DNA from: Dehalococcoidia bacterium
GTDB lineage: Bacteria > Chloroflexota > Dehalococcoidia > Tepidiformales > Tepidiformaceae
Assembly (NCBI GenBank): GCA_022827945.1
Contig: JAJEIT010000055.1
Span: forward strand, 17,075 to 81,074
Length of the DNA stretch: 64,000 nt
Reading direction: 5' to 3'
The position numbers were made by a program, and so were the translations under genes. Shown piece by piece: positions 1-64,000 of the stretch; position 1 is the first letter of the stretch, and each line of letters begins with the position of its first letter. The notes under the pieces are model-generated. The model had not been told where the DNA came from and searched no databases. It saw nothing but the letters and a program-made list of their open reading frames with translations.

Positions 1-723
1 GTTGCTCTCCACCTGCGGGATGTAGAGCGCTTCAAGGCCCAGCCAGCGGTTGTCCTCGCCGGCCTCGTCGTCTTCGAGCTCCAGATCGTCCGCCGACCAG
101 ACCTGCACGGTCTTCTTGGCCGCGAGCATGATCTGGCGCAGCTGCGGGTAGCGCGGCTCGCCGAACTCGTTCGAGATCGAGACGACCGCGGGAAGGTCCA
201 CCTCGACCGTCTGAAAGCCGTCGTCCAGCACCCGCTCGACCGTGAGCGTGTCGCCGTCCAGCTCCATCGACTTCGCGATCGTCACGCAGGGGATGCCGAG
301 CTGCTCGGCCACGCCCAGCGGGGCGACGCCCATGTCCCAGTCGGCCGAGGCGCGCCCCATCAGGACGAGGTCCACGTCGCCGATCTTTTCGATGGCGCGT
401 GACAGCGCGGTCGCGGTCTGGAAGTTATCGATGTTCTCGAAGTCGGGGTCGCTCAGCAGGACGCCTTCGTCGGCGCCCATCGCGAGGGCGTGCTTGATGG
501 CGTCGCGCGCCGAGTCCTCGCCGAGGCTGATGACCGTGATCTTGCCCTCGCCGGCGGCGTCCTTCAGGCGCAGCGCCGCCTCCGTGGCCTGGGGGTCGTA
601 GGGGTTCACCACCGGCGCGATGCCCTGCGCGGGAATCACGCGCTTCGCCGCTTCATCGACGGCGAATTGCGAGGCCGGCGTCTCCGGATCGGGGATCTGC
701 TTGACGCAGACGACTATGTTCAC
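1..723 (-). CDS. etfB: Electron transfer flavoprotein beta subunit, 3' end cut by the window edge
   Basis: Minus frame open from 723 (GTG) to base 1: VNIVVCVKQIPDPETPAS... VVNPYDPQATEAALRLKD... typical EtfB N-terminus. Absent from the ORF track because no stop lies in the window. Confidence 0.9.
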   Translation of the reverse strand, partial: MNIVVCVKQIPDPETPASQFAVDEAAKRVIPAQGIAPVVNPYDPQATEAALRLKDAAGEGKITVISLGEDSARDAIKHALAMGADEGVLLSDPDFENIDNFQTATALSRAIEKIGDVDLVLMGRASADWDMGVAPLGVAEQLGIPCVTIAKSMELDGDTLTVERVLDDGFQTVEVDLPAVVSISNEFGEPRYPQLRQIMLAAKKTVQVWSADDLELEDDEAGEDNRWLGLEALYIPQVESN

Positions 724-950
724 GCTGACGCCAACTCCTTCTGACAGACAGGTCGGGAATGGATGGAGCGGGGCAGGGCCAGCCATGCGCCGCTGCGCCC
801 GCCAGCGTAGCACGCTCGCGCAGCTTGTGAAATCTCGCACGCACCCGATTTCCCATTGGCAGCGGGCCTGATGCCGTTCGAGCCGCGAGGTCCACCCCGG
901 ATACGAGCCCCTCGCGGACCAGCGGTAAAACCTGCCGGCGTGAACGTTGT

Positions 951-976
951 GTTTCGAAACGTGCCGGAAACATGCC
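951..976. promoter_or_regulatory. Candidate operator upstream of amt: palindrome GTTTCGAAAC overlapping direct repeats GAAACGTGCC / GAAACATGCC at 11-bp spacing
   Basis: Read directly: 951 gtttcgaaacgtgccggaaacatgcc 976. Confidence 0.35.
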
Positions 977-1055
977 TGCAATCTGCGAGAAACCAACCGG
1001 TCATAGCTTCCCTCGCGAACGTTTCGCCCCATCCGGGGGCATCGAGGAGGATTGC

Positions 1056-2507
1056 ATGAAACGTGCCCTACCGGCCCTGCGCCGGCCGACCGCCATGCTT
1101 GCAGGCGGCCTGCTCGCGCTCGGCATCATTTCCGTGGTCTCCGCCCAGGACGGCGCCGAGGACCTCGCTGACATCATCAGCGCGGTCGACACCGCCTGGT
1201 TGCTGATCGCCGGCTTCCTCGTGTTCTTCATGCAGGCCGGTTTCGCCATGCTCACGGCGGGCTTCGTCCGCTCCAAGGAGACGGCGAACATCCTGATGAA
1301 GAACATGATCGACGCCTGCGTGGGAGGCATCTCCTTCTGGCTCGTCGGCTGGGCTTTCGCCTACGGCGTCAGCGATGCTTCGAACGAGTTCATCGGGCTC
1401 GGCAACTTCGGCTTGAACCAGCTTGCCGAAGCGGGCTATGGCCACGCCGACTGGTTCTTCCAGTTCGCATTCGCCGCAGCCGCCGCCACGATCGTGGCCG
1501 GCGCCCTGGCGGGACGCACCAAGTACTCGGCCTACCTCATCTACACGGTCGTCGTCACCGGCTTCATCTACCCCGTGGTGGTCCACTGGGGCTGGGACGG
1601 GACCACGTGGATGGGCGCCTTCACGGACGACATCTGGCTGGGCAACGGCTACGTCGACTTCGCAGGCTCGGGCATCGTCCACACCGTGGGCGGCATCACC
1701 GGTCTCATGGGCGCTATCGCCGTGGGCGCGCGCCTCGGCAAGTACGGCCCCAACGGCGAAGTAAGGGCCATCCCCGGCCACAACATCTCGATCGCCACGA
1801 TCGGCATGTTCATCCTCTGGTTCGGCTGGTACGGGTTCAACCCGGGCTCCACGCTCGGGCTCTCGGGTGGCGGCGCAGCCCTCGCCGCGAGTGTCGCCGT
1901 GACCACGACGTTGGCGGCAGGCGCCGGCGGCATCACGGCGATGCTCTGGTCGCGCTTCCGCACGGGCCGTTACGACGCCGGCCTCACCATCAACGGAATC
2001 CTCGCCGGCCTCGTGGCCATCACGGCCGGCACGGCCACGGTCGACCCGTGGGCATCGGTCGTCATCGGCGCCATCGGCGCGCTGGTCATGTACTACGGCG
2101 TGCAACTCCTGGATGCCAGGTTCCGCATCGACGATCCCGTCGGCGCCGTCTCCGTGCATGCCTTCGCCGGCATCTGGGGCGTCATCGCCGTCGGCCTCTT
2201 CTCATCCCAGGCCGGAATGGAAGCAGCCGGCTACGCCAATCCGCAGCACTACGGCCTCTTCCTGGGCGGCGGCGGCGAGCAGCTGCTGATGCAGCTCATC
2301 GGCATCGCGGCCATCGTCGGCTGGACGGCTGTGACGGGCGGTATTCTCTTCTTCGCTATCAAGTTCACCGTGGGACTCCGCGTGAGCGAGGAAGAAGAGA
2401 TGCGCGGCCTCGACCTGATCGAGCACGGCGTCGATGCCTACCCGGACTTCGGTCCTTCTGGCTCTGGCATCTTCGGTGCCGCCGAGATCGGCGGAGGCGG
2501 CAGGTGA
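1056..2507 (+). CDS. amt: Ammonium transporter (Amt family) with signal-like N-terminus
   Basis: ATG after gaggagg RBS; AWLLIAGFLVFFMQAGFAMLTAGFVRSKET... GDWFF/WFGWYGFNPGS... Amt motifs; followed by P-II gene. Confidence 0.93.
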   Translation: MKRALPALRRPTAMLAGGLLALGIISVVSAQDGAEDLADIISAVDTAWLLIAGFLVFFMQAGFAMLTAGFVRSKETANILMKNMIDACVGGISFWLVGWAFAYGVSDASNEFIGLGNFGLNQLAEAGYGHADWFFQFAFAAAAATIVAGALAGRTKYSAYLIYTVVVTGFIYPVVVHWGWDGTTWMGAFTDDIWLGNGYVDFAGSGIVHTVGGITGLMGAIAVGARLGKYGPNGEVRAIPGHNISIATIGMFILWFGWYGFNPGSTLGLSGGGAALAASVAVTTTLAAGAGGITAMLWSRFRTGRYDAGLTINGILAGLVAITAGTATVDPWASVVIGAIGALVMYYGVQLLDARFRIDDPVGAVSVHAFAGIWGVIAVGLFSSQAGMEAAGYANPQHYGLFLGGGGEQLLMQLIGIAAIVGWTAVTGGILFFAIKFTVGLRVSEEEEMRGLDLIEHGVDAYPDFGPSGSGIFGAAEIGGGGR

Positions 2508-2556
2508 GCGCAGGCCACATCCCGCATCCGACCCTGAGTCCGGAAAGGAGTTCCCG

Positions 2557-2898
2557 GTGAAAAAGATCGAAGCCATCATCCGGCCGAGCGCACTCGAACC
2601 CGTAAAGGACGCGCTCGACGAGCTCGGCTTCTCCGGCGGCATCACCGTCTGGGAGGTCAAGGGCCACGGCAAACAGCGTGGCATCACCGAGCAGTGGCGC
2701 GGTCGCGAGTACCGTGTGGAGTACCTCTCCAAGGTGTTCCTCACCCTTGTGGTCGCCGACGACAAGGCCGACGCTGTCGTGGACGCTGTTCTCGATAACG
2801 CCAGTTCCGGCGAGATCGGCGACGGCAAGGTCTTCATCTCGAACGTGGAGGATGCCGTTCGCGTCCGCACCCGCGAACGCGGAGACGAGGCGCTTTAG
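2557..2898 (+). CDS. glnK: Nitrogen regulatory protein P-II
   Basis: VKKIEAIIRPSALEPVKDALDELGFSGGITVWEVKGHGKQRG...RGREYRVEYLSK; T-loop Tyr present; adjacent to amt; ggaaaggag RBS. Confidence 0.92.
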   Translation: MKKIEAIIRPSALEPVKDALDELGFSGGITVWEVKGHGKQRGITEQWRGREYRVEYLSKVFLTLVVADDKADAVVDAVLDNASSGEIGDGKVFISNVEDAVRVRTRERGDEAL

Positions 2899-2917
2899 CC
2901 TCCCACGTCCCCCGGCT

Positions 2918-2950
2918 GAGGGGCCGGGCGCAACCCGCGCCCGGCCCCTC
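2918..2950 (+). terminator. Perfect 14-bp stem with 5-nt loop downstream of glnK, no U-tract
   Basis: GAGGGGCCGGGCGC-AACCC-GCGCCCGGCCCCTC. Confidence 0.5.
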
Positions 2951-3001
2951 TCCCATATCCCCCGCGACACGAGAACAACCCCTACTCCAGGAGGTGAGGC
3001 T

Positions 3002-3445
3002 GTGGACGGAACGCCCTTCGAGGCGCGCGTTCGAAGCCTCCACGAAGGCTGGGTCGAGCGGCGCGAGTCCGGTTTCCTTTCCCGCTCCCACGACTTCGAC
3101 TCCCAGCGCCGCGTCCTCGCCAACATCCACCGCTGGGCCGGCGAGTGCATCGAGGACATCCGCCACGTTTACGGCGAGGCATTCCCCATCGCCATCGAAC
3201 CGCTCGGCGACTCGGCCCCCTTCGGCATCACCGTCGGCGCGGTCCAACGCGCCGCCTTCGAGCTCGTCGACCGCGGAGGAGGCGAGCGCTCCTCCTGGCA
3301 GGTGGTGGCCCGCGTCGCCACCGGGGCCGGCGAACCCCCCGAGGAGCGACGCGTGCGCCACTGGCGGCGCAGCCAGGTCGAAGAGATCCTGCTCTCGCTC
3401 CTCAGCGCCTACGAGCGCTCCCTTACCCGCGAAGTCTCAGCCTGA
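3002..3445 (+). CDS. Conserved hypothetical protein
   Basis: GTG after ccaggaggtgaggc; 147 aa, VDGTPFEARVRSLHEGWVERRESGF... Confidence 0.65.
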   Translation: MDGTPFEARVRSLHEGWVERRESGFLSRSHDFDSQRRVLANIHRWAGECIEDIRHVYGEAFPIAIEPLGDSAPFGITVGAVQRAAFELVDRGGGERSSWQVVARVATGAGEPPEERRVRHWRRSQVEEILLSLLSAYERSLTREVSA

Positions 3446-4906
3446 TCAACCCCCCACCACCTGGTCCCTTGCGGCCCTCGCCACGATCGCGTCCGTAAGG
3501 CCCGCGAAGATGCGCTTGTGGATGGGCCAGAGCGCGTACCAGTAGAGCAGCCCCGCCGCCCCCGCCGGGTGGAAGTGCGCCCCCGTCACGATGCGCGACC
3601 CCGCCCCTTCGGGGGTCACTTCGAACTCGAGGATGGCGATGCCGGGCAGCTTCATCTCCGCGAGCAGCGTGAGACGCCGCCCCGGCTCCACCCCCACGAC
3701 CCGCCAGAAGTCGAGCGCGTCGCCCGTCCGGATCTCCGTCGGGTGCCGGCGCCCCCGCCGCCTCCCAACGCCCCCCACCAGGCGATCCAGCAGCCCGCGC
3801 AGGTTCCAGAGCCAGTTCCCGTAGTACCACCCGTTCGACCCGCCGATCGCCGAGACTACGCCCCACACCGCCTCCGGCGACGCGCCGCAGGTCCGCTCGA
3901 CGCGCTCCCCGCGGCTGTAAAACGAGATGTCGGCCCGGTGGTCGCGCATGGCGAACGACCCCTCGGTCCACCGCGCCGGCAGCTCTGCCGTCCGCTCGGC
4001 CTCGAGGGCGGCGCGGACCGCTTCTTCGTAGGTGTGCAGCTCGATCGGGATGCGTGCCTGCAGGTCCGTCTCCGGATCGACCACGAGGTCGTGTCGCAGG
4101 CCGTCGATGAGCGGCCGGGCGACGCTCGATGGCACCGCCGTTACGAGGTCGAGCCAGTAGGAGGAGAGCCGTGGGCTGAGCACCGACACCGGGACGATGG
4201 CCAGCCGCCGCCCCACGGCCTTCGCGAAGCGCGTGAGCAGATCCTGGTATCGCACCACCTCGGGGCCGCCTGCGTCGTACACGTGGCTCCCGGGCGGCTC
4301 CGTTTCCGGCAGGCGCACGAGGTACTCGATCAGGTCGTCCAGGGCGATGGGCTGGGTCAGCGACCGCACCCAGCGCGGTGTCACCATCACCGGCAGGTGG
4401 TAGACGAGGTCCCGGATGACCTCGAACGCCGCCGAGCCCGGCCCCACCACGATGCCCGCGCGAACCTCCGTCACGTCCACGGCGCCCCCGCGCAGGACGT
4501 CTCCAGTCTCGCGGCGCGAGGCGAGGTGCGCGGACGCCGCCCCGCGGGGCTGCAGCCCGCCCAGGTAGACGAGGCGGCTCACCCCCGCCGCCTCGGCCGC
4601 CCGGCGCGTGTTCTCCGCCGCCCGCCGGTCGCGCTCCGGAAAGTCCGTTCCCGAGGCCATCGAGTGGACCAGGTAGTAGACGAGGCCGACGCCCTCGAAG
4701 GCGTTGTCGAGGGACTCGGTGTCGAGCGCGTCCGCCTGCACCACTTCCACCCCCTCCCACTCGCGCGCTTCGAGCGTTTCCCGCTGTCTCCCCGCCGCCC
4801 GTACCGCGTGCCCCTCCTCGACGAGCCGGGGCACGAGATGGCTGCCCACGTACCCCGAGGCCCCCAGCACCAGCACCGTCGCCACCTGTACCTCCCCGGC
4901 TGCCAT
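3446..4906 (-). CDS. NAD(P)-binding SDR/epimerase-like protein with C-terminal DUF2867-type domain
   Basis: VLVLGASGYVGSHLVPRLVEEGHAVRAAGR Rossmann motif; C-terminal GAHFHPAGAAGLLYWYALWPIHKRIFAGL. Confidence 0.88.
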   Translation of the reverse strand: MAAGEVQVATVLVLGASGYVGSHLVPRLVEEGHAVRAAGRQRETLEAREWEGVEVVQADALDTESLDNAFEGVGLVYYLVHSMASGTDFPERDRRAAENTRRAAEAAGVSRLVYLGGLQPRGAASAHLASRRETGDVLRGGAVDVTEVRAGIVVGPGSAAFEVIRDLVYHLPVMVTPRWVRSLTQPIALDDLIEYLVRLPETEPPGSHVYDAGGPEVVRYQDLLTRFAKAVGRRLAIVPVSVLSPRLSSYWLDLVTAVPSSVARPLIDGLRHDLVVDPETDLQARIPIELHTYEEAVRAALEAERTAELPARWTEGSFAMRDHRADISFYSRGERVERTCGASPEAVWGVVSAIGGSNGWYYGNWLWNLRGLLDRLVGGVGRRRGRRHPTEIRTGDALDFWRVVGVEPGRRLTLLAEMKLPGIAILEFEVTPEGAGSRIVTGAHFHPAGAAGLLYWYALWPIHKRIFAGLTDAIVARAARDQVVGG

Positions 4907-4929
4907 TTCCCGGCCCCAGGATATATAAT
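4900..4929 (+). promoter_or_regulatory. Predicted promoter of mazEF: -35 ctgcca, 18-bp spacer, perfect -10 TATAAT inside an AT palindrome (4920-4934)
   Basis: ctgcca(4900-4905) and TATAAT(4924-4929) within gATATATAATATATc. Confidence 0.55.
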
Positions 4930-4954
4930 ATATCTCCGAGGGAGGGATGTTGGC

Positions 4955-5194
4955 ATGGGAGCCGAGTCACATGTCTCCAGGTGGGGCACGAGCCTCGCGG
5001 TACGCATCCCGAAGCCAATCGCGGAGCAGTGGGGCGTCCGGGAAGGCTCGACCATAGAGATCGTTGCGGAAGGTGACGAGGTGATCCTGCGCAAGCGGCC
5101 CTACGACCTGGCAACGATGCTCGCGCAGGTCGACCCCGGCGCCCTCCACCCGGAGCAGGATGCAGGGCCGGCTGTTGGTCGCGAGGAGTGGTAG
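4955..5194 (+). CDS. mazE: AbrB/MazE-type antitoxin
   Basis: HVSRWGTSLAVRIPKPIAEQWGVREGSTIEIVAEGDEVILRKR; ends overlapping the mazF start. Confidence 0.88.
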   Translation: MGAESHVSRWGTSLAVRIPKPIAEQWGVREGSTIEIVAEGDEVILRKRPYDLATMLAQVDPGALHPEQDAGPAVGREEW

Positions 5195-5529
5195 ACCGAG
5201 ACTATGTCCCCGCCCGCGGTGACATAGTCTGGCTCAGCTTCACACCGCAAGCCGGGCACGAGCAGGCCGGCCATAGGCCGGCCCTCGTCTTGAGTCCGGA
5301 GTCCTACAACGAAGTAACCAGCCTGGCCCTCTGCTGCCCGATCACCTCTCGGGTCAGGGGCTATCCCTTCGAGGTCGCGCTTCCCACGAACATCCCCGTC
5401 ACCGGCGTTATTCTCGCCGACCAGCTGCGTAGCCTTGACTGGCGAGCAAGGGGGGCTCGCTTCGAGTGTCGAGCCCCTCGACAGGTTGTGAGCGAAGCAC
5501 TGGAAAAAGTTGGCGTGCTGTTGGAGTAG
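5188..5529 (+). CDS. mazF: MazF/PemK-type endoribonuclease toxin
   Basis: YVPARGDIVWLSFTPQAGHEQAGHRPALVLSPESYN...VILADQLRSLDW. Confidence 0.92.
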   Translation: MVDRDYVPARGDIVWLSFTPQAGHEQAGHRPALVLSPESYNEVTSLALCCPITSRVRGYPFEVALPTNIPVTGVILADQLRSLDWRARGARFECRAPRQVVSEALEKVGVLLE

Positions 5530-5548
5530 GCGAACCGGTCCATTCCCT

Positions 5549-5571
5549 GGGAGCGCGTTGGCGCGCCTCCC
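5549..5571. terminator. Hairpin between convergent mazF and purU
   Basis: GGGAGCGCGTTGGCGCGCCTCCC. Confidence 0.35.
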
Positions 5572-5582
5572 CCCTCCCGCCG

Positions 5583-6455
5583 CTAGTGGAACACCACCGT
5601 CTTGTTGTCGTACACGAGGACGCGATCCTCGACGTGCCAGCGGACTGCTCGCGCCAGCACCGTCCGCTCCACTTCCCGGCCAAGCCGCATGAGGTCCGCC
5701 CGTGCGTTCCGGTGCGTCACCCGCACGACGTCCTGCTCGATGATGGGCCCGGCGTCCAGCTCCGCCGTCGCGTAGTGCGCCGTCGCCCCGATGATCTTGA
5801 CCCCCCGCTTCTCCGCCTGCCCGTACGGGTCGGCGCCCGCGAACGCCGGCAGGAACGAGTGGTGGATATTGATGACCTTCTGCGGGTATTCGCCCAGGAA
5901 CATCGGAGTCAGGATCTGCATGTAGCGCGCGAGCACCACGAGGTCGACGCGGCCGCGCAGGAGGTCGAGCATTGCCTTCTCCTGCTCGACCTTCGTCTCT
6001 CGCGTCACCGGCAGGTGCTCGAACGGCACGTTGAACCGCTCCGCCAGCGGCCGCAGGGTCTCACGGTTGGAGATCACCATGGCAATGTCCGCCTCGAGCT
6101 CTTCCGTCCGCGCCCGCCACAGCAGGTCCAGCACGCAGTTGGGCTCGCGTGTGCAGAGGATGGCGATGCGCGGCCGGTCGGCGCTGTAGGAGACGCGCCA
6201 CTGCATGTCGAACTTGCTGGCGACCGCGGACCCGAATCCCGCGGCCACCTCCGCCGCGGGCGTGGTCAGCCCCTCGAGGTCGTACTCGACGCGCAGGAAG
6301 AACTGTGGGCTCTCCCCGCCGTTTGAGTGCTGATCGCCTTGCAGGATGTTGGCGCCGTGCCGGTACAGGTAATCCGAGACGGCGGCCACGATTCCGGGCC
6401 GGTCCGGACACTGGACCAGCAACCGCGCGCTGCCCTCGGTCGGGGAGTCGCTCAT
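5583..6455 (-). CDS. purU: Formyltetrahydrofolate deformylase
   Basis: LLVQCPDRPGIVAAVSDYLYRHGANI ACT domain plus formyltransferase core NIHHSFLPAFAGADPYGQA. Confidence 0.93.
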   Translation of the reverse strand: MSDSPTEGSARLLVQCPDRPGIVAAVSDYLYRHGANILQGDQHSNGGESPQFFLRVEYDLEGLTTPAAEVAAGFGSAVASKFDMQWRVSYSADRPRIAILCTREPNCVLDLLWRARTEELEADIAMVISNRETLRPLAERFNVPFEHLPVTRETKVEQEKAMLDLLRGRVDLVVLARYMQILTPMFLGEYPQKVINIHHSFLPAFAGADPYGQAEKRGVKIIGATAHYATAELDAGPIIEQDVVRVTHRNARADLMRLGREVERTVLARAVRWHVEDRVLVYDNKTVVFH

Positions 6456-6523
6456 AGCCTGATCATACGTCGCGGGCGGTCCGAAGGTAGTGCATTTGTG
6501 CCATACCGCGTGCCGCGCCGCGC

Positions 6524-8071
6524 CTACTGGTACATGATGAGGTCCGGCACCTGCTCGATGGCCTGCACCTGCTCCGGGGTCATCACCGGCGTGTCCTGGT
6601 CGAAGAACAGCTTCAGCGCCGGCCGCTCCGACGGTGCCGTGAGTGCGTACCAGTCGTAGTGCCGCAGCTTCAGGGCGGCGGTGCCGAAGCCGTCCATGTC
6701 GATCGACACCTCGACGCCCTCCACGTCTTCGACCATGTCACGGTCGCGCAGCATTCTCGCGGCGAACTGGTGGACCATCAGGATCTTCGGAGGGATACCC
6801 TCCTCCTCCACCAGTGTGGCCAGGTAGTGCTGCACCTCGTTCACGTGCTGCGCGCTGATCCCGCCGATGGCGAGGCCCGGCCTCACGCCCAGGTGTTCGG
6901 TCGCGAACTCGGGGTCGAGCGCCATGTGCACGAACGGCTCGCGCAGGAACTCCTCCAGCAGCTTCACTTCCGTCAGCGGGTCGCTCCAGCCGATCTGCAC
7001 GTCCAGGAAGAGGATCATGTCCCGCTCCCGGGCCGCCTCCACGTACTCGGCGATGCGCTCGTGGTCCAGCCGCCCGAGCCAGGTGCCATCCAGTGTCGGG
7101 TACGCCTGGGCCACGCCCGTGATCAGGTGGAAGGCGGGGATCACCTCCCGCGGGCCGTTGAGCTGGTCGTACCGCGCCGCCCAGCGAGCCACCTCGTTGG
7201 CGACCTCCGCCGGCGTTCCGTGTCCCAGGACGCCCATCGCCGGCACACCAGGGAATCCGTAGAACGAGACGATCTGGGCGTCCTCGAAGACCGACTGGAC
7301 CGTCGGTGGTCGGGGGAACGTCCAGGCCCGTTCGGTGTCGGAGACGATCAGGTACTTCCCTCCCGGCGAGAAGTGCGTCAGGCCGCCCAGAAGCGGGGCC
7401 ACTCCCGCGCCCCAGGCTCGCGTGGGCAGGATGTGTCCCTCTGCGAACGACCAGACGGACAGACCGGGGACGGTGCCGTCTGGGCCGCGCTCCCAGTTCA
7501 CCCAGCCGAGCGCCCGCCCGGCGAACGCCTCGCGCAGTTCGAGGCGCGGCCCCGTCCACTCCACCCACGTAGCCCCGTCCCGGAGCATCACGTCGCACTG
7601 GGGAATGCCGTTGATGTTGCTGATCGGAATCGACTCTGACCATCCGAGCGACTCCGAGGCCACTTCGACACTCGAGTCCTGGCCGTAGCACAGGTAGGCG
7701 CGCTCGCCCGTCAGGCGCAGTGGCGCCTCACCGTCCACGACGTGCCCGGAGCTGCCTCCTCCCGGCAGCCGCAGGTCGACTTCGGTCGGGAGGTCACACG
7801 TAATCTCGATGGAGAGCGGCGTGCTCAGCCGAACGTTGGGTACTGAGGTCCCGCGTGCCGCTGCTACGGTGCTGTCGTAAGTAGCCTCGGCCGTGACCTG
7901 GCAGCCGGCGTCTGCCGCGGCTGCGGAATTGCCCCCGGCAATCCAGATGAGAAGTGCGAAAACGCCGGCCAGGGCGAACCCCAGCTTTGTCAGTAGTGCA
8001 GGCATCGTCGAGAAGCCCTCCAGGACTGCCACCAAGCCCTTCCAGCGAATATTAGCAATGTGCTTATGCAT
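6524..8071 (-). CDS. Large secreted/membrane-anchored protein of unknown function
   Basis: Hydrophobic N-terminal segment LLTKLGFALAGVFALLIWIAGGNSAAAA; repeated beta-strand-like segments ILFLDVQIGW, HMALDPEF. Confidence 0.7.
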   Translation of the reverse strand: MHKHIANIRWKGLVAVLEGFSTMPALLTKLGFALAGVFALLIWIAGGNSAAAADAGCQVTAEATYDSTVAAARGTSVPNVRLSTPLSIEITCDLPTEVDLRLPGGGSSGHVVDGEAPLRLTGERAYLCYGQDSSVEVASESLGWSESIPISNINGIPQCDVMLRDGATWVEWTGPRLELREAFAGRALGWVNWERGPDGTVPGLSVWSFAEGHILPTRAWGAGVAPLLGGLTHFSPGGKYLIVSDTERAWTFPRPPTVQSVFEDAQIVSFYGFPGVPAMGVLGHGTPAEVANEVARWAARYDQLNGPREVIPAFHLITGVAQAYPTLDGTWLGRLDHERIAEYVEAARERDMILFLDVQIGWSDPLTEVKLLEEFLREPFVHMALDPEFATEHLGVRPGLAIGGISAQHVNEVQHYLATLVEEEGIPPKILMVHQFAARMLRDRDMVEDVEGVEVSIDMDGFGTAALKLRHYDWYALTAPSERPALKLFFDQDTPVMTPEQVQAIEQVPDLIMYQ

Positions 8072-8276
8072 TTGGCTACTTCTTAACGAAAGGAAGTCGA
8101 ACCGTCGCACCTCCTTCGTTCCAGCGTGCCCGACCGAGGCCCCGCTCGCCATTGCGAGACCGGAGGGCCTTTCCGCGGCGTTTTCTCCCGCCATATTGAC
8201 CCTCCCTCCCCACGGCACGCCCTCTCTGGCCGAATAGAATCGGCGGGCAGGCCCGCGGGGCATGCGGAGGTGTTCC

Positions 8277-8927
8277 ATGACCATGGCAACAGAGACTCCC
8301 GCCGTTCACCAGCGACTCGGTCGCGGCTTCACCAGGAAAGTCACGCGGGGAGCCGTGCTCCTGCTTCCCCTCATGGTCACCTTCTGGCTCATCCAGTTCG
8401 CCTTCCAGACGATGGACGGCCTGCTCCAACCCATCATCTCCGCCATCGCCGGCGAGGAGATCCCGGGCCTCAGTTTCGCCATCATCATCGTGGCGCTCTT
8501 CATCGTCGGCGCCCTCAGTTCGACCCTTCTCTTCCGCACGCCGGGTTACCTCATCGAGCGGGGCATCACCGCCCTGCCGGGCGTCGGCGCGGTCTACAGC
8601 ACCACCAAGAAGCTCCTGCCCGGCTCTGATCCCGGAGCCAGGGCCCCGACTGGCTTCGACACCGTTGTCCGCATCGAATACCCCCGCAAGGGCGTGTGGT
8701 CCGTCGGCTTCCTGATGGGTTTCATCGAAGCGGACGCGGGCAAGAAGGTCGGCGTCGTCTATATGCCCTCGACGCCCATGCCCCAGTCCGGCTGGCTCGT
8801 CCAGCTCCCCCTCGAGGACATCGAGGTGACGGACTGGAGCTCGGCCCAGGCCATGCAGTACATCGTCTCCGCCGGTGTCAGCTGCCCGGACACGATGGCC
8901 ATGAGCGCGCTCGAGGCGCCCGCGTGA
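8277..8927 (+). CDS. DUF502-family membrane protein
   Basis: VLLLPLMVTFWLIQFAFQTMDGLLQPI... ALPGVGAVYSTTKKLL. Confidence 0.85.
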   Translation: MTMATETPAVHQRLGRGFTRKVTRGAVLLLPLMVTFWLIQFAFQTMDGLLQPIISAIAGEEIPGLSFAIIIVALFIVGALSSTLLFRTPGYLIERGITALPGVGAVYSTTKKLLPGSDPGARAPTGFDTVVRIEYPRKGVWSVGFLMGFIEADAGKKVGVVYMPSTPMPQSGWLVQLPLEDIEVTDWSSAQAMQYIVSAGVSCPDTMAMSALEAPA

Positions 8928-9100
8928 AGCTGGTGAGGATGGCGCTCCACCTGCTCATCTTCGCGGTGGCTGCCGTCGTCTTCTTCCTCGGACTTGGTAT
9001 CGGCCTCTCGCAGAACCCGGGCATCGGCACCCTCCTCTGGCTTGTCGCTGCCGGCATCGCGGTCGCGAACGCTATCTGGATGACGCGGCGTCGCCGGTAG
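8924..9100 (+). CDS. Small membrane protein (58 aa), translationally coupled to DUF502 gene
   Basis: GTGA overlap with the upstream stop; VKLVRMALHLLIFAVAAVVFFLGLGIGLSQNPGIGTLLWLVAAGIAVANAIWMTRRRR, two TM segments. Confidence 0.6.
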   Translation: MKLVRMALHLLIFAVAAVVFFLGLGIGLSQNPGIGTLLWLVAAGIAVANAIWMTRRRR

Positions 9101-9177
9101 GGCGCCGCCGATCTTCCGCCTCTCCCGTTCCTGTACCATCCCCACGCCGCCGCGGGCACGCGGCGAGGAGGGCTGAC

Positions 9178-9846
9178 ATGGCAGACGAGATGCGCATCCA
9201 GGTCATGAACGGCGGTCCCTACGTCGTCTCCGGCGGTGTTCCGCTGAAGGAGATGGCTCCCGTCCAGACACTCAACGGCGAGAACGTCGACTGGCACGTG
9301 CTCCGCGAGATTGACGAGTCTCGCGATCTCTACGCCCTCTGCCGCTGTGGCCGCTCCAGCGACAAGCCCTACTGCGACGGCTCACACGCCAGCGAGCCCT
9401 GGCCCGAGGCCGAGACCGCCGACCGGCGTCCCATGGCCGACCGCGCCAACCGCATCGAGGGCGCCGCCGGCGTCATGCTCGACGACGAGTCGGTCTGCAT
9501 CGGCGCCGGTTTCTGCGGCACGAAGACGACCAACGCCTGGGACCTCATCGACGAAGAGGGCGACGAGGCCCGCGAGCGTGTCACTGCCATGGTGGGCCGC
9601 TGCCCCACCGGCCGCCTCGCCATCGTCCCCGCAGGCGAGAACGGGCTCGTCGAGCCCTCCCTCGACGCCGAGATCGCGGTCGTCCCGGGCGGCCCCCTCT
9701 GGGTACGCGGTGGCGTCAACGTCGAGAGCGCCGACGGCACGCCCTGGGAGGTCCAGAACCGCCGCACGCTCTGTCGCTGCGGCGCCTCTAACAACAAGCC
9801 GTTTTGTGACGGCGCCCACAGCGACCTGCATTTCGACGAGCGCTAG
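9178..9846 (+). CDS. CDGSH iron-sulfur protein with two CDGSH motifs and a central Cys-containing domain
   Basis: CRCGRSSDKPYCDGSH and CRCGASNNKPFCDGAH; central SVCIGAGFC...GRCPTGRL. Confidence 0.92.
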   Translation: MADEMRIQVMNGGPYVVSGGVPLKEMAPVQTLNGENVDWHVLREIDESRDLYALCRCGRSSDKPYCDGSHASEPWPEAETADRRPMADRANRIEGAAGVMLDDESVCIGAGFCGTKTTNAWDLIDEEGDEARERVTAMVGRCPTGRLAIVPAGENGLVEPSLDAEIAVVPGGPLWVRGGVNVESADGTPWEVQNRRTLCRCGASNNKPFCDGAHSDLHFDER

Positions 9847-10283
9847 CCGGGGCTTTCCACCTCGCTCAGCGCATGCACGAACGGGAACGCCGGGCTTGCG
9901 GCCCGGTGGAATCGGTCATCGGCCGTCCACAGCTCGCAGCCCAGGGACTCCGCCAGCGCTAGGTAGTGACAGTCGTAGGCCGCACCCTGGCCGAGTTCGC
10001 TTGCCAGTTCGAGTGCCCGACTATGGAGCTGAGGCAGGGGGTGCAGGTCAACCAGTGAATTCAGGTCATCGATGAGCTTCACGGCCCCCGGCACGGTCAG
10101 TTCACCCTTCACGACTTGCTGGTGAAGGGCATTAGTCACCTCCGCTGGCAGGAGGTGCGGAGCCGACGGACGTCTGTCCTCGCGGCCCCAGGACTCCAGC
10201 AGGGCCTGCGCCTGGTCGGAGTCGTCCTCCTCCAGGAGCCACTTCAGCGCCAGGCTTGCATCGACGACGACGAATTCACTCAC
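9843..10283 (-). CDS. vapC: PIN-domain toxin, VapC-like
   Basis: FVVVDASLALKWLLEED...YDCHYLALAESLGCELWTADDRF. Confidence 0.88.
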   Translation of the reverse strand: MSEFVVVDASLALKWLLEEDDSDQAQALLESWGREDRRPSAPHLLPAEVTNALHQQVVKGELTVPGAVKLIDDLNSLVDLHPLPQLHSRALELASELGQGAAYDCHYLALAESLGCELWTADDRFHRAASPAFPFVHALSEVESPG

Positions 10284-10602
10284 GGCCCTTGGGCCTGCGC
10301 GTCTGCTCGATCTGCGCGTCCCGCATCTCACGTCCCTCGCGAATCAGGTCGACGGAGTTCCCCGGCAGAACGCGGTCGCCGAAGATCTCTTTCCGCATCC
10401 GGGCGAACTGCTCGGCCGCTCCCGACACTGAGGGCCGACCAGGCGCATTTCCCGACTCGTCCTCGGCCAACTCCCTCTCGATGGCGGTCTGGCAGTACTC
10501 GCGCATGCTGACGCCCTTCAGGGCGGCGACTGCCTTCAGACGTCGCTGAAGGGGGGCGTCAAGGTCCAGGGTGAGCCGCTTCTTCTCGACTGGCTTCGCC
10601 AT
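10276..10602 (-). CDS. Antitoxin, ribbon-helix-helix-like partner of VapC
   Basis: KKRLTLDLDAPLQRRLKAVAALKGVSMREYCQTAIERELAED; overlaps the PIN gene. Confidence 0.8.
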   Translation of the reverse strand: MAKPVEKKRLTLDLDAPLQRRLKAVAALKGVSMREYCQTAIERELAEDESGNAPGRPSVSGAAEQFARMRKEIFGDRVLPGNSVDLIREGREMRDAQIEQTRRPKGRE

Positions 10603-10646
10603 GGCGTGTCTCCCACAGGCAGGTTCCCGCCCATTCCAGATTTGCG

Positions 10647-10661
10647 GAAATACAGAAATAC
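10647..10661. repeat. Direct repeat GAAATAC-A-GAAATAC upstream of vapBC
   Basis: Read directly; 45 nt upstream of the antitoxin start. Confidence 0.4.
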
Positions 10662-10726
10662 GTCAAGAGGCCTCACGGGACAGGGGCGCATAGCAAGTGG
10701 GAAGGGGCCGGAGAGAAGCGGGGCTG

Positions 10727-11596
10727 CTAGCCCAGCAGCCGCTTCATTGTCGCGCCGATCTCCGCCGGCGAGTCCGAAACGACCGCGCCCGCCGCGCGAA
10801 GCGCGGCCTTCTTGTTCTCGGCCTTGCCGTCCTCGCCGGAGATGATCGCGCCCGCGTGACCCATCCGCCGCCCCGGAGGCGCCGTCGCCCCCGCGATGAA
10901 CGCCACGACCGGCTTGCGCACGTGATCCTGGATGTAGGCCGCCGCCTCCTGCTCCGCGCTTCCGCCTATCTCGCCCACCATCACGATCGCGTCCGTATCC
11001 GGATCTTCGTTCAGCATCCTGATCGCTTCGATCTGCGGCGTCCCGATGATCGGGTCGCCGCCCACGCCGATGCAGGTGCTCTGTCCGAGTCCTTCGGCCG
11101 TCAGCTGCGCCACCACCTCGTACACCAGCGTTCCCGAGCGGCTCACCACGCCGACGCGGCCCGGCAGGAACACGTCGCCCGGCATGATGCCCACGCGCGT
11201 CTGCGTCCCCGGCGTGATCACGCCCGGACAGTTCGGCCCGATGAGCATCGTCGGGCCCTCTTTCAGGGCCTGCTTCACGCGCACCATGTCCATCACGGGG
11301 ATGCCCTCCGTGATGCAGACAGCCAGGGGCACGGCCGAGGACGCCGCCTCCAGGATCGCGTCCGCCGCGAAGGGCGCTGGCACGAAGATGATGCTCACGT
11401 TCGCGCCCGTCTCCCGCACTGCCGTATCCACCGTCGGGAAGATGGGAACCCCGTCCTGCTCCTCGCCGCCGCGCCGCGGATGCACCGCCGCCACCACGTT
11501 CGTCCCGTAGGCGATCGACCGGCGCATGTGGTTCGCGCCTTCCGTGCCGATCCCCTGAACCATCAGTCGCGTGTTCTCGTCGAGAAGGACGCTCAT
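10727..11596 (-). CDS. sucD: Succinyl-CoA ligase alpha subunit
   Basis: [40 protein letters not shown]...[11 protein letters not shown]...[10 protein letters not shown]. Confidence 0.94.
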
Positions 11597-11786
11597 TGAA
11601 GCTCCCGCGCGCGCCGCGCCGCCGAAATACGCCCGCGCGCTCCCTCGGCGATCGCGGGCCTCCGCATTCTAGCCGCGCCTCCCGATGGCGCTAGCGGGGA
11701 GGCCTTCCTCCGGCCCGCAGCCGCCGCCGCTGCTACGATTACGCACCGATCACCGATCCCCAATCACCGACCACTGGAGATTCCCC

Positions 11787-12971
11787 ATGGCCATGGCTCT
11801 CGAAGGCATCAAGGTCCTCGACCTCTCCCGCCTCGCTCCCGGTCCCTACTGCTCGATGCTCCTCGCCGACTTCGGCGCCGACGTCACCCTCGTCGAGGCC
11901 GTCCCCGGCGCCAACGCGAAGCTCGCCGGCCCCGCCGCCGACCCCGAGGCGGCGAAGCGCGCGGCCGCCTACAACGCCCTCGGCCGCGGCAAGCGCTCCA
12001 TCGCCCTGAACCTCAAGAACGAGGCCGCCCGCGAGGTCTTTTACGAGCTCGTGAGAGGAGCCGACGTCGTTCTCGAGGGCTTTCGCCCCGGTGTCGTCAA
12101 CCGCCTCGGCGTCGACTACGAGACGCTCTCCGCCATCAATCCCCGCATCGTCTACTGCTCCCTCTCCGGCTTCGGCCAGACGGGGCCCTACAGCAACCTC
12201 GTCGGCCACGACATCAACTACATCTCCATCGGAGGCGCCCTCGGCGTCATCGGCCGCCCCGGAACTCCCCCCGCCATCCCCGTGAACCTGCTCGCCGACT
12301 TCGCCGGCGGCGGGCTCATGGCCGCCTTCGCCATCTGCGCCGCCCTCCTCGCCCGCGAGCACACCGGCCGGGGCCAGACGGTAGACATCGCCATGAGCGA
12401 TGGCGTCCTCTCCCTCATGACCAGCGCCATGACCGGCTTCTTCTCGACCGGCACGCCCCTCCGCCCCGGCGAAGGCTTCCTCACCGGCGCCCGCCCCTGG
12501 TACGACACCTACCAGTGCAGCGACGGCCGCTGGTTCTCCATCGGCAGCATCGAACCCCACTTCTACGACGCCCTCTGCCGCACCCTCGGCGCCGAGGAGT
12601 TCCTGGGGAGGCAGCACGACGAGTCCGCCTGGCCCGCCATGCGCGAGCGCTTCGAGGCCGCCTTCGCCACGAAGACCGCCGATGAGTGGATGGCGATCAT
12701 GTCCGAACACGACATCTGCGCCGCCCCCGTCCTCGAGCAGGAGAACATCGTCACCGACCCCCACAACGTCGCCCGCGACATGATCGTGACCATCGACACC
12801 CCGGCGGGACCGGTCCAGCAAGTCGGCGTCGGCCCCAAGCTCAGCGACACGCCCGGACGCGTCGAGCGTGGCGCGCCCGTCAACGGCGAGCACACCGACG
12901 AGGTGCTCGCCTCCATCGGCTACGATGCCGAGCGCATCGCCGCCCTTCGCGCCGAGGGCGCCGTCGGCTAG
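11787..12971 (+). CDS. CaiB/BaiF-type CoA transferase
   Basis: ALEGIKVLDLSRLAPGPYCSMLLADFGADVTLVE...GRGKRSIALNLKN. Confidence 0.94.
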   Translation: MAMALEGIKVLDLSRLAPGPYCSMLLADFGADVTLVEAVPGANAKLAGPAADPEAAKRAAAYNALGRGKRSIALNLKNEAAREVFYELVRGADVVLEGFRPGVVNRLGVDYETLSAINPRIVYCSLSGFGQTGPYSNLVGHDINYISIGGALGVIGRPGTPPAIPVNLLADFAGGGLMAAFAICAALLAREHTGRGQTVDIAMSDGVLSLMTSAMTGFFSTGTPLRPGEGFLTGARPWYDTYQCSDGRWFSIGSIEPHFYDALCRTLGAEEFLGRQHDESAWPAMRERFEAAFATKTADEWMAIMSEHDICAAPVLEQENIVTDPHNVARDMIVTIDTPAGPVQQVGVGPKLSDTPGRVERGAPVNGEHTDEVLASIGYDAERIAALRAEGAVG

Positions 12972-13011
12972 CGTCGGGCGCCCTTGGGGCGCAGCCGCCA
13001 AAGGAGCACCC

Positions 13012-13959
13012 ATGGAATACCGCGTCGTCGCCACCGATATCGAGTTCGCCGAAGGGCCGCTGGAACTGCCCGGTGGTGACATCCTCTACACCGAGATCCG
13101 CGCCGGCACGCTCACCCGCGTCTCGCCCGACGGCTCCCGCAAGGAGACCTTCGCGACCACGGGCGGCGGCCCCAACGGCGCCGCCATCGGCCCCGACGGC
13201 GCCATCTACGTCACGCAGAACGGCGGCTTCCAGTGGTCCGAGAGCCGCACCTCCAGCGGCCAGCGCATGATCTCGCCCGGCCCGCGCCCCGAGGAGGGCT
13301 ACATCGGTGGCCAGATCCAGCGCGTCAGCGCCGACGGCTCCGAGGTCACCACCATCTACTCCGAGTGCGACGGCGAGCCCCTCAAGGGCCCCAACGACCT
13401 CGTCTTCGACCGCGAGGGCAACTTCTACTTCACCGACCACGGCAAGCGCTACGGCCGCCAGCGCGATATCACCGGCGTCTTCTACGCCTCGCCGAAGGGC
13501 GACTTCATCCGCGAGATCATCTTCCCCCTGGAGGCCCCGAACGGCATCGGCCTCAGCCCCGACGAGCGCACGCTCTACGTCGCAGAGACTCCCACCGGCC
13601 GCCTCTGGGGCTTCGACATCACCGCCCCGGGCGAGATCGGCGACCGCCGCGTCGTCGCCACCGTCCCCGGCGCCCCGCCCTACAACTACGCCATGTGCGA
13701 CTCCATGTGCGTCGACGGCGACGGCAACATCCTCGTCGCCACCATCATCAACGGCGGTATCACCTCCATCTACCCCGACGGCGCGACCGTCTGGCACGAG
13801 CCCCTCCCCGATCGCGTCACCACCAACGCCTGCTTCGCCGGCCCCGACCTGCGCACGCTCTACGTGACCATGGGCAGCATGGGCCAGCTCGTGGCGTTCG
13901 ATGACTGGCCCGTCCCCGGCCACCGGCTCAATTTCCAGGCCGAAAGCGCGCCCGCGTGA
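13012..13959 (+). CDS. SMP-30/gluconolactonase/LRE-family protein
   Basis: FAEGPLELPGGDILYTEIRAGTLTRVSPDGS...GPNDLVFDREGNFYFTDHG...APNGIGLSPDERTLYVAET. Confidence 0.92.
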   Translation: MEYRVVATDIEFAEGPLELPGGDILYTEIRAGTLTRVSPDGSRKETFATTGGGPNGAAIGPDGAIYVTQNGGFQWSESRTSSGQRMISPGPRPEEGYIGGQIQRVSADGSEVTTIYSECDGEPLKGPNDLVFDREGNFYFTDHGKRYGRQRDITGVFYASPKGDFIREIIFPLEAPNGIGLSPDERTLYVAETPTGRLWGFDITAPGEIGDRRVVATVPGAPPYNYAMCDSMCVDGDGNILVATIINGGITSIYPDGATVWHEPLPDRVTTNACFAGPDLRTLYVTMGSMGQLVAFDDWPVPGHRLNFQAESAPA

Positions 13960-15137
13960 GAATCGCCGTCACGGCGACCCTCGCCATCTGCGTGGTGGGT
14001 CTGGGGCTGCTGCGGGTCACCGTCGCCGCCCCCCAGCGGTGCCCCGAGATCACGCCCGCCTCGCTTCAAGCCTTCGCCTCCGCTTCCGCGGCCTGGATCG
14101 AGGTCGCCCAGTACGCCGACGGTCGCTACGTCTACGAGTACGACGCCCGCACCGACGGCATCTCCGGGGACTACAACGTCGTCCGCCACGCCGGCGTCAC
14201 CATGTCCCTCTACCAGGCCGTGGCCCTCGGCGACCGGTCGCGCCTGCACGCCGCCGACCTCGGCACGGCCTGGATGCAGGCCAACCTCATCGAACGCGAC
14301 GACTGGGTCGCCCTCCGCAACCCCGATACCGGCCGCGTGAAGCTCGGCGCGAGCTCGCTCATGCTCGCCGGCCTGACCCAGCGCCGACTCGCCACCGACG
14401 ACCCCATCTTCGACGACCTCATGAAGCAGCTCGCCCGCTTCCTCGTCGTGATGCAGCTCCCCGACGGCGCCATGCTCAACTTCTGGGATCCCGGCACGGG
14501 CAAGCCCGACCCCTCCGTCCGCTCGCGCTACGCCACCGGCGAGGCCCTCTGGGCCCTGGCCCAGATGCACCGCCACTTCCCCAACGACGGCTGGGACGAG
14601 CCATCCTGGCGCATCGCCGACTACCTCGCCCTCCACCGCGACGAGGTCGAGGGACTCGACTTCCCTCCCTGGCCCGACCAGTGGGCCGCCTACAGCCTGT
14701 CCGAGATGGGGGACTGGCCCCTGAAGGAGCACCACATCGAGTACGCACGCAAGCTCGCCGAGCGCTTCGGCTTCCTCATCCGGGTCGAGTCGCAACGCAC
14801 CGGGGGCGTCATCAACGAGCCATTCCACGGGCGCCTCACACGCGCCGCCGGCCTCGGGACGTGGGTCGAAGGGCTCACCTCGATGTGGCGCCTCGCTAGC
14901 ACCGACGACCGGCTTGCCGATCTCGAACCGAAGCTGGCCGAACGCGCCATCTGCGGGGCTGGCATCCTCGCCAGCCGCCAGGTCTCGGACGAAGGCGCCG
15001 CCGCATGGCCCAGTCCGGCCCTCGCCGCCGGCGCCTGGTTCCGCGACGGCATCACGCGCATGGACGACCAGCAGCACGCCCTCTCCGGCCTCGCCCTCAC
15101 AGGGGCTATCCTTGCCGCCGAGGAGGACAGACCATGA
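13956..15137 (+). CDS. Secreted protein, possible alpha/alpha-barrel fold, unknown function
   Basis: GTGA overlap with upstream stop; signal-like N-terminus; WRIADYLALHRDEVEGLDFPPWPDQWAAYSLSEM. Confidence 0.75.
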   Translation: MRIAVTATLAICVVGLGLLRVTVAAPQRCPEITPASLQAFASASAAWIEVAQYADGRYVYEYDARTDGISGDYNVVRHAGVTMSLYQAVALGDRSRLHAADLGTAWMQANLIERDDWVALRNPDTGRVKLGASSLMLAGLTQRRLATDDPIFDDLMKQLARFLVVMQLPDGAMLNFWDPGTGKPDPSVRSRYATGEALWALAQMHRHFPNDGWDEPSWRIADYLALHRDEVEGLDFPPWPDQWAAYSLSEMGDWPLKEHHIEYARKLAERFGFLIRVESQRTGGVINEPFHGRLTRAAGLGTWVEGLTSMWRLASTDDRLADLEPKLAERAICGAGILASRQVSDEGAAAWPSPALAAGAWFRDGITRMDDQQHALSGLALTGAILAAEEDRP

Positions 15138-15685
15138 GCGGACTCGGGATCACCATCCTCCTCGTCTTCGCCTCGATTAACCCGCCGGCGGTCCTCTCGA
15201 CGATGAACCGGGCCGTCGAAGGCCGCCTCAATCCCCGGGTGGCCCTCGTCGCCTTCCTCGCCGGCGCCGCCCTCCTCCTCGCCGCCACCTTCGCCGCCGA
15301 CGCCTTCCTCGATGCCCTCGACCTCGAGCCGGAGACCTTCCGCATCTCCGCCGGCATCGTGATGGCCGTCACCGGCGCCGCCTTCATCCTCTTCGGACCA
15401 CTCTCCTACCCGGTCGAGCCCGGCCGGAAGGGCGCCCTCTTCCCCTTCGCCTTCCCGCTCCTCGCGAGCCCGGCCGCCTTTGCCGCCGTGCTCACCCGCT
15501 CCGCCGACAAGGGAGAGCCCCAGGCGGTGCTCGCGGTCCTCCTCGTAACGGCCGCCGTGGCTGCGGGCGTGTTCGCACTCTCCGGCCGCTCCGCGCCCGT
15601 CGTCGGCGCCCTCGCCCGCCTCATCGGCGCGGTCCTTGTGTTCCGCGCCGTGTCTCTCGTCATCGACGGGATCCGCGCCGTGTAG
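15134..15685 (+). CDS. MarC-like integral membrane protein
   Basis: ATGA overlap with the upstream gene; SINPPAVLS...AGIVMAVTGAAFILFG...PFAFPLLASPAA. Confidence 0.7.
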   Translation: MSGLGITILLVFASINPPAVLSTMNRAVEGRLNPRVALVAFLAGAALLLAATFAADAFLDALDLEPETFRISAGIVMAVTGAAFILFGPLSYPVEPGRKGALFPFAFPLLASPAAFAAVLTRSADKGEPQAVLAVLLVTAAVAAGVFALSGRSAPVVGALARLIGAVLVFRAVSLVIDGIRAV

Positions 15686-15705
15686 CCCCCCGGAAGGAGT
15701 CACCC

Positions 15706-16218
15706 ATGCCGGAACTCGACCAGGCCGCCCTCCAGCGCGCGCTCGACGAGATCGAGTTGCGCAACCTCTACTTCCGCTACGCCCGCGGTGTCGACCGCCT
15801 CGACCCTGAGCTGTTGCGCTCCTGCTTCCATGAGGACGCCCACATCACCACCCGCAATCGCGAGATACGCGACGACTTCGTGAAGAACGTGATGGTCGGG
15901 CTCTCGCGCTTCAAGATGACCCAGCACGTCACCACCAACGTCTGGGTCGAGATCGACGGCGACACGGCGAAAGGCGAGGCCTACGCCCAGGCCAACCACC
16001 GCGCCCCCGGCGAGAACGGCGAGCCCGACACCGACTACCGCTGGGGCGGGCGCTACGTCGACCGCTTCGAGCGCCGCGACGGCGTCTGGAAGTTCTCCGA
16101 CCGCGTCGTCATCCACGACATGGACCGCGTCGTTCGCGTCGACGAGGTCTGGGATCCGCCTGGGCTCGGCTTCACCGAGGGCTCCCACTCGACCGGCGAC
16201 ATCGTCTACCAGGAATAG
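15706..16218 (+). CDS. SnoaL-like/NTF2-fold protein
   Basis: ALDEIELRNLYFRYARGVDRLDPELLRSCFHEDA...WGGRYVDRFERRDGVWKFSDR. Confidence 0.88.
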   Translation: MPELDQAALQRALDEIELRNLYFRYARGVDRLDPELLRSCFHEDAHITTRNREIRDDFVKNVMVGLSRFKMTQHVTTNVWVEIDGDTAKGEAYAQANHRAPGENGEPDTDYRWGGRYVDRFERRDGVWKFSDRVVIHDMDRVVRVDEVWDPPGLGFTEGSHSTGDIVYQE

Positions 16219-16232
16219 CCCGGGAGGAACAT

Positions 16233-16703
16233 ATGAGGCCCGACGCCATCATCAACGCCCACGACATCCCCTCGGACGAGATCTTTCACTTCGCCATGGC
16301 CGTCCCCGACTTGCAGGCCGCGATGGACCAGCTCGGCCCCGCCCTCAACGCGGACTGGACCTCCATCTGGTCCATGACGCGGAAGATGGATACCCCTCGA
16401 GGCCCCACCACCGACGAGATGCAGGCCGTCTATACCCGCCAGGGGCCGCCCTACATCGAGCTGGTGAGCGGCCACGGCAGCGGCTTCTTCGCGGCCGACG
16501 ACGGGCCCCGTCTCCACCACGTCGGCTACATCGTCGACGACGTTCGCGCCGAGGCCGAGCGCCTCCAGGCGCTGGGCATGACCATCTGGGACCTGGGCCC
16601 CGGTTCCGCCTTCGTCACGAACGACGTCGGCATGACCTTCGAGATCATGGGGCCCGGCATCCGCCAGACCCTCGACGAGTGGTTCAACAGGCCCACCGAC
16701 TAG
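16233..16703 (+). CDS. VOC/glyoxalase-superfamily protein
   Basis: IFHFAMAVPDLQAAMDQLG...GPRLHHVGYIVDDVRAEAERLQALGM. Confidence 0.88.
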   Translation: MRPDAIINAHDIPSDEIFHFAMAVPDLQAAMDQLGPALNADWTSIWSMTRKMDTPRGPTTDEMQAVYTRQGPPYIELVSGHGSGFFAADDGPRLHHVGYIVDDVRAEAERLQALGMTIWDLGPGSAFVTNDVGMTFEIMGPGIRQTLDEWFNRPTD

Positions 16704-16750
16704 CGCGCTTCGGAGCCGCTAACCTGCCCGTCGCGTAGCATCCTTCGGCG

Positions 16751-17533
16751 ATGCCGAGGCGCATCCTCATCAGCAACGATGACGGCTACGAGTCCCCCGG
16801 ACTCTGGGCGCTCGCCCGCGCCTGTCGCTCCCTCGACTGCGACGTCACCGTCGTCGCGCCCAGCAAGAACCAGAGCGCCGTCGGCGGCAGCCTCACGCTC
16901 CGCCAGGAGCTGAACTGGATCCCCATCGAGGATCCGCCCGTGCCCGGCGTCGATGCCTGGCACGTCAACGGCTCCCCCGCTTCGGCCGTCATCGTCGGCC
17001 TCAACGGCGTCCTCGACGAAGAGCCCGACCTGCTCGTCTCCGGCATCAACCGGGGCGCCAACATCGGCAACGATCTCACCGCCAGCGGCACCGTCGGCGC
17101 CGCCCTCCAGGGTCACTATCGCGGCATCACCTCGCTCGCCATCTCGTACGCGATGGACCCCCGCGCCGAGGTCGACTGGGACGCCGCCGAACGCGTCGCC
17201 GCCATCTTCTGCCGCGAGGAGATCGAGGGCCGGCTGCCGAAGTCCATCTTCCTCAACGTGAACATCCCCCTCGTCCCCTTCGAGGAGATCAAGGGCATCC
17301 TCGTGACGCGCGTCGCGCGACGGGGCTACTTCCACCTCGAGGTCCAGGGCGAGTCGAAGGGCTTCCTCACCCGCGGACCCTTCGAGCCCACCCCCCTCGA
17401 CCCGCCCCCCGGCACCGACATCTGGGCGATCATGCACAAGTACGTGAGCGTCAGCCCGCTCCAGGCCAACTTCACCGACCACCACGTCATCGACGCCCTC
17501 GGCGAGCGCTTCAATGCTGCCTGGAACGAATAG
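16751..17533 (+). CDS. surE: 5'/3'-nucleotidase SurE
   Basis: RRILISNDDGYESPGLWALARA...VVAPSKNQSAVGGSLT...VNGSPASAV...SGINRGANIGND. Confidence 0.95.
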   Translation: MPRRILISNDDGYESPGLWALARACRSLDCDVTVVAPSKNQSAVGGSLTLRQELNWIPIEDPPVPGVDAWHVNGSPASAVIVGLNGVLDEEPDLLVSGINRGANIGNDLTASGTVGAALQGHYRGITSLAISYAMDPRAEVDWDAAERVAAIFCREEIEGRLPKSIFLNVNIPLVPFEEIKGILVTRVARRGYFHLEVQGESKGFLTRGPFEPTPLDPPPGTDIWAIMHKYVSVSPLQANFTDHHVIDALGERFNAAWNE

Positions 17534-17585
17534 CGCGCAGGCGTTGCGCTACACTCGAAGCTGACCAAATCCGGAGGACAGTCCC

Positions 17586-18335
17586 ATGTCTGGCCACTCG
17601 AAATGGTCGACCATCAAGCGCAAGAAAGCCGCCGCCGATAACAAACGCGGCGCCCTCTTCACCAAGCTTGCCAAGGAGCTCCAACTCGCCGCCAGGGCCG
17701 GCGGCCCCGACCCCGACGCGAACTTCAAGTTGCGCCTCGCCGTCCAGCGCGCGAAGGCCGCCAACATGCCCAACGACAACATCACGCGCGCCATCGCGAA
17801 GGCCACCGGCGGCGCCGACGGCGACCAGCTGATCGAGGTCAGCTACGAGGGTTACGGCCCCGGCGGCGCCGCCGTCCTCGTGACCGCCGTCACGGACAAC
17901 CGCAACCGCACGGTCGCCGCCATCCGCCACGAGTTCACCAGCGTGGGCGGCAGCCTCGGCGAGAACGGCTCCGTCGCCTGGCAGTTCAAGTCCCGCGGCG
18001 CGTTGTCCGTGCCCATCGACGGCCACGACGAGGACGAGATCGCCCTCGTCGCGATCGAGGCCGGCGCCGACGACCTCGAAACCTCCGACGGCTCCGTCGA
18101 GATCCAGACCGCCCCCGGAGACCTCGAAGCCGTCCGTGTGGCGCTCACGGAGGCGGGCTACACCATCGACCACGCCGACCTCTCTATGGTCCCCACCTCC
18201 ACCATCGCCCTCGAGAAGGGCCCCGCGGCCCAGACCCTCCGCCTCCTCGATGGCCTCGAGGAGCTCGAGGACGTGCAGCGCGTCTACTCCAACGCCGACT
18301 TCGACGAGGATCTCCTCGCCCAGTACGCCGGATAG
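17586..18335 (+). CDS. yebC: YebC/PmpR-family regulator
   Basis: MSGHSKWSTIKRKKAAADNKRGALFTKLAKE. Confidence 0.96.
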   Translation: MSGHSKWSTIKRKKAAADNKRGALFTKLAKELQLAARAGGPDPDANFKLRLAVQRAKAANMPNDNITRAIAKATGGADGDQLIEVSYEGYGPGGAAVLVTAVTDNRNRTVAAIRHEFTSVGGSLGENGSVAWQFKSRGALSVPIDGHDEDEIALVAIEAGADDLETSDGSVEIQTAPGDLEAVRVALTEAGYTIDHADLSMVPTSTIALEKGPAAQTLRLLDGLEELEDVQRVYSNADFDEDLLAQYAG

Positions 18336-18384
18336 CGCCACCCGCCCCTCGGCGCTCTCCTGCCCGCCGTCGTAGAGTGCGGGC

Positions 18385-18870
18385 ATGCGAATCGCAGGCA
18401 TCGACCCGGGCCTGAACGCGACCGGCTACGGCATCGTCGACGTCGACGGCGACCACTGCCGCCACGTCGCCCACGGCGTCGTCCGCACCCGCTCCGTCGA
18501 CAGCCTCGCCCGCCGCCTCGTCCTCATCCGCGACGGCCTGCGCAAGGTGTTCGCCCAGTGGTCGCCGGAGGTCGGCGCGGTCGAGGCCTCCTTCGTCGGC
18601 TCGAACGCACGCACGGCCCTCGCCCTCGGTCACGCGCGCGCCGCCGCCATCCTCGCCCTCGCCGACTCCGCCCTTGAGGTGCACGAGTACGCCCCCGCCG
18701 TCATCAAGAACCAGGTGGGCGGCTACGGCCAGAGTGACAAGGCGCAGATCGCCAAGATGGTGGCGATGGAGCTCCGCATGGCCGAGCAGCCCAGCCCCTC
18801 CGACGCCGCTGACGCCCTCGCCGTGGCGATCACGCACTGGGCGCACACGCGCCTGGAGGGTCGGATCTAG
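18385..18870 (+). CDS. ruvC: Holliday junction endonuclease RuvC
   Basis: MRIAGIDPGLNATGYGIVD...AVEASFVGSNARTALALGHARAAAI. Confidence 0.95.
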   Translation: MRIAGIDPGLNATGYGIVDVDGDHCRHVAHGVVRTRSVDSLARRLVLIRDGLRKVFAQWSPEVGAVEASFVGSNARTALALGHARAAAILALADSALEVHEYAPAVIKNQVGGYGQSDKAQIAKMVAMELRMAEQPSPSDAADALAVAITHWAHTRLEGRI

Positions 18871-19331
18871 TAGCGACCGCCCAGCTTCCCGTGGTCCCAG
18901 CTGTAGATGCGCTCCGGCCGGATGCGCACCGTCACTCGCTTCGCCGCCGCCGGCAGGGCCGCCTCCGGCGTCTCCGTCGGGATCGGAAGCCCCCGGTACT
19001 TGTTCGCCACGACCGACATGACAGTCGCGGTCGTCTGCACATCGGTATCCACCTCGGCGGTGCCCCGAATCACGAGCCCCCGCAGCTCCTCGTAGGCCTC
19101 GCCCGTCTCTAGCATCACCGAGATCTTCGGGTCACGCTGGAGGTTCAGGATTTTCTGGCTCTTCCCGAACGTCGTGAAGTGGATGACGCCGTCGATCATC
19201 ACGTACCACATCGGCGCCAGGTGGGGGAAGCCGCCCGGGCCGTTCGTGGCCACCTGTAACGTCCAGCCCTCGTCCAGGAACTGCTCCTGCTCTTCGGCTG
19301 TCAGGGCGATGGATGCTCGGCGGCTGGGCAT
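18867..19331 (-). CDS. Pyridoxamine-5'-phosphate-oxidase/F420-dependent-type flavin-binding protein
   Basis: LQVATNGPGGFPHLAPMWYVMIDGVIHFTTFGKSQKILNLQRDPKISVMLE. Confidence 0.85.
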   Translation of the reverse strand: MPSRRASIALTAEEQEQFLDEGWTLQVATNGPGGFPHLAPMWYVMIDGVIHFTTFGKSQKILNLQRDPKISVMLETGEAYEELRGLVIRGTAEVDTDVQTTATVMSVVANKYRGLPIPTETPEAALPAAAKRVTVRIRPERIYSWDHGKLGGRY

Positions 19332-19409
19332 GTGGGGAACCCCCTCGTGGCTGCTTTCCCAAAGCCTACGCCCCGACCGCGATCCCGTGCGGCCCTGCGG
19401 CCCCGCCGC

Positions 19410-21527
19410 CTACCCCCGCTTGAAGCGCCGCCGCCGGTTGCGCCCCCCCGCCTGGCTGCGCCCGTAGCGCACCGGCCCGCTCCGGCCCGCCACCTCCGCG
19501 AACGCCTCCAGCTCCTCGCTGTCCGACCCCACCAGCTCGCGCCGCAGCTCCACGATCCGGTCGCGCAGCGCCGCCGCCTTCTCGAACTCGAGGTTCTTCG
19601 CCGCCCCCTTCATCTCCCGCTCCAGCTCCTTGATCATCCGCAGCAGGTCGTCCGGCGCCATCCCCGCGGGAACGTCCGCGTCGTACTCCGCCGGCTCCTC
19701 CGCCACCTCCCGCACATGGTCCGTGATGTCCCGGATCGCCTTCGTGATCGTCGCCGCCTCCAGCCCGTGCTCGCGGTTGTAGCTGTCCTGGATGCCGCGC
19801 CGCCGCTCCGTCTCGTCGATCGCCGTGCGCATGCTCGCCGTCACATGGTCCGCGTACATCACGACGCGCCCCTCGATGTGCCGCGCCGCCCGCCCGATCG
19901 TCTGGATCAGCGACCGGTTCGAGCGCAGGTACCCCTCCTTGTCGGCATCGAGGATCGCCACGAGCGACACCTCGGGCAGGTCCAGCCCCTCCCGCAGCAG
20001 GTTGATCCCCACCACCACGTCGTACACCCCCAGCCGCAGGTCCCGCAGGATCTCCACCCGGTCGAGCGTCTGCACTTCCGAGTGCAGGTAGTGCGTCTTC
20101 ACCCCCATCTCCGTGAGGTAGTCCGCCAGGTCCTCCGCCATCTTCTTCGTCAGCGTCGTGACCAGCACACGCTGCCCCTTCGCCGTCGTCGCATTGATCT
20201 CCGCCAGCAGGTCGTCGATCTGCCCGTCCGTCGAGCGCACCTCCACCACCGGGTCGAGTACGCCCGTCGGACGGATCACCTGCTCCGCCACCTGCGTCGA
20301 CTGGTCCAGCTCGTACTGCGCCGGCGTCGCGCTCACGAAGATCGTCTGGTTGATGTGCTGGTCGAACTCCTCGAACGTCAGCGGCCTGTTGTCGAGCGCG
20401 CTCGGCAGCCGGAACCCGAACTCGACCAGCGTCTCCTTGCGCGACCGATCCCCGTAGAACTGCCCCTGCACCTGCGGCAGCGTGATGTGCGACTCGTCCA
20501 CCACCAGCAGCCAGTCGTCCGGGAAGTAGTCGAGCAGGCACCACGGCGTCGACCCCGCCGGACGCACCTGCAGGTGCCGCGAGTAGTTCTCGATGCCGGC
20601 GCAATAGCCCGTTTCCCGCAGCGTCTCCAGGTCGTAATGGGTGCGCTCCTCCAGCCGCGCCGCCTCCAGGATCTTCCCCTGCTCCTTCAGGAACGCGAGC
20701 TGGTCCTGCAGCTCCGTCTCGATCGCCTTGAGCGCGTCTTCGAGGTTGTCCTTGCTCGTCACGAAGTGCTTCGCCGGGAAGATCTCGACCGCCTCCCGCT
20801 CGGCCACGATCTCCCCGGTCAGCGGGTCGAGCTCGCTGATGCGCTCCACCTCGTTGTCCCAGAAGTCGATGCGGACCGCCAGCTCCTCGTAGCTCGGCAG
20901 GATCGTGAGCGAGTCGCCCCGCATGCGGAAGCGCCCCCGCACCACGTTCTGGTCGTTCCGCTCGTACTGCATCTCGACCATCCGCCGCAGCACGTCGCGA
21001 CGTTCCAGCTGCTCCCCCACCTTCATCCTGAGGATGAACTCCTCATAGCCGGAGGGCTCCCCAAGGCCGTAGATGCAGCTCACGCTCGCCACGATGATCA
21101 CGTCGCGCCGCGTGAACAGCGACCGCGTGGCTGCGTGCCGCAGCTTGTCGATCTCGTCGTTGATGTCCGCGTCCTTGGCGATGTACGTGTCGCTCCGCGG
21201 GATGTACGCCTCTGGCTGGTAGTAGTCGTAGTAGCTGACGAAGTACTCGACCGAGTTTTCCGGGAAGAACTCCTTCAGCTCCGCGCAGAGCTGCGCCGCC
21301 AGCGTCTTGTTGTGGGCCAGCACGAGCGTCGGCCGCCCCACCGCCTGCACCACGTTTGCGATGGTGAACGTCTTCCCGGAGCCCGTCGCTCCCAGCAGCG
21401 TCTGGTAGCGATCCCCCCGCTGCAACCCCTCGACGAGTGTGTCGATTGCCTGCGGCTGGTCGCCCGTGGGCTGGAAGTCGGAGCTCAGCTTGAACGCGCC
21501 CTGGGAAGGGGAGGCCACGGAAACCAT
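19410..21527 (-). CDS. uvrB: Excinuclease ABC subunit B
   Basis: [38 protein letters not shown]...[12 protein letters not shown]...[26 protein letters not shown]. Confidence 0.97.
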
Positions 21528-21550
21528 GCCCGCCAGTGTAGCAGCGCGCC

Positions 21551-22396
21551 CTACGCGCCCTCGCCCAGCGTCACGTTGTCGATCAGCCGTACCGGCCCGA
21601 AGCGCGCGGCCAGCGACAGCAGCGCCACCCCCTCGATGTCCCCCTCGATCTCGGCCAGCGTCTCAGAGTCCGCCACCGAAACATAATCCAGCTCCCCCTG
21701 GGGCTCTGCCCCCACCGTTCCGCTCACTATCACGCGCAGCACTTCGGCCGAGCGCACACCCTCGGCGAATCGCGCCTCCGCCTCCGCCAGTGCCCGCGAG
21801 AGCACCAACGCCGCCGCCCGCTGCTCCCGCGAGAGGTAGGCGTTGCGGCTGCTCATCGCCAGCCCGCCCTCCTCCCGCACCGTGTCGCACCCGACGATCT
21901 CGGTGGGGAGGTCGAGGTCCCGCGCCAGCCGCCGGATGACCCGTAGCTGCTGGGCGTCCTTCTTCCCGAAGTAGGCGCGGTCCGGGCCCACCGCGATCAA
22001 CAGCTTCGTCACGACCGTCGCCACCCCGCGGAAGTGCACCGGCCGCGAGCGCCCCTCCAGCCCCTGCGACAGGCCCTCGACCGTCACGTACGTCTGGTAC
22101 CCCTCCGGGTACATAGTCTCGACCGACGGCAGGTAGACCGCGTCCACGCCGAGCTCCCGCAACTGGCGCAGGTCGCCCTCCTCGTCGCGCGGATAGCGGT
22201 CGAAGTCCTCGTTCGGCCCGAACTGGGTGGGGTTCACGAAGATGCTCGCGACCGACGCCTCGTTCTCCGCCAGCGACCGCCGCACGAGCGACAGGTGTCC
22301 CTCGTGCAGGTAGCCCATCGTGGGCGTCAGGCCGAGGCTGACCGGAAGCGCCCGTCGCCAGGCACGCATTTCCTCGGGGGTCTTCAGGATCTCCAT
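21551..22396 (-). CDS. panC: Pantothenate synthetase
   Basis: [24 protein letters not shown]...[20 protein letters not shown]. Confidence 0.95.
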
Positions 22397-22418
22397 GCGT
22401 GACCCCGCGGCGGGAGTA

Positions 22419-23270
22419 TCAGGCGGGCGTGCCCGCGCCCTGGCGCAGCTCGGTCAGCGTCTCCTCGGCCATCGGGAAGCTCTCTTCCTCGGTCGGGAAC
22501 GCGCCCTCCTCGACCTCCGCCACGTAGTCGCGGATGGCCCCGCGGATCGCCTCGCCGAGCACGGCGTAGCGCTTTGCGTGGCGGAACTGGCGCTGGTCGT
22601 CGAACAGCCCCAGCAGATCGTGCAGCACCTGCACCTGGCCGTCGCAGTCCACCCCCGCGCCGATGCCGATGGTCGGGACGCCGATGCGCTCCGTCACCAT
22701 CTTCGCGAGCGGGGCCGGCACTGTCTCCAGCACGATCGCGAACGCCCCCGCCTCCTCCAGCGCCCGCGCATCGCCGATGATGCGCGCCGCTGCGGCCGGC
22801 GTCTTGCCCTGCACCTTGTGCCCGCCGAACTGGTTCACCGACTGTGGCGTCAGGCCCAGGTGCCCCATGACCGGGATGCCCGCCGACACCATCCGCCGCA
22901 CGAGCGGCGCCATCTCGCTGCCGCCCTCGAGCTTCACCGCTCCCGCGCCGGCCTGCAGCAGACGTCCGGCGTTCGCGACCGCCTCGTCGGGGTTCGCCTG
23001 GTAGCTCATGAAGGGCATGTCCGCCACCACCAGGCAGCGCTCCGTGCCGCGAACCACCGCCTTCGTGTGGTGCAGCATGTCGTCCATCGTGACCGGGACC
23101 GTCGAGTCGTGGCCCAGCATCACCGTGCCGAGCGAGTCCCCGACCAGGATCACCGGCGCGCCCGCCTGCTCGACCAGCCGCGCCATCGCGTAGTCGTACG
23201 CCGTCAGCATCGCGAAGCGACGGCCCTCGCGCTTCCATTCAGCCAGCCTGTGGATCGAAAGGCGTCCCAT
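22419..23270 (-). CDS. panB: 3-methyl-2-oxobutanoate hydroxymethyltransferase
   Basis: MLTAYDYAMARLVEQAGAPVILVGDSLGTVMLGHDSTVPVTMDDM. Confidence 0.95.
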   Translation of the reverse strand: MGRLSIHRLAEWKREGRRFAMLTAYDYAMARLVEQAGAPVILVGDSLGTVMLGHDSTVPVTMDDMLHHTKAVVRGTERCLVVADMPFMSYQANPDEAVANAGRLLQAGAGAVKLEGGSEMAPLVRRMVSAGIPVMGHLGLTPQSVNQFGGHKVQGKTPAAAARIIGDARALEEAGAFAIVLETVPAPLAKMVTERIGVPTIGIGAGVDCDGQVQVLHDLLGLFDDQRQFRHAKRYAVLGEAIRGAIRDYVAEVEEGAFPTEEESFPMAEETLTELRQGAGTPA

Positions 23271-23300
23271 CGGTTCCCTCCCGCTCGCGTCAGTGCCACG

Positions 23301-23330
23301 AAAAACGCCCTTGCCGGGTTCGGCAGGGCG
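23301..23330 (-). promoter_or_regulatory. Attenuator/terminator-like hairpin in panBC leader
   Basis: Minus strand CGCCCTGCC-GAACCC-GGCAAGGGCG-TTTTT, with one bulged A. Confidence 0.55.
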
Positions 23331-23498
23331 CGGAACGGTAGAACCGGAAGCCAGGTATGCCTGCTGGCCGCGGCTCGCCATCCGTACCGGCCCTGCGGGT
23401 CCAGGCGGACTTGAGCGTGCGTGGTCTTGTCCTTCAAGGCTCGCCGTCCGCGAACGGATCGGCGGCACGCGGGATCGTCGCTACCCCGGAAACGCTTG

Positions 23499-24515
23499 TC
23501 AACCCCTCTTGTCTGAACCTTCGCGCCACTCCCGCGCTGACGGCACCCCCGCCAGCCCCTCCGCCAGCTCGACGCTGCGCACGACCGCCCGCTCGACCGT
23601 GAGCATGGCCATTAGCCCCAGCGTCGTCAGGTCGTGCGGTTCCGTCGCGACCTCGCCGGTTGTCAGCGCGAAGACGGTGTCGCCGTCGCCGAGGGTGTGC
23701 GCGGGAACGATCGACCGCGCCAGCCCGTCCTGGCCGTGGACGGCGAGCCGCTGGACGCCGATGTGCTCGATGTCGGCGTTCGTCGCGACGCACACGACCG
23801 TCGTGTTCTCCCTTGGCGATTCCTCCTCGCCCTTCCGCTCGACCACCGCCTGCTCCGGTGTGCGCATCTCTCCCGGTTTCTCCCCCCGCGGCCCCGCCAC
23901 CAGCGCTCCCGTCTCGGGGTCGACGATCGCCCCCACGGCGTTCGTCACGGCCAGCGCCCCCACCACCAGCCCCCGCGGTCCCACCAGGCTCGCCGTCCCC
24001 ACTCCCCCCTTTAGCCCCCGCTCGACGCCCAGCAGCTTGGCGACCGTCGCGCCCGTCCCCGCCCCCACGCTCCCCTGCGCGACCGCCCCGCCCGTCGCCC
24101 GCGCCGCCGCCCGTTCTCCCTCGTCCGCCCCCGGATGGGCGTTGCGGCCCGTAGGCAGGTCGTAGATAGCCGCTCCCACGACGATCGGGACCGGTCCCGC
24201 GCTCGTCTCCACGCCGACCCCCCGCACCGCCAGCCAGCGCGCGACTCCCGCCGTGCTCGCCAGCCCGAAGGCCGAGCCCCCCGTCAGCACGACCGCGTGG
24301 CAGCGGCGGACGGCGTTCTCGCCCGCGAGCGCGTCCGTCTCGTGCGTCGCCGGCGCCCCGCCCCGCACGTCCACCGCCGCCAGCGTGCTCTCCTCGCACA
24401 GGATGACCGTGCAGCCCGTGGCCTGCCGTCGCGAGGTCCACTGCCCGACGCGCACGCCCCGCACGTCGGTGATGGCGTCGCGCCTGCCGGGCGCGAGCGG
24501 CTGGACCTCGCTCAC
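23499..24515 (-). CDS. P1-family (DmpA/L-aminopeptidase-like) peptidase
   Basis: AITDVRGVRVGQWTSRRQATGCTVIL...VLTGGSAFGLAS...VVGALAVTNAVG...GDTVFALTTG; GTGA overlap with upstream CDS. Confidence 0.9.
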   Translation of the reverse strand: MSEVQPLAPGRRDAITDVRGVRVGQWTSRRQATGCTVILCEESTLAAVDVRGGAPATHETDALAGENAVRRCHAVVLTGGSAFGLASTAGVARWLAVRGVGVETSAGPVPIVVGAAIYDLPTGRNAHPGADEGERAAARATGGAVAQGSVGAGTGATVAKLLGVERGLKGGVGTASLVGPRGLVVGALAVTNAVGAIVDPETGALVAGPRGEKPGEMRTPEQAVVERKGEEESPRENTTVVCVATNADIEHIGVQRLAVHGQDGLARSIVPAHTLGDGDTVFALTTGEVATEPHDLTTLGLMAMLTVERAVVRSVELAEGLAGVPSAREWREGSDKRG

Positions 24516-25144
24516 ACCCGCTGCCCCAGCGACCGTCGCGCCCGCAGGTACGCCCCCAGGAACCCGCGCGCCACCGAGCAGAGGTCCGCGATCAGGTCCG
24601 CCATCGCGACCGTGTCGTTCTCGCCCGCCGCCAGCCGCACCTCCAGGCGCTCCCCCTCCGCGTTCGTCCCCGTGACCGCGAGCTGGTCGATGGGCGCCGG
24701 CATCGCCAGCGAATCCGCTGCCGTGCTCGCCTCGATCAGCGCAGGAAGCCACTCCGGGATCGGCAGCCCCCGGAGCTGTGTGGCGCTCTCTACAGCTCCC
24801 TCGTCCAGCGCCAGCCGCCGCACGACGCCCTCCGGCTCTGCCGTGGCCGCGAGCTGCGCCAGCGCCACCCACGCCTCCACCCCCGGCAGCGGCCCCCGCA
24901 GCTGTTGCGCGATCGAGAGCCGACGGTCGTCCAGCGCCTCGAACACCGCTGTCAACCTCAGGGCCGCCTCGACGAGCTGCTCCGCCAGCATCCCCACGAG
25001 CGCCGGGCGCTCGTACGGCGGCGCGAACGCCAGCGCCTTCAGGGCGGCGTCCGCCACCATCTGCGGCTTGCTCAGGACCGTGCGCTCGTACTCTTCGAGG
25101 AACCTGATCTCGGTCAGCCCCGCGACGTACGACGTTTCCGCCAT
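24512..25144 (-). CDS. Conserved hypothetical protein
   Basis: 210-aa ORF coupled to the P1 peptidase gene. Confidence 0.65.
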   Translation of the reverse strand: MAETSYVAGLTEIRFLEEYERTVLSKPQMVADAALKALAFAPPYERPALVGMLAEQLVEAALRLTAVFEALDDRRLSIAQQLRGPLPGVEAWVALAQLAATAEPEGVVRRLALDEGAVESATQLRGLPIPEWLPALIEASTAADSLAMPAPIDQLAVTGTNAEGERLEVRLAAGENDTVAMADLIADLCSVARGFLGAYLRARRSLGQRV

Positions 25145-25153
25145 GCCGGCATT

Positions 25154-26002
25154 CTAGCCGCTGGCGGAACGCCGCCTGCGCGGCCGGCGCTGGCAGCGCG
25201 GACAGAAGTGCGTCCCCCGTCCCCCCACTACCGACCGCGCGATCTCCGTCCCGCACGTGTAGCACGGTTTCCCATCGCGCCGGAACACCTGCACGTACAT
25301 GTGCTGCCGCCCCGGGTCGCCCTGCGCGTCGACGTAGTCGCTGAAGCTCGCCCCGCGATTCTCGATGCCGCGTTCGAGCACCTCGCGACAGGCCACGTGC
25401 AGCCGCGCCACCGCCCCCCGCGACACCTCCCCCGCCGCCGTGTCCGGCCGGACGCGCGCCTGGAAGAGCGCCTCGTCCACGTAGATGTTCCCCAGCCCCG
25501 CGATCCGCCGCTGGTCGAGCAGCACCGCCTTCACCGGCGCCGTCCGCCCCGCCAGCAGCTTCCGCAGGAACGCCGCCGTGAACGCCTCGTCCAGCGGCTC
25601 CGGCCCCAGCTTCCCCACCACCTCCGCCGGGTCGTCCACGAGGTCCCAGGTACCGAATTTGCGCAGGTCGCTCCAGCGCAGCTCGTGCCCTCCGTCGAGC
25701 GCGATGCGTCCCCGCTCGTACTCGATCGCCGGGTCGCCCGCCTTCCGCCACACCAGCCGCCCCGTCATGCGCAGGTGCGTCACGAACGTACGCCCGTCGT
25801 CCATGCCGAACAGCAGATACTTCCCCCGCCGCCCCAGCGACACGAACCGCCGCCCCACCAGCCCCGCCCGCAGTCCGTCGATAGGGAAGTCCGTCAGCAG
25901 GTCGATCGTCCCCGGATCGACCTCCACCGCCGCCACCGTCCGCCCCACCACCAGTGGCTCCAGGTCGCGCCTGATCGTCTCGACTTCCGGCAGTTCCGGC
26001 AC
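25154..26002 (-). CDS. mutM: Formamidopyrimidine-DNA glycosylase
   Basis: VPELPEVETIRRDLEPLVVGRTV...RKFGTWDLV...GLGNIYVDEALF; zinc finger CYTCGTEI...FCPRCQ. Confidence 0.95.
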   Translation of the reverse strand: MPELPEVETIRRDLEPLVVGRTVAAVEVDPGTIDLLTDFPIDGLRAGLVGRRFVSLGRRGKYLLFGMDDGRTFVTHLRMTGRLVWRKAGDPAIEYERGRIALDGGHELRWSDLRKFGTWDLVDDPAEVVGKLGPEPLDEAFTAAFLRKLLAGRTAPVKAVLLDQRRIAGLGNIYVDEALFQARVRPDTAAGEVSRGAVARLHVACREVLERGIENRGASFSDYVDAQGDPGRQHMYVQVFRRDGKPCYTCGTEIARSVVGGRGTHFCPRCQRRPRRRRSASG

Positions 26003-26057
26003 GGCCCTCAGCCTACCCGCGCTCCGGCCCGGCGTCGCGGCGGCGTAAGATCGCCCC

Positions 26058-26711
26058 GTGATCACCCACCTCTCCGGAACTCTCACCCACACGGACGTCG
26101 GCGAGCTCAGCGTCGAGATCGACGTCTCCGGTGTCCGCTACGAGGTGCTCGTCCCCGCCTTCCTCTGGCCCGAGATCCAGGAGACCATCGACTCCGCCGG
26201 CGAAGGCGAGCCCGACCCCGCGATCGCCCTGCACGTCCTCTACCACGCCACCGCCAACGTCCCCGTGCCCCTCCTTGTCGGCTTCCTCCGCCGCCCCGAG
26301 CGCGACTTCTTCCGCAAGTTCACGACCGTCGAGGGGCTGGGCCCGACCAAGGCCGTCAAGGCCATGACCGTGTCCGTCAGCACCCTCGCCCGCGCCATCG
26401 AGCAGGAGGACCAGGCGGTGCTCACGCGCCTGCCCGGCATCGGTCCCCGCGTCGCCGGGAAGATCATCGCCACCCTCCGCGGCAAGGTCGTCGCCGAGGC
26501 CGCCCTCCAGGACGGCGGCCTCGACAGTCCCGTCGACCTCGACAGCCTCCGCCGCGACCGCGTCTCCCTGGACGCCGCCGAGGCGATCGCGGCGCTCGGC
26601 TACGCCCGCACGGAAGCCCGCCGCTGGGTCGACGAAGCCCTCACCGACGATCCCGACATCGCCACCGTCGAGGAGCTGACGCTGGCCGTGCTCCGCGCCC
26701 GCGGTGCCTGA
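26058..26711 (+). CDS. ruvA: Holliday junction DNA helicase RuvA
   Basis: LSGTLTHTDVGELSVEIDVSGVRYEVLVP...VEGLGPTKAVKAM...LTRLPGIGPRVAGKIIATLRGKV. Confidence 0.88.
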   Translation: MITHLSGTLTHTDVGELSVEIDVSGVRYEVLVPAFLWPEIQETIDSAGEGEPDPAIALHVLYHATANVPVPLLVGFLRRPERDFFRKFTTVEGLGPTKAVKAMTVSVSTLARAIEQEDQAVLTRLPGIGPRVAGKIIATLRGKVVAEAALQDGGLDSPVDLDSLRRDRVSLDAAEAIAALGYARTEARRWVDEALTDDPDIATVEELTLAVLRARGA

Positions 26712-26757
26712 CCCGCCCCGTTCGCCCCTAACCTTCCCTCCCCGCTAGGATGGCCCG

Positions 26758-27696
26758 ATGACGCAGCCCCCTGCCGACCCCGAGAGCTATCCCCCCGAGG
26801 AGCAGCCGGCGGAACCGGTTCCCGGGGCTCCCGCGCAGGCCCCTCGGAGGGCCGTTCGCCCTCCGATCTGGCCCTATTTCCTGACCCCGGTTGCGGTCCT
26901 CATCGGCGCCGCCGCCATCGTCGTCACAATCGTCCTGCTCGACGACGACCCGCCGCCCGCCGAGCCCATTGGCCCCGCTCTCGAGGCGATGGCCGAGGCG
27001 GTCGATTCCCTCGCCACGGCTGTCGATGACCTGGAGGCGGCCCCCCAGCCCGCCGCCCCGGCCGAGCCGGTTACGCTCCGCGGCACGCTCGAGGGCTACG
27101 CCGCTGCGCTCGGCCTCGACGTCGAGGGCTTCGCCGAGTGCCTCAGCGACACGTCGAAGCTGCAGGTCGTCGGCGACCAGCTCCAGCGAGGGCTCGACCT
27201 CGGCGTGAACGGCACGCCCGCCTTCTTCGTGAACAACAAATACATCTCGGGGGCACAGCCGTCTGTCGTCTTCACCGAGGTCATCGCCGCCGAACTCGCG
27301 GGCAGCCCCACCTCTCTCGACGAGTACTCCGACACCATCCGGGTGCTCGCCAACCGGGAACCGCCCGCCTTCGCCATCCTCGACCGGGCTCCAGACTTCA
27401 CGAACGCCGCCATCAAGGGCAGCCCCGACGCCGCCGTCGTCATCGTCGAGTTCAGCGATTTCCAGTGTCCCTTCTGCCTGCGCTGGTACCTCAACACGTT
27501 GCCTGAGATCGAGCCGCAGATCGGCGACGACGTGGCGCTCGTCTTCCTCCATTTCCCCATCACCCAGCTCCACCCCAACGCCCCCACCGTCCACGTCGCG
27601 GCCGAGTGCGCCGGGGAGCAGGGCAAGTTCTGGGAGATGCACGACCTCCTCTTCGAGCGCCAGGACGAGTGGTCGCGGCTTCCGAACCCCAACTAG
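26758..27696 (+). CDS. Membrane-anchored DsbA/thioredoxin-fold protein with the C-terminal half preceding the N-terminal half (apparent circular permutation)
   Basis: TM segment, then YAAALGLDVEGFAECL...GVNGTPAFFVNNKYISGAQP (normally C-terminal, cis-Pro region), then VVIVEFSDFQCPFCLRWY...QGKFWEMHDLLFERQDEW (normally N-terminal, CPFC at 27466-27477). Confidence 0.9.
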   Translation: MTQPPADPESYPPEEQPAEPVPGAPAQAPRRAVRPPIWPYFLTPVAVLIGAAAIVVTIVLLDDDPPPAEPIGPALEAMAEAVDSLATAVDDLEAAPQPAAPAEPVTLRGTLEGYAAALGLDVEGFAECLSDTSKLQVVGDQLQRGLDLGVNGTPAFFVNNKYISGAQPSVVFTEVIAAELAGSPTSLDEYSDTIRVLANREPPAFAILDRAPDFTNAAIKGSPDAAVVIVEFSDFQCPFCLRWYLNTLPEIEPQIGDDVALVFLHFPITQLHPNAPTVHVAAECAGEQGKFWEMHDLLFERQDEWSRLPNPN

Positions 27697-27702
27697 CGGC
27701 GG

Positions 27703-28116
27703 CTAGCGTCCCCGCTCCCCTTCCAGCCTCCCCAGGATGTGACGCACCACCCGACCGGTGCGGTCGTGCCCCGCGCTGCAGTGCACCAGCACCGGCTTCG
27801 GCAGCCGCCGGAACGACGCCCACGCGTCGTCGAGCTGCGCTCGCGTGAACGGTTCCGCCATCCCGTCGCGAACACCGTGGTGGGCGACCTCGAATCCCGA
27901 GGTGCGGTAGCGCGCCAGCAGCCCCTCCGGCAGCGCCGCTGCGTAGAGCGGCAACTGGTCGTCGCCCAGCAGGCAGATGACCGACCGCACCCCCGCCTCC
28001 CGGGTCCTGGCGACCCACGCCTCCACCGCGGCCAGCGGCACTGCCCCCTCCTCCCCCGGGACGTACCCGGGGCGCGGGCTCACGGCCAGCTCCCCCTCGA
28101 TGATCCAGCTCACCAC
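27703..28116 (-). CDS. Protein tyrosine/dual-specificity phosphatase-like
   Basis: VLVHCSAGHDRTGRVV signature HCxxGxxRT. Confidence 0.85.
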   Translation of the reverse strand: MVSWIIEGELAVSPRPGYVPGEEGAVPLAAVEAWVARTREAGVRSVICLLGDDQLPLYAAALPEGLLARYRTSGFEVAHHGVRDGMAEPFTRAQLDDAWASFRRLPKPVLVHCSAGHDRTGRVVRHILGRLEGERGR

Positions 28117-28120
28117 CGGG

Positions 28121-29083
28121 CTACACGGCCCCCATCCGCATGAACGCTTCCGTGATCGCCTCCGCCGCCCGCCGCTCGTGCCCCGCTGCGCGCCGCAGCG
28201 CGTTCGCTGCCGCCTCCCGCAGCCCCGGATTCGCGACGTTTCCGTGTCCGCCCGCCGGGAACGGGAACAGCGTCAGGAGCGGTGAGAGCGTCTGTGTGAG
28301 GTCGCGCACCGCCCGCTCCGCGCGCCCCAGCGGCTCGGCCAGCGGCGGGACCGACTCCGACAGGTCGTGCAGGAACGCCGCCCCGTCGGTCCGCGCCGCC
28401 TGCAGCACCGCGAGCGTGTAGGCGTTCCCCGCCCGGTCCACCTCCCCATCCCCATCGAGCGCATCCGCCCACGCTTCGAGCGCCGGCGTCCCGCGCGGCT
28501 GGTCGCTTCCACCACCCGCCCCCCGGAGCATGTCCACTGCCGTCCGCAGCGACCCCAGCACCGCCAGCTCCGGGTCGAGGTCGCTCGGCCCCACGGGCGC
28601 GAACAGCTCGATGATTCCCAGCGAGGGCCACTCGTCCCACTGCGCGAAGCTCCCCATCTCCTCTGACACCGCCGACTCGACGAGGAACCCGTCGCGCTCG
28701 CCGTCGTAGCCCGTCACGATTGCGAACTCATGCACCTGCAGGTCGAATCCGATGAGGGGGATGCCCTCGTCAAGCCGTTCCCGCGCCCATTCCAGCGCCT
28801 CCGCCCTGGCCGCCTCCAGCTCTTCGCCCTGCTCCCGCCGTCCGAACCGCTCCCACTCCAGCCCCGTGCGCGCGTACCGCTCGACCATCGCCCCCCAGTC
28901 GAGGTCGTGCGGGCCGCTCGGCAGCGCGGTGATCCCGCCCTCACAGACGAGGCACAGGTGCCAGGCGTGACCCGTCAGTCCCATGACCGCGTGGCGCGGC
29001 AGCTCGAGCCCCTCGGCCGCGAGCACCCCTTCGAGCGCTCCCGCCGCCGTCGTCCAGTTCGGTCTCAGTGTGAGTTCGCCCAC
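28121..29083 (-). CDS. Conserved hypothetical, BtrH-N/C39-like candidate
   Basis: HAVMGLTGHAWHLCLVCEGGITALPSGPHDLDW...IPLIGFDLQVHEFAIVTGYD. Confidence 0.6.
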   Translation of the reverse strand: MGELTLRPNWTTAAGALEGVLAAEGLELPRHAVMGLTGHAWHLCLVCEGGITALPSGPHDLDWGAMVERYARTGLEWERFGRREQGEELEAARAEALEWARERLDEGIPLIGFDLQVHEFAIVTGYDGERDGFLVESAVSEEMGSFAQWDEWPSLGIIELFAPVGPSDLDPELAVLGSLRTAVDMLRGAGGGSDQPRGTPALEAWADALDGDGEVDRAGNAYTLAVLQAARTDGAAFLHDLSESVPPLAEPLGRAERAVRDLTQTLSPLLTLFPFPAGGHGNVANPGLREAAANALRRAAGHERRAAEAITEAFMRMGAV

Positions 29084-29165
29084 GGATACAACCCCGCCAG
29101 TCGCGGCCCGTCCTGCGGGCGACCGTAGAATACGCCCAACCCGCCGCAGAACGAGAGGCTACCCC

Positions 29166-30440
29166 ATGGCCGTTACCTGGCAGACGACCACGCTCCCCCA
29201 CGGCCTGCGTGTCGTCACAACCCCCGTGCCCACCACCCAGGCCGCGACCGTCAGCCTCTTCGTCGGCGTCGGCTCCCGCTCCGAGCCCCAGCGCCTGAAC
29301 GGCATCACCCACTTCCTTGAGCACATGATCTTCAAGGGAACCGAACGCCGCCCCCGCGCCAACATGATCGCCGAGGAGATCGAGGGCGCCGGCGGCACCC
29401 TCAACGCCTACACGAACAAGGAATACACCTGCTACTGGAACATCGTCCCCTACGACCGCCTGGAAACTGCAATCGACATAACCGCGGACATGCTCCTCCA
29501 CTCCACTCTCTCGCAGGAGGAGATCGACCGCGAGCGCACGGTCGTCCAGCAGGAGCTGAAGCGAAACCACGACAACCCCGGGAGCTGGGTGGGACGCCTC
29601 CTCGGCGTCTCCGTCTACGGCGAGCAGCCTTGCGGCTGGGATGTCGGCGGCAGCGTCGAGCTCGTCGGCGGCATGAACCGCCCCGACTTTATCGAGCACA
29701 TGGAGGGCTGGTACCTCGGCCCGAACATGGTCCTCTCGGTCTCCGGGAACTGCACCCACGAGCAGGTGCTGGAGCTGGCCGAACCCCGCTTCGCCGAGGT
29801 CGCCGGCGGTTCCCTTCCCGCCGTCACTCCCTACGACCCCGGCACCACCGGCGCCCGCGTCAGCATCGACTCGCGCGACATCGACCAGTGCAGCGTCATG
29901 CTCGGCATGCCCCTCTTCGGTCGCGACGACCCCCGCCGCTTCGCCCTCCGTATCCTCAACGACATCCTCGGCTCGGGCATGTCCTCGCGCCTCTTCACCG
30001 AGGTGCGCGAGCGCCGCGGCCTCGCCTACTCCGTCCACTCAAGCTACGGCTACCTCGCCGATGCCGGCGTCTTCACCGTCTCCGCCGGCGTCGACCGCGA
30101 GAAGCTCTCCGAGACGATCGGCGTCTGCCTCGACGAGCTCCGGAAGCTCGTCGACGAGCCCGTCCCCGAGGACGAACTGCGGCGCGCCAAGGACCACGCC
30201 ATCGGCCGCTTCCGCCTCTCCCTCGAGACGGCCTTCTCCCTCGGCCAGCGCCACGGCGAGCACCTGCTCACGAAGGGCGAGGTCGAGACCATCGACGACT
30301 TCGTCGCCGGGCTCGAAGCGGTCGACGCCTCCCAGGTGCGCTCAGTGGCCACGGACCTCTTCGTGAACGACCGCATGCACTGCGCCGCCGTCGGCCCCGA
30401 CCTGAACGAAGACGAGATCGCGAACGCCCTCGGCGGCTAA
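29166..30440 (+). CDS. M16-family zinc peptidase (processing-peptidase-like)
   Basis: HXXEH motif in ITHFLEHMIFKGTERRP; YTNKEYTCYWNIVP. Confidence 0.95.
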   Translation: MAVTWQTTTLPHGLRVVTTPVPTTQAATVSLFVGVGSRSEPQRLNGITHFLEHMIFKGTERRPRANMIAEEIEGAGGTLNAYTNKEYTCYWNIVPYDRLETAIDITADMLLHSTLSQEEIDRERTVVQQELKRNHDNPGSWVGRLLGVSVYGEQPCGWDVGGSVELVGGMNRPDFIEHMEGWYLGPNMVLSVSGNCTHEQVLELAEPRFAEVAGGSLPAVTPYDPGTTGARVSIDSRDIDQCSVMLGMPLFGRDDPRRFALRILNDILGSGMSSRLFTEVRERRGLAYSVHSSYGYLADAGVFTVSAGVDREKLSETIGVCLDELRKLVDEPVPEDELRRAKDHAIGRFRLSLETAFSLGQRHGEHLLTKGEVETIDDFVAGLEAVDASQVRSVATDLFVNDRMHCAAVGPDLNEDEIANALGG

Positions 30441-32647
30441 AGGCCGAGCCCGGACTCCCACGCCTCGCGAACCGCGTCGAGGTCCGCGTCGACCGGTCCG
30501 AAGCGCAGCACGCCCTCGTCCGTCGTGACGCCCAACCGCGTGGCCGGTACTCCCGCTTCCTCGGCCAGGGCCGCCAGCCGCTCCCCCGCCTCCGGACGCG
30601 CGCTCACGATGATGCGTCCCTGCCCCTCCCCGAACAGCGCCGCGTCGATCCGCCCCTCCACCTCGACCTCCCCCGCGAAGCCGTGGTCGCCGAGCAGGCA
30701 GCACTCCGCCAGCGCCACCGCGAGGCCGCCGTCGCTGCAGTCGTGCGCGCTCAGCAGGAGGCCCGCGTCGTTCGCGCCCAGCACGAGGTCGTGCAGCCGC
30801 CCCTCCGCCTCCAGGTCGACCGTCGGCGTCCCGATGACGGCCCCGTGGACTGCCTCCAGGTACTCGCTCCCCGCGAGCGTCCGCGCCGGCTGCTCGACCG
30901 TCCCGCCGAGCAGCCAGACCTCCACCCCCGCCCGCTCGAACGCCGCCCCGAGGTGCGCGTTGACGTTCTCCAGCACGCCCAGCATGCCGATGACCGGCGT
31001 CGGCCAGACCGGAGCCCCGCCGCTCTCGTTGTAGAGGCTGACGTTGCCGCTCACGACCGGTGTCCCGAACGCCTCGCAGGCGGCGGCGATCCCGTCCACC
31101 GCCCCCGCCAGCGTCGCGTACACCTCGAGGTTCTCGGGCGCGCCGAAGTTGAGGCAGTCCGTCACCGCCACCGGCCGCGCCCCGGTGCAGACCACGTTCC
31201 GCGCCGCCTCCGCCACCGCGATCGCGCCGCCGTTGTGCGCGTCGAGCTGGCAGTAGCGGCCGTTCCCGTCAGTCGCCACGGAGATGCCTCGGGTCGTGCC
31301 CGGCACGCGTAGCACGGCTGCGTCGCCCCCCGGCGCCACCACCGTGTTCGTGAGCACCTGGTGGTCGTACTGCCGGAACACTTCCGCCTTGCTCGCGAGG
31401 TTCGGCCGCGCGAGCAGCGCCACGAGCGCTTCCGTCGCCGCCTCGGGACGCAGGTCCGGGAAGGCCCCCGGGTTGGCCTGGCTGCGCGCCAGCGCGTCGA
31501 TGCTGCGCTGGCCGTCGCGCGTGTACGCCGGCGCCTCTGTCGCCACCTCGACCGGCACGCGGCCGACCTCCACCCCGTCCTCCCGCAGCACCACCTCGTC
31601 CCCGTCCGTCACCTGCCCGATCTCGATGCAATCCACCTCCCAGCGCTCGAACAGCGCCTCCACGTCCTCAACGTGCTCCCGCTTCGCGATGACGAGCATT
31701 CGTTCCTGGCTCTCCGAGAGCATCACCTCGTACGGCGTCATTCCCGATTCGCGCCGCGGGACGCGCTCCAGGTCGAGCACCGCTCCTGCGTCGCCCCGCG
31801 CGCAGCACTCGAGCACCGAGCTCGCGAGCCCCGCCGCCCCCAGGTCCTGCAGCCCCACGATCCAGTCGCGGTGCTCCGAGGCGAGCTCGAAACACGCTTC
31901 CATCAGCATCTTCTCCAGGAACGGGTTGCCCACCTGCACCGCCGGACGCATCTCCTCGAAGCGCGCCTCCGGATCGGTGCGGCTCGCCAGCCCGCTCGCC
32001 CCGTGGATACCGTCCCGGCCCGTGTCCGCCCCCACCAGCAGCAGCGCGTTCCCCTCGCCGCTCGCCCTCGCGCTCACGATCCCGTCCGCCCGCACGAGCC
32101 CCACGCACATTGCGTTCACGAGCGGATTGCCGTTGTACGGCCCCCCGACCACCACCTCGCCCCCCACCGTGGGGATGCCGAGGCAGTTCCCGTACCCCCC
32201 GATGCCCCCCACGACCCCCTCGAACAGGTAGCGGTTGTTCCCCTCGTCGAGCGGCCCGAAGCGGAGCGAGTCCAGCAGCGCGATCGGGTACGCCCCCATC
32301 GCGAAGATGTCCCGCACGATCCCCCCCACCCCCGTCGCCGCCCCCTCGTAGGGCTCGATCGCCGAAGGGTGGTTGTGCGACTCGACCTTCATTACCACCG
32401 CCCAGCCGTCGCCGATGTCGATTGCGCCCGCGTTCTCCTCGCCCACGCGGGTCAGTACGCGATCGCCCCCGCTCGGCAGGCGGCGCAGCAGGGGCCGGCT
32501 GTTCTTGTAGCCGCAGTGCTCGCTCCACAGCGAGCCGAACATCCCCAGCTCGACCTCGTTCGGTTCCCGCCCCAGCCGCGCGACGAGGAGGTCGTACTCG
32601 TCGCGGCTCAGCGCGACCGCGTCCAGCGCCTCCTGCTCGACCGCCAC
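30437..32647 (-). CDS. purL: Phosphoribosylformylglycinamidine synthase subunit PurL
   Basis: GSLWSEHCGYKNSRPLLRRLP...VMKVESHNHPSAIEPYEGAATGVGGIVRDIFAMGA. Confidence 0.97.
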   Translation of the reverse strand: MAVEQEALDAVALSRDEYDLLVARLGREPNEVELGMFGSLWSEHCGYKNSRPLLRRLPSGGDRVLTRVGEENAGAIDIGDGWAVVMKVESHNHPSAIEPYEGAATGVGGIVRDIFAMGAYPIALLDSLRFGPLDEGNNRYLFEGVVGGIGGYGNCLGIPTVGGEVVVGGPYNGNPLVNAMCVGLVRADGIVSARASGEGNALLLVGADTGRDGIHGASGLASRTDPEARFEEMRPAVQVGNPFLEKMLMEACFELASEHRDWIVGLQDLGAAGLASSVLECCARGDAGAVLDLERVPRRESGMTPYEVMLSESQERMLVIAKREHVEDVEALFERWEVDCIEIGQVTDGDEVVLREDGVEVGRVPVEVATEAPAYTRDGQRSIDALARSQANPGAFPDLRPEAATEALVALLARPNLASKAEVFRQYDHQVLTNTVVAPGGDAAVLRVPGTTRGISVATDGNGRYCQLDAHNGGAIAVAEAARNVVCTGARPVAVTDCLNFGAPENLEVYATLAGAVDGIAAACEAFGTPVVSGNVSLYNESGGAPVWPTPVIGMLGVLENVNAHLGAAFERAGVEVWLLGGTVEQPARTLAGSEYLEAVHGAVIGTPTVDLEAEGRLHDLVLGANDAGLLLSAHDCSDGGLAVALAECCLLGDHGFAGEVEVEGRIDAALFGEGQGRIIVSARPEAGERLAALAEEAGVPATRLGVTTDEGVLRFGPVDADLDAVREAWESGLGL

Positions 32648-32688
32648 GCCCCGATGCTACCGCCCCGCTATCTCACGCGCCCGTGCCG

Positions 32689-33123
32689 TCACGAGGTCAC
32701 CTCGACGCGCGTTCCCGCCACCTTGTCCCAGAGGCACTGGCGGTTCCCGTCCCACACGCACCAGAGCGCCGCCACGAGCCAGGCGCCCACCCCGGCGAGG
32801 GCGAGGTTGAGTCCGCCCTCGACCTCCATCGAGAGCAACAGCAGGTCGAGGAGCACGAAGAACAGCACCTTGAGCCCCACGTCCCGGACGAGCATCCGCC
32901 GCAGGCTCGCCGGTCGCCCCTCGCCATCGACGACGCGCATCCCCAGCAGCCGCTTCGCCGGCGTCTGTCCGTCGCGGCCCGCGCTCGCGAACCAGAACGC
33001 CCACCCGATCCCCAGCGTCAGCCCGAACAGCGCCAGCTCGAGGATGTGCCCGGAGAGCCGCTGGCTGCGGCTGGCCAGCACAATCGTCGCTTCGGAGGGA
33101 ATCTCGCCCGTCCCCAACGTCAC
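32689..33123 (-). CDS. RDD-family membrane protein
   Basis: GRDGQTPAKRLLGMRVVDGEGRPASLRRMLVRDV. Confidence 0.8.
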   Translation of the reverse strand: MTLGTGEIPSEATIVLASRSQRLSGHILELALFGLTLGIGWAFWFASAGRDGQTPAKRLLGMRVVDGEGRPASLRRMLVRDVGLKVLFFVLLDLLLLSMEVEGGLNLALAGVGAWLVAALWCVWDGNRQCLWDKVAGTRVEVTS

Positions 33124-33172
33124 GCCTTGCAGTTCGGGCCTACGGGCTCTCCAGCCCGCGAGCCCGCCGCCC

Positions 33173-33757
33173 CTACTCGAAGCTGAACGGCGGGTAGTCG
33201 TCGACCAGCAGGTACGCGTATGCGCTCGCCCGCTCCGTCCAGCGGGTGTACCCCACCAGGAAGTTGTGCAGACCGCCGGGCACGCGCCCCAGCACGACTC
33301 CGGCCAGCCATGCCGCGAAGCCCACGAACATGGCAACGATGCCGAGGAAGTACAGCACGATCTCGTGCGGGATCAGGAGGAGGCAGCGGAAGAACGTCGT
33401 CAGCCGGCCCCGCCCGGTCGTCCGTTCCGGCACGAGGAGCCGCACCGGATAGTCCGGCTCCTCGTCCATGGAGAAGGGCGGGTACGCTCCTGTCAGCAGG
33501 CTGCCGTAGGCGTTGGCCCGCGCCGCCCAGCGCGCGTACCCGATCGTGAAACGCACGAGCGCCTCCGGAAAGCGCCCGGCGAACACGATCGCGAACCACG
33601 CCAGCATGATGACGATCCCCACCGCAATCCCCAGCAACGACAGGATGATCACGTGCGGGATCACCAGCAGCCACCGGAACAGGATCGACAACCGCCCCTG
33701 TGGCGCCACGTCGTCGACCTCGAATTGAACCGGATACGCAGGTGCCTCAACCGTCAT
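33173..33757 (-). CDS. DUF4389-like membrane protein with internal duplication
   Basis: Two modules: YPVQFEVDD...YPPFSMDE and YPVRLLVPE...YPPFSFE. Confidence 0.82.
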   Translation of the reverse strand: MTVEAPAYPVQFEVDDVAPQGRLSILFRWLLVIPHVIILSLLGIAVGIVIMLAWFAIVFAGRFPEALVRFTIGYARWAARANAYGSLLTGAYPPFSMDEEPDYPVRLLVPERTTGRGRLTTFFRCLLLIPHEIVLYFLGIVAMFVGFAAWLAGVVLGRVPGGLHNFLVGYTRWTERASAYAYLLVDDYPPFSFE

Positions 33758-33796
33758 GACGAGCTCCTTTCGGTCGGCGGCCCGTGGCCTCCGTTC

Positions 33797-34435
33797 CTAG
33801 TTCAGGCTGAACGGCGGGTACTCGTCCACGAGCAGCGCGGTATAGGCGGCCACTCGGGTGTTCCAGCGCGTGTACCCGGCGATGAAGTCGTGCAGCCAGT
33901 CGGGCAACTGTCCCAGCACCGTCCCTCCGAGCCACGCCACGATCGTTGCCAGCGTTACGAAGATGCCGAGGATCATGAGGACGATGTAGTGGGGAATCGC
34001 CAGGATGACTCGGATTGGGAAGAAGCCCGTAAGCCGGTTCCGTCCCTCCACCTGCTCTTCGACAATCAGGCGCACCGGATAGTCGGGCGCCTCGCCCAGC
34101 GTGAACGGCGGGTACTTGTCCGTCAGGAACCCGCCTGTCACCCAGAAGTAGGTGTTGGACTCGTCGCTTCCCAGCACGCCACCGTAGGCAGACACACGTG
34201 TGGCCCACCGGGCCACTCCGATTGAGAACCGGAGCAATCCCGCGGGGTAGCGCGCGAGAACCACGATCGAGAGCGACGCCACCAGCCAGACCAGGAATGC
34301 CACGATCCCCAGGATGTAGATGGCGATCCAGTGCGGAATCGTCAGGATCGGCCGGAGGAACACCTTTAGGCGGTTCTGCGAAGCCGCGGGGTCAATCTCC
34401 AGTTGAACCGGATAGTCCGGGCTCATTGACGTCAT
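33797..34435 (-). CDS. DUF4389-like membrane protein, paralog of neighbour
   Basis: YPVQLEIDP...YPPFTLGEAPDYPVRLIVEE...YPPFSLN. Confidence 0.82.
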   Translation of the reverse strand: MTSMSPDYPVQLEIDPAASQNRLKVFLRPILTIPHWIAIYILGIVAFLVWLVASLSIVVLARYPAGLLRFSIGVARWATRVSAYGGVLGSDESNTYFWVTGGFLTDKYPPFTLGEAPDYPVRLIVEEQVEGRNRLTGFFPIRVILAIPHYIVLMILGIFVTLATIVAWLGGTVLGQLPDWLHDFIAGYTRWNTRVAAYTALLVDEYPPFSLN

Positions 34436-34448
34436 GGTCGTGCTCCTC

Positions 34449-35150
34449 TCAGACCGCGACGCCGGCCGCGGCCTCGATCACCGACTGCCAGATGCGGTTC
34501 CCGTCCGCCCCGCCCGTCAGCTCTTCGCCCGCCCGTTCGGGGTGGGGCATCATCCCCAGGACGTTGCCGGCCTCGTTGCGGATGCCCGCGATGTTGCGCG
34601 CGCTCCCGTTCGGGTTCGAGTCCGGCGTCACCTCGCCGCGCTCGTCGCAGTAGCGGAATACCACCCGGCCCGCCGACTCCAGCTCGTCGAGCGTCGCGCG
34701 GTCTGCCTGGTAATTCCCCTCGCCGTGGCTGATGGGAATACGCAGCACCTCGCCCTCGCCGATGCCCGCCGTCCACGGCGACCCCTCCCCCCCGCGGCGC
34801 AGGTGCGTCCACTCGCAGCGGAAGCGCAGGCTGCGGTTGCGGATTAGCGCCCCCGGCAGCAGGCCGCTCTCGCACAGCACCTGGAAGCCGTTGCAGATCC
34901 CGATCACCGGCAGGCCGTCCTCCGCCGCCCGCACCACCTCCTCCATGATCGGCGAGAAGCGCGCAATCGCCCCGCAGCGCAGGTAGTCCCCGTAGGAGAA
35001 GCCGCCCGGCAGCACCACCGCGTCGTACCCCGCCAGCGAGGTCTCGCGGTGCCAGACGATCTCCGCTTCCTGCCCGAGCACGTTCGCGAGCACGTGCTCG
35101 GTGTCGCGGTCGCTCCAGGTCCCCGGGAAACGCACGATGGCGAAGCGCAT
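34449..35150 (-). CDS. purQ: Phosphoribosylformylglycinamidine synthase subunit PurQ
   Basis: VVLPGGFSYGDYLRCGAIARFSPIM...GICNGFQVLCESGLLPGAL. Confidence 0.96.
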   Translation of the reverse strand: MRFAIVRFPGTWSDRDTEHVLANVLGQEAEIVWHRETSLAGYDAVVLPGGFSYGDYLRCGAIARFSPIMEEVVRAAEDGLPVIGICNGFQVLCESGLLPGALIRNRSLRFRCEWTHLRRGGEGSPWTAGIGEGEVLRIPISHGEGNYQADRATLDELESAGRVVFRYCDERGEVTPDSNPNGSARNIAGIRNEAGNVLGMMPHPERAGEELTGGADGNRIWQSVIEAAAGVAV

Positions 35151-35220
35151 CGGTCCTCGATCGTCGGCCTGTGGGTGCCCGACCGCAGTATAGCAGCGCC
35201 CCGTGAACCCCCCGGCCGCC

Positions 35221-37353
35221 CTACCCCTCAGCCTCCACCGGGTCGCTCGGAGCGGGCGCGTCCGGGTACTCGATGCGAGGGTGGTAGACCGCCCGCAGCG
35301 TGCTCCGGAAGCTCGCCGCGACCACCTGCAGCTCGTGCATCGTGATGTCGCACTCGTCCATCTGTCCCTCGCCGAGACGCTCGGCGAACACGCCGTTCAC
35401 GAGCTCGTCGATCGCTTCATGGGTCTCGGGCTGGGTCGCCCGCACGAGCGCCTCGCAGGAGTCCGCCAGCATCACGATCGCCTGCTCCTTCGCCTGCGGC
35501 CGCGGACCGGCGTAGCGGAACTCCTCCTCGTCCACGTCGCCCCGCTCCAGCGCCTTGCGATAGAAGAAGTCGACCAGTCGCGTGCCGTGGTGCTGCGCAA
35601 TGAAGTCCCCCACGAGCGCAGGCACCCGCCTTCGGCGCGCGAGGTCCATCCCGTCCAGCACGTGCCCCAGGATGATCCGGGCGCTCGCCTCCGGGGCGAT
35701 GCTGTCGTGCGGGCTCACCCCGCGGTCGATGTTGTTCTCCACGAAATACTCGGGACGCTGCATCTTGCCGATGTCGTGGTAGTACGCCCCGGCTCGCACC
35801 AGCAGGGAGTCGGCCCCGATGCGATTCGCCGCCTGCTCCGCCAGGGTGCCCACCAGCATGCTGTGGTGGAACGTGCCCGGCGCCTTCTCCTGCAGCTCAC
35901 GCAGGATCGGGTGGCCCGCCTGCGCCAGCTCCATGAGCTGCATCCTCGTCGTCACCCGCAGCGCCATCGAGAGGAACACGTACAGACCCAGCCCGATAAC
36001 AGCCGAGCCGCCCCCCGCGATGCCCGCCGCCAGTGCCAGCCAGCCCAGCCCCTCCGTCTCTCGCTGCTCCGTCAGCAGCCAGAACGCCAGCAGGATCGCC
36101 CCCGTTGCCGCTGCGACGGCGATGCCCGCGATAGCGAACCGGCCCAGCCGCTCCGTTCGCTGCATGGCCGCTGCCCCCGCCAGCCCCCCTGCCGCGTACG
36201 CGATGACCAGCTCCAGCGGCTCAAGGGCGCTCGTGAAGGCCGCCCCCGCCAGGGAAGGGGCCGTGGCCGCGATGAACCCGGCGTAGAGCGCTACCACCAC
36301 CGCCACCATCGCCCCGAACCGCGGCGCCGACACCGACGACACGATCAGCGCGGCCGCCCCCACTGGCACCGCGTACGCAAAGAACCGCCCCTCGGTGTCG
36401 GGGAGCAGCTCCGGCAGCGCCACCCGCACGGCGATGAGCGTTCCCAGCACCGCCAGCAGCGTCATCAACCCGCGGCGCTCGGCCGGCCGCTCGAACGGCT
36501 GCAGCCGGTAGAGGTAGACCCCCAGCACCGTCCCCAGCGCCGCTCCCATCAGCAGTCCCGCTCCCAGGTCGTAGTAGTCGAACCCTTCCCGGATGACACC
36601 CGTCTCCCGCAGCGCTTCGATGACGGCGGCGTCCAGTTCCTGCCCCTCCTCCACGATCACCTCGCCCGTGGAGTAGGTCACCACCACCGGCTCCACCGCC
36701 GCCCGCGCCTCCTCCCGGAGCCCCTGCGTCGTCTCCTCGTCGAGCGCCACCGTCGGCGTGACGAATGCCTCGAGCAGTTCGCGCAGCGCCCCCTCCCCGT
36801 TCTGGAACGACGGCACGCTCCCCACCAGCAGATACGCCTCGATGCGGTTGCGCTTGTCCTCCTCGCGAAGGGGCGAGTTCAGGATCGCGCGCACGCCCTC
36901 CCCGGATGACTGGCGCAGGTCCTCCAGGTCCCGAAGGTTGAGCGTCAGCAGCGTCGACCGGATTGCCTGTCCCAGGCCGATGCCTCCCGGCGACTCACCG
37001 AGCGCCTCCAGCCGCTCATCCGAGGAGAGTCCGGAACGCAGCCGTAGCCGCGCCACCTCCTCGAACAGCGTGTCCAGCAGCGCCAGCTGCCGCCCCGGCA
37101 CCTCCTCCAGCGCAGCCATCACTGGCTCGACGGTGGCCTCCGCCTCGTCCCTAGCTGCCCGCGTCAGCTCCTCCGAGACGTATTCGCTCTCGCGCACGGC
37201 CGCGAAGGCGCGCGGGGCGATGTCGCCCTCGTTGGGGGCGCTCTCTCCGGGAAGCAGCGGTATCGCCAGCGCGATGGCGCCGATGGCGATGATCACGCCA
37301 AAGGCAGTCGCGCCCCCGCGCGTAACGACCGGATCAGGGCGGCGGCGCAGCAT
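35221..37353 (-). CDS. 7TM-HD (PgpH-like) HDIG-domain protein, putative c-di-AMP phosphodiesterase
   Basis: TFHHSMLVGTLAEQAANRIGADSLLVRAGAYYHDIGKMQRPEYFVEN plus multi-TM region. Confidence 0.92.
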   Translation of the reverse strand: MLRRRPDPVVTRGGATAFGVIIAIGAIALAIPLLPGESAPNEGDIAPRAFAAVRESEYVSEELTRAARDEAEATVEPVMAALEEVPGRQLALLDTLFEEVARLRLRSGLSSDERLEALGESPGGIGLGQAIRSTLLTLNLRDLEDLRQSSGEGVRAILNSPLREEDKRNRIEAYLLVGSVPSFQNGEGALRELLEAFVTPTVALDEETTQGLREEARAAVEPVVVTYSTGEVIVEEGQELDAAVIEALRETGVIREGFDYYDLGAGLLMGAALGTVLGVYLYRLQPFERPAERRGLMTLLAVLGTLIAVRVALPELLPDTEGRFFAYAVPVGAAALIVSSVSAPRFGAMVAVVVALYAGFIAATAPSLAGAAFTSALEPLELVIAYAAGGLAGAAAMQRTERLGRFAIAGIAVAAATGAILLAFWLLTEQRETEGLGWLALAAGIAGGGSAVIGLGLYVFLSMALRVTTRMQLMELAQAGHPILRELQEKAPGTFHHSMLVGTLAEQAANRIGADSLLVRAGAYYHDIGKMQRPEYFVENNIDRGVSPHDSIAPEASARIILGHVLDGMDLARRRRVPALVGDFIAQHHGTRLVDFFYRKALERGDVDEEEFRYAGPRPQAKEQAIVMLADSCEALVRATQPETHEAIDELVNGVFAERLGEGQMDECDITMHELQVVAASFRSTLRAVYHPRIEYPDAPAPSDPVEAEG

Positions 37354-37481
37354 GAGGTAGCCCCGGATGATAGCAGAGCCACCCCCAACTCCCCGCCGCC
37401 GTGGCGTCCCGCGAGCCGGTATCGTTACGCCTCGAGCCGGCCCCGGAGCCGGCCAGCTTCTCCCCTGAAGGGTGGACCGAA

Positions 37482-38621
37482 ATGGCGGACATCAACGACG
37501 TAGTCAGGACGGCTCTCGAGGGGCTTATCGCCAGTGGCGTCGAGTCGGGTCTGCAGGTTGCGGCCTACCACCACGGAGAACTCGTCGTCGATACCTGGGC
37601 CGGTCTGGCCGACGTTGAATCCGGCCGCCCCGTCGATGGCGGCACGCTCTTCACGTCGTTTTCGTGCACCAAGGGCGTGACCGCGACCGCGATCCACATG
37701 CTGGTGGACCGCGGGGTCATCGCCTACGACGAGCCCATTGCCGCCTGGTGGCCCGAGTTCGCCCAGCGCGGCAAGCAGTACGCCACCATTCGACACGCGC
37801 TCACCCACCGCGCCGGCGTCCCCCAGATGCCCGACGGCGTCACCCCCGAGCTCATGTCCGACTGGGACTACATGTGCGACGCCATCGCCGCCCTTGAGCC
37901 CCTCTGGGAGCCCGGCGCCCGTACCGGCTACCACGCTTACACCTTCGGCTGGATCCTCGGCGAGATAATCCGGCGCGCCGACGGCCGGCCCATCAACCAG
38001 TTCGTCCAGGACGAGATCTGCGCCCCCCTCGGCCTCGACGGCATCCACATGGGCGTCGACGACGCCACCGAGCCGCGCGTCGCCACGCTCGTCGACGGTC
38101 CCCGCCCCGACCTCCCGCCCGCCCCGCCCGACGCGCTCATCGTGCGCGCCATCCCCCCCGCCGTCGGCATCGTCGCCGAGCCCTACAACAACCCGCTCGT
38201 CCGCCGTGCTGCCCTCCCCGCCCACGGCGGGCTCATGAGCGCGCGTTCCCTCGCCCGCATGTACGCCGCGCTGGGCAACGGCGGCGAGCTCGTCGGCGTC
38301 CGCATCCTCCCCGAGGAGCGCGTCCGCACCGCCACCCGCTTCCAGACCGACGACGTCGACATGGTCATCCAGCAGCCCGTGCGCAAGGCGCTGGGCTACT
38401 TCCAGACCGGCCCGATCACCGCCATGGGTCCCCGCACCAGCACCTTCGGCCACCCGGGCGCCGGCGGCGCCATCGGCTTCGCCGACCCCGAGCATGAGTT
38501 CGCATTCGCCCTTACCAAGAGCTCGCTCGTGGCCGGCGCCGAGCCGGGAACGAGTGCCGCCGAGGTCATCGGCGCGCTCGTGCGCCGCGAGCTGGGGTTC
38601 CCTGATGAAGAGGCCGGCTAA
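37482..38621 (+). CDS. Beta-lactamase-family serine hydrolase/esterase
   Basis: FTSFSCTKGVTATAIHMLVDRG (SxxK) ... HALTHRAGVP...GYHAYTFGWILGEIIRR. Confidence 0.92.
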   Translation: MADINDVVRTALEGLIASGVESGLQVAAYHHGELVVDTWAGLADVESGRPVDGGTLFTSFSCTKGVTATAIHMLVDRGVIAYDEPIAAWWPEFAQRGKQYATIRHALTHRAGVPQMPDGVTPELMSDWDYMCDAIAALEPLWEPGARTGYHAYTFGWILGEIIRRADGRPINQFVQDEICAPLGLDGIHMGVDDATEPRVATLVDGPRPDLPPAPPDALIVRAIPPAVGIVAEPYNNPLVRRAALPAHGGLMSARSLARMYAALGNGGELVGVRILPEERVRTATRFQTDDVDMVIQQPVRKALGYFQTGPITAMGPRTSTFGHPGAGGAIGFADPEHEFAFALTKSSLVAGAEPGTSAAEVIGALVRRELGFPDEEAG

Positions 38622-38630
38622 AAGGGAGCA

Positions 38631-38891
38631 ATGCCGAGCCTGCGGAGGCGACATCGTCGAACCCTGGAGCGGATGCGGTCTGCGCCCACGCCCCCGGATA
38701 TCCGCTGGGAGGAAGTTGAGTCCCTTCTCCTGGCTCTCAACGCTGAATTGGAGGAGAGGGCTGGTTCTCGTGTGGCCATAAGCATGGGGGATGAGGTCAT
38801 GGTGGTGCACAAGCCTCACCCCCGCCCGGAGATGCAGCGACCCGCCGTCCGACGCTTGGTAAGATTCATTGAGCGGACAGGAGCGGAGTGA
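38631..38891 (+). CDS. hicA: HicA-like toxin
   Basis: DIRWEEVESLLLALNAELEERAGSRVAISMGDEVMVVHKPHPRPEMQRPAVRRLVRFIERTG. Confidence 0.82.
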   Translation: MPSLRRRHRRTLERMRSAPTPPDIRWEEVESLLLALNAELEERAGSRVAISMGDEVMVVHKPHPRPEMQRPAVRRLVRFIERTGAE

Positions 38892-39124
38892 TGCTGGAGT
38901 ACAAGGGCTACGTTGGCGAAGTCGTGTACGACGACGATGCTGAAGTGCTGTACGCCCACGTCATCAACAGCGGTTCCTACTCGATTGCTGACGCTTGGGC
39001 GACCGACGTCGAGGGCATCAAGCGGGAGTTCCGGGTGTCCATTGATGCGTACCTGGAAGTGTGCGCGGAACGTGGCATCGAGCCCCGAGCGCCCCAGCCA
39101 CTGCCCGAGGAAGCGCGAGCCTAG
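38888..39124 (+). CDS. hicB: HicB-like antitoxin
   Basis: MLEYKGYVGEVVYDDDAEVLYAHVIN...GIKREFRVSIDAYLEVCAERG; overlaps hicA. Confidence 0.87.
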   Translation: MMLEYKGYVGEVVYDDDAEVLYAHVINSGSYSIADAWATDVEGIKREFRVSIDAYLEVCAERGIEPRAPQPLPEEARA

Positions 39125-39567
39125 CCCAACAACCCTCGTACGATCTCGCTGATGGCGCGGCCGTCGGCCCGCCCCTGGAAGCGCTTGACCAGCACCGGCA
39201 TCACCTTGCCGATGTCGCGCGGCCCGGAGGCGCCCGTCTCTTCGATCGTGGCCCGTGCCGCCTCCTCGATCTCCTCGCGGCTCGCTTCCTCGGGCAGGTA
39301 GCCCGCGAACGCCTCCAGCTCCGCTTCCTCGCGCTCCACCAGGTCGTCGCGGCCGCCCTTGCGGAACTCCTCGATGCTCTCCCGCCGCTGCTTCACCTGC
39401 CGCTGCACGACGACCAGCAGGTCGCCCTCGGCGAGGTCGTCGCCCGCCTCAATCTCCGCGTTCTTGATCGCCGCCGTCAGCATGCGCAGGGCAGCCTTGC
39501 GCGGCTCGTCTCTCGCGAGCATGGCCGCGCGCAGGTCGCTCTGGATGCGCTCCTTCAGCTCTGCCAC
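39121..39567 (-). CDS. GatB/YqeY-domain protein
   Basis: LKERIQSDLRAAMLARDEPRKAALRMLTAAIKNAEIEAG. Confidence 0.94.
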   Translation of the reverse strand: MAELKERIQSDLRAAMLARDEPRKAALRMLTAAIKNAEIEAGDDLAEGDLLVVVQRQVKQRRESIEEFRKGGRDDLVEREEAELEAFAGYLPEEASREEIEEAARATIEETGASGPRDIGKVMPVLVKRFQGRADGRAISEIVRGLLG

Positions 39568-39577
39568 GGGAAGAGGG

Positions 39578-39793
39578 TTACCGGCCCGAGCGGGCTCGCG
39601 CTTCCGCCCGAAGCTGCTTCTTCCGCAGCTTCCGCAGGCGCGCTGCTTCCTTCTTCTTGCGCTTCACGCTCGGCTTTTCGTAGTGCTGGCGCTTGCGCGT
39701 CTCCGAGAGGATGCCGTCCTGCTGCACGCGCTTGTTGAAGCGCTTCAGTGCAGACTCGAATGGCTCATCCTCGCCGATGATGATTTCAGCCAC
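39578..39793 (-). CDS. rpsU: 30S ribosomal protein S21
   Basis: [41 protein letters not shown]. Confidence 0.94.
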
Positions 39794-39888
39794 GTTGCTG
39801 GCTCACCACCCTTCGGGTGCGACTGCCGCCCGTCCGGACGGCGAGCGCTCACGGTACCACCCGCCGCCCGCTCGCGAAAGCTGCGGGG

Positions 39889-40359
39889 TCAGCTTCCCCC
39901 GCCGCCCCGCGCTTCCCGTACGCGCGCGTCCAGCAGCCGCAGCCGCTCCTCCACCCAGATAGCCGGGCGCTCGTTCAGGAACCCCGGCGACTCCATGTTG
40001 TAGCGGTCCTGCTTCGCCCGCAGCGAGCGCGCCGCCGCCGCGAACTCCCGCCTGCGCTCGGCGATGAGCGGCGCCAGCCGCCGCCACTCCCCCGTCGACC
40101 GCGCCCGTTCGACGAGCACCTCGTGCTCCCCCTCGATCGCCGCCAGCCGCCTCCTGTCGTCCTCGATCGTGCGCGCGAGCTCAAGCCACTCCGGCAGCGC
40201 CCCCGCGTTGCCGAGGACGTGGTGCGCGAGCCACAGGTCGCCCGCCAGGCGGTCCGCGTCGCGCAGCTGGAGCGGCGCCCCCTCCCCCGGGAGCCCCGCG
40301 AACACGCCCTCCTCGATCGCTTCCAGGATGCGGTTCTCGACCAGCTGCTCGAATCTCAC
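39889..40359 (-). CDS. DUF1992/DnaJ-homologue-C28-type protein
   Basis: QLVENRILEAIEEGVFAGLPGEGAPLQL. Confidence 0.8.
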   Translation of the reverse strand: MRFEQLVENRILEAIEEGVFAGLPGEGAPLQLRDADRLAGDLWLAHHVLGNAGALPEWLELARTIEDDRRRLAAIEGEHEVLVERARSTGEWRRLAPLIAERRREFAAAARSLRAKQDRYNMESPGFLNERPAIWVEERLRLLDARVREARGGGGS

Positions 40360-40393
40360 CCGTTTCCCTCGCCTGATTGCTCCGCCTAGCAGA

Positions 40394-40414
40394 ACGGGGC
40401 CGCGCGGGCCCCGT
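40394..40414 (-). terminator. Hairpin downstream of the bc-complex gene cluster
   Basis: ACGGGGC-CGCGCGG-GCCCCGT. Confidence 0.4.
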
Positions 40415-40441
40415 CCTGGTCGTCTCCGTTGGTGCAGGTCG

Positions 40442-40585
40442 CTAGTCGGCCGAGGGCAAGACCTTCGGCTGCATCAGCTCCATCTCGCGCTCGTCGACCT
40501 TCAGGTCGCAGTCGCCCGGCTTGATCACCAGCACCTCGATGCCGGTGTCCTCGTCCTTGTAGCGCTTCCCCAGCTGTACGGCCAT
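40442..40585 (-). CDS. 47-aa mini-protein, Cys-poor paralog of a small metal-binding (desulforedoxin/rubredoxin-like) protein
   Basis: MAVQLGKRYKDEDTGIEVLVIKPGDCDLKVDEREMELMQPKVLPSAD, translated by hand; not in ORF track. Confidence 0.7.
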   Translation of the reverse strand: MAVQLGKRYKDEDTGIEVLVIKPGDCDLKVDEREMELMQPKVLPSAD

Positions 40586-40598
40586 CGAATGTCCCCCG

Positions 40599-40718
40599 TT
40601 ACTTCTTCTGCTCGAGCGGCGTGTCGCCGCACTTCAGGTCGCCGTCGCCGCCCTTCGTCACGATGAACTCAGAGCCGCACTTCGGGCAGAGATACCGTTT
40701 TCCCGTCTGCGCCGCCAT
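40599..40718 (-). CDS. 39-aa mini-protein with CxxC...C, desulforedoxin/rubredoxin-like
   Basis: MAAQTGKRYLCPKCGSEFIVTKGGDGDLKCGDTPLEQKK, translated by hand; not in ORF track. Confidence 0.7.
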   Translation of the reverse strand: MAAQTGKRYLCPKCGSEFIVTKGGDGDLKCGDTPLEQKK

Positions 40719-40803
40719 CTCAGTCCCTCCTGTGTCGACGAAGTTCCGGTCGGGTTCGGATCGTAGGCACGCCCCTTCGGAGCGTCAATTTCGGGTGAGG
40801 GCC

Positions 40804-42543
40804 CTACTCGGTGACGAACACCACGGTCAGCATATCCGGGTGGTAGCTGCAGGTGATGCGGTACTCGCCCGGCACATCGAACGTGAACGTCCGCGTGACG
40901 CCTACGCCTTCAAAGTCCTCGCCTTGCTGCACACCGTCGATCTCAATGTTGTGCAGCCCCACCACGTTCTCGAAGGTCACCGTCGTTCCCACGGCCACCT
41001 TCACGCCTGTCCGGTTCGGCTCGCCGGCTTCACCGTCGGCCACCACCGTCCAGTCGTTGTCGTTGGCGAGGATGAGCACGTCGCTCGAAACCGCGTTCGG
41101 CTCGTCGATGACGATTGGGTCGGCCCCGCTGATGGTGTTGAAGGCGCTCGTCGAAACGACGTGCTCGACGCAGGCCGTGCCCGGGTTGATCTCGTCGGAT
41201 GGCGCCGCCCCCCAGGCGTCGGCCGGGAAGTGGAGCGACTTGCCGATGGGCACCACCGCGTCGGCCGCCAAACCGTTCGCCTCACCCAGCGAGGCCGCGG
41301 TCACGTTGCCGTAGCCCGAAGCCACCTGGGCCAGGTCGGCGCCTGCCACGACGTAGGCGTTGATCGTCGGCAGCGCGATCCAGACTTCGGTCGAGACTTC
41401 TTCGCCTGCGCCCAGCTCGTTGAGCGACCGCAGCGTGCTTTCGCCCAGGCCATGGGCGCTGGCGATGGAGAGAACGGTGTCGCCGAACTGCACGATGTAA
41501 CCCGTGCCGTCGCGAAGCGCGAGTTCCGTGCCTTCCGCGACGGCGGCGTCCTCGGCGAGCCCGTTGTCTTCCGCGAGCGCCAGCACGGGGATGTCGTGCG
41601 CGTCTGCGATGGAAGCCAGCGTGTCGCCCGCCTGTGCGGTGTAGGCCGTGCCGTTCGGCAGGAGCAGCTTGCGCTCGCCTGTCAGCGGGGTGTCGTCGGC
41701 GATGTCCCCCACGATCGAGAGCAGGAGCGGGTTCAGCGAGCGGATCTGCGCGGGCGTGATGCCATGCCGCTCCGCGATGCTCCCCAGTGTGTCTCCGGCG
41801 CTCACGCGGTAGGCGGCGCCTTCCGGCAGGCGCAGGGTGTCGCCCGGCAGCAACCCCGTCGCGATGTTGTCCGCGTTCGGGTTCAGCATCAGGGCTTCGT
41901 CGTCGCCGGAGTACGGCAGGTAGAAGTTCCCGCTGCCATCGACTGCGTACGTCAGGCCGTTCAGCTCGGCGATGAGGATGGCGCCCTCGACCTCGTCCGC
42001 CCCAATTCCGTGAGCCGCCGCGATCAGGGGCAGCGTGTCCCCCGTCACCGAGGCCGACGACTCGTGGTTCAGGTTGTGGGCGAACTCAACCGCCGCCAGC
42101 CAGCCGTGGTTCGTCGGATTGCCGTTCGCGTCGAACGTTTCCCCCTCAAGCGGCGCCGTCAGCAGCCGCACGAGGTGCTCGATCTGGTTCGCGGTCAGGC
42201 TGCCGCCGTTCGAATCGAGCCAGGCCGGCATCAGCGTGCCCGCCCGCCCGCAGGTCAGCGTGCGCCTGATCAGGTCCTGGTTCTGCGAGAGCACCAGCGG
42301 CTCCTGGTTCCGGAACGCGGCCTTGTTCAGCGTCAGGCCGACGCCGCCCTCGCCCCGGATGCCGTGGCAGGTGCGGCAGTTGTTCGCATAGAGCAGCGCG
42401 CCGCGCTCGATCGACTCGGCCTCAAAGAAGTCCGCCTGCCGCTCGGCGCGGATGGGCAGGTCGATCGCGGTGTACGCGGCGCAACCCGCCACGCTGATGA
42501 ACAGCAGCACCACGATCAGGAAGATTTGGCGCTGCGTGTTCAA
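40804..42543 (-). CDS. Cytochrome c - multi-LysM - cupredoxin fusion, secreted/membrane anchored
   Basis: N-terminal TM/lipobox-like SVAGC; CRTCH heme motif (42364-42378) with LMPAW; several LysM-like repeats (YRVSAGDTLGSIAERHGI, YTAQAGDTLASIADAHDI, YIVQFGDTVLSIASAHGL); C-terminal cupredoxin LHNIEI...CSYHPDM (40831-40851). Confidence 0.9.
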   Translation of the reverse strand: MNTQRQIFLIVVLLFISVAGCAAYTAIDLPIRAERQADFFEAESIERGALLYANNCRTCHGIRGEGGVGLTLNKAAFRNQEPLVLSQNQDLIRRTLTCGRAGTLMPAWLDSNGGSLTANQIEHLVRLLTAPLEGETFDANGNPTNHGWLAAVEFAHNLNHESSASVTGDTLPLIAAAHGIGADEVEGAILIAELNGLTYAVDGSGNFYLPYSGDDEALMLNPNADNIATGLLPGDTLRLPEGAAYRVSAGDTLGSIAERHGITPAQIRSLNPLLLSIVGDIADDTPLTGERKLLLPNGTAYTAQAGDTLASIADAHDIPVLALAEDNGLAEDAAVAEGTELALRDGTGYIVQFGDTVLSIASAHGLGESTLRSLNELGAGEEVSTEVWIALPTINAYVVAGADLAQVASGYGNVTAASLGEANGLAADAVVPIGKSLHFPADAWGAAPSDEINPGTACVEHVVSTSAFNTISGADPIVIDEPNAVSSDVLILANDNDWTVVADGEAGEPNRTGVKVAVGTTVTFENVVGLHNIEIDGVQQGEDFEGVGVTRTFTFDVPGEYRITCSYHPDMLTVVFVTE

Positions 42544-42561
42544 CGGGTCCTCCGCTGCCGG

Positions 42562-43155
42562 CTAGCCACTGTAGGGAACCGCCCGCTTCGGATTGGGAAC
42601 CGCCCCGCCACCGAGCGTCAGGCCGCGCGTGTTCACGGTGACCGAGCCGTCGGGATTGGACGTCAGCAGGAACGTGTCCAGCGGGCGAGGCGCCGGTCCG
42701 AAGACCCGCACGCCCGCGCGCGAATAGGTTGAGCCATGGCAGGGGCAGCGGAACCACCCCTGGATGCCGGGGAAGGCCACCTCGGCTCCGTCGAAGTCCC
42801 CGCGCCAGGGGACGGTGCAGCCGAGATGGGGGCACTTCCAGTAGAGCGCCAGCAGGCCGCCGGTGCCTCCCTGGTCGAGCACGTCGCCTTCGTTGCCGTC
42901 CAGGTTCACCAGCCAGAACTTGCCCTCGGTGATGCGGACGGGCTCGGCGCCCGGCTCCGGGATCTGGATCTTGGGGACCGTCACCGGCCGCCCGAAGCCC
43001 TGCGGGCTGCGCAGGTTGAAGAAGCCCAGGAAGAACGCGCTGAACGCGCCCAGCGCGAGCGTCAGGCCGGCGAACGCGCTCACCCGCATGAACGAGCGCC
43101 GCGAGACCTTGCGCGCCTCCGCCTGCCGTGCTTGCTCTACTCGTTGCGCTGCCAT
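42562..43155 (-). CDS. Rieske iron-sulfur protein
   Basis: YWKCPHLGCTVPW...FRCPCHGSTYSRAG. Confidence 0.95.
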   Translation of the reverse strand: MAAQRVEQARQAEARKVSRRSFMRVSAFAGLTLALGAFSAFFLGFFNLRSPQGFGRPVTVPKIQIPEPGAEPVRITEGKFWLVNLDGNEGDVLDQGGTGGLLALYWKCPHLGCTVPWRGDFDGAEVAFPGIQGWFRCPCHGSTYSRAGVRVFGPAPRPLDTFLLTSNPDGSVTVNTRGLTLGGGAVPNPKRAVPYSG

Positions 43156-43162
43156 CCGCTCC

Positions 43163-44053
43163 CTACTCCTGCCCCGGGATGCCTTCGAGCGTGCGCAGGT
43201 CCCACGGCCAGATCAGGTCCTGGCCGGGCCCGCGGAAGGCCGTTCCGATAACCGTCAGCATAAGGAAGACGCCCACAAACCCGCTCATCAGCGTGATCAA
43301 CGCGTCCCGGCGCGTATGCACCCAGTTGATCCTCCAGAAGAAGAAGATGAGTAGGCACGAGAACCCGACCATGAATCCCGTCGGGATGCCGATGTCCACC
43401 AGCAGCGTGGGCAGGTCGATCTTCTGGAAGGTGGTCACACCCGCGCCCGGACCCTCGTCCAGGATTTTCAGGTTGAACCACAGGTAGGGAATCGAGTCCG
43501 CCCACCCGGGCCAGGGGACCACCGACGGGTCCTTCAGCGCCGCCGAGCGCTCCAGGAACGCGAGGGTGCTGCCGCCCGAGAAACCGAACCAGTCCTTGGC
43601 CCAGAGCGCCGCTTTGCCCGAATTCCAGATGATGAGCGCCAGCGTGCCCCACATGCCCACGTTGAATGAGACCACGGTGTTCTTCACCGAGTTCACGTCG
43701 GCGAACCACCGCCCCTGTCCGTCCGTGGAGCGGTCGAAGTAGGGGAAGACCATCAGCACGATCAGCCACACCGTCGGCACCACGATGCCGGCCAGGGCCG
43801 CGTTCATGTGCAGCAGCAGCTCCTGCAGGTTCAGCAGGTACCAGGGCGCCTTCGCCGGGTCGTTCGTGACGTTCGCGTTCGCCTCGTCCAGGAGGGGCGC
43901 GTTCATCACGTACGAGAGCACGAACAGCAGGACCGTGAACAGCATCGCCGAGATGAACTCGACGAAGACAAGGTCGGGCCAGACCAGTACCTCTTCATCG
44001 CGAGCGCGAGGAGTGGGTCGGGCGGCCGGCCGGGCGACGACGACGGTAGCCAT
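43163..44053 (-). CDS. Cytochrome b/b6 C-terminal-domain (subunit IV-like) protein
   Basis: DPAKAPWYLLNLQELLLHM (PEWY-equivalent region), multiple TM segments. Confidence 0.88.
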   Translation of the reverse strand: MATVVVARPAARPTPRARDEEVLVWPDLVFVEFISAMLFTVLLFVLSYVMNAPLLDEANANVTNDPAKAPWYLLNLQELLLHMNAALAGIVVPTVWLIVLMVFPYFDRSTDGQGRWFADVNSVKNTVVSFNVGMWGTLALIIWNSGKAALWAKDWFGFSGGSTLAFLERSAALKDPSVVPWPGWADSIPYLWFNLKILDEGPGAGVTTFQKIDLPTLLVDIGIPTGFMVGFSCLLIFFFWRINWVHTRRDALITLMSGFVGVFLMLTVIGTAFRGPGQDLIWPWDLRTLEGIPGQE

Positions 44054-44072
44054 GCGTTAGCTCACCCCGCCT

Positions 44073-44825
44073 CTACAGCGGCCGCGCCAGGCCGCCATCC
44101 CGGCGAATCCGCCAGAAATGCACGGCCATGAAGATTGCCGCCAGCAGGGGCAGGCCGATGACGTGCAGCGTATAGAAGCGAATCAGCGCGTCCGGACCCA
44201 CCTCGAAGCCGCCGAGCAGCCAGAAGCGCGTCTTCGGGCCCAGCACCGGCGCCGAACCGGCGATGTTCGTGCCCACCGTGATTGCCCAGAAGGCCAGCTG
44301 GTCCCACGGCAGCAGGTAGCCGGTGAAGCTCAGGAGGAAGGTAAGCACCAGCAGGACCACGCCCACGACCCAGTTGAATTCGCGCGGCGGCTTGTAGGCC
44401 CCCGTATAGAACACCCGCAGCATGTGCAGGAACACGAGGATCACCATCGCGTGCGCCATCCAGCGGTGCATGTTCCGCATCAACTGCCCGAACTGCACGT
44501 TCGTCTGGATGTTCTGGATGTCCAGGTACGCCCGGTCCACGCTGGGCACGTAATAGAACATCAGCAGGATGCCCGTCACCGTCAGGCCCAGGAACATGAA
44601 GAAGGTGAGCCCGCCGAGGCAGTAGGTGTGCGTGATCTTTACGTGCGTGCGGTGGATGCGGGTGGGGTGCAGGTGCAGGAACACGTTCGTCGCGACCACC
44701 AGCATCTGGTTGCGCGGCGTGTTCGGGTAACCCGTACGGAAGATCGACCGCCACACGTAGTTGTGGAAGAGCTTGTCGTAGATCTGGTCGCCGAGCGTCG
44801 GTTGAGTGGGTTGTTCAACAGCCAT
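44073..44825 (-). CDS. Cytochrome b6-like N-terminal cytochrome b subunit
   Basis: [40 protein letters not shown]...[14 protein letters not shown]...[26 protein letters not shown] heme His pairs. Confidence 0.94.
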
Positions 44826-44828
44826 GGG

Positions 44829-44927
44829 CTAGCGCTCCCACCACTTGCCGAACAAGACCATGATTCCCAGGCCCAGGAACATCGTGATGAACACGAACAC
44901 CAGTTCAAGGAATTCGCCAACTTCCAC
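44829..44927 (-). CDS. 32-aa predicted single-TM peptide heading the bc operon
   Basis: VEVGEFLELVFVFITMFLGLGIMVLFGKWWER, GTG start, 3 nt upstream of the cytochrome b6-like CDS; not in ORF track. Confidence 0.55.
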   Translation of the reverse strand: MEVGEFLELVFVFITMFLGLGIMVLFGKWWER

Positions 44928-45003
44928 GGCCCCGCGCCCTCGCTGTTCCGTGCCAGCGGCCCAGGTTTGGCCGTGGCGACTTTGTGAATCCTGTAGCAAG
45001 CGA

Positions 45004-45032
45004 GTTATACCCCGCCCCCCCTAGGTGGTCAA
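45004..45032 (-). promoter_or_regulatory. Predicted housekeeping-type promoter for the bc-complex operon
   Basis: Minus strand TTGACC - 17 bp - TATAAC. Confidence 0.65.
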
Positions 45033-45078
45033 ACCTGAGGGCCACCCGCAGGCGCATCTTGAACGGCGCCCGCTTTCG

Positions 45079-45810
45079 TTACAGGCGCAGCCCGAAACGG
45101 AGCCTCACCAGCCCCCGCAGATCCTCCAGCGCCGTGCTGATGATGTGCACCTTCGTGTCCGGATCCTCCACCCACCGAACCGGCAGTTCTCCCACCCGAA
45201 ACCCCTGTTGCCGCGCCCGGATCAGGAGCTCCGTATCGAAGAACCAGGCGCGGTCCTCGATCCCCGGCACGACCGCGTCCACGGCCTGCCGGCTCACCGC
45301 CTTGAACCCGCACTGCGCGTCCGTGATCCGCAACCGCGGGAAGAACGCCCGGATGATGAGCACGTAGCTCCGCGAGATCACTTCCCGCTTAAGGGAACGC
45401 TCCGTCGCCGACCCGCGCGCCAGCCGCGAGCCGCTCACGACGTCGTAGCCGCGTTCCGTCACCATCCCGACCAGCTCCGGAAGGTGAGCCAGGTCCGTGC
45501 TCAGGTCGACGTCCATGTAGGTGACTACGTCCGCCTCGCTGCCCAGCCACGCCTCCCGCAGGGCGATTCCGCGGCCCTTGATGGTCAGCACGAGCGCGCG
45601 CACGCGTTCGTGCTGCGTGTCCAGCTCGCGCGCCAGCTCGCTCGTCCCGTCGTTCGAGCCGTTGTCCGCGATCACCAGGCGCCAGTCGTATCGGGGATGG
45701 GCGTCGAACAGGGCGAGCGTTCGCTCCACGCTCTCGCGCAGCACCGAGACCTCGTTGTAGCAGGGGATGACCACATCCACCGTCGGGCGGCCGCCACTCT
45801 GCGCGGTCAC
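45079..45810 (-). CDS. Family 2 glycosyltransferase (dolichyl-phosphate-mannose-synthase-like)
   Basis: VDVVIPCYNEVSVLRESVERT...VTYMDVDLSTDLAHLPEL...DAQCGFKAVSRQA. Confidence 0.92.
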   Translation of the reverse strand: MTAQSGGRPTVDVVIPCYNEVSVLRESVERTLALFDAHPRYDWRLVIADNGSNDGTSELARELDTQHERVRALVLTIKGRGIALREAWLGSEADVVTYMDVDLSTDLAHLPELVGMVTERGYDVVSGSRLARGSATERSLKREVISRSYVLIIRAFFPRLRITDAQCGFKAVSRQAVDAVVPGIEDRAWFFDTELLIRARQQGFRVGELPVRWVEDPDTKVHIISTALEDLRGLVRLRFGLRL

Positions 45811-45897
45811 GGGCCCGCTCCCTGGGTGTCGATCACAAATCCGGCGTGTCGCAGCTGCGTGCTCACGCCGTCCTCCGGGCCGGTTCCGGGAGAGGGG

Positions 45898-46155
45898 TTA
45901 CTCGGGACGCAGCGCCGCCAGCCGGCGCTTCGTGCGGTCGGCGCGCCCCGTGGGGATGGCGCCCTTCCGCGCTGCTCGGTCCAGCACCGAGTACGCGTGA
46001 CTCAGCGCCTCGCGGTAGGCATCGCCGTCGCCCGCAGCCGCGGCCTCGCGCGCCGCGCGCACCGCCGTCCGCGACTCGGACCGGTTGGGCCGGTTCCGGG
46101 AGCGGCGCTTGAGCGACTGCCGCCAGCGCTTCATCGCTGATTGCTTCGTAGCCAT
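45898..46155 (-). CDS. rpsT: 30S ribosomal protein S20
   Basis: MATKQSAMKRWRQSLKRRSRNRPNRSESRTAVRAA...YSVLDRAARKGAI. Confidence 0.9.
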   Translation of the reverse strand: MATKQSAMKRWRQSLKRRSRNRPNRSESRTAVRAAREAAAAGDGDAYREALSHAYSVLDRAARKGAIPTGRADRTKRRLAALRPE

Positions 46156-46206
46156 GGACGCCGATCGTAGGCGCGCCTCCGGCTCCGCGCAAAGCCAGAC
46201 CCCTAC

Positions 46207-46235
46207 TTGCCCCGTTTCCAAAGCTCTCGTATTCT
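46207..46235 (+). promoter_or_regulatory. Possible promoter upstream of rho
   Basis: TTGCCC - 17 bp - TATTCT. Confidence 0.3.
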
Positions 46236-46361
46236 GAATTTGCACTGGAACGAAGCCCGGCATCCTGCCGATGCGCTCACCAGGCACACCTCAGAGTCGA
46301 GGTTTCTCCGCAACCCCATCTCGCCCGTACCTGACGAGCACCGCTCGCAGCGGGCAACAGG

Positions 46362-47711
46362 ATCGTTGCCATCACACGCGCACCAGAATCCCCGCCGGCT
46401 GAAGAAGCCACCGTTCCCTCCGAGCGAGAGGACGCCGTCCCCACGCTCAACATCTCCGAGCTCGAGGGCAACACCCGTGGCGAGCTCATTCAGCTCGCCC
46501 GCGACCTCGGCGTCAGCAACGCCTCCACCCTGCGCAAGCGCGACCTCATCTTCCGCTTGCTCCAGACTCAGGCCGAGCGCCGCGGCAACCTCTTCTCCGG
46601 TGGCTTCCTCGAGGTCTCCGACGACGGGAACTACGGCTTCCTTCGCGGCGAGTCCCTCCTGCCCGGTCCCCACGACATCTACGTCTCCCAGTCCAACCTG
46701 CGCCGCTTCGCGCTCCGCCCCGGCGACTACGTCACCGGCCAGATTCGCGCCCCGCGCGACAACGAGAAGTACTACGGCCTGCTCAAGGTCGAGGCCGTTA
46801 ACGGGCTGGACCCCGAGGCGGCAAAGCGGCGCCCCTTCTTCGAGAACCTGACGGCGGTCTTCCCCAAGGAACAGCTCGTCCTCGAAACCACCCCCGACAA
46901 CCTGACCCACCGCCTCATCGACCTGATCGCGCCCATTGGCCGCGGCCAGCGCGCCCTCATCGTCTCTCCGCCCAAGGCGGGCAAGACGATGCTGCTCCAG
47001 AACATCGCGAACGGCATCACCACCAACCACCCCGACGTCCACCTCATGGTCGTGCTCATCGGCGAGCGTCCCGAAGAGGTCACCGACATGCGCCGCAGCG
47101 TGCGCGGCGAGGTCGCCAGCAGCACCTTCGACGAGCCCGTCGAGGATCACACCCGCGTCGCCGAGATGGCCTTCGAGCGCGCGAAGCGGCTCGTGGAGGG
47201 CGGCCAGGACGTCGTCATCCTCATGGACTCCATCACGCGCGCCACGCGTGCCTACAACCTCGCCCTGCCTCCCAGTGGCCGCACCCTCACCGGCGGCGTC
47301 GACCCCGTCGCCCTCTACCCGCCCAAGCGCCTTTTCGGCGCCGCCCGCAAGTGCGAGGAGGGCGGCTCTCTCACGGTTATCGCTACCTGCCTCATCGATA
47401 CCGGCAGCCGCATGGACGAGGTCATCTTCGAGGAGTTCAAGGGCACCGGAAACATGGAGCTGCGGCTCGATCGCAAGCTCGCCGAGCGCCGCTTCTATCC
47501 GGCGATCGACATCCAGGCCAGCTCCACCCGGCGCGAGGAGCTTCTCCTCGACGAGAGCACGCTCAAGGGCGTCTGGCTGGTCCGCCGCATGACCGCCATG
47601 ATCTCGCAGAACTCCCCCAACTCCCTCGAGGCGACGGAGCGCTTGCTCGAACGGCTGGGCCGGACCGACACCAACGAAGAGTTCCTTGCCAGCCTCCGCA
47701 CCGAGGTCTAG
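46362..47711 (+). CDS. rho: Transcription termination factor Rho; 5' end uncertain (no canonical start before 46557, conserved N-terminal domain encoded from about 46440)
   Basis: [47 protein letters not shown] Rho_N, then [43 protein letters not shown] Walker A. Confidence 0.93.
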
Positions 47712-47801
47712 AGGGGCGAGAACCCTGGCCAATCCTTGCCTTTCACAGCCGATTGCGGCACTTTAGGTCTTAGCATTCGACGCAATCGTCGGCGTGAGGG
47801 C

Positions 47802-49058
47802 ATGTCACTCCCCGACACCACGAAGGGACTGGAGACCTTGCTGAGGGATTGGCTCCTGGGCCTCCTGCATGGGCGCTCTGCTTCTCGCGCCCGCTCCCAC
47901 GCTCACGGCCACCTCCCCCTTCGCGCCAGCCTCCACCTGCTGCTGATCGGTCTCGCCGCGCTGGCGGCGCTTCTCACCGCCCGGCTCGTCTCCGACACGG
48001 AGACCGCCCAGCTCTTCAGCATCCCGCCCGCTCCCCTCTCGGGCGTGCGCGCCATCGCGCCCACGGGTGAGTCCTTCCTCCGCCCGGGCGTCAGCCATGT
48101 CACGGTCGAGTCCCCCCTCAGGGCCGCACTCGCAACCCCCCAGGTTCCCCTCCGCCCCACCGAGAACGTGGCGGAAGGAGAGACCATGTCCTACGGCGTC
48201 GGCCGCGCCACCGCCGCCGGCCAGGATGCCGGCTACGACATTCGGGCGCTCACCGACCAGATCGACCCCGAGGAGCCCTACGTCATCTACGAGGTTCGCG
48301 GGGGCGACACGCTCGGCGAGATCGCCGAGACCTACAACACCACCGTCGACAACATCCTGCTCAACAACGCCGAGGTGGTCGAAGGCGACTACATCCCCGT
48401 CGGCCAGGAGATTCTCGTTCCCCTTGGCAGCGTCCACGGCATCCTCTACCTCGTCGGCCATGGCGAGACGCTGAGCGGCATCATCGAGAGGCACCTTGAT
48501 GTCACCGTCCAGGACGTCCTCGACCACCGACCCAACAACCTCCTCAGCAGCGATGACATCAATCCGGGCGATTACATCCTTCTCCCCAACGCCCGGCTCA
48601 AGCCGCCGCCCCGGCGAAGCCCCGACGGATGGGCCATCACGCCTCCGCCGCCGGTCTCGCCGGGCCGGTTCGGTCTGCCCCTGGCCTCCTGGGACTTCGT
48701 CAGCGACCTCTTTGGGACGGACCGCGGGGGTGGCCGCATCCACACAGGTATCGACCTGGCCCTCGGATCGCAACCCGCCTCATCGGTCTACGCCGCCTGC
48801 GACGGCTGGGTGTCGCGCGTCGAGTGGCTCACCTACAGCTATGGCTACTACGTCATCGTCGATTGCGGCGATGGCTGGGAGACGCTCTACTCGCACTTCC
48901 GCGAGATCATCGTGACCTGGGGTCAGTCGGTGAGGAAGGGCGAGACCATCCTCGGGATTTCCGGCTCCACCGGCTTTAGCACCGGCGAGCACCTCCACTT
49001 CGAGATCCGCTACAACGGCCAGTACCTCGATCCCGCGAACTACCTGAACTTCTGGTAG
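47802..49058 (+). CDS. M23-family peptidase with two LysM-like repeats, membrane anchored
   Basis: YEVRGGDTLGEIAETYNTTVDNIL; GHGETLSGIIERHLDVTVQDVL; HTGIDLALG...GWETLYSHF...GFSTGEHLHFEIR. Confidence 0.92.
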   Translation: MSLPDTTKGLETLLRDWLLGLLHGRSASRARSHAHGHLPLRASLHLLLIGLAALAALLTARLVSDTETAQLFSIPPAPLSGVRAIAPTGESFLRPGVSHVTVESPLRAALATPQVPLRPTENVAEGETMSYGVGRATAAGQDAGYDIRALTDQIDPEEPYVIYEVRGGDTLGEIAETYNTTVDNILLNNAEVVEGDYIPVGQEILVPLGSVHGILYLVGHGETLSGIIERHLDVTVQDVLDHRPNNLLSSDDINPGDYILLPNARLKPPPRRSPDGWAITPPPPVSPGRFGLPLASWDFVSDLFGTDRGGGRIHTGIDLALGSQPASSVYAACDGWVSRVEWLTYSYGYYVIVDCGDGWETLYSHFREIIVTWGQSVRKGETILGISGSTGFSTGEHLHFEIRYNGQYLDPANYLNFW

Positions 49059-49089
49059 GCCGTTCCTTCCGCGCTCGAGTTCGCGGCCG

Positions 49090-49866
49090 CTACTCGCTGC
49101 CGTCCGCCGCCTGCACGGCATCTCCCGGCTTCGTCTCCACCAGCCTCGCGATCACGACGTCGCGATGCACGTAGTACCCCGACCCGTCGTCCTCCGTCGG
49201 AATGAAGTCGCCTCCGCACGTGATGAGCGTCACCCACTCTTCGTCTGCCGGGCGCAGCAGCTCCTCGTTTTCCGCCTCATGCGGACTGATCAGGTCGGCC
49301 ATGGGCATCTCCCCGGTCACGTAGCGCCGCTGGAAGAACACCTCGTACACGTACTCGCGGCCGTCATCCATGACCACGATCACCAGGTCACCCGTCTCGA
49401 GGTCGGTGAGCGCGTAGAACGGCCCCCGGATGTTGGGATGCCAGTCCTTGTGGGCGGAGAAGAGCGAGCTCGTTCCGAACCCCGGCTTGTCGTAGATGTG
49501 GTACCAGCCCACGTTCCGGGGCTGGGGGACGTCAAGCTTGTTGGCTCCCGGAATTTTCCCGATCGCCTCGATCGCCGCTTCCACTCCCAGGGAGGGGATG
49601 CGCATCAGGGCCAGTTCCCCATCGTACGGTGTCGCCTCCGGCGTTGGTGTCGCCTGTTCCGCAGCCGCCACGGTGGGCGACTCGGTGGGAGCTGCCGTGG
49701 GCGTTGCGGTCCGTGCCGCCGCAGGTGTCTCCCGGATCTGCTCGGGTTCGACCGGTACGTCGATGGCCGCGCAGCCCGCTCCCGAGAGGGCAACCAGGGC
49801 TGCCAGCACCCACGCCCCCGCCGCTGTTCTTGCGTGGCCGATGGCGCGTTCCCTGAGCCCCAGCAT
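49090..49866 (-). CDS. Sortase-family transpeptidase
   Basis: SLFSAHKDW (His), VTLITCGGD (Cys), HRDVVIARL (Arg); signal/TM N-terminus. Confidence 0.9.
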   Translation of the reverse strand: MLGLRERAIGHARTAAGAWVLAALVALSGAGCAAIDVPVEPEQIRETPAAARTATPTAAPTESPTVAAAEQATPTPEATPYDGELALMRIPSLGVEAAIEAIGKIPGANKLDVPQPRNVGWYHIYDKPGFGTSSLFSAHKDWHPNIRGPFYALTDLETGDLVIVVMDDGREYVYEVFFQRRYVTGEMPMADLISPHEAENEELLRPADEEWVTLITCGGDFIPTEDDGSGYYVHRDVVIARLVETKPGDAVQAADGSE

Positions 49867-49876
49867 GGTTGCCAGC

Positions 49877-50635
49877 TTACCGCTGGTCCCCTTCGAGTGT
49901 CCCTACCGCCGGCGGCGGGATCGTTTCGACGAGCCTGCCGATCACCACGTCCCGGTGGAGGTAGTACCCCGCCCCGCCTTCGGTCCTTTCCACGAAGTCA
50001 CCACCGCAGGTGTACAGCGTGATCCACTCCTCGCCCTCGGGGCGCAGCAACTCCGCACTCCGCGCCTTGTGCGGCCAGATCAGGTCGTACATCGGAATGT
50101 TCTCCCTGGTGTAGCGCCGCTGGAAAAACACCTCGTACACGTACTCGCGGCCGTCATCCATCACGACCACGATCTGGTCGCCTGTCTGCAGCTCCGTCAG
50201 GGCGTAGAACGGACCCTTCTTGTTGGGCCAGTAATCCTTGTGCGCCGAGTAGAGGGAGCTCGTCCCGAATCCGGGCTTGTCGTAGATGTAGTACCAGCCG
50301 ATGTTGTTCCACTCGGGCACGTCGAGCTTGTTGCGTCCCTCCACCAGCCCGATCGGCTCGATCGCCGCCTCCACCCCCAGTGAAGGGATACGCATCGACG
50401 CCAGCTCGCCGTCGTACGGCCCCGGCTCCGGGGTGGCCTCCGGTGTGGGGCGTTCCGGGGGCGCCGGGATCGTGGCCGCCGGCGCGACCGGTGTTCTCAC
50501 TGGTGTGGGCGTCGGCTCGGGTGTCGGTTCCGGCGTCGGCTCCGGAAGGTCAGGCCCGCCGCTGGCGCAGGCAACGCTCACAAGGACCGCTACGGTCAGG
50601 ACCAGGACTCCGCGTGTTAGCCGCCAACTGCGCAC
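49877..50635 (-). CDS. Sortase-family transpeptidase, tandem paralog
   Basis: SLYSAHKDYWPN, ITLYTCGGD, HRDVVIGRL; PEPTPEPTPTP linker after the TM. Confidence 0.9.
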   Translation of the reverse strand: MRSWRLTRGVLVLTVAVLVSVACASGGPDLPEPTPEPTPEPTPTPVRTPVAPAATIPAPPERPTPEATPEPGPYDGELASMRIPSLGVEAAIEPIGLVEGRNKLDVPEWNNIGWYYIYDKPGFGTSSLYSAHKDYWPNKKGPFYALTELQTGDQIVVVMDDGREYVYEVFFQRRYTRENIPMYDLIWPHKARSAELLRPEGEEWITLYTCGGDFVERTEGGAGYYLHRDVVIGRLVETIPPPAVGTLEGDQR

Positions 50636-50697
50636 GACGCTCTCCGTGCACCCCGCAGGATCGCTCCCACCGACGCCAAGTATACGGTTGAAGGAAC

Positions 50698-51822
50698 TTA
50701 TGGTCGCCGGATTCTTGACCGAATGTTGTCCCAGAGCTCCGTCCACCTGATGCCAGGGCCCGTTCCGATGACGAAGCCACGACCAGCCGTGGCCCCGCCA
50801 CCGGCGGTAGTGCCGCCTGCAGCGGGAGGCCTGCCGAGCCACGTGAAGACCCCGGCGCTGATCGCCGCCAGCCCCGCGATGACCGACAGCACCACGATGA
50901 TGGCCGTCGTGCCCGCGCCCGGGCCGCCGTCACCGGATACCGCTTCCTCGGGGGCTGGAGCAGCGGGCGTGTCCGCCGTCTCCGGCGTGGGCGCTTCCGT
51001 CGCGGGCGGGGGCTCGGTGGCGGGCGGCTCGGTTGCGACCGGTGTCGCGGTGGCCGTCGGTGTCGGCGCCTCTGTCGCCACCGCAGTCGGCGTCGGGGTC
51101 GCAGCTTCCGTTGGCTCGGCCGCTTCGGTGGCCGCCGCGGTCGGAGTCTCTTCAGCGGTCTCCGTCGTCTCCTCGGCTTCCGTTGTCTCTTCCGTCTCGG
51201 TCGTGTCCTCGTCTTCAGTGGTCTCTTCGGTCTCCGTTGTTTCTTCGGTTTCCGTGGTCTCGTCGGTCTCGGTCGTCTCCTCGTCTTCCGTGGGCTCCAC
51301 CGGCTCCTCGGGGTCCGTCGTCTCGTCCGTGGTCTCGCCCTCCTCCGGCTCGACCGGCTCCACTGGTTCCTCGGGATTCGAGGTTGTCTCCTCTGGCTCG
51401 ACGGGCTCGGGCGGAGCGGCCGGCAGTGTCAGTGGGAGCTCTTGCGGCCCCGCCCGCCAGGAGCCCGTCTCCTCGGCGAACCGGTCACCGATCTGGAACC
51501 GCACCACCGCCTCCTCGGCGCCGCACCCCGTCCTGGCCTCCGCCGACAGAACCTCCACGCGATAGCTCGTGACGCCGTCCTCGCGAATTGTCTGAGGAGT
51601 GTCCGCCTCGCTGCAGACGATGCCGTCGATGTAGGCGACGACGTCCAGCCCCCCGTCCACATCGCCGTCCGCTGCGGTCACGTCACCGAAGAACGTTCCC
51701 GGCGGGGCCGGCTGCGCCTGCGCTGTCCCGCCCGGGCCAGTCACCACCCCCGCCGTCAGCCCTGCCGCCGCCGCCAGCGTCGCGAGCGCCAAGCCTAGCC
51801 GTCGCCCACGCTCCCGCTGCAT
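50698..51822 (-). CDS. Secreted, C-terminally membrane-anchored protein with Thr/Glu-rich repeat stalk
   Basis: Signal peptide; EETTETEETTEDEDTTETEETTEAEETTE stalk; C-terminal TM TTAIIVVLSVIAGLAAISAGVFTWLG and basic tail. Confidence 0.8.
   Translation of the reverse strand: MQRERGRRLGLALATLAAAAGLTAGVVTGPGGTAQAQPAPPGTFFGDVTAADGDVDGGLDVVAYIDGIVCSEADTPQTIREDGVTSYRVEVLSAEARTGCGAEEAVVRFQIGDRFAEETGSWRAGPQELPLTLPAAPPEPVEPEETTSNPEEPVEPVEPEEGETTDETTDPEEPVEPTEDEETTETDETTETEETTETEETTEDEDTTETEETTEAEETTETAEETPTAAATEAAEPTEAATPTPTAVATEAPTPTATATPVATEPPATEPPPATEAPTPETADTPAAPAPEEAVSGDGGPGAGTTAIIVVLSVIAGLAAISAGVFTWLGRPPAAGGTTAGGGATAGRGFVIGTGPGIRWTELWDNIRSRIRRP
51152..51300. repeat. Imperfect short tandem repeat encoding (E)TTE(T) units
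   Basis: Recurring tcttcggtctccgttgt-like units read on + strand; approximate bounds. Confidence 0.6.
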
Positions 51823-51901
51823 AGCCTGAGCCTACAGCAGTAGGAGAAAATATCCCACTGTGCTAGCGCTTTAGCCGTTGCCTTCGTCGCCGTTCCGCGG
51901 C

Positions 51902-52228
51902 CTAGTTCACCGAGAGCGTCATCGTCGGCGGCGTCAGCGCGAAGTGCATCTCCACCGAGAACTCGTCCAGCTTGTCCGACCAGCTCGCCCACATCCCCCG
52001 CGCGTATGCCGCCTCCGCGCTCCCGAAGGATCCCTGCATCGCGCGCGCGTCCTCGAAGCAGTACACGCCCAGCATCGTCCCTTCCCGCGTCTCCCCCCAG
52101 TGCACGCTCGCGATCCCCGGGATCTTCCCCACTTCGCGCAGGTGCTGCGAGCGGAACCACGCCGAGAACGTTGCGCGGTCGTCCTTCACACGGGCCCGCA
52201 ACAGGATGAACGGCTGCTCGCCTCTCAT
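51902..52228 (-). CDS. Small conserved protein, ferredoxin-like/ABM-type dimeric alpha-beta barrel candidate
   Basis: FILLRARVKDDRATFSAWFRSQHLREVGKIPGIASVHWGETREGTMLGVYCFED. Confidence 0.6.
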   Translation of the reverse strand: MRGEQPFILLRARVKDDRATFSAWFRSQHLREVGKIPGIASVHWGETREGTMLGVYCFEDARAMQGSFGSAEAAYARGMWASWSDKLDEFSVEMHFALTPPTMTLSVN

Positions 52229-52740
52229 GCGTCTCCCCGACTGCCTCTCCGGCAGAGCGCCGCCGCCAGGGCAACGCTCGCCTCCACACAGTATCGCGAA
52301 TCCACCTGTACGCACGGCCCCCCGAACGGCTCCTCCTCGCCTCGCATGCGGTTGTACACCCCGATGTTCGCTTCGGAGGCGCCCTCGCGCGGCCCCGAGA
52401 GCCGCTCCCGCACGACGGCGTCCGGCGCCGTCAGCCGCACCGCCACCACGGGCGCCCCCCGCCGCTCCGCCAGCTCCAGAAACCCGTGCCGCTCGCGCTC
52501 GCGCAGGTTCGTCGCGTCGATGATTACGTCGCGGCCCTCCTCCAGCCCTTGCTCCGCCCGCTTCCGCACCTCGGCGAACACGGCTCCGCTCTCCTTGTGC
52601 GTGTACCGCCGCTTCGGGAACAGCTCCCGGCGCACGAGGTCGCTTTCGAGCACGCAGGCGTCCAGTCGCGGCGCAAGCTGCGCCGCGAACGTGGTCTTGC
52701 CCGAACCGGGCAAACCGCTCAGCAGGACCAGTGTGGGCAA
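52225..52740 (-). CDS. P-loop ATP-dependent kinase/AAA protein
   Basis: LVLLSGLPGSGKTTFAAQLAPRLDACVLESDLVRRELF...DVIIDATNLRERERHGFLELA. Confidence 0.88.
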   Translation of the reverse strand: MPTLVLLSGLPGSGKTTFAAQLAPRLDACVLESDLVRRELFPKRRYTHKESGAVFAEVRKRAEQGLEEGRDVIIDATNLRERERHGFLELAERRGAPVVAVRLTAPDAVVRERLSGPREGASEANIGVYNRMRGEEEPFGGPCVQVDSRYCVEASVALAAALCRRGSRGDA

Positions 52741-52809
52741 ATTGCCGGTACCTCCCCCTCGTGCTACTTTCCCTCTTGAAGACAGGTAAAGGAAGTCGAA
52801 CGAGCAAGT

Positions 52810-53076
52810 TTGCTGGCCCAGGAAACGAAAGAGGCCCTGATCCGGGAGTACGCCCAGAACGAAGGCGATACCGGCTCCCCTGAAGTACAGGTGGCGCTCC
52901 TTACCGAGCGCATCAAGTACCTGACCGCGCACCTGCAGGAGCACAAGCACGACTACCACACGCGCCGCGGGCTGCTGAAGCTCGTCGGGCAGCGTCGCAG
53001 GCTGTTGCGCTACCTCAACAAGCGGGATGTCAACAGGTACCGCGCGCTCATCGGGCGCCTCGGGCTGCGCCGCTAG
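52810..53076 (+). CDS. rpsO: 30S ribosomal protein S15
   Basis: [54 protein letters not shown] start. Confidence 0.95.
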
Positions 53077-53190
53077 CCCGCCCTCTTTCCCCCGGCCTTG
53101 CCCCCGCGCTGGGCGGCAGCCTGCCACTGAGCCCTCCCGAACCGACCCGACACCGCGGCCGATGCCGCAAGAGAAAGTGTGAAGAGAGAC

Positions 53191-55884
53191 ATGACAGCAA
53201 CCGAATCCAGCATCCGTACCTACGAAGTCGAGATCGGCGGCAAGCCCCTGCTCATCCAGCATGGCGCCCTCGCCGGCCTCGCCAACGGCGCCGTCACCGT
53301 GCGCCAGGGCGATACCGTCGTCCTCGTCACGGCCTGCATGGCCGACCCCCGCGAGGGCATCGACTTCTTCCCCCTCACCGTCGACTACGAAGAGCGCCTC
53401 TACGCGGTGGGCAAGATCCCCGGCGGCTTCCCCCGCCGCGAAGGTCGCCCCTCCTCCGATGGCATCCTCGCCATGCGCCTCACCGACCGCTCCATCCGCC
53501 CCCTCTTCCCCAAGGGCTTCCGCAACGAGATCCAGATCGTCGCCACGACGCTCTCCTCCGACCGCGAGCACCAGCCCGACACCCTCATCACCGTCGGCGC
53601 CAGCGCCGCACTCAGCATCAGCGACATTCCCTTCAACGGGCCCGTCAGCAGCGTCCGCGTTGGCCGCATCGACGGCGAGTACGTCGTCAACCCGACCTTT
53701 GCCGAGGCCGCCGAGGGCGACCTCGACCTCATCGTCGCCGGCACGAAGGACGCCGTCATGATGGTCGAGGCGGGCGCCACCGAGGTGCCCGAGGAAGCCG
53801 TCATCGAGGCGATGGAGATCGCCATGGAGGCGAACTCCGCCATCAACGGCCTCATCGAGGAGATTGCCGCCGACGCCGCCCCCGTCAAGAAGGACTACAC
53901 GCCCGCCGTCGACAACGAGGAGGCCATCGAGGCCGTCCACGACGCCCTCGCCGACCGCCTCGACGAGATCGTGGCGAACGCCGCCAGCGAGCGCAGCGAG
54001 GAGAACAAGCGCATTCGCGCCGAGCTCACCGAGCAGTTCGAGGATCGCTTCGAGAAGCGCGACATCGGCGACGCCCTCTACGCCGTCATCAAGAAGGCCA
54101 TGCGCGACCGCATCCTCAGCGATGGCCGCCGCGCCGACGACCGGGAAACGACGGAGATTCGCCCGCTCGACATCCACGTCGGCACGCTTCCTCGCACGCA
54201 CGGCTCCGGCCTCTTCAAGCGCGGCGAGACCCAGGTGCTCACCATCGCCACCCTCGGCGGCATGAACATGGCGCAGAAGCTCGACACGCTCTCCCCGGAC
54301 GAGTCCAAGCGCTACATGCACCACTACAACTTCCCGCCCTACTCCGTCGGCGAGGCGCGCCCCATGCGCGGCGCCGGCCGCCGCGAGATCGGGCACGGCG
54401 CCCTCGCCGAGCGCGCCCTCCTTCCCGTCATCCCGCCCGAGACGGAGTTCCCCTACGCCCTCCGCCTCGTGAGCGAGGTGCTTTCCTCCAACGGCTCGAC
54501 CTCCATGGCCAGCGTCTGCGGCAGCACCCTCGCCCTCATGGACGCAGGCGTGCCCCTCTCCGCCCCCGTCGCCGGCATCGCCATGGGCCTGATCATGGGC
54601 GACGACGGCGAGTACGCCGTCCTCACCGACATCGCCGGCCAGGAAGACTTCATGGGCGACATGGACTTCAAGGTCGCCGGCACGGAAGAGGGCATCACCG
54701 CCCTGCAGATGGACATCAAGATCGGCGGCGTCTCTCGCGAGCTGCTCGAGACAGCCCTTGCCCAGGCCCGCGACGCCCGCATCTTCCTGCTCGAGCGCAT
54801 GTCCGAGGTCATCGAGAAGCCGCGCGAGTCCGTCTCCGAGCACGCCCCGAAGGTCTACATCATCAAGATCGACCAGGAGCAGATCGGCACGGTGATCGGC
54901 CCCGGCGGCCGCGTCATCCGCAAGATCCAGGAGGACTCCGGCGGCGCCAACGTCGACATCCAGGAGGACGGCACCATCTTCGTCTCCGCCGTCGAGGGTG
55001 ACGCTGCCGACATCGCGATCCGCATGATCGAGGGCCTCACCAAGGAGATCGGCGTCGGCGAGACCTACACCGGCCCCGTCACCCGCATCCTCAACTTCGG
55101 CGCCTTCGTCGAGATCCTTCCCGGCAAGGACGGCCTCGTGCACATCTCCGAGCTCAGCGAGGAGCGTGTCGAGCGCGTCGAGGACGTGGTCTCCGTGGGC
55201 GATGAGCTCACCGTCACCGTCACCGAGATCGACTCGCTCGGGCGCGTCAACCTCACCGCCCGCAGCGGCCGTGTTGGCGCCCCCTCCGAGACGGACGACC
55301 GCCCGCGCGATCGCGATCGCGGCAGGGACCGTGGCCGTGACCGCGATCGCCCCCGTGGCCGTGGCCGCGACCGCGACCGTGGCCCCCGCGACCGGGATCG
55401 TGACCGTGACCGCGGTCGGGACCGCGATCGTGATCGTGACCGACCACGCGATCGCGGCCCGGAGTCCCGTCCCCCGCGTCCCCGCCGCCCCGAGCGCGAG
55501 CCGGAGGATGAAGCGCCTTCCACCGAGTTGAACGGCGCCGTCGAGGACGACCTCGACGAGGGCCTCGACTACGACGGCGTTGAGCCCGTTGCCGCCGAGG
55601 AGCAGCCCGACGACCGTCCCGAGGACCGCGGCGACGACCGTGGAGATGACCGTGGCGATGGCGCTCCCCGTCGCCGTCGCCGGCGCCGGCCCCGCAGCGG
55701 CGGCAACCGCGAGGGTGGTGGGCGTCAGCCCGAGCAGCAGCGCGAGATCAACCGCGGCGGTGGCAGCCGCGGGGGCGCCAGCCGCGGCTGGACCCGCCGC
55801 AGCACCCCCGACAGCGGCGTGCCTCCCGCTCCGCCGCCCCCGCCTCGCCGTGGGCTCGGTGGTGGCGGCGACTACGAGGACTAG
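53191..55884 (+). CDS. pnp: Polyribonucleotide nucleotidyltransferase with long RD/RG-rich C-terminal extension
   Basis: [29 protein letters not shown]...; [20 protein letters not shown]1 [33 protein letters not shown]; follows rpsO. Confidence 0.96.
55302..55463 (+). repeat. Low-complexity RD/RG-coding repeat within pnp
   Basis: [50 protein letters not shown]. Confidence 0.85.
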
Positions 55885-55898
55885 CCGGGAACCCGCCC

Positions 55899-57083
55899 GT
55901 GCGTCTCTTCGAGCACGAGGCCAAGGCGCTCTTCCGGGGCGCCGGCCTCGAGACGCCTCGCGGGCTCCTCGCCGGGACGCCCGCCGAGTCCGTGCTCGCA
56001 GCGGCTGAGCTGGGGCCCCGTGTTGCCGTCAAGGGCCAGGTGCGCTCCGGTGGCCGCGCGAAAGCGGGCGCCGTTCGCCTCGTCGAAGGCCCCGCTGAGG
56101 TCGAGGATGCGGCCCGTGCAGTCCTCGACACCCGCGTCTCTGACCAGCCCGTCGAGGGCCTCCTCATCGAGGAGGCCCTGTCGATCGAAGCCGAGCGCTA
56201 TCTCGGCATTGTCTACGACGACCGTTCGCGCGGACCTGCCGCCGTCGCCTCCATCGCCGGGGGCGTCGATGTCGAGGACGCCGCAGCCGCGGCCGCCCGC
56301 ATCCCCCTCTCCGCCCTCGCGCCCACCCAGGACTTCCGCCTGAAGGAGGCCGTCGCCTCTCTCGGCCTCTCCGGGCGCGAGCTCGTCGAGCTGACCGGCA
56401 TCCTCGGCCGTCTCTGGAGGCTCTTCACCGAACACGACCTGCTCCTCGCCGAGATCAACCCCCTCGCCCGCACCGACGACGGCCGCTGGGTCGCCCTCGA
56501 TGCGCGCGTCGAATTCGACGACGATGCTCTCTTCCGCCAGGACCAGACCGTCCGCGAGCTCGGCATCGACCCCTCCGCCCGCAGCGACCGCGAAGCCAGC
56601 GAGCTTGAGCTTGAGGCCGCCCGCATCGACCGCTCCGACCACCGTGGCGTCGCCGGCCGCGTCGTCCAGTTCGATGGGTCGCTTGCCCTTCTCATCGGCG
56701 GCGGCGGCGCCAGTCTCACCGCCTTCGACGCCGTCCGCGCCCACGGCGGCCAGCCCGCCAACTACTGCGAAATCGGCGGCAACCCCAGCGTGCGCAAGGT
56801 CGCCGCGCTCACCTGCCTCCTGCTCGGCCAGCCGGGAATCGAGCGCATCGCCGTCATCATGAACGTGGTCAACAACACCCGCGCCGACCTGATCGCCCGT
56901 GGCGTCATCCGTGGCTGCCTCGATGCCGGCCTCGAACCTGCCTCTGCCATCGCCGTCTTCCGCGTTCCCGGCGCCTGGGAAGAGGAGTGCGTCGCCCTCC
57001 TCCGACACTACGGCGTCACCGCTTGCGACCGCAGCGTGAGCATCGACGAGGCCGCCGGCCTCGCCGTCGCCGCCTCGTCCTAG
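55899..57083 (+). CDS. sucC: Succinyl-CoA ligase beta subunit
   Basis: RLFEHEAKALFRGAGLETPRG...AVKGQVRSGGRAKAGAVRL...EINPLARTDDGRWVALDARVEFDD...NYCEIGGNPS. Confidence 0.92.
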   Translation: MRLFEHEAKALFRGAGLETPRGLLAGTPAESVLAAAELGPRVAVKGQVRSGGRAKAGAVRLVEGPAEVEDAARAVLDTRVSDQPVEGLLIEEALSIEAERYLGIVYDDRSRGPAAVASIAGGVDVEDAAAAAARIPLSALAPTQDFRLKEAVASLGLSGRELVELTGILGRLWRLFTEHDLLLAEINPLARTDDGRWVALDARVEFDDDALFRQDQTVRELGIDPSARSDREASELELEAARIDRSDHRGVAGRVVQFDGSLALLIGGGGASLTAFDAVRAHGGQPANYCEIGGNPSVRKVAALTCLLLGQPGIERIAVIMNVVNNTRADLIARGVIRGCLDAGLEPASAIAVFRVPGAWEEECVALLRHYGVTACDRSVSIDEAAGLAVAASS

Positions 57084-58402
57084 AGCAGCGGCAGGTACTC
57101 CGAGAGCTCGAAGTCCGAGACATGGCGCTGGTAGCGCTCCCACTCGATGCGCTTGTTCTTCAGCAGCGTCTCGAAGACGTGCTCGCCCAGCGCCTCGCGC
57201 AGCAGCTTCGACTCCGCTGCCGCGTCGATCGCCTCCCGCAGGTTCCCCGGAAGCGTCGCGATCCCCAGGTCCGCGCGCTCCCCGTCCGACATCTCGAACA
57301 CGTTCTCCTCGACCGGAGGCGGCAGCGCGCGTTCCTGCTCGATCCCGTCGAGCCCCGCCGCCAGCATCACCGCGAACGCCAGGTACGGGTTGCACGCCGG
57401 GTCCGGCGAGCGGTACTCGATGCGGGTATGCACCTCGTCACCCGGTGAGTACTCGGGGATACGCACGAGGTCGCTCCGGTTCCGCCGCGCCCAGCTCAGG
57501 TACACCGGCGCCTCGAAGCCCGGCTGCAGCCGCTTGTAGCTGTTCACCCACTGGTTCGTCACGAGCGTCATCGCGCGCGCATGGGCCAGGAGCCCCGCCA
57601 CGTACCCCTTCGCCAGCGCGCTCAGGTGGTACACGTCGTCCTCGTCGAAGAACGCGTTCCGCTCTCCCTTGAACAGCGACTGGTGCACGTGCATGCCGCT
57701 GCCGTTCTCGTCCTCCAGCGGCTTCGGCATGAAGGTCGCGTACACGTCGTTCGAGGCTGCGATCTCCTTCACCACCGCGCGATAGGTCATGGCGTTGTCC
57801 GCCATCGTCAGCGCGTCCGTGTAGCGCAGCGCAATCTCGTGCTGGCTGGGCGCCACCTCGTGATGGCTCGACTCCACCTCGATCCCCATCGCGCTCAGCG
57901 TCAGCACCGTGTCCCGGCGCAGGTCCGATCCCTTGTCCGCGATCTGGTCGAAGTACCCGCCCTTGTCCAGCGGGACCGTGCTCTCCTGGTCCTCGAAGTA
58001 GAAGTACTCGAGCTCGGGGCTCACGTAGAAGGTGTAGCCGAGCGCCTTCGCCCGCTCCAGCTGGCGGCGAAGCACCCCGCGCGGATCGCCCTCGAAGGGC
58101 TCGCCGTCGGGCCGGTAGATGTCGCAGAACATGCGCGCAACGCCCTGCTCGCGCGGACGCCACGGCACCAGCTGGAACGTCGCTGGATCGGGGCGCGCGA
58201 GCATGTCCGACTCGTCGATTCGGGCGAACCCCTCGATGCTCGAGCCGTCGAACCCCATCCCCTCTTCGAGCGCGTTCTCAAGCTCTCCGACCGTGATCTG
58301 GAAGCTCTTCAGCGTCCCCACAATGTCCGTGAACCAGAGCCGCACGAACTTCACGTCGTTCTCGCGGCACGCCGAGATCACATAGCTCGCTGACTCGTTC
58401 AT
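57080..58402 (-). CDS. glnA: Type I glutamine synthetase
   Basis: VRLWFTDIVGTLKSFQI...GMGFDGSSIEGFARIDESDMLARPD...NGSGMHVHQSLFKG. Confidence 0.95.
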   Translation of the reverse strand: MNESASYVISACRENDVKFVRLWFTDIVGTLKSFQITVGELENALEEGMGFDGSSIEGFARIDESDMLARPDPATFQLVPWRPREQGVARMFCDIYRPDGEPFEGDPRGVLRRQLERAKALGYTFYVSPELEYFYFEDQESTVPLDKGGYFDQIADKGSDLRRDTVLTLSAMGIEVESSHHEVAPSQHEIALRYTDALTMADNAMTYRAVVKEIAASNDVYATFMPKPLEDENGSGMHVHQSLFKGERNAFFDEDDVYHLSALAKGYVAGLLAHARAMTLVTNQWVNSYKRLQPGFEAPVYLSWARRNRSDLVRIPEYSPGDEVHTRIEYRSPDPACNPYLAFAVMLAAGLDGIEQERALPPPVEENVFEMSDGERADLGIATLPGNLREAIDAAAESKLLREALGEHVFETLLKNKRIEWERYQRHVSDFELSEYLPLL

Positions 58403-58471
58403 CGTCTCGTCCCGCGGACGGTTCCGCGCATCCACCCTACCCGTCCGATGTTACAGGCAGGTTGCGGAACG

Positions 58472-59152
58472 CTACTCCCCCGCCGCCTCGCGCTGCCGCC
58501 GCAGCCAGTCCTGCACGAACGGGTTGTGGTCCCGCTCGAACGCCACCGTCGTCTCCTGCATGTGGCCCGGCAGCACGATCGTCTCCTCCGGCAGCGTCAG
58601 CAGCTCGTTCGTGATGCTGCGCATCTCCTCGTCGAAGTCCCCGCCCGGCAGGTCCGTGCGCCCGATGGAACCCCGGAAGAGCGTGTCTCCGCTGAAGAGC
58701 AGGCCGTCGGCGTAGTAGCTGACGCTGCCCGGCGTGTGGCCGGGCGTCGCGATCGCCTTCAGCTTCAGCCCCGCCACCTCCACGTCGTCCCCGTTCGTGA
58801 CGAAGCCGTTCGGGTCCGGCGGCGCCTGCGACTCGTCGATGCCGAAGCTCGACACCGCCCCCTGCCACCCGTTCCGCAGCAGGTCGAGGTCGCTCTGGTG
58901 CAGCAGGAACGATGCTCCCGTCGCCGCCTGTACCCCGCGAACCCCCAGAATGTGGTCGACATGCGCGTGCGAGTTCGCGATCGCCTTGATCGTCACCCCC
59001 ATGTCCTTCGCCAGCGCCAGCACCTCGTCCGGCTGGTCCCCCGGATCGATGCAGATCGCCTCACCCGTGCGGCGGTTCCCTACCACCCAGCAGTTCTCGG
59101 CGAAGACCCCCACCACGATCCCCCGCACCATGATCTCGTTCGCGACGTCCAT
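58472..59152 (-). CDS. MBL-fold metallohydrolase (glyoxalase II-like)
   Basis: ANSHAHVDHILGVRGVQ...TPGHTPGSVSYY...LFSGDTLFRGSIGRTDLPGGD...VLPGHM. Confidence 0.94.
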   Translation of the reverse strand: MDVANEIMVRGIVVGVFAENCWVVGNRRTGEAICIDPGDQPDEVLALAKDMGVTIKAIANSHAHVDHILGVRGVQAATGASFLLHQSDLDLLRNGWQGAVSSFGIDESQAPPDPNGFVTNGDDVEVAGLKLKAIATPGHTPGSVSYYADGLLFSGDTLFRGSIGRTDLPGGDFDEEMRSITNELLTLPEETIVLPGHMQETTVAFERDHNPFVQDWLRRQREAAGE

Positions 59153-59205
59153 GCGCGGAGCTTCCCCGCCCACCGCCGCCCCGTCAACCGCGCCGGGACG
59201 TCCCC

Positions 59206-59934
59206 ATGAGCCCCCTCGACCTCGTACTCATCAGTGTCCTCGGAGCCGTGGCGGCCCTCCCCCAGAACGTGGCCGGCTTCGGCTTCGCCCTCGTCCTCGC
59301 CCCCCTCCTCGTTCTCTTCATCGACCCCGAGGAGACCGTCATCATCGTCAACATCCTCGCCATGCTCTCGGCCACGGCGGTGGTCTGGAGGCTCCGGCAC
59401 GCCGTCGCCTGGCGCACGGTCGGCATCCTCTTCGTCGCGTCCTTCGTCGGGATGCCGCTGGGGTTGCTCGTGCTCCTCGCCGTCGATCCGACGGTGATCC
59501 AGGTGCTAATAGCCCTCGCCGTGCTTAGCGGGACGCTCGCCCTTGCCCGCGGTCTCACCATCGGTGGCAACACCGCCATCGCCGCCGCCGCGGGCGTCGC
59601 GGGCGGCTTCCTGCGCACCAGCACCAGCGCCGCCGGCCCGCCCGTCATCCTCTACCTCCAGGCGCGGCAACTCGCCCCCGACCCCTTCCGCGCGACCGGA
59701 TCGTTCTTCCTCATGGCGACAGGCGCGGTCGCTATCGTCCTCTATGCCGCCACCGGCAGCCTCGACGCCGACATCGGCCTCTCCGTGGGCGCTGCCATCC
59801 CCGGCGTCGCCGTCGGCACCGCCGTCGGCGCGGTGTTCGCAGGGCGCGTCAACGAGCGTGTGTTCCGCCGGCTCGTCACCGTCCTCTTGGTTGCCACCGC
59901 CGTCACGGCTCTCGTCACGGCCTTCCTCGGCTAG
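59206..59934 (+). CDS. TauE/SafE-family membrane exporter
   Basis: [27 protein letters not shown]...[21 protein letters not shown]. Confidence 0.88.
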
Positions 59935-59980
59935 CACTGCCCCTCGCAACCCTGCCCCTCTCCCGCGTACCCTTCCGCCC

Positions 59981-61591
59981 ATGGCCCTCGACGACCTCCC
60001 CCTGCTCCCCACCCGCGTCGACGTCCTCGACGATCGCTACCGGGAGAACCGCGAGGCCAACCTCGCCCTCGTCGACGACCTCCGCGACCGCCTCGCGCGC
60101 GTCGAACAGGCGGGCGGCCAGCGCTACGTCGAGCGCCACCACGCCCGTGGCAAGCTCCTCGCGCGCGAGCGCATCCAGCGCCTCATCGACCCCGACGGCG
60201 CTTTCCTCGAGCTGAGCCCCCTCGCCGCCGACGGCGTTTACGACGACGACGTGCCCGCCGCCGGCATCGTCACCGGCATCGGACGCGTCAGCGGCCGCGA
60301 GTGCGTCATCATCGCCAACGACGCCACCGTGAAGGGCGGCTCCTACTACCCGCTCACCGTGCGCAAGCACCTCCGCGCCCAGGAGATTGCCGAGCAGAAC
60401 CACCTCGCCTGCATCTACCTCGTCGACTCCGGCGGCGCCTTCCTCCCCCTTCAGCACGATGTCTTCCCCGACCGCGACCACTTCGGCCGCATCTTCTACA
60501 ACCAGGCCAACCTCAGCGCGAAGGGCATCTACCAGGTCGCCGCCGTCATGGGCTCCTGCACGGCCGGGGGCGCCTACGTCCCCGCCATGAGCGACGAGAC
60601 GGTCATCGTCCGTGGCACCGGCACGATCTTCCTCGGCGGGCCGCCCCTCGTGAAGGCCGCCACCGGGGAGGAGACGACCGCCGAGGAGCTCGGCGGCGCC
60701 GACGTCCACACCCGCATCAGCGGCGTCGCCGACCACTTCGCCGAGGACGACGAGGACGCCCTCCGCACCGTCCGCAGCATCATCGCCAGCATCCCCGCCA
60801 CCAAGACCCCGCCCTGGGAGGTGCCCGACGCCGCCCCGCCCCTCCATGACCCGGAGGAGCTGTACGGCGTCGTCCCGCCCGACTACGGCCGCACCTACGA
60901 CGTGCGCGAGGTCATCGCTCGCCTCGTCGACGGCTCCCGCTTCCACGAGTTCAAGGCGCGCTACGGCACGACCCTCGTCTGCGGTTTCGCCCGCATCACC
61001 GGCTTCCCCGTCGGCATCATCGCCAACAACGGCATCCTCTTCGGCGAGAGCGCCCTCAAAGGCGCCCACTTCGTCGAGCTCTGCGGCCAGCGCCGTGTCC
61101 CCCTCGTCTTCCTCCAGAACATCACCGGCTTCATGGTCGGCCGCCAGTACGAGAACGCCGGCATCGCACGCGACGGCGCCAAGATGGTCACCGCCGTCGC
61201 CAGCGTCGCCGTTCCCAAGTTCACGGTCGTCATCGGCGGCAGCTTCGGCGCCGGCAACTACGCCATGGCCGGACGCGCCTACTCGCCCCGCCAGCTCTGG
61301 ATGTGGCCCAACGCCCGCATCAGCGTCATGGGCGGCGAGCAGGCAGCCAACGTTCTCCTCCAGGTCCGCCTCGACCGGGGCGAGGAGCTGAGCGAGGAGG
61401 AGCAGCGCGCCTTCATGGCCCCCACGCTCGAAACCTACGAGCGTGAGGGCTCCCCGTACTTCAGCAGCGCCCGCCTCTGGGACGACGGCGTCATCGACCC
61501 GCTCGACACCCGCCGCGTCCTCTCCATGGGCATCTCCGCCGCTCTCAACGCCCCGATCCCCGAGACCGACTGGGGCGTCTTCCGCATGTAG
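59981..61591 (+). CDS. Acyl-CoA carboxylase carboxyltransferase subunit (methylcrotonyl-CoA carboxylase beta-like)
   Basis: [30 protein letters not shown]...[30 protein letters not shown]...[16 protein letters not shown]. Confidence 0.94.
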
Positions 61592-61614
61592 GGCGCGAGC
61601 GTCGCGCTCGCGCC
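61592..61614 (+). terminator. Perfect 10-bp stem, 3-nt loop immediately after the carboxyltransferase stop
   Basis: GGCGCGAGCG-TCG-CGCTCGCGCC. Confidence 0.5.
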
Positions 61615-61692
61615 TCCGGGATGCGCAACTCTTGCGTGCTAGACTCGCCGCCCGCCCGTTTCGCGATGGAGGCGGCGGCTGGAGGAAGGCAG

Positions 61693-63207
61693 ATGCCCGA
61701 AGGACCGGAGAGCGGCAAGGCGGCTGCCTCCACCTCCCACGATGAAAGGGAGGCAAGTGTCGAAAGCTCGCTGACCAACGGACTGCAGATGTCGCACGAG
61801 CAAATGCTGGAGCTCGGGCGCAAGGCCCTCGACCTCGTCGTGGACCGCATTGAGAGCCTCCCTTCCGAGCAGGCCTGGGATGGCGAGTTCCGGAAGGTTC
61901 TCGAGTCCCACCTCGCCGAGGATCCCCCCGAGGGCCCCAATCCCGCTTCCGAGGTGCTCGACAGGCTCGCGCGGGACGTGCTCCCCTTCAGCGCGCGCCT
62001 CGATCACCCTCGCTTCTTCGGTTTTATCCCCACCTCGCCCACCTGGCCCGGCGTCGTCGCCGACTTCCTCGCTGCGGGCTACCTGTTCAACCAGTGCACG
62101 TGGCTCGTCGCGAGCGGCCCCAGCCAGGTCGAGCTCGTCGTCATCGACTGGTTCAGGCGCTGGCTCGGATACCCCGAGGGGGCGGGCGGGCTCTTCACCA
62201 GCGGTGGCTCGGCCGCCAGCGTCGACGCCTTCGTCGCCGCCCGCGAGGCCGCCGGCCACCCCGAACGAGCCACCGTCTACATGAGCGACCAGAGCCACAG
62301 CGCCCTCCCCCGCGCGGCCGTGATCGTCGGCATCCGCCGCGACCACATCCGCAAGATTCCGAGCGACAGCAGCTTCCAACTCGACATGGAGGCGCTCTCC
62401 AATGCTGTCGCCGCCGACCGCGCTGCCGGGCTGAACCCTATCGCCGTCTGCGCCAATGCCGGTACCTCCAGCACCGGCTCCATCGACCCTCTCGAGGACC
62501 TGGCGGACTTCTGCGAAGCCGCAGGCCTATGGCTTCACGTGGATGCCGCCTACGGCGGGTTCGCGGTCGTGACCGAGCAGGGCAAACAACTCCTGCGCGG
62601 CATCGAGCGCGCCGATTCGGTAGGGCTTGATGCCCACAAATGGTTCTTCCAGCCGTACGAGGCCGGCTGCCTGCTGGTGAAGGACAGGGAGACGCTCAGC
62701 GACGCCTTCCACATGCCGCACGACATCCTCCAGGACACGGTATGGGGAGCCGATCACCCCAACTTCGCGGACATCGGCCTGCAGTTGAGCCGCTCCGCCC
62801 GCGCCCTGAAAGTCTGGATGTCCGTCCAGACCTTCGGCATGGTCGCCTTCCGCGAAGCCGTCGAGAACGGGATGGAGCTCGCCGCCCGCGCCCACGACTA
62901 CGTCGACGCCAGTCCGGTCCTCGAATCCCTCAGCGCTCCGGTCCTGGGGATCGCGTGCTTCCGCGTCAATCCAGGCGGCGGCCTCCTCGATGAGGCGGCC
63001 CTGGAGGAGGTCAACCGCACCGTGCTCGCGCAGATGTTCTGGGACGATCCCGCCTTCATGTCCTCCACGATGCTGCACGGGACGTTCGCGCTCAGGATGT
63101 GCATCATCAATCACACCACCACCTGGGACGACGTGCGCGAGACCCTTGAAGCGGTCGAGGGCTTCGGGAGGAAGGCGCTCTCGCAGAGGGATGCCCTCGC
63201 GCAATAG
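61693..63207 (+). CDS. PLP-dependent aromatic-amino-acid-type decarboxylase
   Basis: RBS ggaggaagg; FTSGGSAASVDAFVAAREAAG...HVDAAYGGFAVV...VGLDAHKWFFQPYEAGCLLVKD (PLP Lys). Confidence 0.92.
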   Translation: MPEGPESGKAAASTSHDEREASVESSLTNGLQMSHEQMLELGRKALDLVVDRIESLPSEQAWDGEFRKVLESHLAEDPPEGPNPASEVLDRLARDVLPFSARLDHPRFFGFIPTSPTWPGVVADFLAAGYLFNQCTWLVASGPSQVELVVIDWFRRWLGYPEGAGGLFTSGGSAASVDAFVAAREAAGHPERATVYMSDQSHSALPRAAVIVGIRRDHIRKIPSDSSFQLDMEALSNAVAADRAAGLNPIAVCANAGTSSTGSIDPLEDLADFCEAAGLWLHVDAAYGGFAVVTEQGKQLLRGIERADSVGLDAHKWFFQPYEAGCLLVKDRETLSDAFHMPHDILQDTVWGADHPNFADIGLQLSRSARALKVWMSVQTFGMVAFREAVENGMELAARAHDYVDASPVLESLSAPVLGIACFRVNPGGGLLDEAALEEVNRTVLAQMFWDDPAFMSSTMLHGTFALRMCIINHTTTWDDVRETLEAVEGFGRKALSQRDALAQ

Positions 63208-63243
63208 CCCGGGCTATCCCGGCCCCGCCCCTACAATGCTCCC

Positions 63244-64000
63244 GTGTTCGAAGCCGTCCTCGTGGCGAACCGCGGCGAGATCGCCGTGCGCATCATCCGC
63301 ACCCTGCGAACGCTCGGTGTGCGCGCCGTTCTCGCGGCCTCCGTGCCCGACCGCCACAGCCTCGCCGCCCGTCTCGCCGACGAGGTCGTGCTGCTCGAAG
63401 GCCACGCCGCCGCCGACACCTACCTCGACATCGATGCCGTTGTCGCCGCGGCGAAAGACACCGGCTGCGAGGCCGTCCACCCCGGCTACGGCCTCCTCAG
63501 CGAGCGCCCCGACTTCGCCCGCGCCTGCGCCGATGCCGGCCTTGTGTTCGTCGGCCCCTCCCCGGAGACCCTGACGCTGCTCGGCGACAAGGTCGCCGCG
63601 CGCGACCTCGCAGTCGCCAACGACGTGCCCGTCGCCCCCGGTGCCGAGGGCGCGACCGATGCCGAGTTCGCCGACGCCGCCCGCGAGGTCGGCTTCCCCC
63701 TCATGCTCAAGGCCCGCGGCGGGGGCGGCGGCCTCGGCATGCGCGTCGTCCTGACCCCCGACGACCTCGGTGCCGCGATCGAGGCCGCCCGCCGCCAGAC
63801 CGCCGCCGCCTTCGGCGACGACCGCCTCTTCGTCGAGCGCTACGTCGCGAACGCCCACCACGTCGAGGTCCAGGTGCTTGCAGACGCGCACGGCCATGCC
63901 GTCCACCTCGGCGAGCGGGACTGCTCCGTCCAGCGCCGCCACCAGAAGCTCGTCGAGGAGACCCCAAGCCCCGTCGTGGACGCCTCCCTGCGCGACGAAC
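63244..64000 (+). CDS. Biotin carboxylase / acyl-CoA carboxylase alpha subunit, 3' end cut by window edge
   Basis: GTG; VFEAVLVANRGEIAVRIIRTLRTLGVRAVL...AVHPGYGLLSERPDFARAC...KARGGGGGLGMR. Absent from ORF track since no stop in window. Confidence 0.95.
   Translation, partial: MFEAVLVANRGEIAVRIIRTLRTLGVRAVLAASVPDRHSLAARLADEVVLLEGHAAADTYLDIDAVVAAAKDTGCEAVHPGYGLLSERPDFARACADAGLVFVGPSPETLTLLGDKVAARDLAVANDVPVAPGAEGATDAEFADAAREVGFPLMLKARGGGGGLGMRVVLTPDDLGAAIEAARRQTAAAFGDDRLFVERYVANAHHVEVQVLADAHGHAVHLGERDCSVQRRHQKLVEETPSPVVDASLRDE

Follow-up and report, generated by a model that had tools for sequence, protein, structure and literature searches.

The locus raises the question of whether a DsbA-type domain whose two halves occur in swapped order is a naturally circularly permuted enzyme. 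The ORF lies at positions 26758–27696 (plus strand) of the window, i.e. the whole 64,000-nt stretch that was analysed (Dehalococcoidia bacterium, GCA_022827945.1, contig JAJEIT010000055.1), and all positions below are within it. Its coordinates and residue order were confirmed. The encoded protein of 312 aa consists of a transmembrane (TM) anchor, the half that includes the cis-proline (cis-Pro), a linker, and the half that includes the CPFC motif. The CPFC half is designated A and the cis-Pro half B, and one HMM was built for each. The features are as follows.

26758..27696, plus strand: whole ORF, membrane-anchored permuted DsbA-like protein, 312 aa (from the ORF, Pfam and the order in relatives)
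26869..26940, plus strand: TM anchor, residues ~38–61 (read from the sequence)
27076..27306, plus strand: B half (cis-Pro half), residues 107–183, equivalent to the C-terminal part of DsbA in normal order
27139..27141, plus strand: Cys128, proposed structural-disulfide partner of Cys284 across the halves
27217..27219, plus strand: Pro154, the cis-Pro of NGTP
27307..27375, plus strand: linker, residues 184–206, between the former C- and N-termini
27376..27684, plus strand: A half (CPFC half), residues 207–309, equivalent to the N-terminal part of DsbA in normal order
27466..27477, plus strand: CPFC active-site motif, residues 237–240
27607..27609, plus strand: Cys284, proposed partner of Cys128
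26058..26711, plus strand: ruvA, the upstream neighbour (24 of the 33 Chloroflexota loci that carry the permuted gene have it upstream in the same orientation)

Layout of the ORF and family of its halves

The protein reads as an Arg-containing N-terminus, one TM helix, a linker, LRGTLEGYAAALGLD...NGTPAFFVNNKYISGAQP...EVIAAELA, a short linker, and GSPDAAVVIVEFSDFQCPFC...HFPITQLHPNA...CAGEQGKFWEMHDLLFERQDEWSRLPNPN followed by the stop codon. By the positive-inside rule, the Arg before and the Asp after the TM helix suggest that the N-terminus is inside and the domain outside. The linker between the halves had been put at about 40 aa in the original prediction; a linker is present, and its length is ~23 residues (184–206) between the recognisable halves, the value of 40 including the ~15 residues that precede the first core strand. 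The flanks had been said to contain no missing half, and no third half was found between the end of ruvA at 26711 and the convergent phosphatase gene that starts at 27703.

In Pfam, residues 105–173 match positions 119–187 of the 191-position DSBA profile, which is its C-terminal part, and residues 219–306 match positions 7–94 of the 165-position Thioredoxin_4 profile, which is its N-terminal part. Taken singly, both halves reach significance (9e-9 for the B half with DSBA and 3e-13 for the A half with Thioredoxin_4), and the whole protein gives 1.6e-18 with Thioredoxin_4 and 1e-13 with DSBA. NCBIfam NF041057 matches the protein in two separate stretches. The A half corresponds to positions 81–170 of the NCBIfam Rcas_1661 model (247 positions), and the B half of a related protein from Candidatus Collierbacteria (see below) to positions 177–246 of 247. 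Matches of the 312-aa protein among PDB sequences were of the DsbA type. The halves are therefore not from unrelated families, both being DsbA/Thioredoxin_4.

The CxxC and cis-Pro that characterise this family are present as CPFC and NGTP, and their retention, as originally predicted, extends to all permuted relatives aligned: C, C and P occur in 68 of 68 permuted rows. The usual order, CxxC half followed by cis-Pro half, is reversed; hence the protein is a permuted relative and not an ordinary DsbA/Thioredoxin_4 member. As expected of a natural permutant, each segment occurs once, the order is swapped, and homologs in normal order exist.

One in-frame TGA was seen inside the match in relatives from four genomes (G531, G547, G612 and G054). 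Selenocysteine is possible at this codon, since the NCBIfam model nearest to these proteins describes a (seleno)lipoprotein.

The cut lies between "..DEWSRL" and "..YAAALGLD", in a loop of the helical domain. The A-to-B junction in a canonical homolog (L040) is FWLYHDVLFERQKEWESIPRENIATILIQYSEDLGLDRDEFESCL. In the 312-aa protein, the C-terminus is FWEMHDLLFERQDEWSRLPNPN and the B half begins LRGTLEGYAAALGLDVEGFAECL, and comparison of these ends with the L040 junction places the cut in the helical-domain loop with almost nothing lost. When the profile was aligned with PDB sequences, its position 11 fell on residue 115 of E. coli DsbA, near the engineered Q100/T99 site of 1un2.

Occurrence and origins of the swapped order

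Among 60 related genomes searched, long matches in the same order were found in 30 of the 36 from the Chloroflexota family of the host, single-contig genomes included. The 24 sampled genomes from other families of the class gave partial matches only, and no match to the permuted protein was found near ruvA in the sampled genomes of those families. Permuted proteins of the host family share 82–85% identity in close congeners and as little as 45% in other genera, and full-length members end at almost one position, after ..F..Q..W..L. The B-A order is shared by 32 distinct Chloroflexota sequences. Two more Chloroflexi MAGs with the permuted protein came from the named genome collection; the half-HMMs confirmed B-A in both and revealed A-B singles or A-B-A-B... 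tandems at the other loci.

Of 399 Chloroflexota genomes searched with a profile, 141 have a match at E≤1e-20, and outside the host family the best matches inspected are normal-order singles or tandems. The host genome itself, a 99-contig assembly, also encodes a normal-order paralog on contig C18. Two candidates were rejected: G689, considered as a permuted case outside the family, has the canonical order, and the long frames L009 and L027, considered as tandems extending upstream, represent upstream read-through with B-A domains only.

A scan of named genomes identified the same TM-B-A order in a protein of Candidatus Collierbacteria (L059). In the class that holds Collierbacteria, taken here to be Microgenomatia, about 52 of 286 genomes have one continuous match across both halves. 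The order is permuted in all 30 loci inspected among these, and in two weaker ones (L186 and L187). The Collierbacteria genome also encodes a paralog in normal order, whose TM segment is similar. L187 (G073:C50) has another cut point, its C-terminus continuing into ..SLANLASQLGIK and its N-terminal half beginning later.

A search for orthologs with the same arrangement had been proposed in the original prediction; the swapped order is fixed in one Chloroflexota family and is found in a second phylum, in a distant group of very small bacteria. The swap behind a TM anchor, as first read from the ORF, is borne out by the ORF itself, Pfam, NF041057 and the 32 distinct sequences.

The permutation probably occurred more than once, although tree tests disagree on this point. 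The Chloroflexota permuted form is a single clade (100/99). In the careful tree (104 rows, B+A columns), the permuted forms of the Collierbacteria class fall into at least two groups, and permuted L186 groups with canonical L136 (100/93), a hairpin insertion being common to both. AU tests on this tree rejected one clade of all permuted forms (p-AU 0.002) and one clade of those from the Collierbacteria class (p-AU 0.016). The cut in L187 lies some residues further downstream. These results argue against a single permutation from which all permuted proteins derive and which reached both Chloroflexota and the Collierbacteria class through common descent or transfer. Such an origin would be consistent with the YSxxLQxxA...F linker pattern common to both groups and with the quick tree of 136 rows, in which one clade of all permuted forms is not rejected (p-AU 0.395), and is regarded as rather unlikely.

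There is about an even chance that DsbA was permuted independently at least three times (in the Chloroflexota family, in the main Collierbacteria-class group, and among the types represented by L186 and L187), with every cut at or close to the loop of the helical domain, not far from the engineered E. coli site. The permuted TM-tethered enzyme stands beside a normal-order paralog in at least the host and Collierbacteria genomes, which would fit selection for a different orientation of the active site at the membrane.

Permutation may have proceeded through duplication of the domain, followed by loss of the two outermost halves, with tandem DsbA proteins as plausible intermediates. The tandems known from Myxococcota and Chloroflexota contain B-linker-A segments that align in register with the permuted protein; they differ in starting with A and ending with B, and comprise 2–8 complete domains, with the cysteine pair described below in some. 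Chloroflexota tandems with the pair exist and are plausible as intermediates. The Chloroflexota permuted form and the B1-A2 stretch of Caldilineaceae tandems are together in the quick tree (support 87), and the careful tree leaves this grouping undecided. Half-specific scores for an origin from Caldilineaceae tandems were largely matched by controls.

Single ORFs with 2 to 8 tandem canonical DsbA domains were observed in Myxococcota and Deltaproteobacteria (L062, also L034, L035, L041, L057 and others). L062 has eight such domains in a 1701-aa frame, and the Chloroflexota tandems have 2–3. In L112 (G022:C438) and L113 (G050:C66), a single frame carries a transmembrane region that resembles an NhaA-type antiporter and, after it, a canonical DsbA domain.

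Predicted fold and the cysteine pair

AlphaFold predicted a single compact domain for residues 100–312 (pLDDT 97.0, pTM 0.92) and gave similar values for Collierbacteria L059 (pLDDT 93.1, pTM 0.88), from input alignments that contained B-A stretches of tandem proteins; it might pack any two halves of this kind. Both models have 1un2, an engineered circular permutant of E. coli DsbA, as their top PDB match, and for the model of the 312-aa protein it is also the sole one at E≤0.001. The match covers 208 and 195 columns for the 312-aa protein and L059, respectively, essentially the whole domain, with TM to target of 0.61 and 0.64 and E of 8e-6 and 2e-5; the rmsd is high at 7.8 and 4.7 Å. Most of the next-best DsbA-type matches cover 85–130 columns, mainly one half. 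No significant match of the model was found in the viral structure library. The protein is thus predicted to adopt a thioredoxin fold with a helical insertion as one domain, with the fold of its unpermuted relatives, in agreement with the circular permutation proposed originally.

Positions equivalent to Cys128 and Cys284 were compared in 248 canonical domains: both are Cys in 71, neither in 177, and mixed cases number 0 (Fisher p 6e-64, computed treating domains as independent, with relatedness ignored). Both are Cys in 67 of 67 permuted domains. The all-or-none occurrence of the pair in normal-order relatives indicates that it is probably a disulfide joining the halves. Cys128-Cys284 would then be a structural disulfide, kept after the permutation and now stapling the new terminal segments. 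The pattern provides a check on the predicted single-domain fold that is independent of the model. The cysteine pair joining the halves and the occurrence of the swap elsewhere, probably more than once, are points beyond the original prediction.

The halves might instead not fold together in one chain, and be leftovers of a truncated tandem that pair between chains, in a domain-swapped dimer, or with another protein. Tandem DsbA proteins do hold the same B-linker-A stretch with B and A from different domains, and Foldseek and AlphaFold leave some uncertainty as to whether such a chain is a monomer or a swapped dimer. However, the linker and domain are modelled confidently as one chain, the best match of both models is a monomeric engineered permutant, every permuted protein scored has the cysteine pair that spans the halves, and no separate adjoining gene with complementary outer halves was found beside the permuted ORF. 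Pairing of this kind is therefore considered improbable.

In close congeners, dN/dS is 0.17–0.22 for the B half and 0.08–0.09 for the A half; both halves are under purifying selection. An assembly error or decaying pseudogene, to which the unusual order alone and the 99-contig host assembly might point, is refuted by the same order in many genomes, some of them single-contig, by dN/dS well below 1 in both halves and by the invariant active-site residues, and has a negligible probability. Fixation of B-A in 32 distinct Chloroflexota sequences excludes misassembly and chance, and orthologs of the same order in the family and in a second phylum rule out a local misassembly without read mapping.

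Known permutants and putative function

The 312-aa protein is very probably a natural circular permutant of a DsbA-fold domain, tethered on the outer side of the cytoplasmic membrane through an N-terminal TM helix. In this arrangement, the cis-Pro loop and the last strands and helix, i.e. the old C-terminal half, come first, followed by a short linker and the CPFC half. The new termini lie in the helical-domain loop, and the linker connects the former C- and N-termini.

PMC2395249, PMC2213659 and PMC3281007 describe permuted DsbA as an engineered protein. CPDSBA_Q100T99 (PDB 1un2) is the engineered E. coli DsbA permutant of Manjasetty et al. 2004 and Hennecke et al. 1999, as cited in PMC2213659 and PMC3281007. 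It resembles the natural protein in fold, direction of permutation and a cut in the helical domain. Unlike the latter, it is man-made and soluble, and lacks a TM anchor and a pair like Cys128/Cys284; the natural cut is some residues further along. Canonical Thioredoxin_4 or Rcas_1661-type proteins (NF041057; the host paralog on C18) share the family, CxxC and cis-Pro, and include TM-anchored or lipoprotein forms, but have the CxxC half first and then the cis-Pro half. DsbB/VKOR, a family that also serves in disulfide-bond formation, is described as having undergone a natural circular permutation, with gene duplication and deletion proposed as the route (PMC4555120). However, DsbB/VKOR is a four-helix membrane protein of unrelated fold and the usual partner of DsbA. 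Permutations that reorder thioredoxin-fold elements were noted by Qi and Grishin for the thioredoxin-like fold class (cited in PMC3091736). Those are at the level of the fold class, whereas here close homologs and a normal-order paralog in the same genome exist.

No natural permuted DsbA or thioredoxin was found in the searchable literature, most subscription papers being outside the search. The evidence supports a natural circular permutant of DsbA, the previous descriptions found being of the engineered E. coli protein only. DsbA is a classic model for engineered circular permutation, and this is a natural, lineage-fixed counterpart with a cut near the engineered site. Normal-order paralogs and tandem relatives make the route by duplication and truncation testable by sequence, and the proteins offer a natural experiment on the effect of chain order and tether position on a redox enzyme. 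Annotation pipelines would register them as just two partial domain matches.

The CPFC and cis-Pro would make a normal DsbA active site, and the protein is most likely a putative extracytoplasmic, membrane-tethered thiol-disulfide oxidoreductase, which may catalyse dithiol-disulfide exchange on exported proteins. The TM tether would leave from the helical domain and not from the first core strand, possibly reorienting the active site relative to the membrane, and this altered orientation may be the reason for retention of the permuted form.

No PF02600 or PF07884 match was found in the 95% complete host genome, so that a DsbA-like oxidase role is not backed by a DsbB or VKOR partner. The genome does encode a CcdA/DsbD_TM homolog. 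VKOR is infrequent both in the host family (6 of 37 over the cut-off) and among the genomes of the Collierbacteria class that have the permuted gene (7 of 20). In two of these genomes, which carry the permuted gene as well, VKOR adjoins a normal-order DsbA-type gene (G194:C15, 10751–11523, and G253:C42, 4426–5233). The permuted gene as VKOR partner was rejected given this location and the rarity of VKOR.

Upstream of the permuted gene, an fpg-like ORF (25154–26092, minus strand) and ruvA (from 26058, plus strand) share a 35-base overlap where their GTG starts lie (window positions 26058–26092), and the fpg start may have been placed too far upstream.
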